A stretch of DNA of 64,000 nt from Acidiluteibacter ferrifornacis (GTDB lineage Bacteria; Bacteroidota; Bacteroidia; Flavobacteriales_E; Vicingaceae), in the NCBI RefSeq assembly GCF_009909615.1, contig NZ_WWNE01000005.1, positions 62,334 through 126,333 of the forward strand. Reading direction: 5' to 3'. Under the pieces are notes generated by a model. It saw only the letters and a program-made list of their open reading frames with translations, ran no database searches and was not told the origin of the DNA. Made by a program: the position numbers and the translations under genes. This document shows, in pieces, positions 1 to 64,000 of this stretch. Position 1 is the stretch's first letter, and every line of letters starts with the position of its first letter.

Positions 1-49
1 AAAAATCCTCTATTCTTTCCTTTGCCTTTTTAGAAGGCTTCTGTGTCAT
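1..49 (-). CDS. Possible 5' end of a gene running off the left edge
   Basis: A minus-strand ATG at 49 opens a frame that stays open to the window edge and would encode MTQKPSKKAKERIEDF. The Lys-rich start is plausible for a cytoplasmic protein transcribed divergently from dnaE, but 16 codons are too few to identify it and chance is a real alternative. The 257 bp between this ATG and dnaE would be a shared promoter region. Confidence 0.25.
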   Translation of the reverse strand, partial: MTQKPSKKAKERIEDF

Positions 50-264
50 TCTAATTGAATTGGCGAGTGGCCGAATTGTAGGTACTTTAGGTATTAAAAT
101 TTTAAAAGCTACTAGAGATAAATTTTCTAAGGACATATATAACTACAGTTTCATTAAAAATAGGATACAGTAGACCATCTATTCGCGAAAACATTTGATT
201 CAATAATAGGGCATTTAGTTTTCCATAATTATTAACATCACTACCTTTTCTGGATAAGGAGGTG

Positions 265-272
265 TAATTTTG
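265..272 (+). promoter_or_regulatory. Candidate -7 box upstream of dnaE
   Basis: TAATTTTG matches the Bacteroidota -7 consensus TAnnTTTG, 35 bp before the dnaE ATG. No clear TTG is seen at the expected -33 spacing, so this is a half-supported promoter. Confidence 0.35.
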
Positions 273-306
273 AGATAATAGTAATACCTCAAAATCCAAC
301 TCAATT

Positions 307-3300
307 ATGTGTCAATTCTCTCACCTTCATTGCCATTCTCAATTTTCATTGCTTGATGGAGCTGCCTCCATTCCCGGAATGATGGCAAAAGCGAAGGCGG
401 ATGGAATGCCAGGAATTGCGCTAACTGATCATGGAAATATGTTTGGCGCCTTTCAGTTTGTAGCAGAAGCAGCTAAAGTTGGTATTAAACCAATAGTTGG
501 GTGCGAATTTTATTTAGTAGATGATCGATTTAAACGAGAGTTTACCAAAGGAGATAAGGATAAGCGTTATCACCAATTACTATTAGCTAAAGATCAGGCA
601 GGATATCAAAACTTATCAAAACTCTGTTCTTTGGGTTTTCTTGAAGGTCTATATGGTAAATACCCACGTATCGATAAAAAACTTTTGAGCCAATATAAAG
701 AAGGGTTAATCGCAACTACTTGTTGTATTGCATCTGAAGTTCAGCAAACTATTTTAAATGAAGGAGAAGAGAGAGGAGAGGAAGTTTTTAAAGAATGGTT
801 TGAGATTTTTGGAGAGGATTATTACATAGAAATTCAGCGGCATGACTTAGGTGAAATTGACAACACAGGAATGACGCAGGAAGATGTCAATCAAATATTA
901 ATCAAATGGTCTAAAAAGTATGGAGTTCCGTTAATTGCAACCAACGACTCTCACTACATAGAAGAAGAAGATTGGTTAGCGCACGATATTTTATTGTGTG
1001 TGAATACTGGTGATAAGATTAGTACTCCTAGAGGTTATGGAAAAGGGTTTCGTTTCGGTTTCCCCAATCACGAATTCTATTTCAAGACAACTGCCGAAAT
1101 GAAGGAATTGTTTAAAGACATTCCCGAGGCCATTGATAACACTAACCGAATTGTAGACTCCATCACTCCTCCTGAGTTAAAAAGGGATATTTTATTACCT
1201 AACTATACCCTTCCTGAAGGTTTCTTAACTCAAGACGATTATTTAAAACACCTGACCTATATCGGAGCTAAGAAACGATATGGGACGATTTCTGCAGAAG
1301 TTCAAGAACGATTAGACTTTGAGTTGAAGATTATTAAGGAAATGGGCTTCCCAGGTTATTTCCTAATTGTTCAAGATTTTACCACTATTGCTCGAGACCT
1401 TGGAGTTTCAGTTGGCCCTGGTCGAGGCTCTGCGGCAGGTTCTGCAGTTGCATATTGTGTGGGTATTACAAACATTGACCCGATTAAGTACAAATTACTT
1501 TTTGAGCGATTCTTGAATCCTGAAAGGGTGTCGATGCCCGATATCGATATTGACTTTGATGATGATGGTCGATCAAAGATTATCGACTATGTTGTGAAAA
1601 AGTATGGGCGAAACCAAGTCGCTCAGATTATTACTTATGGTTCAATGGCAGCCAAATCTTCCATAAAGGATGTGGGTAGAGTGCTTGATATTCCGCTGCC
1701 AGATGTGGAGAAACTGACTAAAATGGTTCCCGATATTTCTTTGGCAAAAGTGTTTAATTCAGATGAAGCGATGCTAAAAAAGATGCTCAATGCCGAACAG
1801 CAAGAGCAAGCGAATCAAATGCGGACTATCATCGCTGGAAATGACATTTTTGCAGAAACCCTTCAGCATGCAAAAAAACTAGAGGGTTCAGTTCGAAATA
1901 CTGGTATTCATGCTTGTGGGGTTATTATTTCTCCTGATGATATCACCAACTACATTCCTGTATGTACTTCTAAAGATGCGGAATTGCTGGTGACACAGTT
2001 CGATAACAAAGTAGTGGAAGATGCTGGCTTGTTAAAGATGGACTTCTTAGGATTGAAAACATTGACCATTATTCGTGATGCTATTGCGTTAATTAAAGAG
2101 AATTATGGGATAGAAATCGATCCTGATGAAATTCCTTTGGATGATGAGAAAACTTATGAATTGTATCAAAGGGGAGAAACGAATGGTACTTTTCAGTTTG
2201 AGTCAGGAGGAATGCAGAAGCACCTAAAAGACTTGAAGCCTACTAATATAGAGGATTTAATTGCTATGAACGCATTGTATCGTCCTGGTCCAATGCAGTT
2301 TATTGAATTGTTTATTCAGCGAAAGCGTGGCGATGTAGAGGTAGAATATCCGCATGAGTTATTGACAGACATTTTGAAGGACACCAATGGAATCATGGTG
2401 TACCAAGAACAAATTATGCAAGCTGCACAGATTATGGCAGGCTATTCACTTGGAGAAGCAGATTTGCTACGTAGAGCAATGGGTAAGAAGAAGATGGATG
2501 TCATGCAGCAACAAAAAGAGAAATTTGTTGAAGGAGCATATAGAATCCATCAAGTAGATAAGAAAAAATCATCGGATGTTTTTGACATCATGATGAAGTT
2601 TGCCGAATATGGTTTTAATCGATCACACTCTGCAGCATATTCCGTTGTAGCTTTTCAAACCGGTTACCTTAAGGCCAATTATCCTGCTGAATATATGGCA
2701 GCGGTGATGACCAACAATATGAATGATATAAAGAAGATTACCTTCTTTATGGAAGAATGCAGACGCATGGGCACTCCTGTTTTAGGTCCCGATGTGAATG
2801 AAAGTACTTTTAAATTCACTGTTAATAAGAACCATGAAATCCGCTTTGGATTAGGTGCAGTAAAGGGAGTAGGAGAGGGAGCTGTTGAAGCGATTGTAAA
2901 TGAAAGAAAGGAAAATGGCCCATTTACATCCATTTTTGATGTGACGAAACGTGTGGACTTAAGAGCGGCAAATAAACGAACATTTGAAAATATGGCTCTT
3001 GCGGGTGCCTTCGATTCATTTGAAGGAATACATCGTGCCGTTTATTTTTCCGATACTGGTGATGGTATGACGTTTTTGGAAAAGGCATTGAAATTTGGAG
3101 CAAGTCATCAGGAGGGTATGAATTCCTCTCAGGTTTCTTTATTTGGTGAGGCTTCTGAAGTTGACATGCCGGAACCCGAGATTCCGAAAGCAACCGAATG
3201 GGGAACGATGGAAAAGCTTTCAAAAGAAAAGGATGTTGTCGGGATATATTTGTCTGGACACCCATTGGACGATTTTAAATTTGAGATTTCTCAATTTTGT

Positions 3301-3852
3301 AATGCTACCGTTAAAGAGTTGCACAACTTTGAAGCATTAAAAGGGCGCAAAGAAATAAAGATAGCGGGAATCGTTACAGAAGTTGCACATCGGATGACAA
3401 AAACAGGAAAACCCTTTGGTATACTTACAATAGAAGACTACCAGGATGCTTTTAAATTTTTTATGTTTGGTGATGAGTATGTTAAGTTTAAAGGTTATTT
3501 AAATATGGGCTGGTTCTTATATCTAGTCGGAAGTATTGAACCGGGGAAATGGGATAAAACTAAATTAGAATTTAAGTTTACACGAGTGGAATTATTGGCA
3601 GAGATCAAAGATAAAATGACCAAATCGATTACTTTGGATGTCAATATTGATGAGGTCAGCGATGATTTCATTAATCAAATAGAGTCAATTGTCAATTCGA
3701 GTAATGGGAACTGTAAATTTTCTCTTAATTTAATCGACCGAAAAGAGAAGAATGCAGTAGTTTTGACTTCAAGAAGTAAAAAAATAGCATTGACAGATGA
3801 AGTATTGAATACTTTTGACAAAATGCAAGGAGTGGAGTATTCGGTTGGCTAA
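307..3852 (+). CDS. dnaE: DNA polymerase III subunit alpha
   Basis: Catalytic subunit of the replicative DNA polymerase. The 1181 residues start with a PHP domain (HLHCHSQFSLLDG at about 6-18; TDHGNMFG). The polymerase core carries GPGRGSAAGSAVAYC near 370 and the acidic metal-binding motif PDIDIDFDD near 411-419. A helix-hairpin-helix region and an OB-fold (IKIAGIVTEVAHRMTKTGKP, near 1020) follow. The length is close to E. coli DnaE (1160). The start is the first ATG, and the conserved PHP motif begins only a few residues later. It is not obviously in an operon; thioredoxin follows after 94 bp with its own promoter. Identification is secure. Confidence 0.98.
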   Translation: MCQFSHLHCHSQFSLLDGAASIPGMMAKAKADGMPGIALTDHGNMFGAFQFVAEAAKVGIKPIVGCEFYLVDDRFKREFTKGDKDKRYHQLLLAKDQAGYQNLSKLCSLGFLEGLYGKYPRIDKKLLSQYKEGLIATTCCIASEVQQTILNEGEERGEEVFKEWFEIFGEDYYIEIQRHDLGEIDNTGMTQEDVNQILIKWSKKYGVPLIATNDSHYIEEEDWLAHDILLCVNTGDKISTPRGYGKGFRFGFPNHEFYFKTTAEMKELFKDIPEAIDNTNRIVDSITPPELKRDILLPNYTLPEGFLTQDDYLKHLTYIGAKKRYGTISAEVQERLDFELKIIKEMGFPGYFLIVQDFTTIARDLGVSVGPGRGSAAGSAVAYCVGITNIDPIKYKLLFERFLNPERVSMPDIDIDFDDDGRSKIIDYVVKKYGRNQVAQIITYGSMAAKSSIKDVGRVLDIPLPDVEKLTKMVPDISLAKVFNSDEAMLKKMLNAEQQEQANQMRTIIAGNDIFAETLQHAKKLEGSVRNTGIHACGVIISPDDITNYIPVCTSKDAELLVTQFDNKVVEDAGLLKMDFLGLKTLTIIRDAIALIKENYGIEIDPDEIPLDDEKTYELYQRGETNGTFQFESGGMQKHLKDLKPTNIEDLIAMNALYRPGPMQFIELFIQRKRGDVEVEYPHELLTDILKDTNGIMVYQEQIMQAAQIMAGYSLGEADLLRRAMGKKKMDVMQQQKEKFVEGAYRIHQVDKKKSSDVFDIMMKFAEYGFNRSHSAAYSVVAFQTGYLKANYPAEYMAAVMTNNMNDIKKITFFMEECRRMGTPVLGPDVNESTFKFTVNKNHEIRFGLGAVKGVGEGAVEAIVNERKENGPFTSIFDVTKRVDLRAANKRTFENMALAGAFDSFEGIHRAVYFSDTGDGMTFLEKALKFGASHQEGMNSSQVSLFGEASEVDMPEPEIPKATEWGTMEKLSKEKDVVGIYLSGHPLDDFKFEISQFCNATVKELHNFEALKGRKEIKIAGIVTEVAHRMTKTGKPFGILTIEDYQDAFKFFMFGDEYVKFKGYLNMGWFLYLVGSIEPGKWDKTKLEFKFTRVELLAEIKDKMTKSITLDVNIDEVSDDFINQIESIVNSSNGNCKFSLNLIDRKEKNAVVLTSRSKKIALTDEVLNTFDKMQGVEYSVG

Positions 3853-3879
3853 ATATGCCAATTTGTCGGGAATATGATT

Positions 3880-3908
3880 TTGGTTAGGACTTTGTAAACT
3901 TACATTTG
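3880..3908 (+). promoter_or_regulatory. Promoter of the thioredoxin gene
   Basis: TTG at 3880-3882, an 18-bp spacer and TACATTTG at 3901-3908 fit the Bacteroidota TTG-N17-23-TAnnTTTG promoter. It lies in the dnaE-trxA gap, 38 bp before the ATG, so trxA can be transcribed separately from dnaE. Confidence 0.6.
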
Positions 3909-3946
3909 AAAGAAAATAAATTATACATTAAAATAAACAAAAAGAG

Positions 3947-4264
3947 ATGGCAGTAGAATTAACAGACGCAAATTTCGAAGAATTAGTAGAGAAATCAGAT
4001 AAGCCAGTATTGGTAGACTTTTGGGCTGAATGGTGTGGACCATGTAGAATGGTTGGACCTGTAGTTGATGAATTACATACTGAATACGATGGCAAAGCAA
4101 TTGTGGGTAAAGTAAACGTAGACGATAACCCTGCAATTTCAGCGAAGTTTGGAATTAGAAATATTCCAACCGTATTGTTTTTTAAGAACGGTGAAGTAGT
4201 TGATAAGCAGGTGGGAGCAGCCGCAAAATCTGCTTATGCTGATAAATTAAATGCATTGGTTTAA
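3947..4264 (+). CDS. trxA: Thioredoxin
   Basis: Small cytoplasmic dithiol-disulfide oxidoreductase of 105 residues, the usual size for single-domain thioredoxin. The redox centre WCGPC is at 29-33, and the cis-proline loop appears as RNIPTVLFF. There is no signal peptide, which argues against a periplasmic or TlpA-like protein. It has its own promoter and a strong intrinsic terminator 20 bp downstream, so it is probably monocistronic. Several trxA copies are common in this phylum, so this need not be the only one. Confidence 0.96.
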   Translation: MAVELTDANFEELVEKSDKPVLVDFWAEWCGPCRMVGPVVDELHTEYDGKAIVGKVNVDDNPAISAKFGIRNIPTVLFFKNGEVVDKQVGAAAKSAYADKLNALV

Positions 4265-4284
4265 TACCAGTAAAGAAAATAGTG

Positions 4285-4319
4285 AAGCCTTATTCTTGAA
4301 AGAGAATAAGGCTTTTTTT
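4285..4319 (+). terminator. Intrinsic terminator after trxA
   Basis: A 12-bp perfect stem (AAGCCTTATTCT / AGAATAAGGCTT, 6-nt loop) is followed by a run of T. Confidence 0.9.
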
Positions 4320-4412
4320 GTTTAAGCAATCTTATTAAAAGGAAATAATATGGGTAGTATAATAAAAGAATACCCCTAAAAAATTACTTACTTTTAATTT
4401 CAAAATATCAAG

Positions 4413-5339
4413 ATGGCCTTAGAAACAATAAATCGAGCACTCCTTCAGCAATATACTCACTTAGAACTTTTAGCAAAGCAAGTAGTAGAAGGCTTTATAA
4501 CTGGTTTGCATAAGAGTCCATTTCATGGTTTTTCAGTAGAATTTGCCGAACATCGGCTCTATAATAGTGGAGAATCTACCAAGCATATAGATTGGAAACT
4601 TTTTGGAAAAACAGATAAATTGTTTGTGAAGCGATATGAGGAGGAGACTAATCTACGCTGTCAAATGGTGATTGATACGAGTTCATCTATGTACTTCCCA
4701 GAAAAAGTTGACGAGAATTCATTTAATAAAATCAAGTTTTCAATCTATGCAGCGGCAGCGCTCATGGAGTTGTTAAAAAAACAACGAGATGCATTTGGTC
4801 TTAGTACATTCAACGAAGAATTAGATTTTCACACAGCAAATAGATCCAATATTCGACACCAGCGATTGATTATTTCAGAATTGCAAAGACTATTAAATGA
4901 GCCTACTAAAAATGTAAAAACAGCTACTGTAAATGCTTTACACCAAATTGCTGAGATGGTTCATAAACGTTCACTAATCATTATTTTTAGTGACATGATA
5001 GATGATACAGATCAAGAGGAGCAATTGTTTAACTCTTTACAGCATTTAAAACACAATAAACATGAAGTCATATTATTTCATGTAGTGGATCGCAATAAAG
5101 AACTTGAATTCGATTTTGATAACCGTCCTTATCGTTTTGTTGATTTAGAAAGTGGGGAAGAAGTAAAGCTTAATTCCACGGAAGTGAAAGAAAAGTATAT
5201 TTTGGAAGTTCAAAAACGAGAAAAGGCACTTAAACTAAAATGTGCGCAATATGGGATTTCTTATGTTGATGCGGATATTAATCAGGGCTTCAATCAGATA
5301 CTATTTCCTTATCTGGTAAAAAGAAGTAAAATGAAATAA
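4413..5339 (+). CDS. DUF58 domain protein (VWA-like)
   Basis: A 308-residue protein with the DUF58 signature HIDWKLFGKTDKLFVKRYEE and a VWA-type metal-site motif DTSSSM near 88-93. DUF58 proteins usually sit beside a MoxR AAA+ ATPase and VWA membrane proteins and are thought to act in chaperone or envelope-maturation complexes. None of those partners is adjacent here, which is unusual. It lacks the N-terminal membrane segments of the longer DUF58 proteins, so it is probably the short soluble form. Family assignment is secure; molecular function is unknown. Confidence 0.9.
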   Translation: MALETINRALLQQYTHLELLAKQVVEGFITGLHKSPFHGFSVEFAEHRLYNSGESTKHIDWKLFGKTDKLFVKRYEEETNLRCQMVIDTSSSMYFPEKVDENSFNKIKFSIYAAAALMELLKKQRDAFGLSTFNEELDFHTANRSNIRHQRLIISELQRLLNEPTKNVKTATVNALHQIAEMVHKRSLIIIFSDMIDDTDQEEQLFNSLQHLKHNKHEVILFHVVDRNKELEFDFDNRPYRFVDLESGEEVKLNSTEVKEKYILEVQKREKALKLKCAQYGISYVDADINQGFNQILFPYLVKRSKMK

Positions 5340-5386
5340 ATTTTATTTTTTTTTCAAAAAAGTGTTTTCAAAATGAAAAGTATTAC

Positions 5387-5394
5387 TACTTTTG
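5387..5394 (+). promoter_or_regulatory. Candidate -7 box for tRNA-Asp
   Basis: TACTTTTG matches TAnnTTTG and lies 36 bp before the tRNA 5' end. The -33 side shows only T-rich sequence and no clear TTG. Confidence 0.45.
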
Positions 5395-5430
5395 TCGTCC
5401 CAACGCAAAAGAAATATACCAAAGATAAAC

Positions 5431-5504
5431 GGTCTGGTAGTTCAGTTGGTTAGAATACCTGCCTGTCACGCAGGGGGTCGCGAGTTCGAGTCTCGTCCAG
5501 ACCG
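5431..5504 (+). tRNA. tRNA-Asp (GTC)
   Basis: A 74-nt cloverleaf. The acceptor arms GGTCTGG / CCAGACC pair perfectly and the discriminator base is G. The anticodon stem is CCTGC/GCAGG, the loop CTGTCAC holds anticodon GTC (5465-5467), and the T-arm contains GTTCGAGTC. CCA is not encoded. A terminator follows directly, so it is a single-tRNA unit. Confidence 0.97.
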
Positions 5505-5509
5505 CGAAA

Positions 5510-5536
5510 AGCTCTTCAGAAATGAAGGGCTTTTTT
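5510..5536 (+). terminator. Intrinsic terminator after tRNA-Asp
   Basis: A 9-bp stem AGCTCTTCA / TGAAGGGCT (one wobble pair, 4-nt loop) is followed by six T. Confidence 0.8.
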
Positions 5537-5859
5537 CGTTTGTAGAGTTATCTAAATAGAGAAGTAAAAGTTGCAATGATTTAAAATATTCTGGTATTTC
5601 ATTTTATAGAATATCTATTTGAGTTTTTTGTATGGTTATCTCGTTAAGAATATTTTAGTTTACCTTCTATGATACTAATCTCTTCAAATACTGTTACAAT
5701 TATTTACGCACTTTAGTCTAGATGTTTAAACCTATATGGTTAATTGTCAGAGTGAAATCGAAAGAATTAAATTGAAATTATTTCTAGTTTTCATTTTATA
5801 TATTCAATAATTCTACTATTTTTAGGTCACTAAAGTGTTCTAACTAAAATTAATTTAAT
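5537..5859. other. Non-coding AT-rich gap
   Basis: This 323-bp stretch lies between the tRNA terminator and the DUF3332 gene. I see no credible ORF, RNA or clear TAnnTTTG promoter in it. Confidence 0.5.
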
Positions 5860-6426
5860 ATGAAAAAGATTGTATTTTCTGCTATGGCAGCAATGATTAT
5901 GATTACTCAAACTGGATGTTTCGGTTCGTTTGAACTAGTTAAAAAAGTGTATGATTTTAATGACAACATTACGAGCAGTAAGTTTGTAAATACATTAGTT
6001 TTTTATGTCTTTACAATTCTTCCAGTTTATAGTATAGCCTCATTTATTGATGTAGTAATCTTGAATTTGGTAGAATTCTGGACAGGTTCCAACCCACTTG
6101 CTATGACAGAAGGTCAAATAGAAGAGCAATTGGTTACGTACAAAGGAGAAGTCTACAAGATGACTGCTACTAAAAACAAGTTTCATGTAGAAAAATTAAA
6201 TGGTACCGAATCCATTGAGGTGGGAAATCTTGTTTTTGCAGATGAAGCAAGAACTTGGAGTTTTGAAAAGAACGGAGAATCAACTCCAATAGCTACTTTA
6301 AATGCGGATAACAGTGTGACTTATCACGTTGAAAATGGTACAGCAACTGTTTACAATAACGACATGGAAACTTTAGTATTTGAGAGAAATACTGCAGATC
6401 ACTTAATTGAAATGGCAAGTAAATAA
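5860..6426 (+). CDS. DUF3332 family lipoprotein
   Basis: The 188-residue product has a lipoprotein signal peptide ending in a lipobox-like TGC (Cys about 20). The following segment (FGSFELVKKVYDFND, then LVFYVFTILPVYSIASFIDV, then LVEFWTGSNPL) matches the conserved N-terminal pattern of DUF3332. This includes a hydrophobic stretch at about 46-70 that may be a membrane segment. The C-terminal half is hydrophilic beta-type sequence. It is probably an envelope protein; the role of DUF3332 is unknown. It is closed by its own terminator and is therefore probably monocistronic. Confidence 0.85.
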   Translation: MKKIVFSAMAAMIMITQTGCFGSFELVKKVYDFNDNITSSKFVNTLVFYVFTILPVYSIASFIDVVILNLVEFWTGSNPLAMTEGQIEEQLVTYKGEVYKMTATKNKFHVEKLNGTESIEVGNLVFADEARTWSFEKNGESTPIATLNADNSVTYHVENGTATVYNNDMETLVFERNTADHLIEMASK

Positions 6427-6445
6427 GGTAAATCTATTTTAATCT

Positions 6446-6481
6446 AAAGCCTTCTTTTTATCAATAAAGAAGGCTTTTTTT
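6446..6481 (+). terminator. Intrinsic terminator after the DUF3332 gene
   Basis: A 12-bp perfect stem AAAGCCTTCTTT / AAAGAAGGCTTT is followed by a T run. Confidence 0.85.
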
Positions 6482-6572
6482 ATCATTGCGTTTTAGGAAT
6501 ATTACTCTATGTTTGTGTTCGTATAGATATAAGAATAAGATAGTTTTGGTTAAATTATCCTTATTTATTGTT

Positions 6573-6601
6573 TTGTATTTTCAAATTATCTTCTATTTTC
6601 G
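6573..6601 (+). promoter_or_regulatory. Candidate promoter for the 6698 lipoprotein
   Basis: TTG (6573-6575), an 18-bp spacer and TATTTTCG (6594-6601), a one-base variant of TAnnTTTG. The leader to the start codon would be about 90 nt. Confidence 0.4.
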
Positions 6602-6697
6602 CAGTCACAGTTCGGTTGAATTGATAAACACCTTTTATTATTCAATTGAATGTATGAAATGGACTCCATATGTATAACTAATTAAACTTAAATAAAA

Positions 6698-7150
6698 ATG
6701 AAAAGAATGAAACACACCGCATTAATTGCATTTGCTTTTGCAGCTGTATTTTCAAGTTGTACTTCAACCAATCACAGCATGAGAGAGCCGAACGCTAGAG
6801 TAGAGTTTGTAAAATCTGATTTCGAACTTTCTTCTCAAGTTTCAGCTGAAGCTACTTCAACCAAAATTATTGGTATCGATTGGGAACGTTTATTTAAAAG
6901 TGAAACCGGTACGGTAGAAGGAGGAACAATTGAATTAATTAGTGTTGCTAATATTCCAGTAATTGGAAATGTTTTAACTGATAAAACAGCAAACTATGCA
7001 CTATATAATTTGATGGAGAAAAATCCAAACTACGATGTGGTTTTCTATCCTCAATATGAAACAACTGTGAAAAAGCCTATTCTCGGTCTTGGATTTTTAA
7101 CGAAAGTAACAACTGTTAAAACTACAGCTAGACTTGGTAAATTAAAATAA
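6698..7150 (+). CDS. Small lipoprotein, possibly DUF6567-like
   Basis: The 150-residue product has an N-terminal signal and a lipobox-like FSSC (Cys about 23). The mature part has alternating beta-type sequence (ARVEFVKSDFELSSQVSAEA), an Ile-rich centre, and a C-terminal segment (YDVVFYPQYETTVKKPILG, then KTTARLGKLK). This recalls small Bacteroidota lipoproteins in which most of the chain forms one beta domain. I compare it to DUF6567 from memory only. It is likely outer-membrane or periplasmic. It is flanked by a candidate promoter and a terminator. Function unknown. Confidence 0.75.
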   Translation: MKRMKHTALIAFAFAAVFSSCTSTNHSMREPNARVEFVKSDFELSSQVSAEATSTKIIGIDWERLFKSETGTVEGGTIELISVANIPVIGNVLTDKTANYALYNLMEKNPNYDVVFYPQYETTVKKPILGLGFLTKVTTVKTTARLGKLK

Positions 7151-7178
7151 TTTAGAGATTCACTAATCTTTTAGTTAC

Positions 7179-7214
7179 AGCTCTCCTCATTAATTTGAAG
7201 AGGGCTTTTTTTTT
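7179..7214 (+). terminator. Intrinsic terminator
   Basis: A 10-bp stem AGCTCTCCTC / GAAGAGGGCT with two wobble pairs, followed by nine T. Confidence 0.75.
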
Positions 7215-7292
7215 ACAATTGATTTTAAATCTCAAAGCCAAAAGTGCTTCCCTTTTGTAGAATTCTTACCTTCGTAATTTCAAAATTAGGAC

Positions 7293-8093
7293 ATGACGGC
7301 AGAAGGAAATATCAGTAAAATGCAAGTTGAGATGGGAAATCCAGTTCACTATTCGTTAAAGTTTTCAGAAGAGGAGGTAGTGGATATGAACGCCCTTATT
7401 GGTAAACAAATAACGTTGACTTTTAATGGTGTAATTAACTGTGTTAACTGTGGCAAACTGACTAAAAAATCTTTTGGACAAGGGTTTTGCTATCCATGTT
7501 TTATTAATGCCCCTCAAAATGCAGAGTGTATAATTCGTCCAGAACTATGTCGAGCGCACCTTGGCGAAGGTAGAGACCCTGAATGGGAAGAAAGAAATCA
7601 CAACCAGCCCCACATTGTTTATATGGCAGTTGGTGCAGGTATAAAAGTTGGGGTTACTCGTGAAACACAAATTCCGACTCGATGGATTGATCAAGGTGCT
7701 TGGAAAGCAGTGCGATTAGCTAGAACCCCAAATAGATACCAAGCGGGTGTAATAGAAATGGACATGAAACAACATGTTTCTGATAAAACGCATTGGATGA
7801 AAATGCTCAAAAATGAGCTAGCAGAGGATTTGGATATTTTGAAAACCAAAGAAGAGCTCCTTAGAATAATGAATGACAAGTTCAATGAATTTCATTGTGA
7901 GGACAATCAAATTATAGAAATTAACTATCCAGTTCTTGAATTTCCCACAAAAGTGAAAAGCCACAATTTAGATAAGGAGCCAGTGCTTTCAGGTGAACTA
8001 ATGGGTATAAAGGGGCAATACCTCATTTTTAAAGGTGGTGTTGTCATCAATCTAAGAAAGTATTCGGGCTACCACATTGAAATATCGGCATGA
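7293..8093 (+). CDS. DUF2797 domain protein
   Basis: A 266-residue cytoplasmic protein. Near 48-68 it has a four-Cys pattern CVNCGKLT..GFCYPC, which looks like a zinc ribbon. It is followed by the family-typical CRAHLGEGRDPEWEERNHNQ and by a GIKVGVTRETQIPTRWIDQG segment that resembles part of a GIY-YIG-type fold. The function of DUF2797 is not established; nucleic-acid binding is a reasonable inference from the zinc ribbon. Its last codon overlaps the mqnB start (ATGA), so it is the first gene of the mqnBD operon. Confidence 0.88.
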   Translation: MTAEGNISKMQVEMGNPVHYSLKFSEEEVVDMNALIGKQITLTFNGVINCVNCGKLTKKSFGQGFCYPCFINAPQNAECIIRPELCRAHLGEGRDPEWEERNHNQPHIVYMAVGAGIKVGVTRETQIPTRWIDQGAWKAVRLARTPNRYQAGVIEMDMKQHVSDKTHWMKMLKNELAEDLDILKTKEELLRIMNDKFNEFHCEDNQIIEINYPVLEFPTKVKSHNLDKEPVLSGELMGIKGQYLIFKGGVVINLRKYSGYHIEISA

Positions 8094-8746
8094 GGATATT
8101 AATAGTAGCTGCCACTATTCAGGAAATACAACCTTTTCTAAATCATTTTGGACATAAAGATAGGGATGCACTTCTTATTTTCGAACTAAATACTGGAAAT
8201 GAAGTAGAAGTGCTTTTGACAGGAGTTGGAATGGTAGCAACTGCATATCAAATGGGTAAAAAGTTGTCAACTTATTCCTACGATTTGGTTATTAATGCGG
8301 GGATCGCCGGGTCCTTTAATACTTTGTATCCTATAGGTGCTACCGTTCAAGTAATTGAAGAATTTTTCGCTGAGCTAGGTGCTGAAAGTCCTTCAGGGTT
8401 TATAGCGATTGATGATCTTGGGTTAGGGGAAACTAACAAAGTAGCAGCAACTAACAATATACCAATTAATCATTTATACACATTACCTAAAGTGATAGGT
8501 GTAACCGTCAATAAAGTGCATGGGAATACTGACTCAATTGTAGAATTAGAAACGATGATAGATGCCGATGTGGAAAGTATGGAAGGAGGAGCGGCTATGT
8601 ATGTGTGTGTTAAAGAAAACATCAATTTTATTGAAATAAGAACTATATCTAATAAAGTAGAACCCCGGAACAAAGCGAATTGGAATATACCATTGGCTAT
8701 AAAAAACTTAAATCAAACATTGATTGCAATTGTAAACGAATTCTAA
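8090..8746 (+). CDS. mqnB: Futalosine hydrolase
   Basis: It cleaves futalosine to hypoxanthine and dehypoxanthine futalosine in the alternative menaquinone pathway. The 218 residues show the nucleoside phosphorylase/hydrolase fold: MRILIVAATIQEIQPF at the start, LLTGVGMVATAYQMGK, INAGIAGSF, and the ribose-binding ESMEGGAAMYVC near 163-175. The relative MTA/SAH nucleosidase shares the fold. The overlap with mqnD directly downstream (TAATG) decides for MqnB. It is translationally coupled on both sides. Confidence 0.93.
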   Translation: MRILIVAATIQEIQPFLNHFGHKDRDALLIFELNTGNEVEVLLTGVGMVATAYQMGKKLSTYSYDLVINAGIAGSFNTLYPIGATVQVIEEFFAELGAESPSGFIAIDDLGLGETNKVAATNNIPINHLYTLPKVIGVTVNKVHGNTDSIVELETMIDADVESMEGGAAMYVCVKENINFIEIRTISNKVEPRNKANWNIPLAIKNLNQTLIAIVNEF

Positions 8747-9591
8747 TGGAGAAAATAAGTTTAGGATATTCACCCTGCCCCAATGATACCTTTATTTTTG
8801 ATGCGATGGTTCATCAAAAAATAGATACAGAAGGTTTGGAATTCGAAGTTACTTTGGCAGATGTGGAAGAGTTGAATCACAAAGCGTTCAAAAAAGAATT
8901 GGACGTGACCAAATTAAGCTACCATGCTTATGGTTTTTTGATAGAAGATTATGCTCTACTTAATTCAGGAAGCGCATTAGGTAGTGGAGTAGGGCCATTG
9001 CTGATTTCTAAGAACCAATACAGCCCAGAGGAAGTGAGCCAACTAAAAATTGCCATTCCTGGTCAATTTACTACGGCTAATTTCTTATTGTCGATTGCAT
9101 TTCCTTTAGCTAAGAATAAAGTAGAAATGCTTTTTTCTGACATAGAAAAGGCGGTAATTGAAGGGGAGGTAGATGCAGGATTAATCATTCATGAAAATAG
9201 GTTTACCTATCACCAGAGAGGATTGCATAAAATTATGGACATGGGCGAATATTGGGAACAAGAAACCCAAGCTTTGATACCATTAGGGGGGATAGTAGTC
9301 AACCGAAAATTTGATCAAGAGCTACAGGAGAAAATTGACAGAGTGTTGCGCAGAAGCATTCAATTTGCTTTTGATAACCCAGAGTCATGTATGGATTATG
9401 TAAGAGCACATGCACAGGAAATGGAAGAATCAGTAATGCGACAGCACATCGGCTTATATGTCAATGAATATTCTCTAAATTTGGGAGCAAAAGGCCGGTA
9501 TGCTGTAGAAAGCTTGTTTAACTTAGCTGTTCAAAAAGAAATTATTCCACCCATAGAAACAACGATATTTATCAATAACACAATAGACTAA
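8746..9591 (+). CDS. mqnD: 1,4-dihydroxy-6-naphthoate synthase
   Basis: It converts cyclic dehypoxanthine futalosine to 1,4-dihydroxy-6-naphthoate in menaquinone synthesis. The start is set at the ATG that overlaps the mqnB stop (TAATG). It is followed at once by the MqnD hallmark SLGYSPCPNDTFIFDAM, and the product is 281 residues. Further family features are DVTKLSYHAYGF and GEVDAGLIIHENRFTY. The fold is a periplasmic-binding-protein type, but there is no signal peptide, so it is cytoplasmic. An upstream in-frame extension is possible but would run inside mqnB. Confidence 0.95.
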   Translation: MEKISLGYSPCPNDTFIFDAMVHQKIDTEGLEFEVTLADVEELNHKAFKKELDVTKLSYHAYGFLIEDYALLNSGSALGSGVGPLLISKNQYSPEEVSQLKIAIPGQFTTANFLLSIAFPLAKNKVEMLFSDIEKAVIEGEVDAGLIIHENRFTYHQRGLHKIMDMGEYWEQETQALIPLGGIVVNRKFDQELQEKIDRVLRRSIQFAFDNPESCMDYVRAHAQEMEESVMRQHIGLYVNEYSLNLGAKGRYAVESLFNLAVQKEIIPPIETTIFINNTID

Positions 9592-9592
9592 C

Positions 9593-10558
9593 ATGATAGT
9601 AGTAACAGGAGCAGCAGGATTTATAGGTAGTTGCTTGGTTTCCAAACTGAATCAAGATGGGAAAACGAACCTTATTTTAGTAGATGATTTTACGAAATTG
9701 GATAAAAGCAGAAATTGGGAGAATTCTCATTATGCAAAAAAAATAGAACGTTCGATTTTTATCGATTGGTTTAAAAATAATGCCGACCAAGTAGAAGGAG
9801 TATATCACATAGGTGCGAGGACTGATACAACTGAGTTTGATGAAACCATATTTGATGAGCTGAATGTGAAATACACCAAAGATATTTGGAACATTTGTTC
9901 CGATGCATCGATTCCATTAATTTATGCTTCTTCAGGAGCAACCTATGGGTTAGGAGAATATGGATATGTAGATGATCACAATATTGTTGAGAAGTTAAAA
10001 CCACTAAACCCTTACGGAGAGTCAAAAAATAATTTTGATATCTGGGCATTGAAGCAAGAGAAACAGCCTCCATTTTGGGCAGGATTAAAGTTTTTCAATG
10101 TGTACGGACCAAATGAATACCATAAAGGAAGAATGGCATCGGTAATATTTCATGCCTACAACCAAATAAAGGCGACTGAGAAAATGAAATTGTTTCAGTC
10201 TCACAATCCAGATTATAAAGATGGGGAGCAGATCAGAGATTTTGTTTATGTAAAAGATGTTGTGAATGTTTGCCTATGGTTGATGGAAAATCAACCGGAA
10301 TCAGCATTGTACAATTTAGGAACTGGAACCGCTCGCACTTTCTTGGATTTAGCTAAGAATACGTTTAAAGCGATGGGTAAGCCTGCTGATATCTCCTTTG
10401 TGCCAACACCTGAGGATATTAGAGATAAATACCAATACTTTACGGAAGCAGATATGACCAAATTAAAGAAGGCGGGATATACTCAATCCTTCATGACTTT
10501 AGAAGAAGGGGTAGCAGACTATGTAACCAATTATTTGATTCCAAATAAAATATATTAG
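9593..10558 (+). CDS. rfaD: ADP-L-glycero-D-manno-heptose 6-epimerase
   Basis: An NADP-dependent short-chain epimerase for the heptose donor of the LPS core. The 321 residues have the Rossmann motif VVTGAAGFIGSCL at the N terminus, the TDTTEFD segment typical of RfaD/HldD, YxxxK as YGESK (about 142-146), and the substrate loop KFFNVYGPNEYHKGRMAS. It starts 1 nt after mqnD and ends 1 nt before the next gene, so it belongs to the same transcript despite the unrelated pathway. Confidence 0.93.
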   Translation: MIVVTGAAGFIGSCLVSKLNQDGKTNLILVDDFTKLDKSRNWENSHYAKKIERSIFIDWFKNNADQVEGVYHIGARTDTTEFDETIFDELNVKYTKDIWNICSDASIPLIYASSGATYGLGEYGYVDDHNIVEKLKPLNPYGESKNNFDIWALKQEKQPPFWAGLKFFNVYGPNEYHKGRMASVIFHAYNQIKATEKMKLFQSHNPDYKDGEQIRDFVYVKDVVNVCLWLMENQPESALYNLGTGTARTFLDLAKNTFKAMGKPADISFVPTPEDIRDKYQYFTEADMTKLKKAGYTQSFMTLEEGVADYVTNYLIPNKIY

Positions 10559-10559
10559 C

Positions 10560-12293
10560 ATGAAGTCCGCCAAGATACAAGCAGTTTTATTGCATGCATT
10601 TTGGTTGGTGCTATTGGCATTTAGCGTTATTTATTACCGCGAACGGACATATGCTGATACGTCTTATTTCTTGTTTAAAGTCATTAATAATGGCTTTTTT
10701 CAGGTGCAGCACGATAGGCTAGTATTAGCCATTTCCCAAATTGGAGCTGTCGTTGGGACCATGTTGGGTTTCAATATCAAGCAACTTTTATTGGTTAATT
10801 CGGTTTATAATGCCTTGTTCTTCTATGGAGTAGTCGCTTGGATCTTCCATGTAATCAAACATAAGTCGGCGGCTTGGTTGTTGAGTTTGTTCTTGGTGAT
10901 GCACCATTGGGCGTACTTTTCACCTTATTTGGAGGTGTTTTATTCAGCAGCATTTGTCATTACTTTCTTTGCCGCTTTTTCTAATCAAGTACACTTTAAG
11001 CGGTGGATTGTTTTGTATTACTTTCTGCTATGGGTAGGGCTTATGGGGCATCCAATTTTCTTTGCGGTTGTCGCTTTTCAAATCGTTTACCTTTTCATTA
11101 AAGACAGAAAGTTTTCTGCAGAATATAAGTCCTTATTACTATTCTTCGGAATTGCTATTTGTATCCGAATATTTACTTTTTCAGTATACGAAACCAGTCG
11201 ATTAGGGAAAGGTAAATCCCATGAAATAGATTGGTATTCAGTAATCCAAAAGTTAGGTAGTACTTTTGTGTCGGAATATTGGCAGACTATATTGTTGTTG
11301 GTGTTGGCAGTTTTTATTCTGATTAAATCCAGAAAATTGCTGTTGGCTGCTTTCGTCTTTTCAGGCTATATTTTCTTGCTGTCTTTTGTGGTGTATAACA
11401 TAAAAAATGGTAGTTATGAATGGTATTATGAAGTCATGATGACACCCATATTATTAGCGATTTTACTGCCATTGATGGATGAGTTTAATCGATCAATTAC
11501 CATTAAAACGGAATCAATTCTTGCTTTTGGATTAGCAACGTTGTTTGCAGTGAATATCTATCAGATTTCTAGCATGGGAACCATGTTGAATCAACGGTAT
11601 ATGCAAATGCAACGGTTGGCTTCTGAAGCTAAAGATTTGTACCCTGAGTCCAGTAAGTTTAGATTTGATGATCAAAATTTTGAACGAGAGTTTACACATA
11701 TGGGAATGCAATTTCCATTTGAAATGATGATGGCCTCCTCCGAATTTGGACCTCAAAACACAGCTGTTTTTGCTGCCAATCAAATGATGAAATACGATAG
11801 CTCGTTGTATTTATTAGAACCTGACAATTTCTTGGTTTGGGGTTTTGCACCTTATCCAATGTCTGAAGTAGATACTACTCGATTTGGATTACATAAAGGA
11901 GAGTATAAATACGTTAATTCTGAAGAGGCTAGATTGTCAACTAACGAAATGATTGAAAAGACTAGTCTTCAAATTGTAGAACCCACCCCAAAAGTATCAG
12001 CGGGAGAGGTGGTATACCCTTTGGTAAAGATTATAGCGGATGGGTTTATTTTTCCTTCCCATTTATCCAATAACTTCTTCTTATCTTATCATATTTTAAA
12101 TGAAGACGGTAGTGTATTGAATTGGGATGGTGAACGTACTCCAATTGAAACAGATATCAAGAATAATTTTGAACAACGCGTTTCAATAACTGCTCCTGCT
12201 CAGAAAGGAGATTATACTATTGTTATTGATATTCTAAAAGAAGGAGAAGCTTGGTTTGAAAAGTCGGTTTCCTACGCCCTGGAGGTGAATTAG
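10560..12293 (+). CDS. Polytopic membrane protein of unknown function
   Basis: The 577-residue product has about ten hydrophobic helices in its first 350 residues and a hydrophilic C-terminal domain of about 220 residues. Early charged loops (RERTYADTSYFLFKVINNG, then QVQHDRLVLAISQ) recall the first periplasmic loop of GT-C glycosyltransferases, where acidic residues bind lipid-linked sugar. I do not see a diagnostic motif. Coupling behind rfaD (1-nt gap) makes a role in surface polysaccharide plausible. I do not recognise a named family. Confidence 0.8.
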   Translation: MKSAKIQAVLLHAFWLVLLAFSVIYYRERTYADTSYFLFKVINNGFFQVQHDRLVLAISQIGAVVGTMLGFNIKQLLLVNSVYNALFFYGVVAWIFHVIKHKSAAWLLSLFLVMHHWAYFSPYLEVFYSAAFVITFFAAFSNQVHFKRWIVLYYFLLWVGLMGHPIFFAVVAFQIVYLFIKDRKFSAEYKSLLLFFGIAICIRIFTFSVYETSRLGKGKSHEIDWYSVIQKLGSTFVSEYWQTILLLVLAVFILIKSRKLLLAAFVFSGYIFLLSFVVYNIKNGSYEWYYEVMMTPILLAILLPLMDEFNRSITIKTESILAFGLATLFAVNIYQISSMGTMLNQRYMQMQRLASEAKDLYPESSKFRFDDQNFEREFTHMGMQFPFEMMMASSEFGPQNTAVFAANQMMKYDSSLYLLEPDNFLVWGFAPYPMSEVDTTRFGLHKGEYKYVNSEEARLSTNEMIEKTSLQIVEPTPKVSAGEVVYPLVKIIADGFIFPSHLSNNFFLSYHILNEDGSVLNWDGERTPIETDIKNNFEQRVSITAPAQKGDYTIVIDILKEGEAWFEKSVSYALEVN

Positions 12294-12341
12294 AGTTTAG
12301 CGAATTCTAAGCAACATCTTGGAGAAACTCAAAAAATCAAA

Positions 12342-12674
12342 TTAAAGCTCATCTTTCAAAGCAACTAAAAAAGATCTTACTTTTTTCAGTGAGGCAATCA
12401 TCTCCATTTCATTGAGCGTGTCCTCTTTATTTTCCTTTAATTTCTTCTTGGCTCCATCTAACTTATAACCTCTTTCTTTTACCAAGTGATAGATAATGTG
12501 CAAATTATCAACATCCTTTTTTGTGAAAAGACGATTGCCTTTCTTATTCTTTTTAGGCTGTAGTATATCAAATTCTTTTTCCCAGAATCTAATCAATGAG
12601 GCATTTACATCAAAAATTTTACTGACTTCGCCAATGGTATAATACAATTTTGAGCTGCTTTCAGTTGCTTCCAT
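12342..12674 (-). CDS. MerR-family transcriptional regulator
   Basis: The 110-residue product has the winged-helix start YYTIGEVSKIFDVNASLIRF and WEKEFDILQPKKNKKGNRLF, followed by a short helix rich in Lys. No effector-binding C-terminal domain or metal-binding Cys is present. This short type is common in Bacteroidota beside an M23 peptidase and alaS, as here. It lies 12 nt downstream of the M23 gene in the same direction, so the two are probably co-transcribed. Its target is unknown. Confidence 0.9.
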   Translation of the reverse strand: MEATESSSKLYYTIGEVSKIFDVNASLIRFWEKEFDILQPKKNKKGNRLFTKKDVDNLHIIYHLVKERGYKLDGAKKKLKENKEDTLNEMEMIASLKKVRSFLVALKDEL

Positions 12675-12686
12675 AATTGAAATAGA

Positions 12687-13658
12687 TTAATCGAATGACT
12701 GTGTTGGAGTAGCAGCAAATTCTATCATTCGCTCGTATTCTTCAGGAGTTAAGTCGTTGAAGTAGAAGTTTACAGGATTTACCTTTTCACCGTTCTTTAT
12801 TACTTCATAATGCAAGTGTGGTGCTACTGAAGTTCCTGTGTTACCAACGTAACCAATAACTTGACCACGCTTTACCTTCTCACCTTTGCGCACAATATAT
12901 TGAGACATATGCCCATAGAGTGTTTGGTATCCATAACCATGGTTAATGATTACATGATTGCCATATCCACGTCTACTGCTTTCTACATCAGCTACTTGTC
13001 CGTCTCCTGTAGCATAGATTTCTGTACCTTTTTCTGCAGAAAAGTCCATTCCTGTATGCATCTTTCTTCGCTTGTATATTGGGTGCATACGCATTCCGTA
13101 ACCCGATGCCATTCTTTTCAAATCTTTATTCGCCACTGGTTGAATAGCAGGAATTGATGCCAACATCTTTTCTTTATTGGTTGCCATTTTATAGACTTCA
13201 TCGTATGACTTGGTCTGAATGTATAGTTGCTTTGAAATCTTATCTAGTTTTTTGGCAGACTCAATAATCAATTCTGAATTTTTGAATCCTTCCAATTGTT
13301 TGTATCGGTTCACCCCACCAAAACCAGCTTTTCTGATGTTGTCTGCGATGGGTTCTGCTTCAAATACAATACGATATATCTCGTCGTCTCTTCTTTGAAT
13401 ATCTTCCAATACTTCATTCACTTGGTCCATTCTTCGATCCAATAATTCGTATTGAGCAATCAGCTGATTACGTTCTCGCTTTAACATCTTTTCCTTTGGT
13501 GAGTCGATGTAATTGTTCACCAAAAAGAAGAATAAAACTCCGAATATAGCACTTACCAATAAAAAGGAAAGTATCCTAAGAACCTTGGCTTTAGCAGAGA
13601 GCTGTACACGCTCATAGCTAAGGGTTCTGGTATTGAAACGATACTTTATTTTTGACAT
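12687..13658 (-). CDS. M23 family metallopeptidase, membrane-anchored
   Basis: A 323-residue LytM-type peptidoglycan endopeptidase or activator. There is one membrane segment near 26-48 (LRILSFLLVSAIFGVLFFFL), then a coiled-coil stretch to about 170. The peptidase domain carries the zinc ligands HTGMD and HLHYE, and the family block GYQTLYGHMSQYIVRKGEKV. Both catalytic motifs are intact, so it is likely active. It should sit in the inner membrane with the catalytic part in the periplasm. It is divergent from alaS with its own -7 box. Confidence 0.93.
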   Translation of the reverse strand: MSKIKYRFNTRTLSYERVQLSAKAKVLRILSFLLVSAIFGVLFFFLVNNYIDSPKEKMLKRERNQLIAQYELLDRRMDQVNEVLEDIQRRDDEIYRIVFEAEPIADNIRKAGFGGVNRYKQLEGFKNSELIIESAKKLDKISKQLYIQTKSYDEVYKMATNKEKMLASIPAIQPVANKDLKRMASGYGMRMHPIYKRRKMHTGMDFSAEKGTEIYATGDGQVADVESSRRGYGNHVIINHGYGYQTLYGHMSQYIVRKGEKVKRGQVIGYVGNTGTSVAPHLHYEVIKNGEKVNPVNFYFNDLTPEEYERMIEFAATPTQSFD

Positions 13659-13667
13659 TTATGAGAA

Positions 13668-13697
13668 TTGTTTTTGTGGTTTAAATAGCTAAATTTG
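13668..13697 (+). promoter_or_regulatory. alaS promoter
   Basis: TTG (13668-13670), a 19-bp spacer and TAAATTTG (13690-13697) fit the Bacteroidota promoter consensus. The leader to the ATG at 13808 would be about 105 nt. Confidence 0.6.
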
Positions 13698-13713
13698 CAC
13701 CCAATTTACGGCG

Positions 13714-13721
13714 CAAATTTA
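13714..13721 (-). promoter_or_regulatory. -7 box of the M23-MerR operon
   Basis: On the minus strand this reads TAAATTTG, identical to the alaS -7 box 16 bp away on the other strand. The two transcripts would overlap at their 5' ends. No convincing -33 TTG is at standard spacing. Confidence 0.45.
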
Positions 13722-13807
13722 ACCATATATTCTTTTGTATTTTACATTACAAAGGAGTTAAAAATTGTTAGGATATGAGCCATAATCGTTTAAAGTTTTC
13801 AACAAAA

Positions 13808-16417
13808 ATGACTTCAAAAGAAATCCGTCAGCAGTTTTTAGAATTTTTTAAAAGTAAAGAACATCAGGTAGTTGAGTCTGCTCCCATGGTGATAAAAGAT
13901 GATCCTACATTGATGTTTACCAACGCTGGTATGAATCAGTTTAAAGATTTATTCCTAGGCAATGCTGCTGTAAAATACCCTCGAATTGTAGATACTCAGA
14001 AATGTTTAAGAGTTTCTGGTAAACATAATGACCTAGAGGAGGTTGGTGTAGATACCTATCACCACACGATGTTCGAAATGTTGGGTAACTGGTCATTTGG
14101 AAACTATTTTAAGAAGGAAGCCATTGAATGGGCGTGGGAATTATTGACAGAGGTTTATCAAATGGACAAGGATAGTCTTTATGTGACTGTTTTTGGAGGC
14201 GATGAAGGCGATCAATTAGGAGAGGATACAGAAGCGTATGATATCTGGAAGTCAATCATTGAAGAAGATCGAATTATAAAGGCGTCTAAAAAGGATAATT
14301 TCTGGGAAATGGGAGACGTTGGCCCTTGTGGTCCTTGTTCTGAAATTCACGTTGACATTCGTTCTAAAGAAGAAAAAGCTAAAGTTGCAGGGAAAACATT
14401 GGTCAATGAAGATCATCCGCAAGTAGTAGAAATATGGAACCTGGTGTTCATGGAATTCAATCGAATGGCAGATGGAAGCTTGGTGAAATTGCCAAATCAG
14501 CATGTTGACACTGGAATGGGGTTTGAGCGTTTGTGCATGGCTTTGCAAGGCAAACAGTCCAATTACGATACCGATGTTTTCATGCCGTTGATTACTAAAA
14601 TAGCTTCGATTAGTGGAGTGGAGTATACAGCTACCCAAGAAAAGAAAGATATTGCCATTCGCGTAATAGCCGACCATATTCGTGCGATTTCTTTTGCGAT
14701 TGCTGACGGTCAACTACCATCGAATACTGGAGCAGGATATGTGATTCGTCGTATTTTGAGAAGAGCGGTTCGTTATGGATATAGTTTCCTAAACCTGAAG
14801 GAGCCTTTCTTAAACCAGTTAGTGGAAGTTTTGGTGAATCAGATGGGCGAGCAGTTTGCAGAGTTGAAATCTCAGCAGAAACTAATTACACAAGTGATTT
14901 TTGAAGAAGAAAATACCTTTTTAAGAACATTAGAGAAAGGAATTCAGCGATTTGAAGAATACACTTCCACTTTGAATGGAAAAATCATTGATGGGAAATT
15001 CGCTTTTGAATTGTACGATACCTTTGGTTTTCCAATTGACTTGACTCATTTAATGGGATCTGAAGCTGGATTGGAAGTAGACATGAATGAATTTCAAGCA
15101 GCTCTAGAAAAGCAGAAAACACGTTCTAGAAAAGCAACCAAGATAGATGCTGGCGATTGGGAAATTGTAACAGAAGACGAAGTAGAAGAATTTATCGGAT
15201 ATGATTATACTGAAGCAGAAGTTTCAATCACTAGATATAGAAAGTTGACTGCCAAAGGGAAAGAGTTGTATCAGTTGGTGTTTAACATGACTCCATTTTA
15301 TCCAGAGGGTGGTGGACAAGTAGGAGACACCGGTAAAATTTCGGCAAACGGAAAAGATTATTTCATCACCAACACCAAGAAAGAGAATAACTTAATCGTT
15401 CATTATACCGACCAATTACCTGAGAATGTTAACTTGAAATTTCAGGCAGTAGTTAACCAAAAGAAACGAATCTTAGCTGAAAATAATCACTCAGCCACTC
15501 ACTTGATGCACCATGCATTGCGCACTGTTTTGGGTGAGCATGTGGAGCAAAAAGGTTCGTTGGTAAATGCAGATTATTTGCGATTTGACTTCTCTCATTT
15601 CCATAAAGTTACGGACGAAGAAATCAAGCAAATTGAAACCATCGTGAATCAGAATATCCGTGAGAACATTCAATTGGATGAGCGAAGAGCGATACCGATT
15701 AATGAAGCCAAAGAAATGGGTGCTATGGCATTGTTTGGTGAGAAATACGGCGATGTAGTGCGTTTGATTAAGTTTGGTGATTCCATTGAATTGTGTGGAG
15801 GGACTCATGTGTCTTCTACGGCTAGAATTGGACAATTTAAGATTGTAAGCGAATCAGCAGTAGCGGCAGGAGTAAGACGAATAGAAGCTATCACTGCGGA
15901 AAAGGCAGACCAATACTTGGATAATAAATTAGCATTGTTGGATGCAGTAAACGAAGCATTGAAACACCCCAAAGATGTTCTACAATCGATTACCGCATTG
16001 CAAAGACAAAATTCTGAACTACAGAAGCAAGTTGAAGAGTTTAAGCGAGCAGCAGCAGGAAACGTAAAAGGAGAATTGAAAGGCAAGGTTCAAAACATCG
16101 GCGGAATCAATGCGATCGTCGAAGAAGTAGATTTGGATGCAGGCTCCATCAAAGATTTGGCGTTTCAGTTGAAAGCAGAAATCGAAAACTTGTTCATGGT
16201 ATTGGCCTCTAATGTAGACGGTAAAGTAACCTTAACGATATTGGTGGCTGAAGAATTGGTAAAATCTCACGATTTGCACGCAGGGAATATGGTGAGAGAT
16301 TTAGCCAAAGAAATTGGCGGTGGTGGTGGTGGCCAACCGTTTTTTGCCACAGCAGGAGGGAAGAACCCGAACGGAATTACTTCAGCGTTAGAAAAGGCAA
16401 AAGCCTATTTGAAATAG
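13808..16417 (+). CDS. alaS: Alanine-tRNA ligase
   Basis: It charges tRNA-Ala. From the ATG at 13808 the product is 869 residues starting [20 protein letters not shown], as in other Bacteroidota AlaS. An in-frame ATG at 13775 would add 11 residues that the family lacks. Class II core motifs include [17 protein letters not shown] and the GPCGPCSE block. The editing domain has [11 protein letters not shown] near 560-570 and CGGTH near 662-666, and the C-terminal DHHA1/glycine-rich end has GGGGGGQP. All key residues are intact. Confidence 0.97.
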
Positions 16418-16437
16418 AATATTCAACAGATAGTTAG

Positions 16438-16469
16438 AATCCTCTTGGCGGTGCCAAGGGGATTTTTTT
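16438..16469 (+). terminator. Intrinsic terminator after alaS
   Basis: A 12-bp stem AATCCTCTTGGC / GCCAAGGGGATT with one wobble pair and a 3-nt loop, followed by a T run. Confidence 0.9.
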
Positions 16470-16747
16470 GCTTATGGTGTCCTGATTCATAGAATAACTT
16501 GGCTCTGCCGCCAAAAAACTTCGAGGTTTATTAAGGTGACAAGGACTCAACCCAAGTAATATAATCCGTTTAGAACCTTTGTTAAGCTGAGTGCCAGGTC
16601 GAGCTCCATTAAGCTTAAGTCGAGGCAATCAAAGGAAAAGTTATTAGAAATAATAATGAATTGAATATAAATCCGTTTGATAGTGTTCTTATATTTAAAA
16701 CCTAAAACACATTTACCCTCGAAGCTCATTAAAGTTTACCTAACTCC
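16470..16747. other. Non-coding gap with repeat copy A
   Basis: This gap between the alaS terminator and the VWA-OmpA gene has no supported gene. Minus-strand frames in it are short and overlap the repeat. The 39-bp repeat at 16512-16550 is bracketed by CTTGG (upstream) and CCAAG (downstream), so the region may form a hairpin. Confidence 0.5.
16512..16550 (+). repeat. Dispersed 39-bp repeat, copy A
   Basis: It begins CAAAAAACTTC and ends GACAAGGACTCAA. It matches copy B (19602-19640) at 35 of 39 positions without gaps, in the same orientation. The two copies flank the VWA-OmpA gene. Confidence 0.75.
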
Positions 16748-19564
16748 ATGATTAGAATCTTTCTATTACTCAGTTTTATTTTTAGTGTTTCAATTGTTAA
16801 AAGCCAGGAAATCCCTTTTACTGTTAGTGAAAATGGAAAGTATTATGGGCACTGTGTAAAGATTGCTCCAAATGAAGCTAACTCTAATTTAGTTCAAGAA
16901 AATAGCAATTATAAAAAGTTCTATGAATTCAGGTATTACAGAGTAGATACTCAACTACCAATTTTAAAGTATCAATTTAAAGCAGATAAATTATCTGACA
17001 TCAGTATAAAAATAAGTCCTGATGGAAAAACGATTGCTATAAGTAATGGGTATAATGCTAGTGTGTTAAATGCCCAATCTAAGGCTGTCGTGTATGAAAC
17101 TTATGGGATCAATAACATTATATTTCCATATTTAGACAATAGTTTTTTAATATCTGGATCCAAAAACCTAATCCTTTATGATACTTATAGTGCAATTGTT
17201 TTAAGGTCCTATTTACAAGCGAACCATTCAAACGGATATGGAAAAACTTGGTTTAGCAAGGATGATCAATTTATTGTTCAACAGAAATCAAAATCTAGGT
17301 ATAATTTATGGCGAACCAATCAAAGTAAAAGAATAAGTTCACAATCAGCGGATGACTTTGCATTCGATTACCAAAGCAACCGTATTACGTTTATTCGTGG
17401 CTTAAGAATTAAAGCGTTTTCATTAGACACTATGCGTTTGGAGTATTCTCAAGATTTAAGAAGTGCTTTAAGAAGTTTTGTCAATGAAAAGAAACTTGCA
17501 GATAAAAGAACAGTAATAAAATATGGAGAACCAATTCTTAGCAAAAGTGGAAATTTTACAATTATCCCTTTTACTCAAGACAGTAGAAATTCTCTCTTAC
17601 TGTATTCGGTTCAAAAAGGTGATTTTAAAGAAGTCCATCTGTTAGATGAACCTATTCGTGATTTGGAGTGGCATAACGATTCTATTCTCTCTATACAGCA
17701 CGAGAACAATACAACTACATTCTTGAATTTATTCGATTTAACGAATCCCCAAAATATAGATTTTGGAATCTCTGATAAGAAGTATCAGATTGATAAAGGT
17801 GTAGAGGTTTCAGATGATTTGAGCTATTTTATAACTCCTAAAAATAACTTTTTTAATAAAGGTTTTTCATTGAATAATATAGAAGACAATGAGAAAATAT
17901 ACACCAATAAGTATGAATTTGTAGCTATTGCAGATTCATCCAAATATTTAATCGTTAAAAACAGAAAGACAAAAGGAATAGGGGTGATTAAATCTTTTGA
18001 TTTACTCAATAATAAAGGCACTTTATTTTTACCATTTAGTGATACGTTGACAGAAGTGTTTGAACCCGTTAATGAAGATGTTGAACCGCCTGTTGATTTT
18101 GAACCGTATCGTATCACTCAGTTTAAACACATTAGTGAATTGAAAGATACCGCTGCATTAATCAATCTCGTTCTAAAAAATATAGTGTATTCCGATTCGA
18201 CGATTTCAATCAATACACACCTAATAGATGATGATGGAGTTTACTATTATGGTGCAGGCACTGAAGAGTGGAAACACATTTGGTGTAATGTTTTATTGAA
18301 GAAGGGGAACCAACCGATAATTCAAGTAACAGATTTCGATGTAATAGAACACCGTGCTGATGTTACTATTCCGAATGCCGTAGCGGTAGTTATGGATCAT
18401 AGTGGATCTATGGGAGAGTTTCGAGCGAATAAAGTTCAAAACGAGGTAAAAGGATTTGTAGATAAAAAAGCTTCAGAAGATGGAATTTCTATTATAAAAT
18501 TTGATACTAGAGTAGGGGTAGAATCTTACATTTCAAATAGTAAGTTTGAGTTGAACCGGAAATTGAAGCTTAATGGATTGGAAGGGTATGGAGGAGGTAC
18601 TTCTCTTTTGGACGGCACCAATTCAGCAATCTCAGTGCTCAAAAACTCAAATGGCTACCAAGAAAGTTCAATCATTGTTCTAACTGATGGATATGAGAAT
18701 GGTTCATATATAAGTAAATATGAACTAATTCGAAGAGCAAAAAAGCATGACATTCAAGTTTATGTTGTTGGATTTGGGCAGTCTGTAGATAAAGATTATT
18801 TGCGTTCAATAGCATTCCCTACAAATGGAACCTACTACGAAATCTATAATACCACTGATTTTGAATGGATCTTTACGGATATCAATCATAAGATTAAAAA
18901 CTATTACGAGATAAAGTTTAAGACAGATACTATTGATCAGCACCAATCTATTTTGAAAGTATGTATTACTGATAAACAGAAAGATACTTTAGCCTTGTCT
19001 TTCTCAAATCAACCCTTTAAATACCAATCTAAAACGAAAGGTAAGGAAGGAAACTTATTTGAGGAGATTACCTCAAAGGAGAAAGTTGATGAGTTGATTT
19101 CAAAAGAAGATATTATAGATTTTAGTTCAATTAATGCCTATTCAGCTTATAAAAGGAAAGTGACTAATCAAACAAACGAAACAGACACTTTGTCTCAAAA
19201 CATAGAAGAGGAGTTAGAAGAAATTAATCTGTCGGATATTCAATTTCTAAATAATAGCACGGTCATGGTGGATTCTACATTAAATGGAATTACTAAAGTG
19301 AAACACTTTTTACAAAAGTATGGACATGTTGAAATTGAAATAGTGGGACACACAGATTCTGATGGAGATGATGATTTTAATATGGATTTGTCTGTAAAGC
19401 GAGCAGATAAAATAAAGGAGTTATTAATAGCTGAAGGTGTTGATTCTAATCGACTTTCAGTAAAAGGGTACGGAGAATTATTTCCATTGTTAGAAAATTC
19501 TAGTGAGGAAAACAAACTAAAGAATAGGCGAGTAGAGTTTCGGGTAGTTTACAATGATGAGTAG
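16748..19564 (+). CDS. VWA domain / OmpA family envelope protein
   Basis: The 938-residue product starts with a signal peptide (MIRIFLLLSFIFSVSIVKSQ). Residues about 25-450 are repetitive beta sequence that could be a propeller (short blocks such as DGKTIAISNG). A VWA domain at about 540-720 has the MIDAS motif DHSGSMG (548-554) plus GGTSLLDG and LTDGYENG. The C-terminal 110 residues are an OmpA-like peptidoglycan-binding domain (IVGHTDSDGDDDF, NRRVEFRV). It is likely anchored to peptidoglycan in the periplasm and binds a partner through the VWA domain. No adjacent partner is obvious. Confidence 0.9.
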   Translation: MIRIFLLLSFIFSVSIVKSQEIPFTVSENGKYYGHCVKIAPNEANSNLVQENSNYKKFYEFRYYRVDTQLPILKYQFKADKLSDISIKISPDGKTIAISNGYNASVLNAQSKAVVYETYGINNIIFPYLDNSFLISGSKNLILYDTYSAIVLRSYLQANHSNGYGKTWFSKDDQFIVQQKSKSRYNLWRTNQSKRISSQSADDFAFDYQSNRITFIRGLRIKAFSLDTMRLEYSQDLRSALRSFVNEKKLADKRTVIKYGEPILSKSGNFTIIPFTQDSRNSLLLYSVQKGDFKEVHLLDEPIRDLEWHNDSILSIQHENNTTTFLNLFDLTNPQNIDFGISDKKYQIDKGVEVSDDLSYFITPKNNFFNKGFSLNNIEDNEKIYTNKYEFVAIADSSKYLIVKNRKTKGIGVIKSFDLLNNKGTLFLPFSDTLTEVFEPVNEDVEPPVDFEPYRITQFKHISELKDTAALINLVLKNIVYSDSTISINTHLIDDDGVYYYGAGTEEWKHIWCNVLLKKGNQPIIQVTDFDVIEHRADVTIPNAVAVVMDHSGSMGEFRANKVQNEVKGFVDKKASEDGISIIKFDTRVGVESYISNSKFELNRKLKLNGLEGYGGGTSLLDGTNSAISVLKNSNGYQESSIIVLTDGYENGSYISKYELIRRAKKHDIQVYVVGFGQSVDKDYLRSIAFPTNGTYYEIYNTTDFEWIFTDINHKIKNYYEIKFKTDTIDQHQSILKVCITDKQKDTLALSFSNQPFKYQSKTKGKEGNLFEEITSKEKVDELISKEDIIDFSSINAYSAYKRKVTNQTNETDTLSQNIEEELEEINLSDIQFLNNSTVMVDSTLNGITKVKHFLQKYGHVEIEIVGHTDSDGDDDFNMDLSVKRADKIKELLIAEGVDSNRLSVKGYGELFPLLENSSEENKLKNRRVEFRVVYNDE

Positions 19565-19601
19565 ACTTACTTGGTTCTAACCGTGTTCTGCTTTGCTGTT
19601 G

Positions 19602-19640
19602 CAAAAAACTTCAAGGCTTACTAAGGAGACAAGGACTCAA
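19602..19640 (+). repeat. Dispersed 39-bp repeat, copy B
   Basis: Same element as copy A (16512-16550), with four substitutions and no indels. It lies 37 bp after the VWA-OmpA stop codon. Confidence 0.75.
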
Positions 19641-19850
19641 TCTTGAAGGTTTACGGGAGTTATTTATTGTTATCAACATAACTCACTAATTTTTAACCAT
19701 AACCCTTTTTAATTTCAATATTTCACTTATCTTCGGAATCCTAATCATTTCTATTGAAGGGAGATAATAATTAATGACAAATATGGTGAATAAATGTATT
19801 TTTCGCTTTCTTTGGATGTTTTAGGTAGTTATTAATACTATATATTTTTA

Positions 19851-19883
19851 GGGCTGTGTCCTTTAGTGTTGTACACTATAAAG
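19851..19883. repeat. Possible insertion-sequence end or inverted repeat
   Basis: GGGCTGTGTC is followed by CTTTAGTG-N5-CACTATAAAG, an imperfect inverted repeat. It resembles terminal sequences of Bacteroidota insertion sequences I remember, but no matching inverted end or transposase is nearby. If it is an IS end, it is a solo remnant. Confidence 0.25.
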
Positions 19884-19973
19884 TTGGTCATAAAGTGAAA
19901 CTATCCGCCAACGTAAAAATAATAAGGATGGAAGTCTATTGAGCTGTGCTCTTAACCCTTTAAACTCGAGACC

Positions 19974-20072
19974 ATGATTATTATTATGACTCCGTTAAAG
20001 CTTAAAGTGAATTCAGTTGAGATAGAAGTATCCATCGTTGAGCTTGCAATAGCTTGTTGGATATTATTTTAA
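19974..20072 (+). CDS. Possible micro-protein of 32 residues
   Basis: ATG at 19974 opens a 32-codon frame starting MIIIMTPLKLKVNSVEIEV, with a hydrophobic C-terminal end that includes ELAIACWILF. The stop codon is 5 bp before a strong intrinsic terminator, which is how a true short transcription unit would end. It has no recognised family. A short hydrophobic peptide, a leader peptide or a non-coding RNA are all possible. Confidence 0.35.
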   Translation: MIIIMTPLKLKVNSVEIEVSIVELAIACWILF

Positions 20073-20077
20073 CAGTG

Positions 20078-20111
20078 ACAGGGTGGTGGAATCAAAACCA
20101 TCCTGTTTTTT
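20078..20111 (+). terminator. Intrinsic terminator inside the 598-bp gap
   Basis: A 10-bp stem ACAGGGTGGT / ACCATCCTGT (one wobble pair, 9-nt loop) is followed by T6. No annotated gene ends here except the 32-codon frame, so some transcript must run through this gap. Confidence 0.8.
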
Positions 20112-20162
20112 GTAAACCATACTTATTAGTTATTTTTATTGTGAGTAATTAAATTTTGAAAA

Positions 20163-20612
20163 ATGACACCATTGACACCATCTCAAAGATATAATTTAGA
20201 TAATATGTACAGTTTGTATTATAAATCTAAAGATAGATTTAATCTTTTCATTAGATCTATTTCTACAATATCTATAACATTACTTGGGCTTTTAATCTCA
20301 TTAAAAGATAAGACTGAAATTGACTTAGTTGCAAATCGTTTTTTTTTGGTATCAATAATATTACTTGCGTTGACCGTTTTCTTCACTTTAATCGTTCAAT
20401 TTTTAGAAGGTGATAAGTTAAACAAGGCTTTCCAAGAGCAGAAAGAGGGGTTACAGAGCAGTGAATCAAATAAGGACTTAAATTCAATTCAAGTAACGCT
20501 TGTAGACAAAAGTAAATCCTCGAAATTTTTTGAGATAGGGACATATATATTTTTAATATTATCGATTACATCATTAATATTTTATTCATACCATGCATAT
20601 CCAGTAATTTAG
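20163..20612 (+). CDS. Small membrane protein, unknown
   Basis: A 149-residue protein. Two hydrophobic helices lie at about 29-45 and 62-82, a third at about 124-145, and a hydrophilic cytoplasmic-type segment of about 40 residues lies between the second and third. The N-terminal helix (YNLDNMYSLYYKSKDRF) followed by two membrane helices recalls the SLATT layout linked to defence or nucleotide-sensing systems. There is no partner gene nearby and no diagnostic motif, so this is only a suggestion. The start follows an AT-rich stretch without a clear Shine-Dalgarno. Confidence 0.65.
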   Translation: MTPLTPSQRYNLDNMYSLYYKSKDRFNLFIRSISTISITLLGLLISLKDKTEIDLVANRFFLVSIILLALTVFFTLIVQFLEGDKLNKAFQEQKEGLQSSESNKDLNSIQVTLVDKSKSSKFFEIGTYIFLILSITSLIFYSYHAYPVI

Positions 20613-20631
20613 AGTAAAAGCTATCTACAAC

Positions 20632-20654
20632 ACCCATTATATACTATAGTGGGT
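20632..20654 (+). terminator. Hairpin after the 20163 gene
   Basis: A 10-bp stem ACCCATTATA / TATAGTGGGT with a 3-nt loop. It is followed only by a mixed T-rich stretch, so termination is uncertain. Confidence 0.4.
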
Positions 20655-20787
20655 ATGTCTTAATAGTTTTCTTTTCCTGATTATCAGCAAAAGTGTTATT
20701 TGTTTTAATAATTTGATAATTAGTTAGTTTGTGTTTTTATCCATTCCACGACTTCACTTAAAGTAACTTTAAAGCAACCCCAAGAAA

Positions 20788-21444
20788 ATGAAATCAACTT
20801 TATTATCCATATTCATTCTGTTAATGAATTTTGGTTTCTGTCAAGTTTCTGAAGATTTACAATTCATTTTGAAAGGTAAAGTGGTTGACCAAGAAATATC
20901 TATTCCTATTCAGAATGCTAGAGTAGAGGTGATTGGTACAGACTCATCAACCATAGTAATTGAAACTAACGAAAATGGGGTATTCGAAACTCCTCTTAAA
21001 GGAAATACTTCTTATAGCGTTTCAGTTTCTAAATCGTCTTATCTGAATGCTCATGGGAAAGAAACGACAATTGATGAAACAGAATCAAATGTGTTCTTTC
21101 ATTTATATGAATTAGAACCAATGATAACCATTCATGAAGGATTTACTACAATTGATTTCAATTCAACATTCTCTTTCAAATCAATTGATTTTAATACTGA
21201 TTCAATCACCCTGTATAAAAAATACGATGGTCTTTCTGATGAGGAAGTAAAATATAAATTGCTTAGTGAATCCAATAATGACTATCAGATTATCAGTCAA
21301 CAAGATGTAACAATTGAAAGAATAAGAATGGAATTGATAGACACTAGTGTTGTAAAAATTTCAACAGATAAGTTTAATTCTAATTATTGGTTGATTGGAT
21401 ATTCTACAAAAAATAGATTTTGGTTTGATTTAATTAAGTGGTAG
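20788..21444 (+). CDS. Secreted protein with carboxypeptidase-regulatory-like domain
   Basis: The 218-residue product has a signal peptide (cleavage near FGFCQ, about 19-20). Residues about 27-110 form a CarboxypepD-regulatory-like beta sandwich (LKGKVVDQEISIPIQNARVE, TNENGVFETPL). The remaining 100 residues have no recognised domain. There is no TonB-receptor barrel or sorting signal behind it, so it is probably a free periplasmic or surface protein. Function unknown. Confidence 0.75.
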   Translation: MKSTLLSIFILLMNFGFCQVSEDLQFILKGKVVDQEISIPIQNARVEVIGTDSSTIVIETNENGVFETPLKGNTSYSVSVSKSSYLNAHGKETTIDETESNVFFHLYELEPMITIHEGFTTIDFNSTFSFKSIDFNTDSITLYKKYDGLSDEEVKYKLLSESNNDYQIISQQDVTIERIRMELIDTSVVKISTDKFNSNYWLIGYSTKNRFWFDLIKW

Positions 21445-21474
21445 AAATCTTGAAATTAACCCTTAACCATTAAC

Positions 21475-21762
21475 TCAAAACAACTTAAAATTACTCCAAG
21501 CCTCTGCTTTTTCAGAAAATAAAGGTTTCGTTTTCGCCCAAGTGGTTTTAAATAATTCCGAATGGCGGTAGTTTTCTAAAGCTTCTTCGCTTTTCCAATG
21601 GCTGTGCGTAAAAAAGATGGTTCCATCAGTACTGCATCGCAACAATTCTAGGTGAGAAACACCTTCAAAATTCCGGATCAGGTCTTTGCTCTCGTTGAAG
21701 ATGGTAATGAAATCGTTCACTTTATCTTCTTGAAATGTCAATTTTACTATTCTAACTATCAT
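21475..21762 (-). CDS. Antibiotic biosynthesis monooxygenase (ABM) domain protein
   Basis: A 95-residue single ABM ferredoxin-like domain: MIVRIVKLTFQEDKV, then FEGVSHLELLR, FTHSHWKSEEALENYRHS. Members are small quinol or heme monooxygenases or merely share the fold; the substrate cannot be read from sequence. Its first 11 bases overlap the end of the upstream SAM hydrolase gene, so the two form an operon. Confidence 0.88.
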   Translation of the reverse strand: MIVRIVKLTFQEDKVNDFITIFNESKDLIRNFEGVSHLELLRCSTDGTIFFTHSHWKSEEALENYRHSELFKTTWAKTKPLFSEKAEAWSNFKLF

Positions 21763-22540
21763 GGAGTTCGATTCTAATTAAGTCATTATCCCTCAAGCCA
21801 AGTAGTTTGTCCGCTCGACCTTTGTTAATGGCAATTTCTAAATGGTTAGTGGTATTAAATAGCGCTAATTTTTCACCTTCTGCTACATCGCTATAGGTAT
21901 ATGAAATTCGGTTGATGTCGTAATCAGAGTTTCTAAAAACCACACTAAAGCCATAGTTTTTAACGAAATTATTAAACAGAATTTCACTAATGTTGGTAAT
22001 GGCATTTCCAAAGCTATCAATGTGCATCACCATGCCTTTCAATTGGTTATTATCGATGTAAGGTTGGTAAGCGATTTTCTTCAATACGCCGTCAATCTTT
22101 CTACCCAACACCGAAATGGTGCCTCCTTTTTGAATGTGTGCCGCCACTTTTACAAAGATGTCCTTCGTCGGAAACGACAACCGATTGGAATCGGCAGAAA
22201 CATTCAGTTCGATGACTTCTTCAGGTTCTAAGTCGCCAAAGATGAGGGAAAAAATACCAGTGTCCGATCCTACGAAATAGTGGTTGTCGTATTTCACTAC
22301 CAAGTGTGCAAATTCCACAGTTGCTTCAGAACTAACGCCAATAATGTGAACCGTTCCTTCCGGAAAATGAGAATAGGAATTTTTAACGATGTAAGCCGCC
22401 TTGGAAATGTTGTAGGCAGGAATGTCGTGAGTGATGTCAACAATTTTAGCTTCAGGACATAGCGTATAGAGCGCACCCTTGACGATGCCAATATAATAGT
22501 CTGATTTCTGAAAATCTGTAGTTAACGTAATTACACCCAT
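21752..22540 (-). CDS. SAM hydrolase / SAM-dependent halogenase-like (DUF62)
   Basis: A 262-residue DUF62 protein. The N-terminal block MGVITLTTDFQKSDYYIGIV and the segment IVDITHDIPAYNI are typical, and the C-terminal beta domain has FGNAITNI. Most bacterial members hydrolyse S-adenosylmethionine to adenosine and methionine; true fluorinases and chlorinases are rare. Hydrolase is the likely activity. It is followed by the overlapping ABM gene, an order often seen in Bacteroidota. It is divergent from phoH. Confidence 0.9.
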   Translation of the reverse strand: MGVITLTTDFQKSDYYIGIVKGALYTLCPEAKIVDITHDIPAYNISKAAYIVKNSYSHFPEGTVHIIGVSSEATVEFAHLVVKYDNHYFVGSDTGIFSLIFGDLEPEEVIELNVSADSNRLSFPTKDIFVKVAAHIQKGGTISVLGRKIDGVLKKIAYQPYIDNNQLKGMVMHIDSFGNAITNISEILFNNFVKNYGFSVVFRNSDYDINRISYTYSDVAEGEKLALFNTTNHLEIAINKGRADKLLGLRDNDLIRIELHDS

Positions 22541-22793
22541 TTAACTTTTGCTGCTTATATTTGGTCAAAGTCGAACAATAGTCTCCAAAATTAGTAATAT
22601 TTTTGAAGCCTGAAAGAATAGAAAAGACGCCTTAAACCAATAAAGTTTTTAATTTTTTCATTAAAATAAATGGATACATTTAAAAAGTAATTATTGGTAA
22701 ATGCCGATCAGTTGGATAAGGAGAATATGAAGCATGAGTAGTCGATATAAGATAACTAAATCGGTATAAAACCTAAAAATACCCAAAAACTGA
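22541..22793. other. Divergent intergenic region SAM hydrolase / phoH
   Basis: This 253-bp gap holds one plus-strand TAnnTTTG match (TATTTTTG, 22598-22605), which would give phoH a leader of about 180 nt. I see no -33 TTG at the right spacing and no stable hairpin. Confidence 0.35.
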
Positions 22794-23795
22794 GTGGAGA
22801 AAATCATAGATATTAGTGCGGTAAGTCCGGTAGAATTATACGGGGTAAACGACAAGAAATTAGAGATCATCAGGAAGAAGTTTCCAAAAGTAAAACTGAT
22901 AGCTCGTGGCGATGAGTTAAAAGCCATAGGTGGAGAAACAGCGATAGAGGAGTTTGAATTGAAATTGGGAATGCTCATTCAGCACATTATTAAATTCAAG
23001 CAGTTAACCGAATCGAATATCGATCATTTGTTGGATGGAGATTTGGAAGTGGCACAGCGCACTTTGAAAGATTCAAGCGACATATTAGTGTTCGGGAATC
23101 ATGGGTTGATGGTGCGTCCTCGCACACCCAATCAGCGCAAGCTAGTAAAAGCCATCGACGAGAACGATATGGTTTTTGCCATTGGGCCTGCAGGAACTGG
23201 TAAAACCTACACCGCCGTAGCATTGGCCGTTAGAGCTTTAAAAAACAAAGAGGTGAAGCGAATTATTTTGACTCGTCCAGCAGTAGAAGCAGGGGAGAAT
23301 TTGGGTTTCCTTCCGGGAGATTTGAAAGAGAAATTAGACCCATTTTTACAACCTTTGTATGATGCTTTGTACGATATGCTCCCAGGTGAAAAGTTACGCG
23401 ATTATCTCGAGAACAATGTGATACAAATTGCACCATTGGCCTTTATGCGTGGACGAACGTTGGACCATGCTTTTGTGATTTTGGATGAAGCACAAAACAC
23501 CACCAGAGCGCAGTTTAAGATGTTTTTGACGCGGATGGGAAAGTCGGCTAAATTCATGATTACAGGTGATGCCTCTCAAGTGGATTTACCAAGAAATCAG
23601 CCATCAGGATTAATTCAAGCATTGGATATTTTGAAGAAAGTGAAAGGAGTAGGCTTTATTACTTTTGATGGTAAAGATGTGATTCGTCATGAATTGGTAA
23701 AGAAAATTATCTCGGCATATGACAAAGAAGATGAAAAAATAGAAGAGTTAAAAAAGCAACAAAAAGAAGCGAAACAAAAAGAAGCTAGAAAATGA
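22794..23795 (+). CDS. phoH: PhoH family ATPase
   Basis: A 333-residue PhoH-like NTPase. Walker A is GPAGTGKT near 132-139 and Walker B is VILDEAQN near 228. [13 protein letters not shown] and [18 protein letters not shown] are family blocks. It begins with GTG, since a TGA lies directly upstream in frame and no ATG precedes the conserved region. The C-terminal 25 residues are Lys/Glu-rich. PhoH proteins are linked to RNA metabolism, and many carry a PIN partner or domain; none is seen here. It overlaps purC by 4 bp (ATGA). Confidence 0.92.
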
Positions 23796-24736
23796 GCACA
23801 AAGTCAGTAGCACCATTCCAATTTCCAGGTCAAAAAAGCTTTTACAGCGGAAAAGTAAGAGACGTTTACAATATCAATAATAAACACTTAGTAATGGTCG
23901 CTTCAGATCGAATTTCTGCATTTGATCACATTTTGCCGAAGCCGATTCCTTTTAAAGGTCAAGTGTTGAACCAGATTGCCGCTAAGTTTTTAGCAGCTAC
24001 GTCCGATATTGTTCCAAATTGGATAGAGTCTGTGCCAGACCCTTCTGTGGCCATTGGTAAGTTATGCGAAACGTATAAAGTAGAAATGGTGATTCGTGGC
24101 TATTTAAGCGGACATGCGTGGAGAGAATATAAAGCAGGAAAAAGAATCATTTGCGGTGTAGCGATGCCAGATGGAATGAAGGAGAACGATCGTTTTCCAA
24201 CTCCTATTATCACTCCGGCCACTAAAGCAGAAGAAGGACATGACGAGGACATTTCTAGAGAAGAAATTATCAAACAAGGAATCGTTCCGGAGAGTGAGTA
24301 CATTCAATTGGAAAACTACACCAGAGCTTTGTTTCAAAGAGGAACCGAAATGGCTGCCGATAAAGGATTGATATTGGTGGATACCAAATATGAGTTTGGA
24401 AAAATTGGAGATACCATATACTTGATAGATGAAATTCATACACCAGATTCTTCGCGTTATTTTTACGCTGATGGATATCAAGAGCGTCAGGATAGGGGAG
24501 AGAAGCAGAAACAATTGTCGAAAGAGTTTGTCCGCGAATGGTTAATAGAAAACGGTTTTCAAGGATTAGATGGACAAACCATGCCCGAAATGCCGGATTC
24601 GTTTGTAACGGAAGTTTCTGAGCGATACATCGAGTTGTACGAGCATATCACTGGTGATCAGTTTGTGAAAGCTGATATTTCGAATGTTTCGAAACGTATT
24701 GAAGAAAATGTATTGGCTGCTTTAGCTAAATTGTAA
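23792..24736 (+). CDS. purC: Phosphoribosylaminoimidazole-succinocarboxamide synthase
   Basis: SAICAR synthetase of purine synthesis. The 314 residues include [43 protein letters not shown] and [13 protein letters not shown], all family signatures. The length is that of the longer eukaryote-like type common in Bacteroidota. It is coupled to phoH and followed by a terminator. Substrates come from the PurE/PurK step encoded at 57237-58867. Confidence 0.96.
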
Positions 24737-24760
24737 TACAGAAAATATAAATGTTTTTAA

Positions 24761-24798
24761 CCCCAATTTGAGTAATCAAATTGGGGTTTGTTTTTTTT
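24761..24798 (+). terminator. Intrinsic terminator after purC
   Basis: A perfect 10-bp stem CCCCAATTTG / CAAATTGGGG, followed closely by eight T. Confidence 0.92.
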
Positions 24799-24856
24799 AA
24801 GTATTCTCGAATTATCAAATGTTCAATTAGTAATTGTCCTTGAGAATTCTTCAAGA

Positions 24857-24997
24857 ACTTCAAATTGAAGTCTTAGAAAGTTCGTTTAGCTCCGAAGAAT
24901 AGAGGAGATCCAACGAACGTCTTAGGCTTTGAGAAGAAATTCGCAGAAGGAGACTCAAAGACTTGAACTTTTGGTTCATTTTGGTTCAAGCCAAAAG
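24857..24997. repeat. Non-coding element with four consecutive inverted repeats
   Basis: Four hairpins follow one another. They are ACTTCAAATTGAAGT (24857-24871); GTTCGTT...AACGAAC with inner CTCC/GGAG (24880-24918); CTTTGAG...CTCAAAG (24927-24960); and CTTTTGG...CCAAAAG (24968-24997). It lies between the purC terminator and the terminator of the convergent gene. Similar sequence seems familiar from intergenic regions of this phylum, which would make it a dispersed element, but there is only one copy here. Confidence 0.5.
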
Positions 24998-25030
24998 AAC
25001 ATAAAAACAATACCAAATAAAATAAACATC

Positions 25031-25062
25031 AAAAAAGCCCAATTTGAATGAACAAATTGGGC
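25031..25062 (-). terminator. Intrinsic terminator of the T9SS beta-helix gene
   Basis: A perfect 10-bp stem GCCCAATTTG / CAAATTGGGC. On the minus strand it is followed by six T; the plus side also ends TTTT, so it may act both ways. Confidence 0.88.
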
Positions 25063-25085
25063 CTTTTATTTTGTAGAAATTGTTC

Positions 25086-26537
25086 TTACTGAACAATCAC
25101 TTTCTTACTCGTTGCTTTATCACCATCCATGTAATTGATGAAATAAATACCTTTTGAAAGGTTAGAAACATCCATCGTTTTTGATTCGTTTGATTTCAAA
25201 TCAAATGACAAAATTTGCTCACCTAACATATTGTACAAACTAACTTTTGATAAATTACTAGCAGTTGTATTCTTGATTGTCAAGTTACTAGTTGCAGGGT
25301 TTGGATAAGCAGTCAAAATATTTGCTTGAGCTACTGTTTCTTTCACTGATGTAATCACATTTAATGGAGATGAAAGTACCACTCCCAAAGATGGATCATC
25401 GTTCTTGTCAACAATTGTGCTATCGCTTCCAATTTGTGTCAATCTTCCCCAGTCGTTGTTTTGAGCATAAATAGAATCTGGGGTATTGTTGTAAAGATTA
25501 TATTCAATTCCGTTGTTAAAGTTGTCTTTTATTACATTCAGTCCTGGGCTATTTTTGGAAGGTCTCAAATCTCCCAAATTCGGAGACGCAGTATTTTGAA
25601 TGGTTACACCCCAAAGGTTTCCTGTAATTAAGTTGTCTGTAACAATTGCAGTGTTGGTGCTTGCTCCTGCAAAATTAATCCCACTACCACCTAGGTTCTC
25701 GTTTCCTTGAATCATGTTGTTGGTGATGGTGTTGCCTTTAATTAAACTAGTAATACCACCTGTCAACATTCCAATACCATATCTGTTGCTATCTATAAAG
25801 TTGTTTTCTATAACGACTTGAGCAGCGCCAATTGGTAAAAATGCAATACCACCTGCGTTCGTGTATTTACCAACGATGGTATTTCCAACTATAAAGATGG
25901 TGTCAGAACCTGTTGTTCCAAAGTTGATTTGAGATTTGTTACCGTTGTAAGTAACATTTCTTCTGATGTCATTATTCAAAATTCTTGGTGCTGAAGCAAT
26001 GTTTGCTCCTGAGCTAATAGCAGAACTTCTATTGTCATGAATTTTAGAATTCTGGATGATTGCATTACTTCTGAATAAGTTAATTGCTCCTCTAGTACCA
26101 TCAGCATTGTTTCTAATAATACAGCTGTCAATCAATGGAGAGGCATCATAGATAGCGATTCCACCACCAAACTCTATGATTGTTTTTCTGATAATACTAT
26201 TAGAAGAATCAATACGAATAGCCTCGTAGGTTAAGCCTTGAGTATTGGTAATTTTAATTGAATCAGATGGATTAAAAAAAGCAAAACCAGTGAGGTTAAG
26301 TTCTACTGCTCCACCCATTACAATGGTTTCATTTGTCAAAATTTCAAGCGTATCCGTTTTGGAGATTTTGACATCCTGATTGAATGTATAAACCGAAGCT
26401 GACTTGGTTACAGCACCACCGCTATTTGCAACTAAACTATCCAAATTGTATTTTTGACCAGTGTTAGGAGTTGAATACTGAGCTTTTAGCCCTAATGCAG
26501 CTGCCAAAAGCAACGAAATTGTAGTGATTTTCTTCAT
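25086..26537 (-). CDS. T9SS cargo with right-handed parallel beta-helix
   Basis: The 483-residue product has a signal peptide (MKKITTISLLLAAALGLKAQ). Residues about 110-330 form a pectate-lyase-like parallel beta-helix (IIRNNADGTRGAI, NNFIDSNRYGIGM, NTITNNMIQGNENLGGSG). The C-terminal 75 residues are a type A sorting domain (ILTAYPNPATSNLTIKN ... GIYFINYMDGD...KKVIVQ). It would be exported through the outer membrane by T9SS and attached to the surface. Catalytic residues cannot be assigned, so polysaccharide binding or lysis is only an inference. Confidence 0.88.
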   Translation of the reverse strand: MKKITTISLLLAAALGLKAQYSTPNTGQKYNLDSLVANSGGAVTKSASVYTFNQDVKISKTDTLEILTNETIVMGGAVELNLTGFAFFNPSDSIKITNTQGLTYEAIRIDSSNSIIRKTIIEFGGGIAIYDASPLIDSCIIRNNADGTRGAINLFRSNAIIQNSKIHDNRSSAISSGANIASAPRILNNDIRRNVTYNGNKSQINFGTTGSDTIFIVGNTIVGKYTNAGGIAFLPIGAAQVVIENNFIDSNRYGIGMLTGGITSLIKGNTITNNMIQGNENLGGSGINFAGASTNTAIVTDNLITGNLWGVTIQNTASPNLGDLRPSKNSPGLNVIKDNFNNGIEYNLYNNTPDSIYAQNNDWGRLTQIGSDSTIVDKNDDPSLGVVLSSPLNVITSVKETVAQANILTAYPNPATSNLTIKNTTASNLSKVSLYNMLGEQILSFDLKSNESKTMDVSNLSKGIYFINYMDGDKATSKKVIVQ

Positions 26538-26560
26538 AATTCTATGTTTTTTTTGGAGGG

Positions 26561-26568
26561 CAAAACTA
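26561..26568 (-). promoter_or_regulatory. -7 box of the T9SS beta-helix gene
   Basis: The minus strand reads TAGTTTTG (TAnnTTTG), 23 bp before the ATG. No -33 TTG is seen. Confidence 0.45.
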
Positions 26569-26628
26569 CCTTTCCTTTCTAAGTTTTACTCTATTTTTTT
26601 ACATTTTTAACGATTCAATGCAATTTGA

Positions 26629-26653
26629 TGTATGTACATTAAATGTATATACA
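26629..26653. promoter_or_regulatory. Putative MarR operator
   Basis: TGTATGTACAT-TAA-ATGTATATACA is an inverted repeat matching at 10 of 11 positions. It abuts the -7 box of the marR gene, where a bound dimer would block initiation. Confidence 0.6.
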
Positions 26654-26661
26654 TATATTTG
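26654..26661 (+). promoter_or_regulatory. -7 box of marR-nitroreductase operon
   Basis: TATATTTG (TAnnTTTG) lies directly after the operator-like palindrome and 19 bp before the ATG. The leader would be about 12 nt. Confidence 0.5.
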
Positions 26662-26680
26662 TAAAAAATAATTCAACAAG

Positions 26681-27130
26681 ATGAAAATAGAAGACGAAAT
26701 AAAACAGTCCAAGTTTGAAAGTGAGTTCCATAAGCTCACGATCAATGTGTTGTTTTCTGGCAAGTGGATTAATGATGTGATGAATCAATTTCATAAGCAA
26801 TTTGATATTAGTTCTCAGCAGTATAATGTCTTAAGGATTCTGAGAGGACAATATCCCAAGGCAGCAACTGTCAATCTGATTTCAGAACGAATGATTGATC
26901 GGATGTCCAATGTTTCTCGATTAATAGATAAGTTAGAAACAAAAGGGTTGGTAGAACGAAGTTCGTGTAAGAATGATAGGCGTCAAGTAGATATCAAAAT
27001 TACCAATGATGGGCTGCAATTGTTGAAGCAAATAGATGTCCAACAGGCTCAGATTATGGAAAAATTTAATCACTTAACCACAGAAGAAGCGATTCAGTTA
27101 AATAACTTATTAGATAAATTTAGAGGATAA
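26681..27130 (+). CDS. MarR-family transcriptional regulator
   Basis: The 149-residue product has a central winged helix: QYNVLRILRGQYPKAATVNL, MIDRMSNVSRLIDKLETKGL, and wing VERSSCKNDRRQVDIKITN. This is the MarR pattern with the DxRxxxxxLT-like wing. The stop codon overlaps the ATG of the nitroreductase gene (TAATG). A palindrome over its promoter suggests autoregulation, and the ligand may be a compound handled by the nitroreductase. One Cys in the wing could be redox-sensitive, but that is speculation. Confidence 0.92.
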   Translation: MKIEDEIKQSKFESEFHKLTINVLFSGKWINDVMNQFHKQFDISSQQYNVLRILRGQYPKAATVNLISERMIDRMSNVSRLIDKLETKGLVERSSCKNDRRQVDIKITNDGLQLLKQIDVQQAQIMEKFNHLTTEEAIQLNNLLDKFRG

Positions 27131-27681
27131 TGAATAACTTGATAGAGAAAAGATGGAGTCCACGTGCTTTCGAAGATAAAGCCATAGAAAAGGAGAAGTT
27201 AGACGAAATTTTTACTGCTGCAGGAACTGCGCCAAGTGCATTTAATGCACAACCTTGGAGGTTTATTGTTGGTAATAAATTCCAAAATAAGTCGGTATAC
27301 GAACAAATATTTTCCACACTAGCTCCCGCCAACAAGGTTTGGGCGGAGAATGCTCCCGTTTTAGTGCTAACCGTTTCAGAAATAGTTTCTTCTTATAATG
27401 GTAAGCTGAATTCAACTGCTGAATACGACTTAGGAGCCTCTACTGCATATTTGAGTCTTCAAGCACTAGAGTTGGATGTTTATGTTCATCAAATGTCTGG
27501 ATTTGATACCGCAATGGCGAGAGATATATTTAATATTCCAGAAGAGATGAAACCATTAAGCGTAATTGCATTGGGCTATTTAGGAGATAAAAATATATTA
27601 CCAGAAGCATTGGCTGAAAAGGAATCCTCCAAAAGAGTTAGAAAGTCTTTGAATGAAGTTGTTATGATAGATGGTTTTTAA
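27130..27681 (+). CDS. Nitroreductase family protein
   Basis: An FMN-dependent NAD(P)H oxidoreductase of 183 residues. KRWSPRAFEDKAI and GTAPSAFNAQPWRFIV are the FMN-binding N-terminal motifs, and LSVIALGYLGDK is the C-terminal one. Substrates may be nitro or quinone compounds; the exact one is unknown. Translational coupling to marR implies that MarR controls it. Confidence 0.92.
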   Translation: MNNLIEKRWSPRAFEDKAIEKEKLDEIFTAAGTAPSAFNAQPWRFIVGNKFQNKSVYEQIFSTLAPANKVWAENAPVLVLTVSEIVSSYNGKLNSTAEYDLGASTAYLSLQALELDVYVHQMSGFDTAMARDIFNIPEEMKPLSVIALGYLGDKNILPEALAEKESSKRVRKSLNEVVMIDGF

Positions 27682-27777
27682 CAATGGGTTAAAGTAATTC
27701 CAATTTCTTTTCAAATAAAGACTTTTTCTTATCTGTTTTTATAGGTAATTTCGCAGTTGAAAAAATGAGGCAGCCAT

Positions 27778-28836
27778 ATGGAGATTAAAGTAACAAAGGT
27801 AGAGCAGAGTAAGTTAGGAAGCGTAGATTTTGATAATCTTCAATTTGGTAGAACTTTTTCAGACCATATGTTTGTTGCCGAATTTGAAAATGGTGAATGG
27901 AAGAATTTTCAAATTAAACCATATTCGAATTTTTCAATAAGTCCTGCAAGTGCCGCTTTGCATTATGGACAGACTATTTTTGAAGGGTTGAAGGCTTATA
28001 GAAATAAAGCAGAAGAAGTGGTACTTTTTCGCCCTGAGTACAATTGCCAGAGACTCAACGATTCTGCAGCAAGAATGTGTATGGCTTCTATTCCTGAGGA
28101 AATCTTTATGGAAGGGTTACGTCAGTTACTTAAAATAGATCAAGAATGGGTTCCACGTAAACCTGGTTCGTCTTTATATATCCGACCATTCATGTTTGCT
28201 GATGAAGAATTTTTGGGTGTAAAGCCTTCTTCCAAATACAAATTCGTAATCATTACCTCACCTGCCTCCACTTATTATGCAGGTGCTGTGAAAGTGAAGG
28301 TAGAAAAGAAGTATGTAAGAGCAGCTGAAGGTGGTGTCGGAATGGCAAAAAATGGAGGGAATTATGCAGCTTCATTGTATCCTGCAAAATTAGCTCAAGA
28401 TCAAGGGTTTCACCAATTAGTTTGGACGGATTCTAAAACCCACGAGTACATCGAAGAAGCCGGAACTATGAATATTATGGCGGTGATCAATAATGTTATT
28501 ATTACGCCTTCTATCGAAAAGTTAACGGTATTAAAAGGTAAGACGAGAGATACTGTTTTGACTTTGGCTCGAGCATGGGGGCTTTCAGTGGAGGAGCGTC
28601 CAATAAGAGTTGAGGAGTTGAAGAATGCTCATGAAAATGGAACTTTAGAAGAAGTTTTTGGGGTTGGCACAGCAGCAACAGTAGCTCCAATTAGCTTAAT
28701 TTCCATCGACGATGTTTCCTATGATGTTCCACATCTTCAGGAAGGATTGTTCTCTCAAAAAGTTGCCCAGTATTTAACTGATTTAAGACTGGGGTTGGTT
28801 GAAGATGAGAATAATTGGATGCAGAAAGCCTTTTAA
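27778..28836 (+). CDS. ilvE: Branched-chain amino acid aminotransferase
   Basis: A PLP-dependent, type II BCAT of 352 residues, the usual length. The PLP lysine is in GMAKNGGNYAAS, and IRPFMFADEEFLGVKPS, EEAGTMNIM and TAATVAPIS are family blocks. It interconverts Leu, Ile and Val with their 2-oxo acids. It is apparently monocistronic, with no other branched-chain genes adjacent, and no terminator is visible downstream. Confidence 0.95.
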   Translation: MEIKVTKVEQSKLGSVDFDNLQFGRTFSDHMFVAEFENGEWKNFQIKPYSNFSISPASAALHYGQTIFEGLKAYRNKAEEVVLFRPEYNCQRLNDSAARMCMASIPEEIFMEGLRQLLKIDQEWVPRKPGSSLYIRPFMFADEEFLGVKPSSKYKFVIITSPASTYYAGAVKVKVEKKYVRAAEGGVGMAKNGGNYAASLYPAKLAQDQGFHQLVWTDSKTHEYIEEAGTMNIMAVINNVIITPSIEKLTVLKGKTRDTVLTLARAWGLSVEERPIRVEELKNAHENGTLEEVFGVGTAATVAPISLISIDDVSYDVPHLQEGLFSQKVAQYLTDLRLGLVEDENNWMQKAF

Positions 28837-28969
28837 GATCCTCCTATTTTTTTCAGATTCTTTTTTTCAAAATGGAGTTGTTAATAAATGACTCTACCAA
28901 GCCTCCGTTGATGGAAGATATTTAGGTATTTTTATCGTCAGTCCTATCTAATTTTCAGTAACAGAATTT

Positions 28970-30823
28970 ATGGCAGAAGAAGTAGAATACACGGAAGATA
29001 ATATACGATCGCTCGATTGGAAAGAACACATCCGAATGCGACCTGGTATGTATATCGGGAAGTTAGGTGATGGTTCTGCTTACGATGATGGTATTTATGT
29101 TTTGCTAAAAGAAGTGCTAGATAACTGTATCGATGAATTCGTTATGGGGAACGGTCGCACCATTGAAGTTTCTATAAAAGATAAAACGGTAAAAGTTAGA
29201 GATTACGGTAGGGGAGTTCCTTTGGGAAAAGTGGTCGATGTAGTTTCAAAAATCAATACAGGAGGGAAATACGACTCTAAGGCTTTTAAGAAATCTGTTG
29301 GATTGAACGGGGTTGGAACAAAAGCGGTGAACGCTTTATCTTCTTATTTTAGAATAGAGTCAAATCGGGACGATAAGACCAAAGCGGCAGAGTTTTCTAA
29401 AGGAGAACTGCTAATGGATGGGAAGATTGAGCCATCTACACGTAGAAAAGGGACAAAAGTTATCTTTACCCCTGACGAAGAGATATTCGCAGGATATAAG
29501 TTTAGAACCCAGTATATCGAAAGAATGCTTTGGAACTATGTCTATCTTAACAGAGGACTAACTATTCTGTTTAATGGAGAGAAATTCCATTCAGAACGTG
29601 GGTTGTATGACTTGTTGGAAAAGAATATGTCTGATGAGCCATTATATCCAATTATTCATTTGATGGAGGAAGACATAGAGGTAGCTATTACACATACTAG
29701 CTCATATGGAGAAGAGTATTATTCATTTGTCAACGGACAACATACCACACAAGGAGGAACGCACCAGCAAGCGTTTCGTGAAGCCTATGTCAAAACGATC
29801 CGTGAATTCTTTCAAAAGGATTACGATGCGGTAGACATTCGCTCCTCAATCGTAGCAGCAGTAGCTGTAAAAGTAATGGAGCCAGTCTTCGAATCACAGA
29901 CGAAAACAAAATTGGGTTCCAATGATGTAGGTCCCGATGGTCCAACAATGCGAACTTTTGTCAATGATTTTCTGAAAAAGTATTTAGATAACTTTTTGCA
30001 CAGAAACCCCGAAGTAGCAGAAGCACTTCAGCGAAAAATATTACAGTCAGAAAGAGAGCGAAAGGATCTTGCTGGCATTAAAAAATTGGCAAAGAAACGT
30101 GCCAAAGAGGTGAGTTTGCACAACAAGAAATTGAGAGATTGTAGAGTTCATTTCAACAAAGATAAAGATCGATCAGAAGAAACCACCCTATTTATCACGG
30201 AGGGAGACTCTGCTTCAGGATCCATTACGAAGGTAAGAGACGTAAATGTTCAAGCTGTTTTTAGTTTGAAAGGTAAACCGCTAAACTCTTATGGGCTGAC
30301 GAAGAAAATCGTTTATGAGAATGAAGAGTTTAACCTTCTTCAGGCGGCACTTAACATAGAGGATGGGTTGGAAAACTTGAGGTATAATAAGGTGGTGTTA
30401 GCAACTGATGCTGATGTAGATGGGATGCACATTCGATTATTGTTGATTACGTTTTTCTTACAGTTCTTTCCGGATTTAGTAAAAAATGGACACCTTTCTG
30501 TTCTTGCAACTCCTTTATTTAGAGTTCGTGATAAGAATAAAACTTTTTATTGTTACAGTGAAGAAGAAAAGCAATCTGCAATAGAACAATTAAAGGGTAA
30601 GGCGGAGATTACTCGATTTAAGGGGTTGGGGGAAATCTCTCCTGATGAGTTTAAAAATTTCATTGGAGAAGATATGCGATTGGAGCCAGTAGTGATTGGT
30701 AAAGGGAAGAGTGTAAATGAATTATTAGAATTCTACATGGGTAAAAATACGCCTCAAAGACAGGAATTTATAATAGAAAACTTAAAAGTGGAGCAAGACC
30801 TACTGAAGGATCTTGTAAACTAA
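28970..30823 (+). CDS. parE: DNA topoisomerase IV subunit B
   Basis: The ATPase subunit of a type IIA topoisomerase, 617 residues. The GHKL motifs are DNCIDEF and DYGRGVPLG, the ATP lid is [12 protein letters not shown], and the Toprim motifs are EGDSASGS and DADVDGMHI. It lacks the insertion of about 160 residues of proteobacterial GyrB. The adjacent A subunit lacks a GyrA box, so topo IV fits better than gyrase. It is followed by parC after 18 bp. Confidence 0.94.
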
Positions 30824-30841
30824 TTTTTTGATAGAAGAAGA

Positions 30842-33622
30842 ATGGCCGAAGACATAGACGATCCAATAGAGGAGAATAACGAAAACGAGGAAGAACAATT
30901 GGAGGCAACAGATAGCTCCGACTTAGGAAACGTAATCAACGTTTCTGGGATGTATAATGAATGGTTTCTCGACTATGCTTCCTATGTTATTCTAGAAAGG
31001 GCTGTACCTCATATCAATGACGGGTTAAAACCAGTTCAGAGGAGAATTTTACATTCTTTAAAGGAATTAGATGATGGACGTTACCACAAAGTGGCGAATG
31101 TTATCGGAAATACCATGAAATTTCACCCCCATGGTGATGCATCAATTGGTGATGCAATGGTGCAAATCGGGCAAAAAGATTTGTTGTTGGATTGTCAAGG
31201 GAACTGGGGGAATATTTTAACTGGAGACCGAGCAGCTGCTCCTAGATATATTGAGGTTAGATTATCCAAATTCGCATTGGATGTAGTTTTTAATGCTAAA
31301 ACAACAGAATGGGCTGCATCCTACGACAGTAGAGGCAAGGAGCCGGTCACCCTTCCTGTTAAATTTCCTTTGTTATTGGCTCAAGGAGTTGAGGGAATTG
31401 CGGTAGGATTGGCTTGTAAAATGTTGCCGCATAATTTTAATGAATTGATAGATTCTTCTATCGCCATTCTCAAAAACAAACCTTTTACTTTATTGCCTGA
31501 TTTTCAAACTGGAGGTGCAGCAGACTTCAGTAATTACAACGATGGAATTAGAGGCGGAAAAGTTAGAGTGAGAGCAAAAATTAGCCAAACTGAGAAAAAG
31601 AGTTTGGTGATTAGTGAAATACCTTTCGGTACCAATACCTCTAGCTTAATTGATTCTATCATTAAGGCAAATGACAAGGGAAAAATAAAAATCAAAAATA
31701 TTGAAGATAATACTTCAGAAAATGTAGAGATTAACATCTATCTTCCTTCAGGTGTGTCGCCAGACAAAACCATTGATGCTCTTTATGCTTTTACCGATTG
31801 TGAGGTATCTATATCGCCGAATAGCGGTGTGATAGAAAATAATAAACCAAAGTTCTTGGGAGTAACTGAGATTCTGAAAATTTCTACTAACCAGACGAAG
31901 AATTTACTTCAGATGGAGTTGGAAATTAGAAAGGGTGAATTACAAGAACAATGGCATTTCTCTTCTTTAGAAAAGATTTTTATTGAAAATAGAATCTACC
32001 GAGACATTGAAGAGCAAGAAACAATGGAGGGTATTATTAAAGCTGTTTACGACGGATTAGCTCCATTTACAAAACACCTGCTAAGAGCTGTGACAGATGA
32101 TGATGTAAACCGTTTGTTAGAAATCCGAATTAAAAGGATTTCAAAATTTGACAGTTTTAAAGCCGATGAACTGATTAAAAGAATTGAGGATGAAATAGAG
32201 GAGATTAATCATCATCTAGATAATTTAGTAGATTATACCATCGCCTATTTCAAGAGAATTAAGGAAAAATACGGAAAAGGGAGAGAGCGAAAAACGGAAA
32301 TAAAATCATTTGAAACGATTGATGCTACAAAAGTAGCAGTAGCCAATACCAAACTGTATGTTCAGCGGGCGGAAGGGTTTGTAGGTCATGGATTAAAGAA
32401 AAGTGATGCAGAGTTTGTAGCGGATTGCTCTGATATCGATGATATTATTGTTTTTCGCGAGGATGGTAAGATGATGGTGACAAAGATTAGTTCTAAAACA
32501 TTTGTAGGTAAGAATATTCTACACGTTGCTGTTTGGAAAAAGGGAGATAAAAGAACCATCTATAACCTAGTATATCAAGATGGAAGTACAGGTCCAGCAA
32601 TGATGAAGCGTTTTGCTGTTACGTCAATTACCCGAGATAAAGAATACGATTTGACAGCGGGTTCGCCTAAATCAAAAATTTTATATTTTTCTGCAAATCC
32701 GAATGGTGAAGCAGAAGTGGTTAACGTACAATTGCGACCAAGACCGAAATTGAAGAAGTTGAAATTTGATTTAGATTTCTCAGAACTAGCGATAAAAGGT
32801 CGATCAGCGAAAGGAAATACAGTTACAAAAAATATAGTCAGCAAAATCAAATTGAAAGAAGAAGGAGTTTCTACCTTAGGAGCCCGTAAAATTTGGTTTG
32901 ATGATACCGTGCAGCGATTAAATACCGAAGGTAGAGGAGAATTGCTTGGCGCATTTAAGGCAGAAGATAAGATTTTAACTGTTATGCAGTCAGGTACGCT
33001 TCGTTTAGTTGGTTTTAATGTCTCGAATCACTTTGAAGACGATCTTATTCTGATTGAAAAATGGAATCCTGAAAAGCCTCTAGCAGCCGTTTATTATGAT
33101 GGAGAAAAGAAAGATTATTTTGTAAAACGTTTCTTAGTAGAAGATACCGACAAAAAACAAACCTTTATAACAGAGCATTCTGATAGTCGATTGGAAATAG
33201 TTTCATCTGAAACACTTCCTGTCGTTTCAGTTTCTTTTAGAAAGGAAAAAGGGAAGGACGAGCGAGCGACTGAAATTATCAACTTAAATGAATTTATTGC
33301 TGTAAAAGGCTTTAAAGCTTTAGGAAATAAATTAACACCGCATTCAGTAAAGGCGATAGATATTGTTCCTGTGGAGGAAGCAAAAGCTATATTAGGTATA
33401 GAAGATGAACCTGAAGAGGAAGTAGTTGAAGAAGAAGTAGAAGGTGGTGAATCAAATGCGGCCAATCCTGAGGAAGGTTCTAAAGAATCAACGGAAGAAA
33501 CGATGTCTACAAATAAACTCACTGAACAAACTGAATCTCAAAAAGAGAAAAGTAGGCCACCTAAAAAGGGGAAAATTATTGACCCCAATGAGGATACTGA
33601 TAACCAAATAAGTTTGTTTTGA
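30842..33622 (+). CDS. parC: DNA topoisomerase IV subunit A
   Basis: The breakage-reunion subunit of 926 residues. The catalytic Tyr is in RAAAPRYIEVRL, DGLKPVQRRILHSL is the winged-helix/CAP region, and EGIAVGLACKMLPHN follows. Coiled-coil arms and a beta-pinwheel C-terminal domain come next. I find no QRRGGRG-type gyrase box, in favour of topo IV. The last 90 residues are highly acidic, then Lys-rich, and look disordered (EEEVVEEEVEGGE). The stop overlaps the next ATG (TGATG). Confidence 0.94.
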   Translation: MAEDIDDPIEENNENEEEQLEATDSSDLGNVINVSGMYNEWFLDYASYVILERAVPHINDGLKPVQRRILHSLKELDDGRYHKVANVIGNTMKFHPHGDASIGDAMVQIGQKDLLLDCQGNWGNILTGDRAAAPRYIEVRLSKFALDVVFNAKTTEWAASYDSRGKEPVTLPVKFPLLLAQGVEGIAVGLACKMLPHNFNELIDSSIAILKNKPFTLLPDFQTGGAADFSNYNDGIRGGKVRVRAKISQTEKKSLVISEIPFGTNTSSLIDSIIKANDKGKIKIKNIEDNTSENVEINIYLPSGVSPDKTIDALYAFTDCEVSISPNSGVIENNKPKFLGVTEILKISTNQTKNLLQMELEIRKGELQEQWHFSSLEKIFIENRIYRDIEEQETMEGIIKAVYDGLAPFTKHLLRAVTDDDVNRLLEIRIKRISKFDSFKADELIKRIEDEIEEINHHLDNLVDYTIAYFKRIKEKYGKGRERKTEIKSFETIDATKVAVANTKLYVQRAEGFVGHGLKKSDAEFVADCSDIDDIIVFREDGKMMVTKISSKTFVGKNILHVAVWKKGDKRTIYNLVYQDGSTGPAMMKRFAVTSITRDKEYDLTAGSPKSKILYFSANPNGEAEVVNVQLRPRPKLKKLKFDLDFSELAIKGRSAKGNTVTKNIVSKIKLKEEGVSTLGARKIWFDDTVQRLNTEGRGELLGAFKAEDKILTVMQSGTLRLVGFNVSNHFEDDLILIEKWNPEKPLAAVYYDGEKKDYFVKRFLVEDTDKKQTFITEHSDSRLEIVSSETLPVVSVSFRKEKGKDERATEIINLNEFIAVKGFKALGNKLTPHSVKAIDIVPVEEAKAILGIEDEPEEEVVEEEVEGGESNAANPEEGSKESTEETMSTNKLTEQTESQKEKSRPPKKGKIIDPNEDTDNQISLF

Positions 33623-34239
33623 TGAGTATTACGTTAATCATCATATTAGCCACGGGAATAGTTTCTGCCATTGCTTTCAAGAATCGAGAGTTGTTCCAGA
33701 AGCTAGAGTTTACCCCATACGTGGTGTTCCATCAAAAGGAGTACTTCCGATTTTTTACTCATGCTCTTTTGCATGCAGATTGGATGCATTTGCTGATTAA
33801 TATGTTGGTGTTATGGTTTTTTGGAGAAACTACAGAATACTATTTTCAAGCTTATTTAGGGGCAAAGGGAATATTTTATTTCATTCTACTTTATGTTGGT
33901 TCTGTCATATTTGCCTCTTTACCTACATTTAATAAACACAAAGAGAATTATACTTATCGAAGTGTTGGTGCTTCCGGAGCTGTGAGTGCTATAGTAATGA
34001 GTAGTGTTATTTTTAACCCATTAAACTCTATTTGTTTATATGGATTGATTTGTTTTCCAGGGATTATTTGGGCTATAATTTATTTAGTGTATTCCTTTCA
34101 AATGGCTAAAAAATCGTCTGACAATATCAACCACGATGCCCACTTTTGGGGTGCAGTATTTGGAATAGTTTTTACCATCGTCGCTATTCCATCAACGTTG
34201 ATGAATTTTATCAATCAGCTTTTATCTGTTTTTAGTTGA
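33622..34239 (+). CDS. Rhomboid family intramembrane serine protease
   Basis: A 205-residue protein with six predicted membrane helices. HALLHADWMHLLINMLVLW is the L1/TM2 motif, the catalytic Ser is in SVGASGAVSA, and the paired His is probably the one in DAHFWGAVFG. The ATG at 33622 overlaps the parC stop; a TTG one codon earlier is possible. It is co-transcribed with parEC and a class-IV aminotransferase. Substrate unknown. Two more rhomboids lie at 61034-62753. Confidence 0.9.
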   Translation: MSITLIIILATGIVSAIAFKNRELFQKLEFTPYVVFHQKEYFRFFTHALLHADWMHLLINMLVLWFFGETTEYYFQAYLGAKGIFYFILLYVGSVIFASLPTFNKHKENYTYRSVGASGAVSAIVMSSVIFNPLNSICLYGLICFPGIIWAIIYLVYSFQMAKKSSDNINHDAHFWGAVFGIVFTIVAIPSTLMNFINQLLSVFS

Positions 34240-34240
34240 G

Positions 34241-35065
34241 ATGTACATACTCTTAAATAACAAAGTGTTTGCCGATAATCAGACTAAATATTTAAATAAT
34301 CGTGGATTTAAGTATGGTGATGGAGGGTTTGAGACTATAAGGGTAATAAATGGAGAGCCGATGCATACCGACCTGCATTACAAAAGACTCATTAATACGA
34401 TGTCTATTTTAGATCTCCATCCCTCCAATGAATTTTCACCAGTTGTCTTTGAAGAAAGTCTAAAGAAGTGTATTGCTGTAAACGCTATAAAGGGAGGAGC
34501 TCGTATTCGTTATACCTACTTTAGGGCGGGAGGTGGAAAGTATGCACCTGAATCCAACGAGGTTGAAACTTATATAGAGATTGAACCTATTGAGAGTAAC
34601 CTATACGAATTGAATAAAAGGGGCCTTACTTGCGAAGTTTGTCCAACAGTGAGGTTAAATCATCATCAATTTTCTGAATACAAGACTTTAAATGCTTTAC
34701 CTTATGTAATGGCTTCTAAATATATGAAGCAAAAAGAATTAGATAATGTTTTATTGTTGAATGATAAAGACTGTATAGTGGAATTTGCCAATTCCAATAT
34801 TTTTTTAGTGAAAGGAAATTCCATCTTTACTCCCCCAGTTACCGAAGGATGCATTAACGGAGTGATGCGCAGAGTCATTATCGATTTTTTTAAAAAACAC
34901 CACTTTAAATTACATGAAGATCCTATTCATGTAAACGCTCTGCAACAAGCTGAAGAAGTATTTGCAAGCAATTCAATAAAAGGAATACAATGGGTAGGTG
35001 CTATTGGTGGAAAACGATTTCTTCATTCTAAAATTAAGGAGCTGTTTAGTCGTATCTATAATTGA
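34241..35065 (+). CDS. Class-IV aminotransferase (aminodeoxychorismate lyase-like)
   Basis: A PLP fold-type IV enzyme of 274 residues. NNRGFKYGDGGFETIRV is the N-terminal block, the PLP Lys is in SEYKTLNALPYVMA, and EFANSNIFLVKG and TEGCINGVMRRVI follow. The family includes 4-amino-4-deoxychorismate lyase (PabC, folate), D-amino-acid and branched-chain transaminases. A PabC-like role is the best guess by size and motif, but no pab genes are adjacent. It begins 1 nt after the rhomboid stop. Confidence 0.82.
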   Translation: MYILLNNKVFADNQTKYLNNRGFKYGDGGFETIRVINGEPMHTDLHYKRLINTMSILDLHPSNEFSPVVFEESLKKCIAVNAIKGGARIRYTYFRAGGGKYAPESNEVETYIEIEPIESNLYELNKRGLTCEVCPTVRLNHHQFSEYKTLNALPYVMASKYMKQKELDNVLLLNDKDCIVEFANSNIFLVKGNSIFTPPVTEGCINGVMRRVIIDFFKKHHFKLHEDPIHVNALQQAEEVFASNSIKGIQWVGAIGGKRFLHSKIKELFSRIYN

Positions 35066-35146
35066 CATTGAAAAGTTTATTTCAGAATGTTTGTTTAGAT
35101 ACATTTTAAGTTAATATTTCTTAATATTCTCAATGCTAAAAATTGC

Positions 35147-35154
35147 TATTTTTG
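35147..35154 (+). promoter_or_regulatory. Candidate -7 box of the giant T9SS gene
   Basis: TATTTTTG matches TAnnTTTG and lies 131 bp before the chosen ATG. No -33 TTG is seen. Confidence 0.35.
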
Positions 35155-35284
35155 CTACTTATTGTAGTAAAAATTAAACTTATCGTGCCAATATTACAAC
35201 TTATCGAAAAGGATAGTAAAAGTTGGTGCAATAGCTATTAATTTGCTCACTATTGACTATTTGACCACAACTAACTATATGTTT

Positions 35285-38200
35285 ATGAAAATCAATTTAT
35301 TGGCTAGCTTTCGATTTAGCATTCTTTTTCATTTATTAGTGATTTTATTTACTTTAAATGTTAATGCTGAAGGAACCAAGTCTGTTTGGAAAAACTTCAC
35401 AGGACTAGGTACTGGAAATGAGAGTGGTGGATTGTTAGTAAATTTTATCACCGATCCCGTAAACGGAGCCTATCCAGCTTATACGTTTAATTCCACCTCA
35501 GACGAAAGATTGTATATTCATATCAATGATTTTACAACTGAATCCATCAAGTTTGGATTTAATGTTCGTCGTTTATGGTTTTCTGATTGTAACAATGTGC
35601 CTACTGTCAATGGCGACTATACGAACTCAAATACTGGCGGAAGAAGGGTACATTGGAGATTAAAAGACCCAGATGGTAATGTGGTAGCAACATCGGGAGC
35701 TTCAGGTATTCCATATTGGAATGGAGGAACTACAACAAGTACAACAGCAGGTTTTATTGGTTCCTATAATGAGGCAGTTAATGGTCCTGATGGATATAAC
35801 GGTGTTGGAACGAGTGGATATACTCCTTTGACACATAACCCTACAAAGAATGGGGATTATTACTTTGAATTTAACTACAATAGTAATACCACTATGTTTA
35901 ACAATAGTGGTTGTACTTGGGCTACAATTGCTTTCAATTATTTTGATATTTCAGTTGCAAAAGGCACGGCTACAATAAATGGTAGATTGTGGTCTCGTCA
36001 ATGGTCGTTAGCCACAGTAAATAGAGCACCCAATGCAGGTACACTTTCAGAAAATTCCTCAAAATTCCATGTTTATACTTCAGATAGTATTATTACGAAG
36101 ATTGAATTAGATAAAGTGGTGCCTGGCTATTTCAACGTCATTGCTAATGAGAATGGGGTAGGAACTACAGGAAACTTTGCTAATGATTCCAAATCGACAA
36201 CAAGTCCAGCAACGAAGTTGAATCGAAAGAATAGAATTTTCTTAAATACACCTGATACTACAATTTATCCAGCAAGGGCACTTACAAAATCTGTATCTCC
36301 AGCTTTTATCCAACGTTGTAGTCGTGATGATCAATGTATTGTAGTAGAGTTAAATAGGGCTAGTAGTGCGAATTTATATTTGGAGATAAACGGCGTTCCT
36401 GGATACCAGTCAAGTTCTTCAGATCGACTAATCTCGGCTACAACCTTATTTAAAGGTGCCAATTGTATTGCCTGGGATGGACGAGATGGAAATGGGAATT
36501 ATGTGCCCGATGGAGATACGATATACATTCAGGTACTTTTTGAGTCCAATGTTACTCAGGTTCCATTGCAAGATATAGAGTCCAATCCGAACGGGTTGAA
36601 AATATCTTTAGAGTTGCCTATCAGCGGTTCAACTGCTGTTTATTGGGATGATTCCAACGTTGGAGGAACAACGAATTTAACTGGTTGTGTTGGCTCTTCA
36701 AGTGTAGGATGTCACTCATGGACTGGAGATTTTAGCAGTGGAATAGGAAACGGAAACGTAATTAACTCCTATTGGTATTCGACACTCGATACCTTAATAG
36801 CGATTCCAATTAAAGATTCCACTTTTGCGATTAATATTGTAAATTCAAGTTCAGATGTTTCTTGTGTACCTACATCAAATGTTGATCCAGGGCCGATTTC
36901 ACTAGTTAATTTTGCAGGTGATCGTACTAAAAGTTTTAGATGGTCATCGACAGGTACCGGTACGTTTACTCCCCATGATTCTACTTTATATGCAGATTAT
37001 ATACCCTCTGCTCAAGATATAGAGTTTGGTGGAATTATTACTTTTTACATTAGTCCAAGAACCGGTTGTCCTGAAGCAACGGATTCTATTAAAATAGATT
37101 TCGGAAATAGGCCTGGGGGAGTGACAACTGGGTTATTAAGGTGGTATAAAGCCAATGATGGTCCAAGAAACGCTAGTGCCACAGCTGCATCCAATGGTCA
37201 AGTAGTGAAGACTTGGAGAAATAAAGCTTCTTTAGGTAATGATGCTACTTCTGTTTCAGTTGGCCCAATCTTTACCACGAATGTGTTTAATAATAACCCC
37301 GGACTGGTATTTTCTGACAATGATAATCAACGAATGACTTTCCCCGTCAATTTTGGTTCTTTACAAGCAGGAAATGGGACCTATGATGGAGCGAATTCTA
37401 CAGGTATAAATAATGGTACAAACGCTAATGGAGCACCTGATTCACAATTTGCTCAAATTTATGACGAAACAGATCGACTAGTTATTGATTTGGGTACAAC
37501 CTTATCGGCAGGGTCTACTTATACCATAGTTTGGAGAAGAAAGAATGCTTATACGAACACAGCGGTTGCTGATATGGTTGTAGAGGAATCGGCTTCTTCA
37601 GGATCTGGATATTCTACCAACCCATTGGTTCCACAAACTTCAGATCGTGTAAACTATACTTCAACTAATTTAGTAACTCAAGTTCCTACAAGATATTTAA
37701 GAATTAGGCCGCAAACTGGCTCTAATGATGATATAGATTTTGATGCAGTTACGTTTTCAATCGATACTCGAAAAAATGAAACGGTCTTCTTAGTCGCTAA
37801 GAAAACGAATAATACCGCCAATACTTATTTGAGTGAAGGGTCAACCAATAACTTCAGAACATTTTATGGGGAAACAGCTAATAATCCAAGATTCAGATTT
37901 CAAGGAACAGGAACCACAGTTAGCGCATCTCCTTTAGTTTCCAATAATGAGGCATTCGTTTCTGCTTATCAAGTGAACTGGGCCGGAAATGAACAAGTAC
38001 TTTATAATGGAACTGTTGCCTACAATACCGACTTTGGAGCAATTAATCCGGCTACTTCTTTTATTCTAGGAAATAACTCAAATAATTCTGGAGAGTTAGC
38101 AGGAGCACTAGGTGAGGTTATTGTATACAACCAGGCACTTACAGCTCTTGAAATTCAAAAAATTGAGAGTTACCTTGCCGTCAAATATGGTATAACATTA

Positions 38201-41200
38201 AATAGAAATTATATAGATAGTGATGGAAATGTAATCTTTACAGCAGATGGTTCTGGTGCTGAGGTCTATGATAATGACATTGCAGGGATAGGGTTCGAAG
38301 AATGTGCTATCGAATTGAATCAGCAAAAAAGTATGAGCCAAAGCACTGATGCTGTGGTTCAAATGTCTAATTCTAGCAGTTTAAATGAGCAAGATTATTT
38401 AATTTGGGGAAATGACAATGGTTCTTTAGTATCCAAGAATACAGCAGATGTTAACCCTATTTATTTTACAGAACGTGTAACTAGGGTATGGAAGGCTCAA
38501 TCTACCGGGAATACAGGTACCGTTAAGGTTGCATTTTATTTAGGGAATATAACAGCTTCTCCTACAGATATTAAAAAGTATGGTTTGATCATGGGAAATA
38601 CACCAACCATGGCAAATGGAACATTGTCTGCCTATAACAAGTATATTTCAAATGATACCCTTTATTTTGAAGGGGTTACTTTTTCAGGAACGAAGTACTT
38701 TACAATCGCAACTGATATCGTAGATAAGGATAATGATGGTATTGCGGATGAGAATGATTTAGATTCAGATAACGACGGAATTTTAAATGCGGATGAATTA
38801 AGTGGCTGTACCGGTGCTTTAACTTATGAGTTTTACTCCACGCAGGTGGCAGGTTCTACAGTGAATAACATACCGACCTCCGGTGCTGCAAGTATTGGTA
38901 CTATAGGTAACTTAAATGTGAATGCATTGGCTACTTCCATCAAAGGGACTGCAGATCAATACAGTATTCGATATAAAGGGTTTATTACTATTGCAACTTC
39001 AGGTGATTACACATTCTACACTTCATCCGATGATGGTTCCAAGTTGTTTATTGGTGGAGCTACAGTAGTTGATAACGATGGAGCTCACGCTGATACAGAA
39101 AGATCAGGAAACATTTACCTCAATAAGGGGACATATCCATTGACACTTCTTTTCTTTGAAGATTTTGGAGGAGATGTTTTAACGCTAAGTTATGCAGGGC
39201 CTTCTATTTCAAAGCGAGCAGTTCCGTTTAGTATTTTAAGTTCTGTTTGTGATACAGATGGTGATGGAGTGCCGAATTACCTGGATTTAGATTCTGACAA
39301 CGATGGAGTTTTAGATATTTATGAATCAGGAATACCTGTAGCAACTATCAATACCCTTGATGCAAATCATGACGGAATAATAGATCCATCATTTAATTTC
39401 GGCTCGAATGGATTTGTAAATAATCTAGAAACGGTTGCTGACAATGGTATTAAAACCTATACAATTGCGGATAGAGACGGTGATGGCATTAGAGACCAAT
39501 TTGATTTAGATTCAGATAATGATGGTATTACAGATTTAGCAGAAAATGGGAATGGTACAGATGCCAATAATGATGGTATAGTAGATGGAAGTTCAGATGC
39601 AGATGGTGACGGAATTTTAAGCTCTGCTGATTCTAATAGTGGAGTTGCAGGCTCACCCAATACTACTCCAAGAGATACTGATGGAGATGGTGTTTTCAAT
39701 TATTTGGATTTAGATTCAGATAATGATGGTGTAACGGATTTAGCAGAAAACGGAAAAGGAACGGACACTAATAATGATGGAATAGTAGACGGAACAACTG
39801 ATGCGGACAAAGACGGTATCATCGACTCCGCAGATAACAATACCTCGGTGAGAGGATCATTAAATAGCATTCCGCGAGATACAGATGGTGATGGAAAACC
39901 AAACTATTTGGACTTAGATTCAGATAATGATGGAATTATGGATTTAGCTGAAAATGGAAATGGAACCGATACTAATAATGATGGAATAGTTGATGGAACT
40001 ACTGATGCAGATGGGGATGGTATTATTGATTCAGCAGATAGTAATACCTCAGTTTTAGGTTCTCCAAACAGACCTGCCAGAGATACAGATGGAGATGGGA
40101 AGCCCAACTTTATAGATTTAGATTCGGACAATGATGGGATTACCGATTTAGCTGAAAATCCATCGGGCACAGGGATTGACTCTGATAATAATGGAGTGCT
40201 AGACGGTTCTGCCGATGCTGATGGAGATGGAATATTAGATTCGGCAGATAGCAATGATGCTTTAAGAGGTTCGCCAAACACTATTCCTACTAATAGCGAT
40301 GCAGATGCTGTACCTAACTTCTTAGATTTAGATTCTGACAACGATGGTATTTTTGATGTTCAAGAAAATGGAAAAGGGACTGATTCTGATAACAATGGAG
40401 TGGTAGATGGAAGTTCAGATACAGACGGTGACGGAATTTTAAACAGTGCAGATAATAATAATTCAGTTTTTGGTTCACCAAACTCAGCACCAAGAAATTC
40501 TGATGCAGATGGTGTTCCTAATTATTTGGATCTTGATTCAGATAACGACGGAATAACTGATTTTGCTGAAAATCCTAATTCAACTGGAACTGATTCTAAT
40601 AACGATGGAATCATTGATGGATCATCTGACGCTGATGGTGATGGAATTTTAGATTCTGCTGATTCTAATGATGGTTTATTCGGTTCGCCAAACTCTCCAG
40701 TATCTAACGTAGATGGGGATGCTTTGCCAAACTTCATAGACTTAGATTCAGATAACGATGGAATAACCGACTTAAAGGAAAATCCTGCTGGAACAGGAAC
40801 TGACGCCAATAATGATGGTATAGTAGATGGAACGGCAGATACTGATGGTGATGGAATCTTAAATTCAGCGGATAGCAATGATGGGGTTAAAGGTTCACCG
40901 AATACAGTACCTACTAATACCGATGGAAATGGATATGCTAACTTCCTAGATTTAGATTCTGATAATGATGGAATAACTGATTTAGCTGAAAATAGAGGAA
41001 CAGGAACAGATGCTAACAATGATGGTGTTGTTGATGGTACAACTGATGCTGATGGCGATGGAATAATTGATTCTGCAGACAGTAATACCGGAGTGAAAGG
41101 TTCGCCAAATAATACACCTAGAGATTCTGATGGGGATGGAAAACCTAACTACATCGATTTAGATTCAGATAATGATGGTATTACTGATTTAGCTGAAAGT

Positions 41201-44200
41201 GGAAGAGGGACCGATTCAAATACCGATGGTGTGGTTGATGGTGCTACTGATATTGATAAAGATGGAATAATTGATAGTGCAGATTTGAATACTGCTGTTT
41301 TTGGTTCGCCTAACAGTATTCCGACGAATTCAGATGCAGATACACTTCCAAATTTCTTGGATTTAGATTCAGATAATGATGGGATTACTGATTTAAAGGA
41401 AAATCCAACAGGAACCGGAACAGATTCCAATAACGATGGTATTGTGGATGGTTCTGCTGATACCGATGGAGATGGTATACTAAATAGCGCAGATAAAAAT
41501 AACAGTGCAATAGGGTCTCCTGGTTCTGCTCCTACGAATACCGATGGAGATGGAAAAGCCAATTTTATTGATTTAGATTCTGATAACGATGGAATCACTG
41601 ATTTGAAAGAAAATCTTGGTGGCACAGGAACAGATTCTAACAATGACGGAGTAGTTGATGGAACTGCTGATGCAGATGCTGACGGTATTTTAGATAGTGC
41701 GGACAGTAATGATGGAGTTGCAGGCTCGCCGAATGCCATTCCAACGGATACCGATGGCGATGGAACTCCAAACTACATCGACTTGGATTCTGATAATGAT
41801 GGGATTACGGATTTAGCTGAGAATAGAGGTACAGGAACAGATTCTAATAATGATGGAGTCGTAGATGGTTCTTCAGATACGGATGGTGATGGAATTTTAA
41901 ATTCAGCAGATAGCAATAACGGTGCAATCGGATCACCAAATAATGCTCCAAGAGATACAGATGGAGATGGAAAAGCCAATTTTATTGATTTAGATTCTGA
42001 TAATGATGGAATTACTGATTTGAAGGAAAATCCTACAGGCTCAGGAACAGATTCCAATAATGATGGAATTGTTGATGGTTCTGCGGATGCTGATAAGGAC
42101 GGTATTTTGGATTCTGCCGATAGTAACGATGCTACTTTTGGCTCACCAAACTCAGCTCCAACTAATTCAGATTTAGATGCAGTTCCAAACTTTATTGATT
42201 TAGATTCTGATAATGATGGAATTACTGATTTGTTTGAAAATCAAGTGAACAGAGCGAATGACGCCGACAGTAACGGAGTAATAGATGGCGCTGCGGATGC
42301 AGATGGAGACGGTATTCTTGATGCACCAGATAGCAATGATGGCTTGAGAGGTTCACCTAATACCGTTCCTTTAGATACAGATGAAGATGGGAAACCAAAC
42401 TTTATGGATATTGATTCTGATAATGATGGAATCACAGACTTGAAAGAGAATCCAATAGGAACAGGAGTAGATGCTAACAATAACGGAGTAGTTGATGGTA
42501 CGGCCGATGCGGATGGTGATGGAGTATTAGATTCAGCAGATAGTAATGATGCCACTTTCGGAACTCCGAATACTACACCTCAAGATTTTGATAGTGATGG
42601 ATTAGCAAACTTCATTGATATTGATGCTGACAATGATGGTATTATTGATAATATCGAAGCACAAGCCTCAACAGGAAGTCCAATTAGAGCATTAGGAACA
42701 GATACTGATGGCGATGGATTAGATAATGCATTTGAAAGCACCAATGGTTTAGTACCTGTAAATACAGATGGTACCGATAATCCTGATTATTTAGATTTAG
42801 ACGCTGACAATGATTTAATTTCAGACCTAATAGAAGGATGGGATACTGATGGAGATTTAACAGCAAATACTTCACCTTCAGGTGTAGATTCGGATAATGA
42901 TGGATTGGATAACAATTTTGATCGAGTGAATGGTCGAAACAACACCACCAACCCATCAAACCTTTCTCAGAATTCAAACTTCTTCCCGAATGTTACAACT
43001 TCGGGAACTGCTGAAAGAGATTGGAGGGAAGAAAAAGACTCAGATGGTGATGGTATCGCAGATGGAGTAGATATTGATAAAGATAACGATGGAATATTAG
43101 ACATTAATGAATGTGGTTCAACTAATTCTTATTCTATCGTTGGAGGAAATGGAGGAAGCACTACCAGCTTTAATCAAGCTGGTGTAACTCTGGCATATTT
43201 TGAGTTAGTATCGGTTGATAATTCTATGTCGATCACCATTAATGGTTCTGGATTAAATCCTAAAAACTTATTACAGTTTGATGCAGCAACATTTAGTGCT
43301 GCCACTGAAGTATTGATGGTTTTTGCATCTGATAATGCTTCAATGACAACTGCTTGGGTAAGTAATAGTAATGGTTTGCCTCGAATCCGAATTTTTATTG
43401 ATGCGAACGGAAAAGTTTCTGTTTTTGGTACAAGAACAACGACTTCAAATGCACTTGAATTAATGAAGCCTGCAGATGGTTCAGTATTTAATCAAGTTAA
43501 TTTCGTAGGAGGTTTTAATACATTCACGATCGTAAATATTGACGGTTCTGGTCCGGATAATATTAACGGTACGGCATACCTTATTAGTGGCTGTGACAAT
43601 GATGGAGATGGAATACCAAATTATTTAGATTTGGATTCAGACAACGACGGTATTTCGGATATTATAGAAGCAGGTGGTGTTGACAACAACAATGATGGAG
43701 TCGTAGACAATGCGACTGATACAGACGGAAATGGCTGGGCCAATACGTTTGATCCAAATAATGGAGGTACACCTTTAGCTGATTTGGATTTAGATGGTGA
43801 CGGAATTAAGAATCGCTTAGATTTAGATGCCGATAACGATGGTATTGCAGATGTAGTAGAAGCGGGAGGAGAAGACGCCAATAATGATGGAAAAATTGAT
43901 GATTCAAACGATACCAACGAAAATGGATGGTTAGATGCTGTGGATCCAACCATTGGAGGAACAGCATTGCCATTAACTAATTCAGATAGTGATGAATATC
44001 CTGACTATATCGATAGAGATAGTGATAATGATGGTTTATCCGACACCTTTGAAGCGGGAGGCCCTGACGCTACTAATGATGGAGTTGTTGATGGATTTAC
44101 TGATGCAAATTCAAATGGTTGGGATGATGCCGAGGAGACGGTAAGGTTTGATATGCCAAATAAGGATGGAGATTCTCAACCGAACTATTTGGATAGGGAC

Positions 44201-45676
44201 AGTGATGGAGACGGGATTCCTGATGCAATTGAAGCAGGTGGAATTGATAACAATGGTGATGGAGAGTTAGATGCACAATCAGATTCGGATAGAGATGGAT
44301 TGTTTAATATCAATGATGGAATAGTGCCTACCATGCCTAATAAAGATCGTGACGCTTATCCTGATTATTTAGATTTAGATTCAGATAATGATGGAATAGC
44401 CGACGTTGTAGAGGCCGGTGGTGAAGATTCGAATAACGATGGAAAGCAAGACGGAGTTGATGCAGATTTTGACGGTTTGAGTGATTTTGTGGATACTGAA
44501 AATGGAGGTAGTCGATTACCTTTAACAGATTCAGATGGAGATGGATTACCAAACTATTTGGATATTGACTCAGACAACGATGGATTAATCGATAACGTTG
44601 AAGGACAATCAACAGCAGGTTTTAGAGCACCAACTGGGTCGGATACGGATGGTGATGGTTGGGATAATCGTTATGATTCCAACAATGGAGGAACCGCGAT
44701 TACTTTAAATAACCAAGAAAATTCAGGTGCTCCTGATTATTTGGATTTCGATACAGATGGTGATGGACAGCCCGACTGGATTGAAGGATTCGATGATGAT
44801 GAAGAAGGAGATGCTTTGAAAGATTTAAAAATCAGATCAACTGCATTTGTCAGTGCAGGAGGAAATGCAAACTATTATAATAATAGTTTAGATGGTGATG
44901 GAGATCAAATACCGAACTGGTTAGAGGATTCTGACTTAGATGGTCAGCCTAATTTCTTAGATCCGGACAGCCCTTTTTATCATGATTCAGATAACGATGG
45001 TTTGATAGATTTATATGACACCGATAATTTTGGTGCAGCTTCTATCTATCCGAATATGGATGCAGATTCAGAACCAGATTGGCGAGATACGGATAATGCA
45101 ACCACTTTACCCATTACTCTGATTAGTTTTGAAGCAGAAAAGAAGCTCAACAGTGTTTTATTGACGTGGGTAACTTTAGCTGAAATCAACAATGATTTCT
45201 TTACAATAGAGAAAACCAAGGATGGAGTAAATTTTGAATTGGTTGGAAATGTAAAAGGAGCTGGTAACTCCATCGAAAAATTGAGTTATGAATTGATCGA
45301 TGCAAGTCCTTATGATGGAGTTTCTTATTATCGATTAAAGCAAACAGATTTTAATGGGGAATATACATACTCTGAATTAAGAGCAGTAGAGTTTGGAGGT
45401 GCTGACTTGGTGAGCAACTCTAAATTATACCCGAACCCAACCAATGGTGATGAGTTGTACTTTAATTTAGTTTCGGACAAGAGTGGAAAGTTAAATTTAG
45501 AGATTAGAACCATTGAAGGTGAGTTAGTAAAATCTCGTTTGGTTCTTTTGGATGGATTAGATACTATTTATGAGTTTGAATTATTAAAGGGAACTCAACT
45601 AGCCGTAGGAACGTATATGTTAACTTATCGATTAGACGACAAAGTAATCGGAACCAAACGATTCATAGTAAAATAG
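35285..45676 (+). CDS. Giant T9SS-secreted thrombospondin type-3 repeat protein
   Basis: About 3463 residues from the ATG that begins a good signal peptide (MKINLLASFRFSILFHLLVI). ATG 35279 and TTG 35243 are alternatives. Order: unique N-terminal region; LamG/discoidin-like region (about 610-980, ends ALTALEIQKIESYLAVKYGI); first DxDxDG repeats; PA14-like domain (about 1175-1320, TSSDDGSKLFIGG); an array of about 15 units of 68-70 residues (to about 2440); an unrelated beta domain (about 2605-2770); looser DxDxDG repeats with EAGG linkers; an FnIII-like region; and a type A sorting domain (LYPNPTNGDELYF...TKRFIVK). The Asp-rich repeats should bind calcium and form a long stiff stalk. Probable surface adhesin or structural protein. 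Confidence 0.93.
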   Translation: MKINLLASFRFSILFHLLVILFTLNVNAEGTKSVWKNFTGLGTGNESGGLLVNFITDPVNGAYPAYTFNSTSDERLYIHINDFTTESIKFGFNVRRLWFSDCNNVPTVNGDYTNSNTGGRRVHWRLKDPDGNVVATSGASGIPYWNGGTTTSTTAGFIGSYNEAVNGPDGYNGVGTSGYTPLTHNPTKNGDYYFEFNYNSNTTMFNNSGCTWATIAFNYFDISVAKGTATINGRLWSRQWSLATVNRAPNAGTLSENSSKFHVYTSDSIITKIELDKVVPGYFNVIANENGVGTTGNFANDSKSTTSPATKLNRKNRIFLNTPDTTIYPARALTKSVSPAFIQRCSRDDQCIVVELNRASSANLYLEINGVPGYQSSSSDRLISATTLFKGANCIAWDGRDGNGNYVPDGDTIYIQVLFESNVTQVPLQDIESNPNGLKISLELPISGSTAVYWDDSNVGGTTNLTGCVGSSSVGCHSWTGDFSSGIGNGNVINSYWYSTLDTLIAIPIKDSTFAINIVNSSSDVSCVPTSNVDPGPISLVNFAGDRTKSFRWSSTGTGTFTPHDSTLYADYIPSAQDIEFGGIITFYISPRTGCPEATDSIKIDFGNRPGGVTTGLLRWYKANDGPRNASATAASNGQVVKTWRNKASLGNDATSVSVGPIFTTNVFNNNPGLVFSDNDNQRMTFPVNFGSLQAGNGTYDGANSTGINNGTNANGAPDSQFAQIYDETDRLVIDLGTTLSAGSTYTIVWRRKNAYTNTAVADMVVEESASSGSGYSTNPLVPQTSDRVNYTSTNLVTQVPTRYLRIRPQTGSNDDIDFDAVTFSIDTRKNETVFLVAKKTNNTANTYLSEGSTNNFRTFYGETANNPRFRFQGTGTTVSASPLVSNNEAFVSAYQVNWAGNEQVLYNGTVAYNTDFGAINPATSFILGNNSNNSGELAGALGEVIVYNQALTALEIQKIESYLAVKYGITLNRNYIDSDGNVIFTADGSGAEVYDNDIAGIGFEECAIELNQQKSMSQSTDAVVQMSNSSSLNEQDYLIWGNDNGSLVSKNTADVNPIYFTERVTRVWKAQSTGNTGTVKVAFYLGNITASPTDIKKYGLIMGNTPTMANGTLSAYNKYISNDTLYFEGVTFSGTKYFTIATDIVDKDNDGIADENDLDSDNDGILNADELSGCTGALTYEFYSTQVAGSTVNNIPTSGAASIGTIGNLNVNALATSIKGTADQYSIRYKGFITIATSGDYTFYTSSDDGSKLFIGGATVVDNDGAHADTERSGNIYLNKGTYPLTLLFFEDFGGDVLTLSYAGPSISKRAVPFSILSSVCDTDGDGVPNYLDLDSDNDGVLDIYESGIPVATINTLDANHDGIIDPSFNFGSNGFVNNLETVADNGIKTYTIADRDGDGIRDQFDLDSDNDGITDLAENGNGTDANNDGIVDGSSDADGDGILSSADSNSGVAGSPNTTPRDTDGDGVFNYLDLDSDNDGVTDLAENGKGTDTNNDGIVDGTTDADKDGIIDSADNNTSVRGSLNSIPRDTDGDGKPNYLDLDSDNDGIMDLAENGNGTDTNNDGIVDGTTDADGDGIIDSADSNTSVLGSPNRPARDTDGDGKPNFIDLDSDNDGITDLAENPSGTGIDSDNNGVLDGSADADGDGILDSADSNDALRGSPNTIPTNSDADAVPNFLDLDSDNDGIFDVQENGKGTDSDNNGVVDGSSDTDGDGILNSADNNNSVFGSPNSAPRNSDADGVPNYLDLDSDNDGITDFAENPNSTGTDSNNDGIIDGSSDADGDGILDSADSNDGLFGSPNSPVSNVDGDALPNFIDLDSDNDGITDLKENPAGTGTDANNDGIVDGTADTDGDGILNSADSNDGVKGSPNTVPTNTDGNGYANFLDLDSDNDGITDLAENRGTGTDANNDGVVDGTTDADGDGIIDSADSNTGVKGSPNNTPRDSDGDGKPNYIDLDSDNDGITDLAESGRGTDSNTDGVVDGATDIDKDGIIDSADLNTAVFGSPNSIPTNSDADTLPNFLDLDSDNDGITDLKENPTGTGTDSNNDGIVDGSADTDGDGILNSADKNNSAIGSPGSAPTNTDGDGKANFIDLDSDNDGITDLKENLGGTGTDSNNDGVVDGTADADADGILDSADSNDGVAGSPNAIPTDTDGDGTPNYIDLDSDNDGITDLAENRGTGTDSNNDGVVDGSSDTDGDGILNSADSNNGAIGSPNNAPRDTDGDGKANFIDLDSDNDGITDLKENPTGSGTDSNNDGIVDGSADADKDGILDSADSNDATFGSPNSAPTNSDLDAVPNFIDLDSDNDGITDLFENQVNRANDADSNGVIDGAADADGDGILDAPDSNDGLRGSPNTVPLDTDEDGKPNFMDIDSDNDGITDLKENPIGTGVDANNNGVVDGTADADGDGVLDSADSNDATFGTPNTTPQDFDSDGLANFIDIDADNDGIIDNIEAQASTGSPIRALGTDTDGDGLDNAFESTNGLVPVNTDGTDNPDYLDLDADNDLISDLIEGWDTDGDLTANTSPSGVDSDNDGLDNNFDRVNGRNNTTNPSNLSQNSNFFPNVTTSGTAERDWREEKDSDGDGIADGVDIDKDNDGILDINECGSTNSYSIVGGNGGSTTSFNQAGVTLAYFELVSVDNSMSITINGSGLNPKNLLQFDAATFSAATEVLMVFASDNASMTTAWVSNSNGLPRIRIFIDANGKVSVFGTRTTTSNALELMKPADGSVFNQVNFVGGFNTFTIVNIDGSGPDNINGTAYLISGCDNDGDGIPNYLDLDSDNDGISDIIEAGGVDNNNDGVVDNATDTDGNGWANTFDPNNGGTPLADLDLDGDGIKNRLDLDADNDGIADVVEAGGEDANNDGKIDDSNDTNENGWLDAVDPTIGGTALPLTNSDSDEYPDYIDRDSDNDGLSDTFEAGGPDATNDGVVDGFTDANSNGWDDAEETVRFDMPNKDGDSQPNYLDRDSDGDGIPDAIEAGGIDNNGDGELDAQSDSDRDGLFNINDGIVPTMPNKDRDAYPDYLDLDSDNDGIADVVEAGGEDSNNDGKQDGVDADFDGLSDFVDTENGGSRLPLTDSDGDGLPNYLDIDSDNDGLIDNVEGQSTAGFRAPTGSDTDGDGWDNRYDSNNGGTAITLNNQENSGAPDYLDFDTDGDGQPDWIEGFDDDEEGDALKDLKIRSTAFVSAGGNANYYNNSLDGDGDQIPNWLEDSDLDGQPNFLDPDSPFYHDSDNDGLIDLYDTDNFGAASIYPNMDADSEPDWRDTDNATTLPITLISFEAEKKLNSVLLTWVTLAEINNDFFTIEKTKDGVNFELVGNVKGAGNSIEKLSYELIDASPYDGVSYYRLKQTDFNGEYTYSELRAVEFGGADLVSNSKLYPNPTNGDELYFNLVSDKSGKLNLEIRTIEGELVKSRLVLLDGLDTIYEFELLKGTQLAVGTYMLTYRLDDKVIGTKRFIVK
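39240..42600 (+). repeat. Tandem array of about 207-bp coding repeats
   Basis: About fifteen in-frame units, counted at the recurrent DLDSDNDGI codons near 39504, 39706, 39906, 40116, 40326, 40530, 40738, 40950, 41157, 41363, 41573, 41779, 41986, 42197 and 42407. The mean spacing is about 207 bp (69 codons). Each unit reads roughly DTDGDGKPNYLDLDSDNDGI, a variable AENG/KENP linker, NNDGIVDG, DADGDGILDSADSN and GSPN. Most units agree strongly at DNA level with many synonymous changes. Confidence 0.9.
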
Positions 45677-45698
45677 AGATTAAAGGGATGAATTGAAA

Positions 45699-45731
45699 GG
45701 GGGAATTGGGACACAATTCCCCCTTTTTTTG
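45699..45731 (+). terminator. Intrinsic terminator of the giant gene
   Basis: A perfect 10-bp stem GGGGGAATTG / CAATTCCCCC with a 5-nt loop, followed by a run of T. Confidence 0.93.
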
Positions 45732-45867
45732 TTTAACTATGTAATTGTTCACTTTTGAAAGACTTAATGATTAAAGTTATCTATATAATTTCTTCTCATT
45801 ATGATGTTCAATTGAACTTTAAGTCACATTTTCTTTAGTATTTAATCAAAAGTTAAAACCATTTAGT

Positions 45868-45922
45868 AAATACGTACGTATTTGTTGTATTTTTGAGTAT
45901 ATATATTCTAAGAATACTCAAA
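45868..45922. promoter_or_regulatory. Two successive palindromes around a -7 box
   Basis: AAATACGTACGTATTT (45868-45883) is a perfect 16-bp palindrome. TATTTTTG (45888-45895) fits TAnnTTTG. TTTGAGTAT-N13-ATACTCAAA (45892-45922) is a perfect 9-bp inverted repeat. It lies just before the IS110 remnant. No intact gene follows, so it may be the orphaned control region of a lost gene. Confidence 0.35.
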
Positions 45923-45935
45923 TATTGGGGTATCC

Positions 45936-46101
45936 AAAAATTATTGCATGAAGCAAATGTATGACAGAATAGTAGCAAAAGGAAAGAGTAAAAAAGTTAG
46001 CATTGATTGCTATATGTAATAAGTTATTAAAACAAGCATTTGCAATAGCAAAGTCAGGTATACCATTTGATCAATCATATAGAAGTAAATTAGGAATATA
46101 G
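45936..46101 (+). pseudogene. IS110-family transposase, C-terminal remnant
   Basis: Two frames together give the C-terminal end of an IS110-type (Transposase_20) transposase. MKQMYDRIVAKGKSKK lies in one frame (ATG 45948). LALIAICNKLLKQAFAIAKS and GIPFDQSYRSKLGI lie in the next, ending at TAG 46099-46101. The switch falls in a run of A, so a one-base indel broke the frame. The catalytic N-terminal DEDD domain is absent. The remnant ends a few bases before the distal attC-like hairpin. Confidence 0.75.
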
Positions 46102-46104
46102 CTC

Positions 46105-46192
46105 TTGAGCAGTTATTCTGATATTTTTTGCCCTTAAAGCATAAAAAATATTGGAAATAACTGGGTTTTTAGCACAGTTCTTTGTTGGCGTG
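46105..46192 (-). repeat. attC-like site of cassette 1, truncated
   Basis: Read on the minus strand after the cassette-1 stop: CACGCCAAC (46184-46192) is the left core, followed by a hairpin pairing CAGTTATT and ATATTTTTT blocks between 46110-46130 and 46140-46163. The outer partner core is missing because the sequence runs into the IS110 remnant. Confidence 0.5.
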
Positions 46193-46215
46193 TCGTTTTT
46201 TATTTTTTCTGTCCA

Positions 46216-46578
46216 TTAAAATTGAACTTTTTTGTTATATCTAATTGCGTCAATAATTTCACTTTCCAATTTTTCAGTCTGTCCTATCCAAATGGTTTTT
46301 TTATGTGTCGTATAATCCCATGTAAAGACATGAACAATAGAGTTAGTCAGTATATCCTTTTTGTTTAATATTCCACCATTAAATTCGTTCAGGTTGTCAT
46401 TGACGTCCATTTTGTATTGTTTATCAGGATCAGTCTGAAAGTAGATTTTGTGAGCATAGTCGTAATTCTCTCCAATCAGTTCGTCAATTTTCTCGACTGG
46501 TTTATGCCAAAAGTCGAAATACCATGAGGTAGTTAGACCGACAACAATAATTGGCAATATGACTGCGAGTTTTTTCAT
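46216..46578 (-). CDS. Cassette 1 gene b: small exported or anchored protein
   Basis: A 120-residue product beginning MKKLAVILPIIVVGLTTSWY, a signal anchor or signal peptide; the ATG at 46578 is preferred over an in-frame extension that would overlap the neighbouring gene. The rest is hydrophilic and mixed, ending IIDAIRYNKKVQF, with aromatic segments (VFTWDYTTHKKTIWIG). No named family is recognised, though similar short proteins are typical of mobile cassettes in this phylum. It is the second gene of a two-gene cassette. Confidence 0.7.
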   Translation of the reverse strand: MKKLAVILPIIVVGLTTSWYFDFWHKPVEKIDELIGENYDYAHKIYFQTDPDKQYKMDVNDNLNEFNGGILNKKDILTNSIVHVFTWDYTTHKKTIWIGQTEKLESEIIDAIRYNKKVQF

Positions 46579-46589
46579 TGTCTGATTAG

Positions 46590-46898
46590 TTAACAATAAA
46601 ATAGATTTCCATTCCAAGGTTGTTCAACTCCTCTCCAAATAGTCAAACTTAGAGTGAAGTATATTATCGAAAGAGAAACAATAATTCCGTTAAAAATTAT
46701 CAAGCCTTTTATCCAATTAGATTTCCGCTTTGCTATGAAGTAAGTCGCTATTACAATCAAATTTACTAATGTCAACATCAGTATCATTCCCAAGTCTCCA
46801 AGTCCATGCCCGAATGACAAGCAGCTATTAAATACTCCTATTGTCACCAAGAGTAAATACAAAAGTGAGACAATTAATATGGTCAGGTTTAATTTCAT
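46590..46898 (-). CDS. Cassette 1 gene a: small membrane protein
   Basis: The 102-residue product has three hydrophobic helices (about 4-25, 34-54 and 65-90) and short loops, one with SCLSFGHGLGDLG. No family is recognised. Its ATG lies 9 bp inside the cassette, counted from the core GTTGGCGTG. Starting next to the core is typical of cassette genes, whose promoter is outside. It runs into gene b with an 11-bp gap. Confidence 0.65.
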   Translation of the reverse strand: MKLNLTILIVSLLYLLLVTIGVFNSCLSFGHGLGDLGMILMLTLVNLIVIATYFIAKRKSNWIKGLIIFNGIIVSLSIIYFTLSLTIWRGVEQPWNGNLFYC

Positions 46899-46907
46899 TT
46901 TTTAATG

Positions 46908-47107
46908 CACGCCAACGTTTACTGTATGGTGCGTTGTGGTTTTGATAAAGATACAATTTCAGTTTAGCACTTAGCAAAAACCGCTTTGCGGTTTTGTAAA
47001 TTGTTTGCCAAAACAAAATCCGCAAGCGGATTTTGTGAGATTTCAAATATCTATTCAACTTTCCAAACTGCTTTAACCACAATGTGCTATACAGATTGTT
47101 AGCAAAC
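46908..47107 (-). repeat. attC-like site between cassettes 2 and 1
   Basis: The ends are CACGCCAAC (46908-46916) and GTTAGCAAAC (47098-47107). Inside them, after an unpaired step of 3-5 nt, about 20 bp pair: CTGTATGGTGCGTTGTGGTT with AACCACAATGTGCTATACAG. The 16 exact pairs and 4 differences all allow G-U pairing. The centre holds two more perfect hairpins, AAAACCGC-TTT-GCGGTTTT and AAAATCCGC-AA-GCGGATTTT. Core, unpaired step, long arm and variable top is the plan of an attC site. Confidence 0.6.
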
Positions 47108-47112
47108 CGTTT

Positions 47113-47754
47113 TTATTTAGTTGTAACGGCTACTCGCTCTCCAAAATAATATATTTTACCTTTTTTAAAGGTTCCATCACGCCGATAAAATTCAGTCTTT
47201 CCATGTCTTTTGGAATTTGCATTCCTCACTATTCTTTTAATATTTCCATTTTTGAAGAAATATGATATAGTCCCATTTATCGCTGGAACTTGTCCGTAGC
47301 CATTCCATGGTTTATAAAAATATTTCAACTTTTCATTATCAATGAGATGAAAATTGGTGTCTTTCGCCTTGTCCCATTTATAAACTGCGAAGAGTTTATT
47401 GGTCAAAAAGTGGAAGGTTGAATCAACCTCTTTTATTAGCGTGTCATCTTCAATTATTTGTATGAAAGCCTTTCTGCCTTTTAAACTGTAAATAATCGTG
47501 CTGTCCTCAAATTCGTTATTTCTAACATTACGATATTCAACTAGTCGTCCATTCTTTTTGAATGCTCTAATTGGTGCATCAATTATACTGTCTTTAATTG
47601 TGTAACCGTAAATTAAACTTGATCCATTAAATTTTGCAGTGTGATTCCCGTTTTCATACTTGGCAAGCTCCAAAAATGCGTTTATCAAACTGTTTTGAGA
47701 ATAGAGTTGGCTATTAACTGAAATGATTAACAGTAATAAATATTTTAATCTCAT
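47113..47754 (-). CDS. Cassette 2: secreted MORN-like protein
   Basis: The 213-residue product has a signal peptide (MRLKYLLLLIISVNSQLYSQ). The C-terminal half has segments such as SYFFKNGNIKRIVRN and GKTEFYRRDGTFKKGKIYYF, similar to toxin-antitoxin-like or MORN-type (YxxxGxxxG) repeats of exported Bacteroidota proteins. The enzymatic role is unknown. The stop codon is 5 bp from the inverted core GTTTGCTAAC and the ATG is 15 bp from the opening core, so the ORF fills its cassette. Confidence 0.7.
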   Translation of the reverse strand: MRLKYLLLLIISVNSQLYSQNSLINAFLELAKYENGNHTAKFNGSSLIYGYTIKDSIIDAPIRAFKKNGRLVEYRNVRNNEFEDSTIIYSLKGRKAFIQIIEDDTLIKEVDSTFHFLTNKLFAVYKWDKAKDTNFHLIDNEKLKYFYKPWNGYGQVPAINGTISYFFKNGNIKRIVRNANSKRHGKTEFYRRDGTFKKGKIYYFGERVAVTTK

Positions 47755-47769
47755 TAGTGATTGGGTAAT

Positions 47770-47905
47770 GTTTGCTAACGGCCACGGCTAAGAAACGTAG
47801 GGCTTTCGAAGTGATTCACTGTCCACCGAAACAGAAGTTTGCTAAATGGACGAACCCTTCTGAAAGCCTTTACTGCCCTATGTTTTCTTATCCATTGTTA
47901 GCAAC
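47770..47905 (-). repeat. attC-like site between cassettes 3 and 2
   Basis: The ends are GTTTGCTAAC (47770-47779) and GTTAGCAAC (47897-47905). Inside, an unpaired step (CCACGG against CCATT) precedes an arm TAAGAAACGTAGGGC that pairs with GCCCTATGTTTTCTTA apart from one extra A. Further in, GGCTTTCGAAG pairs with CTTCTGAAAGCC (one bulge), and GTCCA pairs with TGGAC. Single extrahelical bases are a hallmark of attC recognition. Confidence 0.6.
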
Positions 47906-47911
47906 TGTGTT

Positions 47912-48454
47912 TTATTTTATTATTTTGATTTCTTGTGTTACGTCCTTGTAAAATTCGTTCAATTCGTTTTTAGTCGAATCCACTAATTCTTTATCTGTTA
48001 TTTCTTTTTTTTCTGAGTCGAATAGTCGATTATTAGGCTCCGAGTAAGTCAAGTACATTGTCACGCTGTCAACTTTAAATCCTTCTTCGTAATATGGTTT
48101 GTCATATTCATAGTTGACTTTTTTCACAAACTTGAATTGGAAGTCATTGTCAGTCCAATAGGTGTAATTCAGTTTTCCTGTTTCTCCGTATAGCCAAAAG
48201 TCCATAACAACATAATTGAATTCATTGTCGTGATACACTATTAATTCTCCGCCATCTGTTGAATGGTCAAGAATTTCTAGCGTGTCCGAATTAAACTTTG
48301 TCTTATTTGATTCAAAGTCCTTAAGAAGGTCAAAGTCCGAGATTTCGGAGCTTGTTTCAATTTCTGGTTCAGGTTGGGTATTTGAGTCCGTTTCCTTATT
48401 CTTTACACAGGAAAAAAGTCCAATCGTCAAAAGAAGAATTAGTATTTGTCTCAT
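47912..48454 (-). CDS. Cassette 3: lipoprotein
   Basis: The 180-residue product has a lipobox-like LFSC near 13-16 (MRQILILLLTIGLFSCVKNK), so it is probably an outer-membrane lipoprotein. An acidic Ser/Glu/Pro-rich linker follows (DSNTQPEPEIETSSEI), then a beta-rich domain with DGGELIVYHDNEFNYVVMDF. No family is recognised. The stop codon is 6 bp from the inverted core and the ATG is 14 bp inside the opening core, as in the other cassettes. Confidence 0.7.
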   Translation of the reverse strand: MRQILILLLTIGLFSCVKNKETDSNTQPEPEIETSSEISDFDLLKDFESNKTKFNSDTLEILDHSTDGGELIVYHDNEFNYVVMDFWLYGETGKLNYTYWTDNDFQFKFVKKVNYEYDKPYYEEGFKVDSVTMYLTYSEPNNRLFDSEKKEITDKELVDSTKNELNEFYKDVTQEIKIIK

Positions 48455-48468
48455 TGTCTTTTTACATA

Positions 48469-48530
48469 GTTGCTAACAAGTGAATATGACGCACTTTGTG
48501 CGTCATATCCATATTTTAAAATGTTAATTA
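48469..48530 (-). repeat. Opening boundary of the cassette array
   Basis: GTTGCTAAC (48469-48477) marks the start of cassette 3. Beside it, ATATGACGCAC-TTT-GTGCGTCATAT (48484-48508) is a perfect 11-bp hairpin after a 6-nt step. The far core is weak (GTTAAT near 48522), so this may be a degenerate attC or the attI-like entry point. Confidence 0.45.
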
Positions 48531-48744
48531 TTTATTTCAATAAAACTACTAATTGCTTTAAAATCAATAACAAAAACGTTTATTAGTCGTTTGTTGTCGT
48601 TTAAAAACGGATCAATGGTAGTTTTCATTTAGCAATAGTTTTTTTTCTTCATTCGAAGATAAGTGAAATAACTTATTTTATACACACTGTTGAAAAATAA
48701 AGTGTTAATGGTGTAGGTTTGAACATTTATAGTTTACGGTTATT
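48531..48744. other. Non-coding gap right of the cassette array
   Basis: This AT-rich stretch has several CGTTT/AAACG words but no stable long hairpin, no promoter I trust and no integrase fragment. Confidence 0.4.
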
Positions 48745-49335
48745 TTACGCTTCTTTCACTTTTACTTCACTTTTTGCAATTATATTTTTGATCCACTCAT
48801 TCGGACGCATATCTATCGTTAGGTTAATGCGCTCTATAGGGCTATTGTTCTCTATTTTATGGGGGTCAGTAAGTCTTAGATACCAGCATTCTCCTGGTTG
48901 CATAGGTACAATGCGATTGTTTAAATAAAAATCTACCTTTTCATGCTTGATAATGGGAATAGTCAGCCGAATCACCGATTTTTCAATTTCTAAACCTAGT
49001 GTCGGATCGGTGTGTTCTTTAACCACAGCCCCCGCAGAAAGACGTAATAACCGCACAAGTGTTACATCTATTTTTTCCTTAAAACCATTAACGATACTCA
49101 ATATGTAAGGGCTTTTTAGCAGTTCTGGCGTATCCAACCAATCGGTCCATGTGCCATCTGCAAAGTCATCAGCTGGAGGTGGAAAGGGCAGAGAAGAGTC
49201 TACTAAATGGGCAGGGGAGCGCAAAGGAATTACATTGTAATATTCAAATTGGTTCAATTCGAGTGCTTTACATTCTGCCACCATTTGGTCGACATCATAA
49301 GTAAACGGAAGTAGAATTCGATCTCTTGTTTTCAT
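48745..49335 (-). CDS. Aspartyl/asparaginyl beta-hydroxylase-like protein
   Basis: A 196-residue 2-oxoglutarate/Fe(II)-dependent oxygenase-like cupin. The metal motif HxD is in VVKEHTDPTLGLE, the distal His is in LTDPHKIENNS, and an Arg for 2-oxoglutarate lies in PIERINLTIDMR. The core beta strands (SVIRLTIPIIKHEKVDFYLN) match the Asp/Asn hydroxylase domain. It is cytoplasmic; the substrate protein is unknown. Confidence 0.85.
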   Translation of the reverse strand: MKTRDRILLPFTYDVDQMVAECKALELNQFEYYNVIPLRSPAHLVDSSLPFPPPADDFADGTWTDWLDTPELLKSPYILSIVNGFKEKIDVTLVRLLRLSAGAVVKEHTDPTLGLEIEKSVIRLTIPIIKHEKVDFYLNNRIVPMQPGECWYLRLTDPHKIENNSPIERINLTIDMRPNEWIKNIIAKSEVKVKEA

Positions 49336-49355
49336 AAGTAGTTGGGTATAGTTAT

Positions 49356-49814
49356 TTAATGTTTTAATTCTATTTCAAGCTGTCGACCTTCACTTTGTGC
49401 CTCTTTGTCCCATTTAGTGCCAACACCTATTCCAATCGCCATACCTATAGGAAGGCCTATTGCAAAGTATGCCATATTGCCTATACTCATGCCTAAACTT
49501 ATTCCGATTGGAATTCCAATAGCAGCCATTCCAATCCCTAACCACTTATTGCGATAGTGGTTTATTGGCACTATTTTTAGTTCTTGTTCCAGAATGTTGA
49601 TTAATTGAAATTGTTTTTTTCGGAGCTTATTTTTAAGGTCTTTTGTTGGGGTTTGATTGAGGTCTGCAATAATTTCATTGATTCGTTCGATAACTGGTAA
49701 AGGAATATTTCTTTGTCTGATAATCGAAAGGAGTTTTTCAAATTGGAAGTAGGCTTTCTCTACTTTACTAGATTGTTCGATATCTGAACGAGTTGTTAGT
49801 TCGTTGATTTTCAT
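49356..49814 (-). CDS. Glycine-zipper membrane protein, unknown
   Basis: The 152-residue product has a hydrophilic, helical N-terminal half (about 1-85, Leu/Lys/Glu-rich, possibly coiled coil). Two Gly/Met/Ile-rich membrane stretches follow (IGMAAIGIPIGISLGMSIGN and FAIGLPIGMAIGIGVG), with GxxxG spacing typical of glycine zippers. The tail ends GRQLEIELKH. No family is recognised. It lies 20 bp before the hydroxylase-like gene in the same direction and is probably co-transcribed. Confidence 0.75.
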   Translation of the reverse strand: MKINELTTRSDIEQSSKVEKAYFQFEKLLSIIRQRNIPLPVIERINEIIADLNQTPTKDLKNKLRKKQFQLINILEQELKIVPINHYRNKWLGIGMAAIGIPIGISLGMSIGNMAYFAIGLPIGMAIGIGVGTKWDKEAQSEGRQLEIELKH

Positions 49815-49996
49815 GAGTAACTTATTTTTTTCAAGTATAGCGTTTATTCTGGTCTTAAAGATAATCTAAATAATAGAAAGTAAAAGCTAATACATTGAAT
49901 ACTTGCTACTCTGATTGTATTAGACATCCTTTTTATAGCTATATCGAAAAATTCAATTACAAATATTACTTATATAACTGCTTAAATGAAAGTCAT

Positions 49997-50677
49997 TTAA
50001 TATGGAATGAAAATTTCCTCTCCTTGCTGCTTGAACATTTTGTACTGTGGGCCAACAATGGAAACATCATCTCTAGGACCAATGTGATAAATACCAATCA
50101 TCTGAGCATCTATTTTTACTTTGTTTTCCCAGGCCTCCATAAATAACCAAGCAGGTATAAAGGCCCAGTCTATTTCTTGAACGGTACCAATGGTTGTCGC
50201 TGATTCTGTGTCTCCTGACAAATATATCCTTTTGCCATGCCATGTAATTAAATAGGAGTAATGTGCAAAGGAGAATAGGTGTTTGGTTTTGAATTGTTGA
50301 ATTTGGAAATCTGGTATTTCACGATTTAATTCCGTCAAATGAGAAATATTCCATTTACCATATTTCTTTCCATTTTTAGCTTTCATAACACCATTCATCT
50401 TCCACCTCAAATAGTGATCACTGTGTTTATGCGTAAATAGATAGTATGCATTTTGCTGAAGGTTGTCAATTTCAGTTGGATCATATTCCATGTAATGATG
50501 TGCGCCAGATTTATAGGGGAAGTCAGTGTAGATGTGTGTGTTACCGTCAGTGAGGTGTAATCCACAGTTTCCAATAAATCGGATTTTTATTTCATTCGTT
50601 TGACCATTTCCGGTAGCGGAGAATAATAGAAGTACTATCGAAAAGGTAATCGGTATATTTAGTTTTAGCAACATCAA
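49997..50677 (-). CDS. Metallo-beta-lactamase-fold hydrolase, exported
   Basis: The 226-residue product has a signal peptide (MMLLKLNIPITFSIVLLLFS). The MBL-fold zinc motif THKHSDHY is near 80-87, a GNCGLHLTDG strand precedes it, and LSGDTESATT carries the bridging Asp. The last metal His is probably in IGIYHIGPRDD. It resembles UlaG-like members. The periplasmic location is inferred; the substrate is unknown. Confidence 0.85.
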   Translation of the reverse strand: MMLLKLNIPITFSIVLLLFSATGNGQTNEIKIRFIGNCGLHLTDGNTHIYTDFPYKSGAHHYMEYDPTEIDNLQQNAYYLFTHKHSDHYLRWKMNGVMKAKNGKKYGKWNISHLTELNREIPDFQIQQFKTKHLFSFAHYSYLITWHGKRIYLSGDTESATTIGTVQEIDWAFIPAWLFMEAWENKVKIDAQMIGIYHIGPRDDVSIVGPQYKMFKQQGEEIFIPY

Positions 50678-50756
50678 TTGGCATTGTTCGTGAATCCTTG
50701 AGTTTTTTACCTTTAAGGAATCTGTAATATAAAAAAATGTTGAATATAAAGCTATA

Positions 50757-51221
50757 CTATTTGTTCTGCCATTTTAATTCCACTTTCAATTGTTCAACAA
50801 CATTGAAAACGATGGGGCAGATTTCATAGTTTTGAATGATCTCACCGGTTCTATTCACAAAGTTGTCGCGATGCAGATATGGATATTGTCTGCATTCTTC
50901 AGGTCTTTCGTCGTAAACTGAACAAAGGTTACACGCTAAATTTTTACATGTAAATTCCTTAAGGTATTTGTAGGTAGCTATATTTTCAGGCAACACGAAG
51001 GGAAGCAGGGCTTCATCGGTCGCAATGGGTCTTAAATTCCGGCAACAATTTCCGCAGTCAACACAGCTTATCGAATTGGAGATAGTTTTGTTCAATCGAT
51101 GTACAATCTGATCAATTTGTTGTAGGTTTTGCTGTTTTAGGTATTTTCCAAATGAATGGTTTTCTGCTTGATTTTGCTCTGCAAGATGAGCTATTTTTAT
51201 CAAATTTAGTTCTAGACTCAT
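50757..51221 (-). CDS. YkgJ family cysteine-cluster protein
   Basis: The 154-residue product has the CxxCxxCC pattern (CVDCGNCCRNL, about 57-67) and a second cluster (CKNLACNLCSVYDERPEECR), the hallmark of YkgJ/UPF0153 proteins that probably bind zinc or an Fe-S cluster. The N-terminal 50 residues are helical. It is cytoplasmic; the function of the family is not established. Confidence 0.92.
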   Translation of the reverse strand: MSLELNLIKIAHLAEQNQAENHSFGKYLKQQNLQQIDQIVHRLNKTISNSISCVDCGNCCRNLRPIATDEALLPFVLPENIATYKYLKEFTCKNLACNLCSVYDERPEECRQYPYLHRDNFVNRTGEIIQNYEICPIVFNVVEQLKVELKWQNK

Positions 51222-51490
51222 AAGCTAGCCTGTTAGTGAAGTGAATTAAATGAGGATTAGGTAAGCGTATGCGTTAAACTGTTCGGTCAATAGACGCCTG
51301 TAAGCTAAGCAATAGAATTGATATTAGCGAATGAATTAAAGACCTCTTTTAGTACGTCGATTTTTGTGGAGTTAATAACGTTATGAGGTAGAATAAAGAG
51401 GAGAGAGGAGAGCAAAAAAAAAACATGAAATGAATTGATGTGTTCAATTCATTTCATGTTTAATCATGTTACAAATAGGAGGTCTTGGCT
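51222..51490. other. Intergenic region
   Basis: Apart from the terminator at 51414-51460, I see no gene or clear regulatory motif here. Confidence 0.4.
51414..51460 (-). terminator. Intrinsic terminator of the frameshifted T9SS gene
   Basis: A perfect 16-bp stem AACATGAAATGAATTG / CAATTCATTTCATGTT with a 7-nt loop. On the minus strand it is followed by about ten T. Confidence 0.93.
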
Positions 51491-53018
51491 TTATTGTTTC
51501 ACTATTTTAAAATGAGCCATTGAACCTTCTTGGTCTTGAATGTTTAGAATGTATACGCCTGTAGGTAGCTCAGATAAATCAAATTGAATAGCTGATGCGG
51601 TAGACTTTTGAGGCACCTCCATCACTTTCCCATTTAAGCTCATTAAAGAGGTCGCTACAGTGATGTTGTTGTTATTGTACAAATTAAATACATTTTTTGT
51701 GGGATTATTGCTAATGTAGAAGTTCGATTTGAATCCATCTTCGTGTAATCCTACACCAGTAACTGTTACGCAGGCTGTTGTGTCAATACATCCATTTTTG
51801 ATGATTTGAACGGCAAATGATCCACTAAAAGGAGGTCCAGGAATCGATTGGTATCGTTTTGTAGGATGGTATAACCATTAGTACAATTTAACCATTGGTA
51901 TTTTCCACCTGCTTCAGCAGCAGTAAGTCTATTGTTACCTGATGTATTTACAGCTTTGCTGATAATGGTTACGGTCAAATTAATGGCTATAATACTATCA
52001 CAACCTTGAGCGTTTGGAATAGTATCCAAATAACTACCAGAAATGGTTAAAGTTCTTTTACCACTAGGCACAGTATAACTTGCACAAGTGTCAATAGTCA
52101 AGTTTGCAAAGGTTGGATTATTAACTAACGTTAGGTTAATGCTTAGAATGCTATCACAACCAACCGAATTTGGAATAGTGTCAGAATAAGTTCCTGAAGT
52201 GGTATAATTATATTTTCCACTAGGAGATAGGTATGATATACAGTCGGTCACAGTTAAGGTGTCAAAAGTATTACCTCCGGTTACAGGAGCTCCAGGAACC
52301 CAATTAGAAGTGGTACCAGTTAAAGCAAATCCTGAAAGTGTAGCAAAAGATGATGAGATTTTATCTTCAGTGGTGGTTACTGATGTATTAGTTCCATTAG
52401 CAACTCCTTCATTAAGTGGAAAATATGCTGCAAGACCTGTCGGGTAATTACAAAGTGTTTGGTTCATATTGGCTCTTATTTGAAGGGTGTCTAGTGCAAT
52501 ATTCCAAATCCTCACTTCATCAATTTCTCCCATAAATGGAATCGATCCACCTGATACTCGCTCTCCGATAGTCAAATTGGCTCCTGTTGTTGACGTGTTA
52601 ACACTAGAAAGGTTACCTGTCACCACTTCAACACCGTTAACATACATAAATCCCGTACCGTTATTCAATACAAATGCTACGTGTGTCCATTGACCTGGAG
52701 TAATTACTTCAACTGCAGAATTGATGTTGGCATTTGTACCACCTGAAACAAATCGTAAACCTCTGTTTCCATCTACTAAGAATGTATTTCTTGCTCCCGC
52801 TTGATTAATGCCATAATCAGTGATGGCTAGGTTAGAGGCAGGAGCAGAGGTGCTTACATTGATCCATGCTTCAAAAGTTCTGTCTGAAGCTCCAGTAATA
52901 CCCGGAAAACTAGTTTGTACAACATCATCATTTCCATCAAAGTTTAAAGCGCTTTGTGCATTGAATTGGAGGAAAAAAGTAAAATAGCTAAGCTAAAAAT
53001 TATGTAACTTTTTTTCAT
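51491..53018 (-). pseudogene. T9SS cargo gene with two frameshifts (LamG domain)
   Basis: One gene in three frames. ATG 53018 starts MKKSYIIFSLAILLF; after a run of six T the signal peptide continues one frame over (FFLQFNAQSALNFDGNDDVV). That frame holds a LamG/concanavalin domain (SAVEVITPGQWTHVAFVLNN, IGERVSGGSIPFMGEIDEVR) and two SGTYSDTIPN..GCDSI repeats. Near 51855 the frame is lost again after NGYTILQNDTN. The third frame carries SIPGPPFSGSFAVQII, then FYISNNPTKNVFNLYNN and the sorting-domain end FKIVKQ. A strong terminator follows. Sequencing error or real decay are both possible. Confidence 0.8.
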
Positions 53019-53168
53019 ATTGATTGTGTTTTAGTTGATTGTAAAAGTATTAAAAAAGTTAAATTTTAAAGTATACATAGTCTTTAAGAAGCTAAGTAAT
53101 ATGTGAATAACTATTTTTATAAATAATAGGGAGAGTAAAAAGTGCTTTAGAGAGAACTCAGTGGAGGT

Positions 53169-53660
53169 TTATTTTTCCTTTAAATCATAAATCATTCGAA
53201 TAGTGCAGGCAAAATGACCAGTACTCCCCATAGCATGTTCGATGTATTTAAATCCAGTTTTTTCATACAACTGAATGGCTTCTTTCAATGCTGAAAATGT
53301 TTCTAGGTAACACCATTCATAATGCTTTGATTTGGCGAATTCTAAACACAGTTTCATTAATTGTTTGCCAATTCCTTTGTTTCGAGCTGATGGGAGCAAA
53401 AACATACGCTGCAACTCACAAACATTATCTTCCGCTCCTGGCAGCACGTTGATTCCGGCTCCACCTAGTATTTTTTTATTCTCAATAGCCACAAAATAAC
53501 AGCTTCTAGCTGACTGAAAAGTAGTGGAGAGGTGATTGGTGCTTTCGTCAGTAAAAACAGTGCCTGCGGTTGCTGAATTGTATTCAATTAGCGAATCTTT
53601 TATAATGCGACTCAATGCCTCATTATCTTTCGAAACAATGGTTCTATAAGAGATAGTCAT
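53169..53660 (-). CDS. GNAT family N-acetyltransferase
   Basis: The 163-residue product has the acetyl-CoA motif A LLPSARNKGIGKQLMKLCLE and motif B YLETFSALKEAIQLYEKTGF. KILGGAGINVLPG is the central beta strand. The substrate is unknown. The ATG overlaps the stop of the upstream HHH-barrel gene (TAATG), so it is the last gene of that operon. Confidence 0.92.
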   Translation of the reverse strand: MTISYRTIVSKDNEALSRIIKDSLIEYNSATAGTVFTDESTNHLSTTFQSARSCYFVAIENKKILGGAGINVLPGAEDNVCELQRMFLLPSARNKGIGKQLMKLCLEFAKSKHYEWCYLETFSALKEAIQLYEKTGFKYIEHAMGSTGHFACTIRMIYDLKEK

Positions 53661-55756
53661 TAGAATTTTAAACGCAATTGTACTTTTACTTCACTTTTTA
53701 CTCGACCTTCAATTAAATCTTTACCTGAGGAGATTTCTTCTCTATCGTTATAATAGGTTTGGGCATATCTTACCCACAAATCTACTCCTCTGGAAATATG
53801 GTATTTAGTGGATAAATAAAATCGTGTTCCTCGTCCACTATAAGCAGGAATAGAAAAGGCATAGAGTACATCATTTTCGTACGCATAAATCCGACTATTG
53901 TATGAATCTGTATCAAACAATGCATACCTTAATGAAAAGGAAAATGGGTTACTCAAGCTGCTGTACGAAATATCTTGATAAATCACATAGCCATACTCAG
54001 CAGGTAGCTCACCTTGAAGGTATCTTACCATTTCTATTCGATTGTCAAGGTCAATTTTTTTGTTGATTTTATAGCTAATATTATACCTGTAGTTGGTTTG
54101 TTTTTCATTCACTACTTGATCAATGGGTTGACCTTCCACCCTTAGGTTGGCTCCTCTCTCTCTTTCACGAATTCTAGCATACATGCTTAATTGCTTGTTT
54201 GGAGAGTAGGTCACTTGAGCTAAGTAATTGTAGCCGTCGGTAGGTGCATCTGATTGAAAACGTAGCCATGGAAATACAAATCGATCAAAATAACCGGATA
54301 GGGTGATGGACTTGAAAGGTTTAGCGGTAACTCCTAGAAAAATTCCTTGTTCATTCACATTTGTGCCTCCATCTCCGATTGCATTGCTTTCAAAGGGTTT
54401 AAAATCTCTGTCATACTTGCGCTGTTGCACCGCCAATGAGAGTTTAGGATCTAAATAAACCAATAAGCCATTTGTAGTAGCTATTCCACCATCTATGGAA
54501 TGGCTGATCTCTCCAAAAAAGTTAAAGTTTTTATAGATATAATTATAATCGAAACCTACATTTGTGTTTTCATTATCGATTTGACTAAATTGATTATAAA
54601 TTTGAGTACGAGGTTGATATTCACCATCTAATTTATTAGTTACCGCCGTCAATCCAAAGTTGAAATTTCGTTTTTTGTAGGTTAGGTGTCCCCCTAAATA
54701 AGTTCTTCTAATCCGATTTTTATTTTCTAATTCACCAGGAGTTCTATGAAATCCTGATTCTCCCAAAGAACTAAAAACAAAAGTTTCTTGGTTTTCTAGT
54801 GTATCCGTTACATTGGCATCTACTTCATTAGATGAGTAAAATGCGGTCAACTCAAAGTTGGCTTTTTGCAGAGTAATTCCTCCTCCTCTCATGAATCGAT
54901 CTTCTTGAACTGAGGTGTAAGGGCGGAGTCCTCTAGCGCTTCTTTTTATGGTTTGCAAATCGGCAGTTTTACCAAATGCTAATCCTGACCAAAATGTAAG
55001 GCCTTGCCCAAACTGCGCTTGAAAGTCTCCAAGTGCGAGCTCTTTCACTATTCCAAAATTTTGGAGGTATAAATGTGCTGAATAAAAATCGAATCCATTT
55101 TTCTGGGTTCCGGTAAAGAATTCTTCACCTGCATCTTTCTCAGCTGTAAATCCTGCACTTACATTGTTACTATAAGTAAACTTATACCTTGCATAATAAC
55201 GGTCTTGATTTCCTAAATAGCGAGCATTTTCATTCTCTTCTAGCTCTTCTGGTGTGGCATCTGTAAAACCTTGTTGTTGCTCCAAGGTTCTGGTATAGCG
55301 CATAAAAAATTGATTGTCCCCATCTAAAATTATGTCTTTAATACTGGCATTGGGGGCGTCCGCGTTTCTATTCACACGGACAAAGGGAGCGATTAGTCGG
55401 ATAGACTCTAAATCCATCCCATTGACTGTTTGTAATTCCTCTAAAGTAATGAGCTTTCCGTATTTTTCAATATGCTCTAGAAGGTTATTGATTTGTATAT
55501 CGTTTATTAACCCCAAGGATTGTAGCTCTTCATAGGATGTTTTATTCAGGTTGATAGGTTTCCTGTAGTAAAATTCCAATTGCTCAAACAATGTAGTATA
55601 ATCAGCATCGCCACTTTCATTGTTATCCAATAAAAACTCTATTCGAGATTCAATGATTCTATTTTTTTCCTTTTCAATGTCCAAGTTTTGAGAGAACGTA
55701 TCTGACACATTAAAAAACAATAATAGGAAAGAAAGATAGAGTAGTAGTTTCTTCAT
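53660..55756 (-). CDS. Helix-hairpin-helix / outer-membrane beta-barrel protein
   Basis: The 698-residue product has a signal peptide ending near TFSQ (about 23). Residues about 60-130 carry helix-hairpin-helix repeats (INLNKTSYEELQSLGLINDI, LITLEELQTVNGMDL). The remaining 550 residues have many amphipathic beta strands with aromatic girdles and end VKVQLRLKF, as in outer-membrane barrels. This fusion is a recurrent Bacteroidota family of unknown role. The HHH part recalls ComEA-like DNA binding, so DNA uptake is only a hypothesis. TAATG coupling exists on both sides. Confidence 0.82.
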   Translation of the reverse strand: MKKLLLYLSFLLLFFNVSDTFSQNLDIEKEKNRIIESRIEFLLDNNESGDADYTTLFEQLEFYYRKPINLNKTSYEELQSLGLINDIQINNLLEHIEKYGKLITLEELQTVNGMDLESIRLIAPFVRVNRNADAPNASIKDIILDGDNQFFMRYTRTLEQQQGFTDATPEELEENENARYLGNQDRYYARYKFTYSNNVSAGFTAEKDAGEEFFTGTQKNGFDFYSAHLYLQNFGIVKELALGDFQAQFGQGLTFWSGLAFGKTADLQTIKRSARGLRPYTSVQEDRFMRGGGITLQKANFELTAFYSSNEVDANVTDTLENQETFVFSSLGESGFHRTPGELENKNRIRRTYLGGHLTYKKRNFNFGLTAVTNKLDGEYQPRTQIYNQFSQIDNENTNVGFDYNYIYKNFNFFGEISHSIDGGIATTNGLLVYLDPKLSLAVQQRKYDRDFKPFESNAIGDGGTNVNEQGIFLGVTAKPFKSITLSGYFDRFVFPWLRFQSDAPTDGYNYLAQVTYSPNKQLSMYARIRERERGANLRVEGQPIDQVVNEKQTNYRYNISYKINKKIDLDNRIEMVRYLQGELPAEYGYVIYQDISYSSLSNPFSFSLRYALFDTDSYNSRIYAYENDVLYAFSIPAYSGRGTRFYLSTKYHISRGVDLWVRYAQTYYNDREEISSGKDLIEGRVKSEVKVQLRLKF

Positions 55757-56568
55757 TATTCAAACGTATAGGACAATGAAATTTTTGGGGAGAACCCTAA
55801 ATTAGAATCAAAGCAAGAAGCGAAGTCCATTTGAAAGTCCTTGAAAAATATTCCAAACCCAAAAGTGCTCTCAGCAGGTTTATTCGCAATTCCGGCCCTT
55901 AAATAAAGAATTTCTATCACTTGATATTCTAATCCTAATTGAAGGCTAGGATCAAAATCTAGGTCCTTTGCAACCTGTATGCTGGTGTTTAGTTTTTTTG
56001 AAAATTCATAATTTAATCCAATCTGAATCTCCGTAGGAAGTCGTTCATCTTTATAGTCATTTAATTGCGCTCTTGTTGGATTGCTAATGGTCGCCGCCAA
56101 ACTTAATTCATCGGTTATTTTGGTGTACACTCCAACTTTCGCCGTCAAAACACCAGTGCTCCCATAACCTTCTCCGATTTTTAGATTAAAATAATTCAAT
56201 TGCACTCCCGCACCGAAATTGTCACTTAACTTTAATCCATAACTTAATCCCACTTTGTTTTCTTGATATAAGGAATATCCAAATTGAGAGAGACTTAATC
56301 CAAAGCCAGAATTTTTAAGAGCGTAGGTTGCAACAATTGACTTATGGGCTAATTCTTTTACCAAAAATGAATTGGAATAATAGGCTCCAACGGCTGTTTT
56401 ATTGTAAAAGGCGAGTGCTCCCATATTGTTCTCTACCGACCATAAATCAGATTGATTGACAGAAGTGCCACCCATTGCTGCTGCTCTTCCACCAACCATT
56501 TCATTAAATTGAGCACTTATTTGGAGAAAGCATAGAGATAATAAACTAGCAAGTAGTGTTTTAACCAT
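55756..56568 (-). CDS. PorV/PorQ-like outer-membrane barrel protein
   Basis: A 270-residue barrel. The ATG at 56568 starts a good signal peptide (MVKTLLASLLSLCFLQISAQ); an in-frame upstream ATG would add 13 residues. The mature start (GGRAAAMGGTSVNQSD, then ENNMGALAFYN) recalls PorV/PorQ and FadL-like barrels. Strands continue to the aromatic end SPKISLSYTFE. It is the first gene of the three-gene coupled operon with the HHH-barrel and GNAT. The exact role is unknown. Confidence 0.78.
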   Translation of the reverse strand: MVKTLLASLLSLCFLQISAQFNEMVGGRAAAMGGTSVNQSDLWSVENNMGALAFYNKTAVGAYYSNSFLVKELAHKSIVATYALKNSGFGLSLSQFGYSLYQENKVGLSYGLKLSDNFGAGVQLNYFNLKIGEGYGSTGVLTAKVGVYTKITDELSLAATISNPTRAQLNDYKDERLPTEIQIGLNYEFSKKLNTSIQVAKDLDFDPSLQLGLEYQVIEILYLRAGIANKPAESTFGFGIFFKDFQMDFASCFDSNLGFSPKISLSYTFE

Positions 56569-56682
56569 TCCTGAAAAGTTAATAAATTCTAAAATTCTAA
56601 AGTACAAATCTTTTTAGACAAGCTTGGTGACGCTGACATTAAAAAACAATTAATTATCCACGATAATTAATCTCTCTACTAT

Positions 56683-56690
56683 TATATTTG
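56683..56690 (+). promoter_or_regulatory. -7 box abutting the acyltransferase start
   Basis: TATATTTG (TAnnTTTG) ends 5 bp before the ATG at 56695, so the transcript would start at or within a few bases of the start codon. No -33 TTG is seen. Confidence 0.4.
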
Positions 56691-56694
56691 CTCC

Positions 56695-57240
56695 ATGCGA
56701 TTACTCTCAAAGTTTATTTTTTGGATTACAGGTTGGAAAACTGCAGTGAAAGACTCACCTGAAGTGAAACGATGTGTGCTAATTGCTGCACCACATACTA
56801 GTAATTGGGATTTTTTATATGCGCGCTGTGCGCTTTATATTCTCAGAATAAAGGTTAAGTTCCTCATTAAGAATGATTATTTCTTTTTCCCTTTGGGTGG
56901 GATATTAAAAGCCATGGGAGCAATTCCTGTGGATCGATCTAAAGCAAAAGGGAATAAAGTACAAGCACTGATTGATTTGTTTGATCAGCATAAAGAACTT
57001 GTTACCATGATTCCAGCAGAAGGAACAAGGAGCTTGGTCAAAGAATTCCGCAAAGGATTTTACCACGTGGCCAATGGAGCTAAAGTACCGATTGCTCTCG
57101 GCTATTTAGATTACAAGAAAAAAATTGCAGGAATAGGTCCATTGTTTTATCCAACGGGTGATATTGAAAAAGACTTACAAAAAATATATGCATTCTACAG
57201 GACAATTAATGCCCGTTACCCTGAAAATGCAATGCCTTAG
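56695..57240 (+). CDS. Lysophospholipid acyltransferase family protein
   Basis: A 181-residue PlsC-type enzyme. The catalytic motif HTSNWD is near 34-39, [19 protein letters not shown] is block II, and [20 protein letters not shown] is block III. It is short, with one N-terminal hydrophobic stretch, and resembles the 1-acyl-glycerol-3-phosphate acyltransferase-like proteins of Bacteroidota. The substrate is not certain. Its stop overlaps the purE stop on the other strand. Confidence 0.88.
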
Positions 57241-57725
57241 GCTTTGATGTCTTTATTCATTTGATCCACTTTTGACTTCAGACTTTCTTTGTAGCTCTGT
57301 AGGTTTCTTAGTATTTGCTCATCAGCAGTGGCAATAATTTGAGCGGCTAAAATTCCAGCATTTTTAGCACCGTCTAGGGCAACGGAGGCAACTGGAACAC
57401 CTCCTGGCATTTGCAAAATGGACAAAACAGAATCCCATCCATCTATAGAATTACTGGATTTTACAGGAACGCCAATCACAGGAAGCGGAGTTAAAGACGC
57501 AACCATGCCTGGTAGATGAGCAGCACCGCCAGCACCTGCTATAATAACCTTAATTCCTTTACTTAAAGCATTTTTAGCATACTCAAACATTAGTTCTGGA
57601 GTCCTATGAGCAGAAACAATAGAAATTTCATAACTAACACCTAATTCTTTCAATACTTCCGCTGCTTGATTCATAACCTTTAAATCAGAGCTACTACCCA
57701 TTATTATTCCTACTTCTGCTTTCAT
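57237..57725 (-). CDS. purE: N5-carboxyaminoimidazole ribonucleotide mutase
   Basis: The 162-residue product starts [20 protein letters not shown] and includes [30 protein letters not shown] and [18 protein letters not shown]. These are the class I PurE signatures. With PurK it carboxylates AIR in purine synthesis. The ATG overlaps the purK stop (TAATG). Confidence 0.97.
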
Positions 57726-58867
57726 TATGCTTTAATTTTGATGGTTTCTTTTACTTTTTTAGCAATTGTCTTGGCTTCTTGCAATGATTCTGCGACGATA
57801 GTAACGTGTCCCATTTTTCGGAAACTTTTGGTGGTCGCTTTTCCATATAAATGGATGTTAACCCCTTTCATAGCCATTGCCTCATTTACTCCTTCGTAGA
57901 TGGCCGGACCCTCAAATCCTTTTTCTCCTAATAAGTTAACCATAACCGAAGGCTTTGTCGCTGCAGTATCCCCTAATGGCAAATTGAGTATGGAACGAAT
58001 ATGTTGGTCAAATTGAGAAGTGTAATTTCCTTCGATACTTTGATGACCGCTATTATGAGGCCGGGGGGCAATTTCATTGACTAACAATTCACCTGATGTA
58101 CTCAAGAAGAATTCAACAGCCAATAGCCCAACCATGTCTAACTCAATAATGATTTTTCTAGCTAACTCTTGCGCTTGTTTCTCAATTGATTCTGAAATAT
58201 TGGCCGGAGAAAACAAGTATTCTACCATATTGGCCTCAGGGTTAAATTCCAATTCTACAACAGGGAAGTTTTTAACTTCTCCGCTTTCATTTCTAGCTAC
58301 AATAACAGACAATTCTTTATCCATAGGAACCGCAAGCTCACACATGGAAGGGCCTTCCATGGCATCGCTAATGTCTGCTTTTGAATTAATTTTTTGGACT
58401 CCATATCCATCATAACCTGATGTTCTCAATTTTTGAAAAAATGGAAATTGAGTGGCCTTTTGCGCCATTTCTACCTTATCTTTTACAATAAAATAAGGAG
58501 AAGTAGGAACCCCAATTTTAGTAAAGAATTCTTTCTGAAGTCCTTTATCTTGGATAATTTTAAGTGCTTTAGGCTGTGGGAATACTTTTATTCCTTTAGC
58601 TTCTAGGTCAGCGAGAGCATCTGAATTAACGTCTTCAAATTCAATAGTTATTACATCTTTACTTAAACCGAAATTATAAACGGTATCGTAATCTTTAAAA
58701 TTTCCAACTATAAATTCGTTGGCTAGTTGATGACAAGGGGCTTCCCTTGTAGGGTCTAATACGGCTATAAAAAGATTGTAGTCATAGGCCTTTTGCAACA
58801 TCATTCTGCCCAATTGGCCACCGCCTAAAAGACCAATTTTAAAATCAGCACTGTGTATACTTTTCAT
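57725..58867 (-). CDS. purK: N5-carboxyaminoimidazole ribonucleotide synthase
   Basis: An ATP-grasp enzyme, 380 residues from the ATG at 58867; a TTG 36 bp upstream is less likely. The N-terminal motif is [20 protein letters not shown], the ATP-grasp core includes [12 protein letters not shown], and the metal block is [18 protein letters not shown]. It makes N5-CAIR from AIR, ATP and bicarbonate for the adjacent PurE. Confidence 0.96.
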
Positions 58868-58962
58868 GGCGCAAAGATAAACCGATTGATTGGAAGCCGC
58901 CAAATAAATAAAGTGAAATTATTGATGTTATATAATGTTTACTCATTGCAGTATTAGGTTTA

Positions 58963-59709
58963 CTACTTTCGATCCACTTTGAGCAGTGTAGTCGTCTTTT
59001 GTATGGTTTTTATGACTACATACCATACGATACCCAAAATTAATCCCCAGAACCAATAACATTCAATAAAGCACAGTTGGTTCTCTACGAGATAATCAGA
59101 GATGGAATTAAAGACATAGAACATTAAGAATAAGTATAGAATGCCTGTTTTTTCTTGTCTAATAATTTTGATGGCGCTGAATGTATTTTGTGGTTTTTTC
59201 CATTTGGAAAAAGAAGGGACAAATGCAGGTACATTTTCAGCGAATTTAAGGTATTTGTCACCATACTTTTCAATCAAATACGCTTCTTCTGCAAATATAA
59301 TACGTTCATAATATAACCAATAGAGTAGGGTAAAGGCTATTATAAACCAAAAGTTTAGGGTGAGCATTGCGATTCCTAACCACATAAAATAATTTCCAAC
59401 ATAAAGCGGGTGGCGGCATATAGAGTATAGACCAGTTGCATTGATATCATCTGCAATTTGACCTTGGGCAGTATTTCTACCAGAAGTATTGTCTGATGAA
59501 TAACCAACCGCAATCATTCTAATAATTAAACCAAGAGCACTAACCGCAAAGCAACCAATATTGAAAAGGTGAATCCAACTAGGAGCCTCAGTGGTCATTT
59601 GAGTTTGCACGAATACAGCCAAACCCGCTACGATGATAATTACCGGAAGGTAACTACGGTATCTGAATAAAAAATTTCCTTGTGCTCTTAATTCGTCTTT
59701 TAATGCCAT
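58963..59709 (-). CDS. Isoprenylcysteine methyltransferase-like membrane protein
   Basis: A 248-residue protein with about five to seven membrane helices. The ICMT/PEMT-type SAM motif is present as GLYSICRHPLYVGNYFMWLG, with the downstream YYERIIFAEEAYLIEKYGDKY block. The acceptor in bacteria is usually a lipid or small molecule and cannot be read here. The start is the ATG at 59709; a short in-frame extension is possible. Its C-terminal 80 residues carry two further hydrophobic stretches beyond the common domain. Confidence 0.87.
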   Translation of the reverse strand: MALKDELRAQGNFLFRYRSYLPVIIIVAGLAVFVQTQMTTEAPSWIHLFNIGCFAVSALGLIIRMIAVGYSSDNTSGRNTAQGQIADDINATGLYSICRHPLYVGNYFMWLGIAMLTLNFWFIIAFTLLYWLYYERIIFAEEAYLIEKYGDKYLKFAENVPAFVPSFSKWKKPQNTFSAIKIIRQEKTGILYLFLMFYVFNSISDYLVENQLCFIECYWFWGLILGIVWYVVIKTIQKTTTLLKVDRK

Positions 59710-59765
59710 CGTGTACAATAAATTTGTGTTATGTAAATGAAGTATTTAACATTCCAATTGGAATA

Positions 59766-60029
59766 TTAGTTTTCTTTTTTCTCTTGTTTTATGGTGAAGA
59801 GTAAATTTACTTTCACAAAAAGTCCGTAAATATATGTAAATAGGAATTGAAAACGCTTATGGTTTCCATAGTTTCCCTCAGCAAATGGAACATCTATTTG
59901 AAATAGATGGGATTGTATTTTATAAATTTTTAAGATATCTCTTTTGATGGAAGGTTTGAGATTTTTACTTTTTTCTAGTTCATGGGAGAATGTTTGGGCC
60001 AATGAATTTAAACCATGTAAAATAGCCAC
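59766..60029 (-). CDS. Possible small protein overlapping the M50-like gene
   Basis: An 87-codon frame starting MAILHGLNSLAQTFSHELEK, rich in Lys and Phe, ending KQEKKEN. It overlaps the end of the upstream gene by 50 bp in another frame, longer than other overlaps here. No family is recognised. It may be chance, or a real short gene with a later alternative start. Confidence 0.3.
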   Translation of the reverse strand: MAILHGLNSLAQTFSHELEKSKNLKPSIKRDILKIYKIQSHLFQIDVPFAEGNYGNHKRFQFLFTYIYGLFVKVNLLFTIKQEKKEN

Positions 60030-60573
60030 CTATACTACCAATTATTCCACTAATTATAAATGTTGACCTTATTGATTGTGGGATGACTTTGTAGAAAAGG
60101 TAATACAAAATACTTCCGCCAAGAATTGCAAAAGAAACGGATAAAGTTCCATCCCATAATCCAAATAATTGCGAAATCTTTAGTTCATCACCTCCAAAGG
60201 GATTTGGTGTACCGTGTATAAGGTAATTTGAAATGGAAGTAACAATATTGAATACGGGTCTCAGCCAAAAAAGTGATAGAAATACAGCTAGCCAATTTAT
60301 AGATTTCCATTCATTTCTATTTTTGTACAATACAAATAGGCCTATACAACCAGTTATCGTAGTTTGAATTGGGCCACCTAGTAGAATGAACAACTCATTA
60401 CTTTTTGAATAGGGAAAATCAGATTCATAATTCATCGATCCGAAATGTAAGGTGGTGCTATATCCTAGATACTTTGCGACTGCTATATGCCCTAGTTCAT
60501 GGCTTAAAGTTCCGATAATAGTAAACACTACAAATGTTAATACCATTGAAACAAAATGATTATTTTTTGGCAT
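59980..60573 (-). CDS. M50-like membrane metalloprotease
   Basis: The 197-residue product has about five membrane helices. The zinc motif HELGH is in TIGTLSHELGHIAVAKYLGY (about 24-28), as in site-2 proteases. The second metal-site motif (NxxPGxxLDGG-type) is not clearly present; an NPFGGDELK segment lies in a loop. It may be a non-canonical M50B-type protein or a sporulation-protease-like relative. Substrate unknown. Confidence 0.72.
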   Translation of the reverse strand: MPKNNHFVSMVLTFVVFTIIGTLSHELGHIAVAKYLGYSTTLHFGSMNYESDFPYSKSNELFILLGGPIQTTITGCIGLFVLYKNRNEWKSINWLAVFLSLFWLRPVFNIVTSISNYLIHGTPNPFGGDELKISQLFGLWDGTLSVSFAILGGSILYYLFYKVIPQSIRSTFIISGIIGSIGGYFTWFKFIGPNILP

Positions 60574-60779
60574 ATCCTTATTATTAGAGCAAGAAATATA
60601 TAATAATCAATATAAGAATTGTATTAAATCAATAATAATAATAATAATAAGCTGAATACAAAAAATAATAATATTTAATTCAAAGTACCTTTAACCAACC
60701 TAAATTCATAAATTGGTTTTGAATTTTCTGATGGAATCAAAATAGCTTTAATTGCTTATAAAATTGTTTTTCTTAAGAG
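60574..60779. other. Non-coding gap with (AAT)n tract
   Basis: A perfect AAT trinucleotide run occupies 60631-60650. No promoter is clear, and nothing else is seen. Confidence 0.5.
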
Positions 60780-61034
60780 TTACCTATCTTCTCCAAAAAA
60801 GTGATTGATTTTCTTTTCTACTTTTCGCAGACGTCCTTTCTTATCTCGCTCTTTGAAATATTCAATGGCTTTATTAAAAATGGGCACCTTTTTCGCTAGA
60901 AGAAAGAATGAGGCAAATAGAAATATATAGCCTAATGGAATCATAGGTAAAAGTGCAAACGCACAACCTAAAATGAATAAAATTACCCCGTATACTATTC
61001 TGGAATATGGAAATCGAAAAAGATTGAATTTCAT
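60780..61034 (-). CDS. Small two-helix membrane protein
   Basis: The 84-residue product has a hairpin of two membrane helices (about 10-30 and 31-48: IVYGVILFILGCAFALLPMI, PLGYIFLFASFFLLAKK) and a very basic C-terminal cytoplasmic tail (ERDKKGRLRKVEKKINHF). It resembles small PGPGW-like or DUF454-like membrane proteins, but the diagnostic motif is absent. Its ATG overlaps the upstream rhomboid stop (TAATG), so it is the last gene of the mutL operon. Confidence 0.75.
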   Translation of the reverse strand: MKFNLFRFPYSRIVYGVILFILGCAFALLPMIPLGYIFLFASFFLLAKKVPIFNKAIEYFKERDKKGRLRKVEKKINHFFGEDR

Positions 61035-61936
61035 TATTTACTCTGGCTAAATAAGAAGTTTTTTTCTTCTTTGGTTAAACTATCATAACCTGACTTTGAA
61101 ATTTTATCCAATATTGCATCCACTTTTTCTTGCTCTTGCTTTTTGTTCGCATTGTATTGGTAGTCAGATTTGGGAACACCAGAGCGATGAGTGACTTTTA
61201 TCTTGGATTTTTTTTCAAAAGAAAAAATCTTCTTAAAAAAACGTTGAATCGGCCAAATCCATCCACTGATGTCTTTTCCCTTTTTCAATTGTAACGCAAA
61301 AAAGTAGCCATAAATAGCTCCACCAATGTGAGAAATATGTCCGCCACTGTTACTTTGACTGATACTCAGCACATCTACAACAAATAAGAATATGACAATC
61401 CATTTTAACTTAATGTTGCCTATGAAAAACATTCTAACCTCCATGTTAGGTACATAAGTCGCTACTGCTGCGAGAATTGCCATTATAGACGCTGAGGCGC
61501 CTATTGCTTTTGACACTGGAATTACATTGCCAAATACAGGAAATAAATTGTAGGCAAAAATGTACAATATTGCACCTGCTAATCCTCCATTGATGTATAC
61601 ACTCCACACTTTTTTCTGTCCAAGAAATTGACTGAACAGTTGTCCACCGAAATACAAAGCAAGCAAATTAAAAATGAGGTGTAAAAATCCCGTATGTGTA
61701 AACATATAGGTAAAAAGTGTCCAAGGACGTACTATTAGTTTTTCAATGTATGTGGGAACAGCCATAAAGTCCATAACCCATTCATTGGCAGCACCTCCTT
61801 GAATTGCAAATAACCACAACGCGACAAGAATAACTTTTATGAATATAAATACTGCACCGTTGATATAAATCAGTTTAGTTGCAGCATCTGCATCATTGTA
61901 TCCTTTTAGGACTTGTTGAAATGAAAATTTATTCAT
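61034..61936 (-). CDS. Rhomboid family intramembrane serine protease (long form)
   Basis: A 300-residue protein with six membrane helices in residues 20-210. FTHTGFLHLIFNLLALYFGG is the L1/TM2 motif, the catalytic Ser is in KAIGASASIMA, and the catalytic His in GGHISHIGGAIYGYF. A Lys-rich cytoplasmic tail of 90 residues follows. Both catalytic residues are present, so it is probably active. It lies 4 bp after the second rhomboid. Confidence 0.92.
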   Translation of the reverse strand: MNKFSFQQVLKGYNDADAATKLIYINGAVFIFIKVILVALWLFAIQGGAANEWVMDFMAVPTYIEKLIVRPWTLFTYMFTHTGFLHLIFNLLALYFGGQLFSQFLGQKKVWSVYINGGLAGAILYIFAYNLFPVFGNVIPVSKAIGASASIMAILAAVATYVPNMEVRMFFIGNIKLKWIVIFLFVVDVLSISQSNSGGHISHIGGAIYGYFFALQLKKGKDISGWIWPIQRFFKKIFSFEKKSKIKVTHRSGVPKSDYQYNANKKQEQEKVDAILDKISKSGYDSLTKEEKNFLFSQSK

Positions 61937-61940
61937 GTGA

Positions 61941-62753
61941 TTAATAGAATTGATTGGTGTTCTTTTTCCAATAACGAATCAAAAAATAACCAAATAACAT
62001 ACCGCCTAAATGAGCAAAGTGAGCTACATTGTCTCCAGGGTTATTTTGAATTCCTGAATACAATTCTATTGCTCCATATATGATTACAAAGTATTTAGCT
62101 TTGATAGGAATGGGTGGTATTAATAACATCAATTGAGTATTTGGAAATAGCATACCGAAGGCTAGTAGTATTCCAAATACGGATCCAGATGCCCCAACCG
62201 TTGGAACATCTCTAGACAGCACCAACATTTGTTTAGCTTTAGAAATGGTAGCTTCAATGTATTCTGGGTTCTGGGCATTTTGTGTAAACTCTGCGATAAA
62301 TTGCATGTAGTTTCCACCACCATATTCATCTAAGAATAATTCAAAATTGGAGGGAGTGGGGTTTTGAATGTAATAGTTGACCGCTTCTTCCATTCCATAT
62401 AACGAATAGGTTTGTACCAGCATGTTGATAAATGCTGCACCAATTCCTGTGACCATGTAATACAGTAAAAATCGTTTGGGTCCCCAAACGGTTTCTAATA
62501 TTCGACCGAACATATACAAAGCGAACATATTAAAAAAGAGGTGCATAAAATCACCATGCATAAATATGTAAGTCACTAATTGATAGGGTCTAAAATCGGG
62601 ACTTGAAAAATGATGAATACCTAAAATGCTTCTAAGATCAATTCCTTTGCCTTCCAATACCATTGTCGCTAAAAGCATAATGACATTAATTATCAGAAGG
62701 TTTTTAACGACCTCAGGTATGTTACTCAAAAATGACTGTCTACTAAAATTCAT
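61941..62753 (-). CDS. Rhomboid family intramembrane serine protease
   Basis: A 270-residue protein. FMHGDFMHLFFNMFALYMFG is the L1/TM2 motif, the catalytic Ser is in TVGASGSVFGILLAFG, and the catalytic His in NVAHFAHLGGMLFGYF. Between TM2 and the Ser helix is an insertion of about 60 residues (about 130-180) not present in the 61034 paralogue. Its ATG overlaps the mutL stop codon (ATGA), so it is co-transcribed with mutL. Confidence 0.93.
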   Translation of the reverse strand: MNFSRQSFLSNIPEVVKNLLIINVIMLLATMVLEGKGIDLRSILGIHHFSSPDFRPYQLVTYIFMHGDFMHLFFNMFALYMFGRILETVWGPKRFLLYYMVTGIGAAFINMLVQTYSLYGMEEAVNYYIQNPTPSNFELFLDEYGGGNYMQFIAEFTQNAQNPEYIEATISKAKQMLVLSRDVPTVGASGSVFGILLAFGMLFPNTQLMLLIPPIPIKAKYFVIIYGAIELYSGIQNNPGDNVAHFAHLGGMLFGYFLIRYWKKNTNQFY

Positions 62754-64000
62754 GTGCGTTGAAATCTTTTGTCTAATTCGTCAATACTATAGGTAATAAC
62801 GATTGGCTTTCCATTGGGTAAATTGTTTGGCATCTCACAAGAGAATAACTCATCTATTAAATTTTGCATTTCATCCTCATGCAATAATTTACCTCTCTTG
62901 ATAGCGGTGTTATGCGCCAATGATCTGGCTAGGCTTTCTCGCTTGTCCAGTCGCAAATCATCACTATTTAATTTGAATTGGTCCAGTAGTTTTTCCAATA
63001 ACCCTTTTAGGTTGTTTTCAGTGAGTTCCACTGGTACTGCGTTGACTACAAACGTATTTTTGCCAAATTCGTTGATTTCGAATCCCAATTGATTGATTTC
63101 ATCTACCAAACCTACCATCATGGCATAGTCATCAGGGCTAAACTCAATAGTTTCTGGAAATAATAATCGTTGACTTGCATGTTTTTTTTCATTCAAAGCC
63201 TTAATGAATCGCTCATACAGAATGCGCTCGTGAGCACGTTGTTGATCAATGATAACCGCTCCTGATTTAATTTGTGTGATGATATAACGCTGGTGCAATT
63301 GCACCATTTTGTGATTATGTTGAACAGGTGTTTCATCCCATTTGGCCAAGATTGTGGTATTTTCTTCTGGTTCAATTGTCGTATGAGTAGGAGAGTCCTT
63401 TTCGAAATCTTCTTGACTATATAATTGTTGCCAATTGGTATCTATTCTTTGTCGTTGGGCACTAAAACTATCACTACCTGTGGATGGCCGCGGTGGTTTT
63501 GAAGTGGTCTCAAACGGATTGAAATTAGGGTTCACCTCAATCGTTGGAACTTTAATTTGATCTGGGGCTCTTAATGAAGCATTAAAGCTTGATTCTTGTT
63601 CGAAATCTAAACTTGGAGCAATGTTATACTTTCCCAATGCCTGTTTTACAGAAGTTCTGATGATCGCATAAATAGAGCGTTCGTCTTCAAATTTAATTTC
63701 TGTTTTAGTGGGATGTATGTTGATGTCAATTCTTGCAGGATCAATTTCTAATTTTAAAAAGTAGGAGGGGTGTTGATCTTTAGTAATTAATTCATCAAAA
63801 GCGATTTGAATTGCATGATTTAAATACGGACTTTTAATGAATCGCTCATTTACAAAGAAATACTGCTCTCCTCTCGTTTTTTTCGCATATTCTGGTTTTC
63901 CTACGAAACCACTAATACTTACAATGTCTGTTTCTTCCTCTACAGGAACTAATCTCTGATTGTATTTGTCTCCGAAAATACTGACGATCCGCTGTCTAAA
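62750..64000 (-). CDS. mutL: DNA mismatch repair protein MutL (5' end outside window)
   Basis: The frame is open from the right edge; about 416 C-terminal residues are present. In order: the transducer-domain end (YFFVNERFIKSPYLNHAIQI, then INIHPTKTEIKFEDERS), a linker rich in Pro/Ser/Gln, and a C-terminal dimerisation domain (IIDQQRAHERILYERFIKAL). The missing 5' part should hold the GHKL ATPase. An endonuclease motif of the DQHAxxExxxxE type is modified here to DQQRAHERILYE. The stop overlaps the rhomboid ATG. Confidence 0.95.
   Translation of the reverse strand, partial: FRQRIVSIFGDKYNQRLVPVEEETDIVSISGFVGKPEYAKKTRGEQYFFVNERFIKSPYLNHAIQIAFDELITKDQHPSYFLKLEIDPARIDINIHPTKTEIKFEDERSIYAIIRTSVKQALGKYNIAPSLDFEQESSFNASLRAPDQIKVPTIEVNPNFNPFETTSKPPRPSTGSDSFSAQRQRIDTNWQQLYSQEDFEKDSPTHTTIEPEENTTILAKWDETPVQHNHKMVQLHQRYIITQIKSGAVIIDQQRAHERILYERFIKALNEKKHASQRLLFPETIEFSPDDYAMMVGLVDEINQLGFEINEFGKNTFVVNAVPVELTENNLKGLLEKLLDQFKLNSDDLRLDKRESLARSLAHNTAIKRGKLLHEDEMQNLIDELFSCEMPNNLPNGKPIVITYSIDELDKRFQRT

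Follow-up and report, generated by a model that had tools for sequence, protein, structure and literature searches.

Organization of the locus

Three minus-strand units were located in the window, which is the whole stretch of 64,000 nt of the Acidiluteibacter ferrifornacis contig NZ_WWNE01000005.1 that was analysed. Each unit was bounded by its own inverted repeat of 9-10 nt. The features are listed below in the reading direction of the array.

48654..48662, minus: promoter-like box (TTATCTTCG) at the platform head, conserved in 8 long copies
48524..48628, minus: leader ORF of 34 aa (MKTTIDPFLNDNKRLINVFVIDFKAISSFIEINN), ending 15 nt ahead of the attI hairpin
48482..48510, minus: hairpin of the attI-like site (GGATATGACGCAC-AAA-GTGCGTCATATTC), 13 copies in the genome
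48475..48477, minus: GTT core of the attI-like site; other genomes show homology breaks at GTT
48468..48477, minus: R' box of unit 3 (GTTAGCAACT), which pairs with its own R'' at 47896-47905
47912..48454, minus: unit 3 gene, 180 aa, a possible lipoprotein without a match in Pfam or NCBIfam
47777..47905, minus: unit 3 attC-like site, 123-nt class, R'' = GTTGCTAAC at 47897-47905
47770..47779, minus: R' box of unit 2 (GTTAGCAAAC), pairing with R'' GTTTGCTAAC
47113..47754, minus: unit 2 gene, 213 aa, present in 1 of 395 class genomes
46914..47107, minus: unit 2 attC-like site, 187-nt class, R'' = GTTTGCTAAC at 47098-47107
46908..46916, minus: R' box of unit 1 (GTTGGCGTG), pairing with R'' CACGCCAAC
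46590..46898, minus: unit 1 first gene, 102 aa, from the ORF list
46216..46578, minus: unit 1 second gene (MKKLAVILPII...), about 120 aa, from the ORF list
46184..46192, minus: R'' box of unit 1 (CACGCCAAC), directly adjoined by the IS remnant
45947..46186, plus: IS110-family remnant, its end abutting the R'' box of unit 1; a 98% identical copy lies at C14:234665-234904

The ATG start of the second gene of unit 1 was chosen by us, and the ORF list starts at a TTG farther upstream. On the minus strand, the repeat of unit 3 consisted of GTTAGCAACT from 48477 with GTTGCTAAC at 47905-47897, and its arms were 16 nt long (94%). The repeat of unit 2 consisted of GTTAGCAAAC at 47779-47770 with GTTTGCTAAC at 47107-47098, and that of unit 1 of GTTGGCGTG at 46916-46908 with CACGCCAAC at 46192-46184. 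The three units and their own repeats had been described in an earlier reading of the letters alone (the sequence-only reading), and all of them were present in the sequence as described there. Unit 1, the last of the array, had no attC of its own. Both complete spacers of the window were long imperfect palindromes. Their layout on the minus strand was R''-AAC, 3 nt, stem, variable middle, stem, 5-6 nt and GTT. An Rfam search of the array gave 0 families at the gathering level.

The attI-like platform

The array was headed by an attI-like site (48475-48510, minus). From 48475 upwards, the array start was ATATGGATATGACGCAC-AAA-GTGCGTCATATTCACTT followed directly by GTT, and the crossover point would lie at G^TT. 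The site was found in 13 copies in the genome, and the reversed-pattern control gave 0. At the examined copies with a parsed array, the first cassette began at the GTT of attI. Eight copies, including that of the window, had about 190 nt upstream in common, with TTATCTTCGG. Leader-like ORFs of 33-41 aa were found in four other platform copies, and in most of the eight copies the ORF stopped 15 nt ahead of the hairpin. TAnnTTTG is the −7 promoter consensus of Bacteroidota, and by this consensus we take TTATCTTCG to be a −7-like promoter box. The box and the ORF may function as promoter and leader of the platform. Most of the 13 attI copies had no recombinase, and the copy at C15:49696 was located behind the decayed 3' end of a recombinase-type gene. 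In total, the host genome contained at least a dozen integron-like cassette arrays, the window array being one of them.

The window array had been taken for a CALIN-type array with no visible integrase. As in a CALIN, the attC-like sites of the window had no recombinase beside them. However, the array was no plain CALIN, because its head is formed by the promoter-like box, the leader ORF and the attI-like site. In addition, a cognate-looking tyrosine recombinase of a non-IntI type, with the same attI, was encoded elsewhere in the genome. The window array is therefore an attI platform without its own recombinase and is presumably served in trans.

The attC-like hairpin

For the covariance model (R1), 23 hairpin sites from several genomes were used, and of the variable R boxes no more than three bases entered it. 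Sites were detected by requiring the 3-nt/5-6-nt asymmetry of the hairpin ends, since a generic palindrome search returned many false ones. Training sites were chosen by hairpin ends and R match, and the unit 2 site of the window and most matches were outside the training set. The unit 3 site, whose sequence was part of the training set, scored 79.1 bits (E 5e-17). The unit 2 site scored 32.5 bits (E 2.5e-5). Spacer lengths fell into two main classes, 122-125 and 184-188 nt. In the stem, 15 of 20 pairs varied on both sides, and the covariation score was reached by none of 500 shuffles. Sliding the partner columns abolished the covariation.

One column pair was A-C on the gene (top) strand in 23/23 sequences, and a second departed in 18/23. 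An A-C on the top strand is a T-G wobble on the bottom strand. A/G versus G/A differences between the raw arms were 57:5 in the first set and 52:3 in the new loci. By DNA folding energy, the bottom strand was more stable in 23 of 31 sites, and energy alone left the choice of the bottom strand unproven because only this number of sites favoured it. The fixed A-C/T-G positions were read as a mark that may select the bottom strand. In integrons, the bottom strand is selected by extrahelical bases and an unpaired spacer (PMC8946536).

Pairing of R' and R'' and the core sequence

Complementarity of R' and R'' was determined for neighbouring covariance-model sites at the loci tested. Within the same cassette, a match of at least 9 nt was found in 73 of 86 site pairs. 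In the control with R' boxes from other cassettes, such a match was found in 74 of 10,055 (0.74%). The two ends of a single spacer, used as a second control, matched in 4 of 119. The pairing was thus far above chance. In Flavobacterium enshiense, the rule was kept by 11 of 11 consecutive cassettes. Such a pattern is left when a cassette circle closes at its own site and integrates again within GTT.

The core was then defined over 119 sites as GTTR-N5-M-A-T. GTT was present in 119/119 and R in 118/119, followed by five variable bases and M-A-T. GTTRGC, which had been proposed as the conserved core, turned out to be a subset (36/119 sites) and was replaced. GTTRRRY, from the IntI core RYYYAAC/GTTRRRY, fitted only 8/119. 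The wider claim of a cassette array with integron logic and a non-canonical core was strongly supported by the pairing within each unit. It was further supported by palindromic spacers at gene 3' ends, by their many homologues elsewhere and by exact breakpoints at GTT.

Using R' and R'' alone, 114 cassettes were delimited. The sense ORF was longer than the antisense ORF in all 114, and at the median it started 33 nt past R' and stopped 13 nt ahead of the R'' end. The cargo included a HigB-like toxin with an HTH partner, Exo_endo_phos, GmrSD-like and DndB-like proteins, an Eco57I-type methylase and Gp49-like proteins, together with many proteins without a family.

Distribution of the sites

Matches to the attC model were obtained in 37 of 41 relatives at E ≤0.001 and in 105 of 198 genomes across Bacteroidota at E ≤1e-6, single-contig genomes included. 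For this prevalence count, at most 17 candidates were scored per genome. All six named Bacteroidota genomes were matched, and the eight control genomes from Proteobacteria and Firmicutes gave 0/8. A search with a spacer covariance model had been suggested in the sequence-only reading, and it gave many matches at gene 3' ends, with some arrays beside a tyrosine recombinase. Conservation of all three units in the same order in related genomes, with no other genes between such spacers, or spacers without homologues elsewhere, had been named as evidence against a cassette array. The opposite was found: spacer homologues were widespread, other genes lay between the spacers, and the unit 2 gene was present in a single genome. 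The link between recombinase and attC was not absolute, because six attC-positive genomes (G003, G004, G005, G014, G023 and G031) gave only Xer-level recombinase matches.

Putative footprints of cassette movement

No homologue of the unit 2 gene was found in the 394 other genomes, so the strain comparison was made with other cassettes. In the empty-site comparison at the window, the neighbouring gene was unmatched in G001, G002, G005 and G008, and the match in G003 was uninformative. Breakpoints of whole units at GTT, the second check suggested earlier, were observed for cassettes of other genomes. In Winogradskyella ursingii, an identical block of two cassettes (about 1.24 kb) lay at attI in one place and followed an attC in another. 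Its flanks in the two places were unrelated, and homology began exactly at GTT and ended within the next R'. In F. enshiense, one cassette occurred twice in a single array with different next cassettes (97.5%). A segment of 1,714 bp with recombinase and attI was 100% identical between two genera of the home family, the first cassettes differed, and the break was located right after GTT. The same arrangement was found in a third genome, at 89%. These GTT-bounded blocks are probably footprints of cassette excision and insertion. Some duplications could have arisen by homologous recombination.

A candidate recombinase outside the IntI clade

The gene of a 382-aa tyrosine recombinase was found on another contig, at C14:187364-186216, with an attI copy directly 3' of it. 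Together, the two headed the longest array seen. Given the attI sequence that they have in common, the C14 recombinase most likely serves the window in trans. The catalytic residues R, K, H, R, H and Y were kept in 19/19 recombinases. The closest named NCBIfam model of the C14 protein was the XerA-like NF040815 (210 bits, cut-off 220). Close orthologues were found in the home family and beyond, with an attI-like site within about 100-150 nt downstream and, in several assemblies, arrays too. Downstream of nearly all orthologues, a species-specific hairpin or box and GTT with R-N5-M-A were followed by cassettes or the contig end. When viral contigs were scanned with the recombinase, a single distant locus was obtained. 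A parser tuned on Bacteroidota sites found no arrays next to more distant XerA-like relatives in archaea, CPR, Firmicutes and Proteobacteria.

The N-terminal domain was compared with known structures. The top matches were XPB damage-recognition domains at Z 5.7-5.9 over 54-57 residues and the SMARCAL1 HARP domain at Z 3.9, and Pfam DUF5710 matched 6 of 16 members of the recombinase family. These scores were too low for claiming kinship with XPB, HARP or DUF5710.

Cassettes might once have been made by the recombinase, and the arrays might now change by homologous recombination, with the recombinase a relict or otherwise used. Spacers within one genome were up to 86-89% identical and some arrays were found in genomes without a close recombinase, as this explanation would expect. 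We consider it unlikely, since the breaks were at GTT, including an attI/attC flank pair without common sequence, and the recombinase genes were intact and kept their catalytic residues.

A still less likely reading is that of an ordinary integron or CALIN of the IntI type, in which a true IntI encoded elsewhere would use these sites as unusual attC. The overall layout was the same, the C14 recombinase reached 193 bits with the IntI model TIGR02249 (cut-off 265), and its best fold match was IntI4 2a3v. However, the alignment to 2a3v showed a gap in place of the IntI additional domain. The distance from the catalytic R to H was 89-90 residues in the measured cassette recombinases versus 131-132 in four IntI. 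In a quick tree, IntI formed one clade with a support of 99, and the cassette recombinases were all outside it. In the same tree, a fully supported branch split the cassette recombinase from the Xer-type paralogues of the genome. Of the four PF00589 proteins found in the genome, three were readable for this distance, and no IntI spacing occurred among them. The rarity of the GTTRRRY core also argued against a true IntI.

The least probable explanation was a dispersed REP- or MITE-like palindromic repeat between unrelated small genes, with units immobile as cassettes; the many hairpin copies and the contig ends that often fall in or near spacers would suit it, but the complementarity of a variable 9-10 nt across each gene, the fixed start at attI copies and the whole-unit moves breaking at GTT were left unexplained.

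Discussion

Based on the above results, the window very probably contains a cassette array of a Bacteroidota integron-like system with a non-IntI recombinase and dispersed attI platforms. The mobile cassette would consist of one or two genes and a palindromic attC-like site whose R'' complements the cassette's own first bases. At the array start, an attI-like landing site would lie behind the promoter-like box and the leader ORF. A recombinase related to XerA and IntI, with an extra N-terminal domain and without the IntI insert, would most likely serve the dispersed platforms in trans. By its action, the bottom strand of attC would become a hairpin, in which the R box is paired by the cassette's own R'/R'' and two fixed T-G wobbles mark the strand. 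Strands would then be exchanged at G^TT, the partner being attI or a second attC, and cassettes would so be inserted, excised or copied beside the promoter. The anatomy, the R'/R'' pairing, the stem covariation, the 13 homologous attI sites, the joint occurrence of recombinase, attI and array in other genomes and the exact breakpoints were seen in the sequences. We infer the bottom-strand chemistry, the crossover base, the action in trans and the functions of promoter and leader.

We also lean towards the view that Bacteroidota have their own integron-like system throughout the phylum. It would combine a non-IntI recombinase, perhaps with a structure-sensing N-terminal domain, with folded attC sites read mainly by shape (a self-paired R box and two wobbles) and a dozen dispersed promoter-leader-attI platforms served in trans by one recombinase. 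Judged from sequence, the system would work like an integron, but its recombinase and its core set it apart from IntI integrons. As in a sedentary chromosomal integron, a tyrosine recombinase was located beside an attI-like site, and the arrays were made of compact cassettes, most with a single gene, that pointed the same way and were inserted at GTT. A palindromic attC at the gene 3' end with R'' complementing its own R' and cargo of the toxin-antitoxin and restriction type were also shared, and the hairpin may likewise be strand-asymmetric. In contrast to integrons, the recombinase had an N-terminal domain, lacked the IntI additional domain and fell outside the IntI clade, and its gene read towards the array. 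The core was GTTR-N5-M-A-T, two fixed positions (A.C on the top strand, T.G on the bottom strand) were read as the strand mark, and the host genome had 13 attI copies, most without a recombinase. With simple XerA/XerC-like recombinases, the protein shared the same catalytic residues, and NF040815 was its nearest named model. Unlike these, it was tied to attI and arrays and had an additional N-terminal domain.

In an earlier integron survey, integrases were picked by the IntI additional domain (PMC2426708). A later survey lists complete integrons of Bacteroidetes as no more than rare cases, such as that of Salinibacter ruber M1, and terms the lack of integrons in large clades intriguing (PMC9024848). 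In the literature covered, which included few subscription papers and no preprints, we found no account of such a system. Matching sites were present in about half of the sampled Bacteroidota, a phylum nearly free of integrons in standard surveys. If our reading is correct, Bacteroidota would be rich in cassette arrays that are expected to escape IntI-based searches. Many short Bacteroidota genes without a family would be mobile cassettes, and restriction, DndB-like and toxin-antitoxin genes would be among them. Capture of cassettes at folded sites would be achieved by a recombinase without the domain thought necessary. This would mean that the IntI-specific domain is not the sole solution for recombining folded single-stranded sites.

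IS110-family remnant at the R'' box

Elements of the IS1111 group target the attC of integrons (PMC11187229). The C14 copy of the remnant, the sole other copy found, was matched by Pfam PF02371 and PF01548 and ended exactly at the R'' of a different cassette. The IS end was located at the same attC position in two places, with R'' sequences that were unlike. An IS110-family end exactly at the R'' box in two places resembled the attC-targeting IS1111/IS110 elements (PMC11187229). In contrast to these, the target here was a non-IntI attC-like site, and the two insertions seen were close copies.

Dispersal of the attI platform

A segment of 1,714 bp, which comprised the tyrosine recombinase gene and the attI-like site, showed 100% identity between genomes of two genera (L211 8924-10637 and L212 11693-9980; genomes G012 and G006). 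This sequence identity suggested that the platform of recombinase gene and attI was recently transferred between them. The home-genome attI copy at G000:C15:49696 and the copy of Winogradskyella ursingii (L161 11212-11864) were each preceded by a remnant of the recombinase gene, a 3' end that was decayed or incomplete. Such remnants are a possible route of platform dispersal. In Algibacter onchidii (C6, L176 5520), a dispersed attI was similar to that of another recombinase lineage, from Flavobacteriaceae S0862. Judged from this copy, one genome may contain several attI types. A full-length relative of the recombinase, with 43.7% identity, was located on the 395-kb plasmid CP012862 of Persicobacter sp. 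JZB09 (L182).

Between the promoter-like box and attI, a leader ORF of 34 codons was observed (window 48524-48628). It was present in most of the eight platform copies, at 33-41 aa, and was reminiscent of ORF-11 of the integron attI1.

N-terminal domain of the recombinase

Residues 1-88 (L010 2101-2364) formed an N-terminal domain with the order beta-beta-alpha-beta-beta-alpha-beta. It showed weak similarity to two kinds of domain whose ligands are damaged or branched DNA, XPB damage-recognition and HARP. The N-terminal domain could sense the folded attC.

Elements adjoining the cassettes

At two places (window 45947-46186 and G000:C14:234665-234904), the end of an IS110-family element lay precisely at the R'' box of an attC, each time in a different cassette. 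This is similar to the IS1111-attC elements of integrons, which likewise end at attC. In addition, the array was adjoined by a giant ORF of 3477 aa (window 35243-45676). It contained numerous Asp-rich repeats resembling thrombospondin type 3, with approximately 70% DNA similarity among the repeats.
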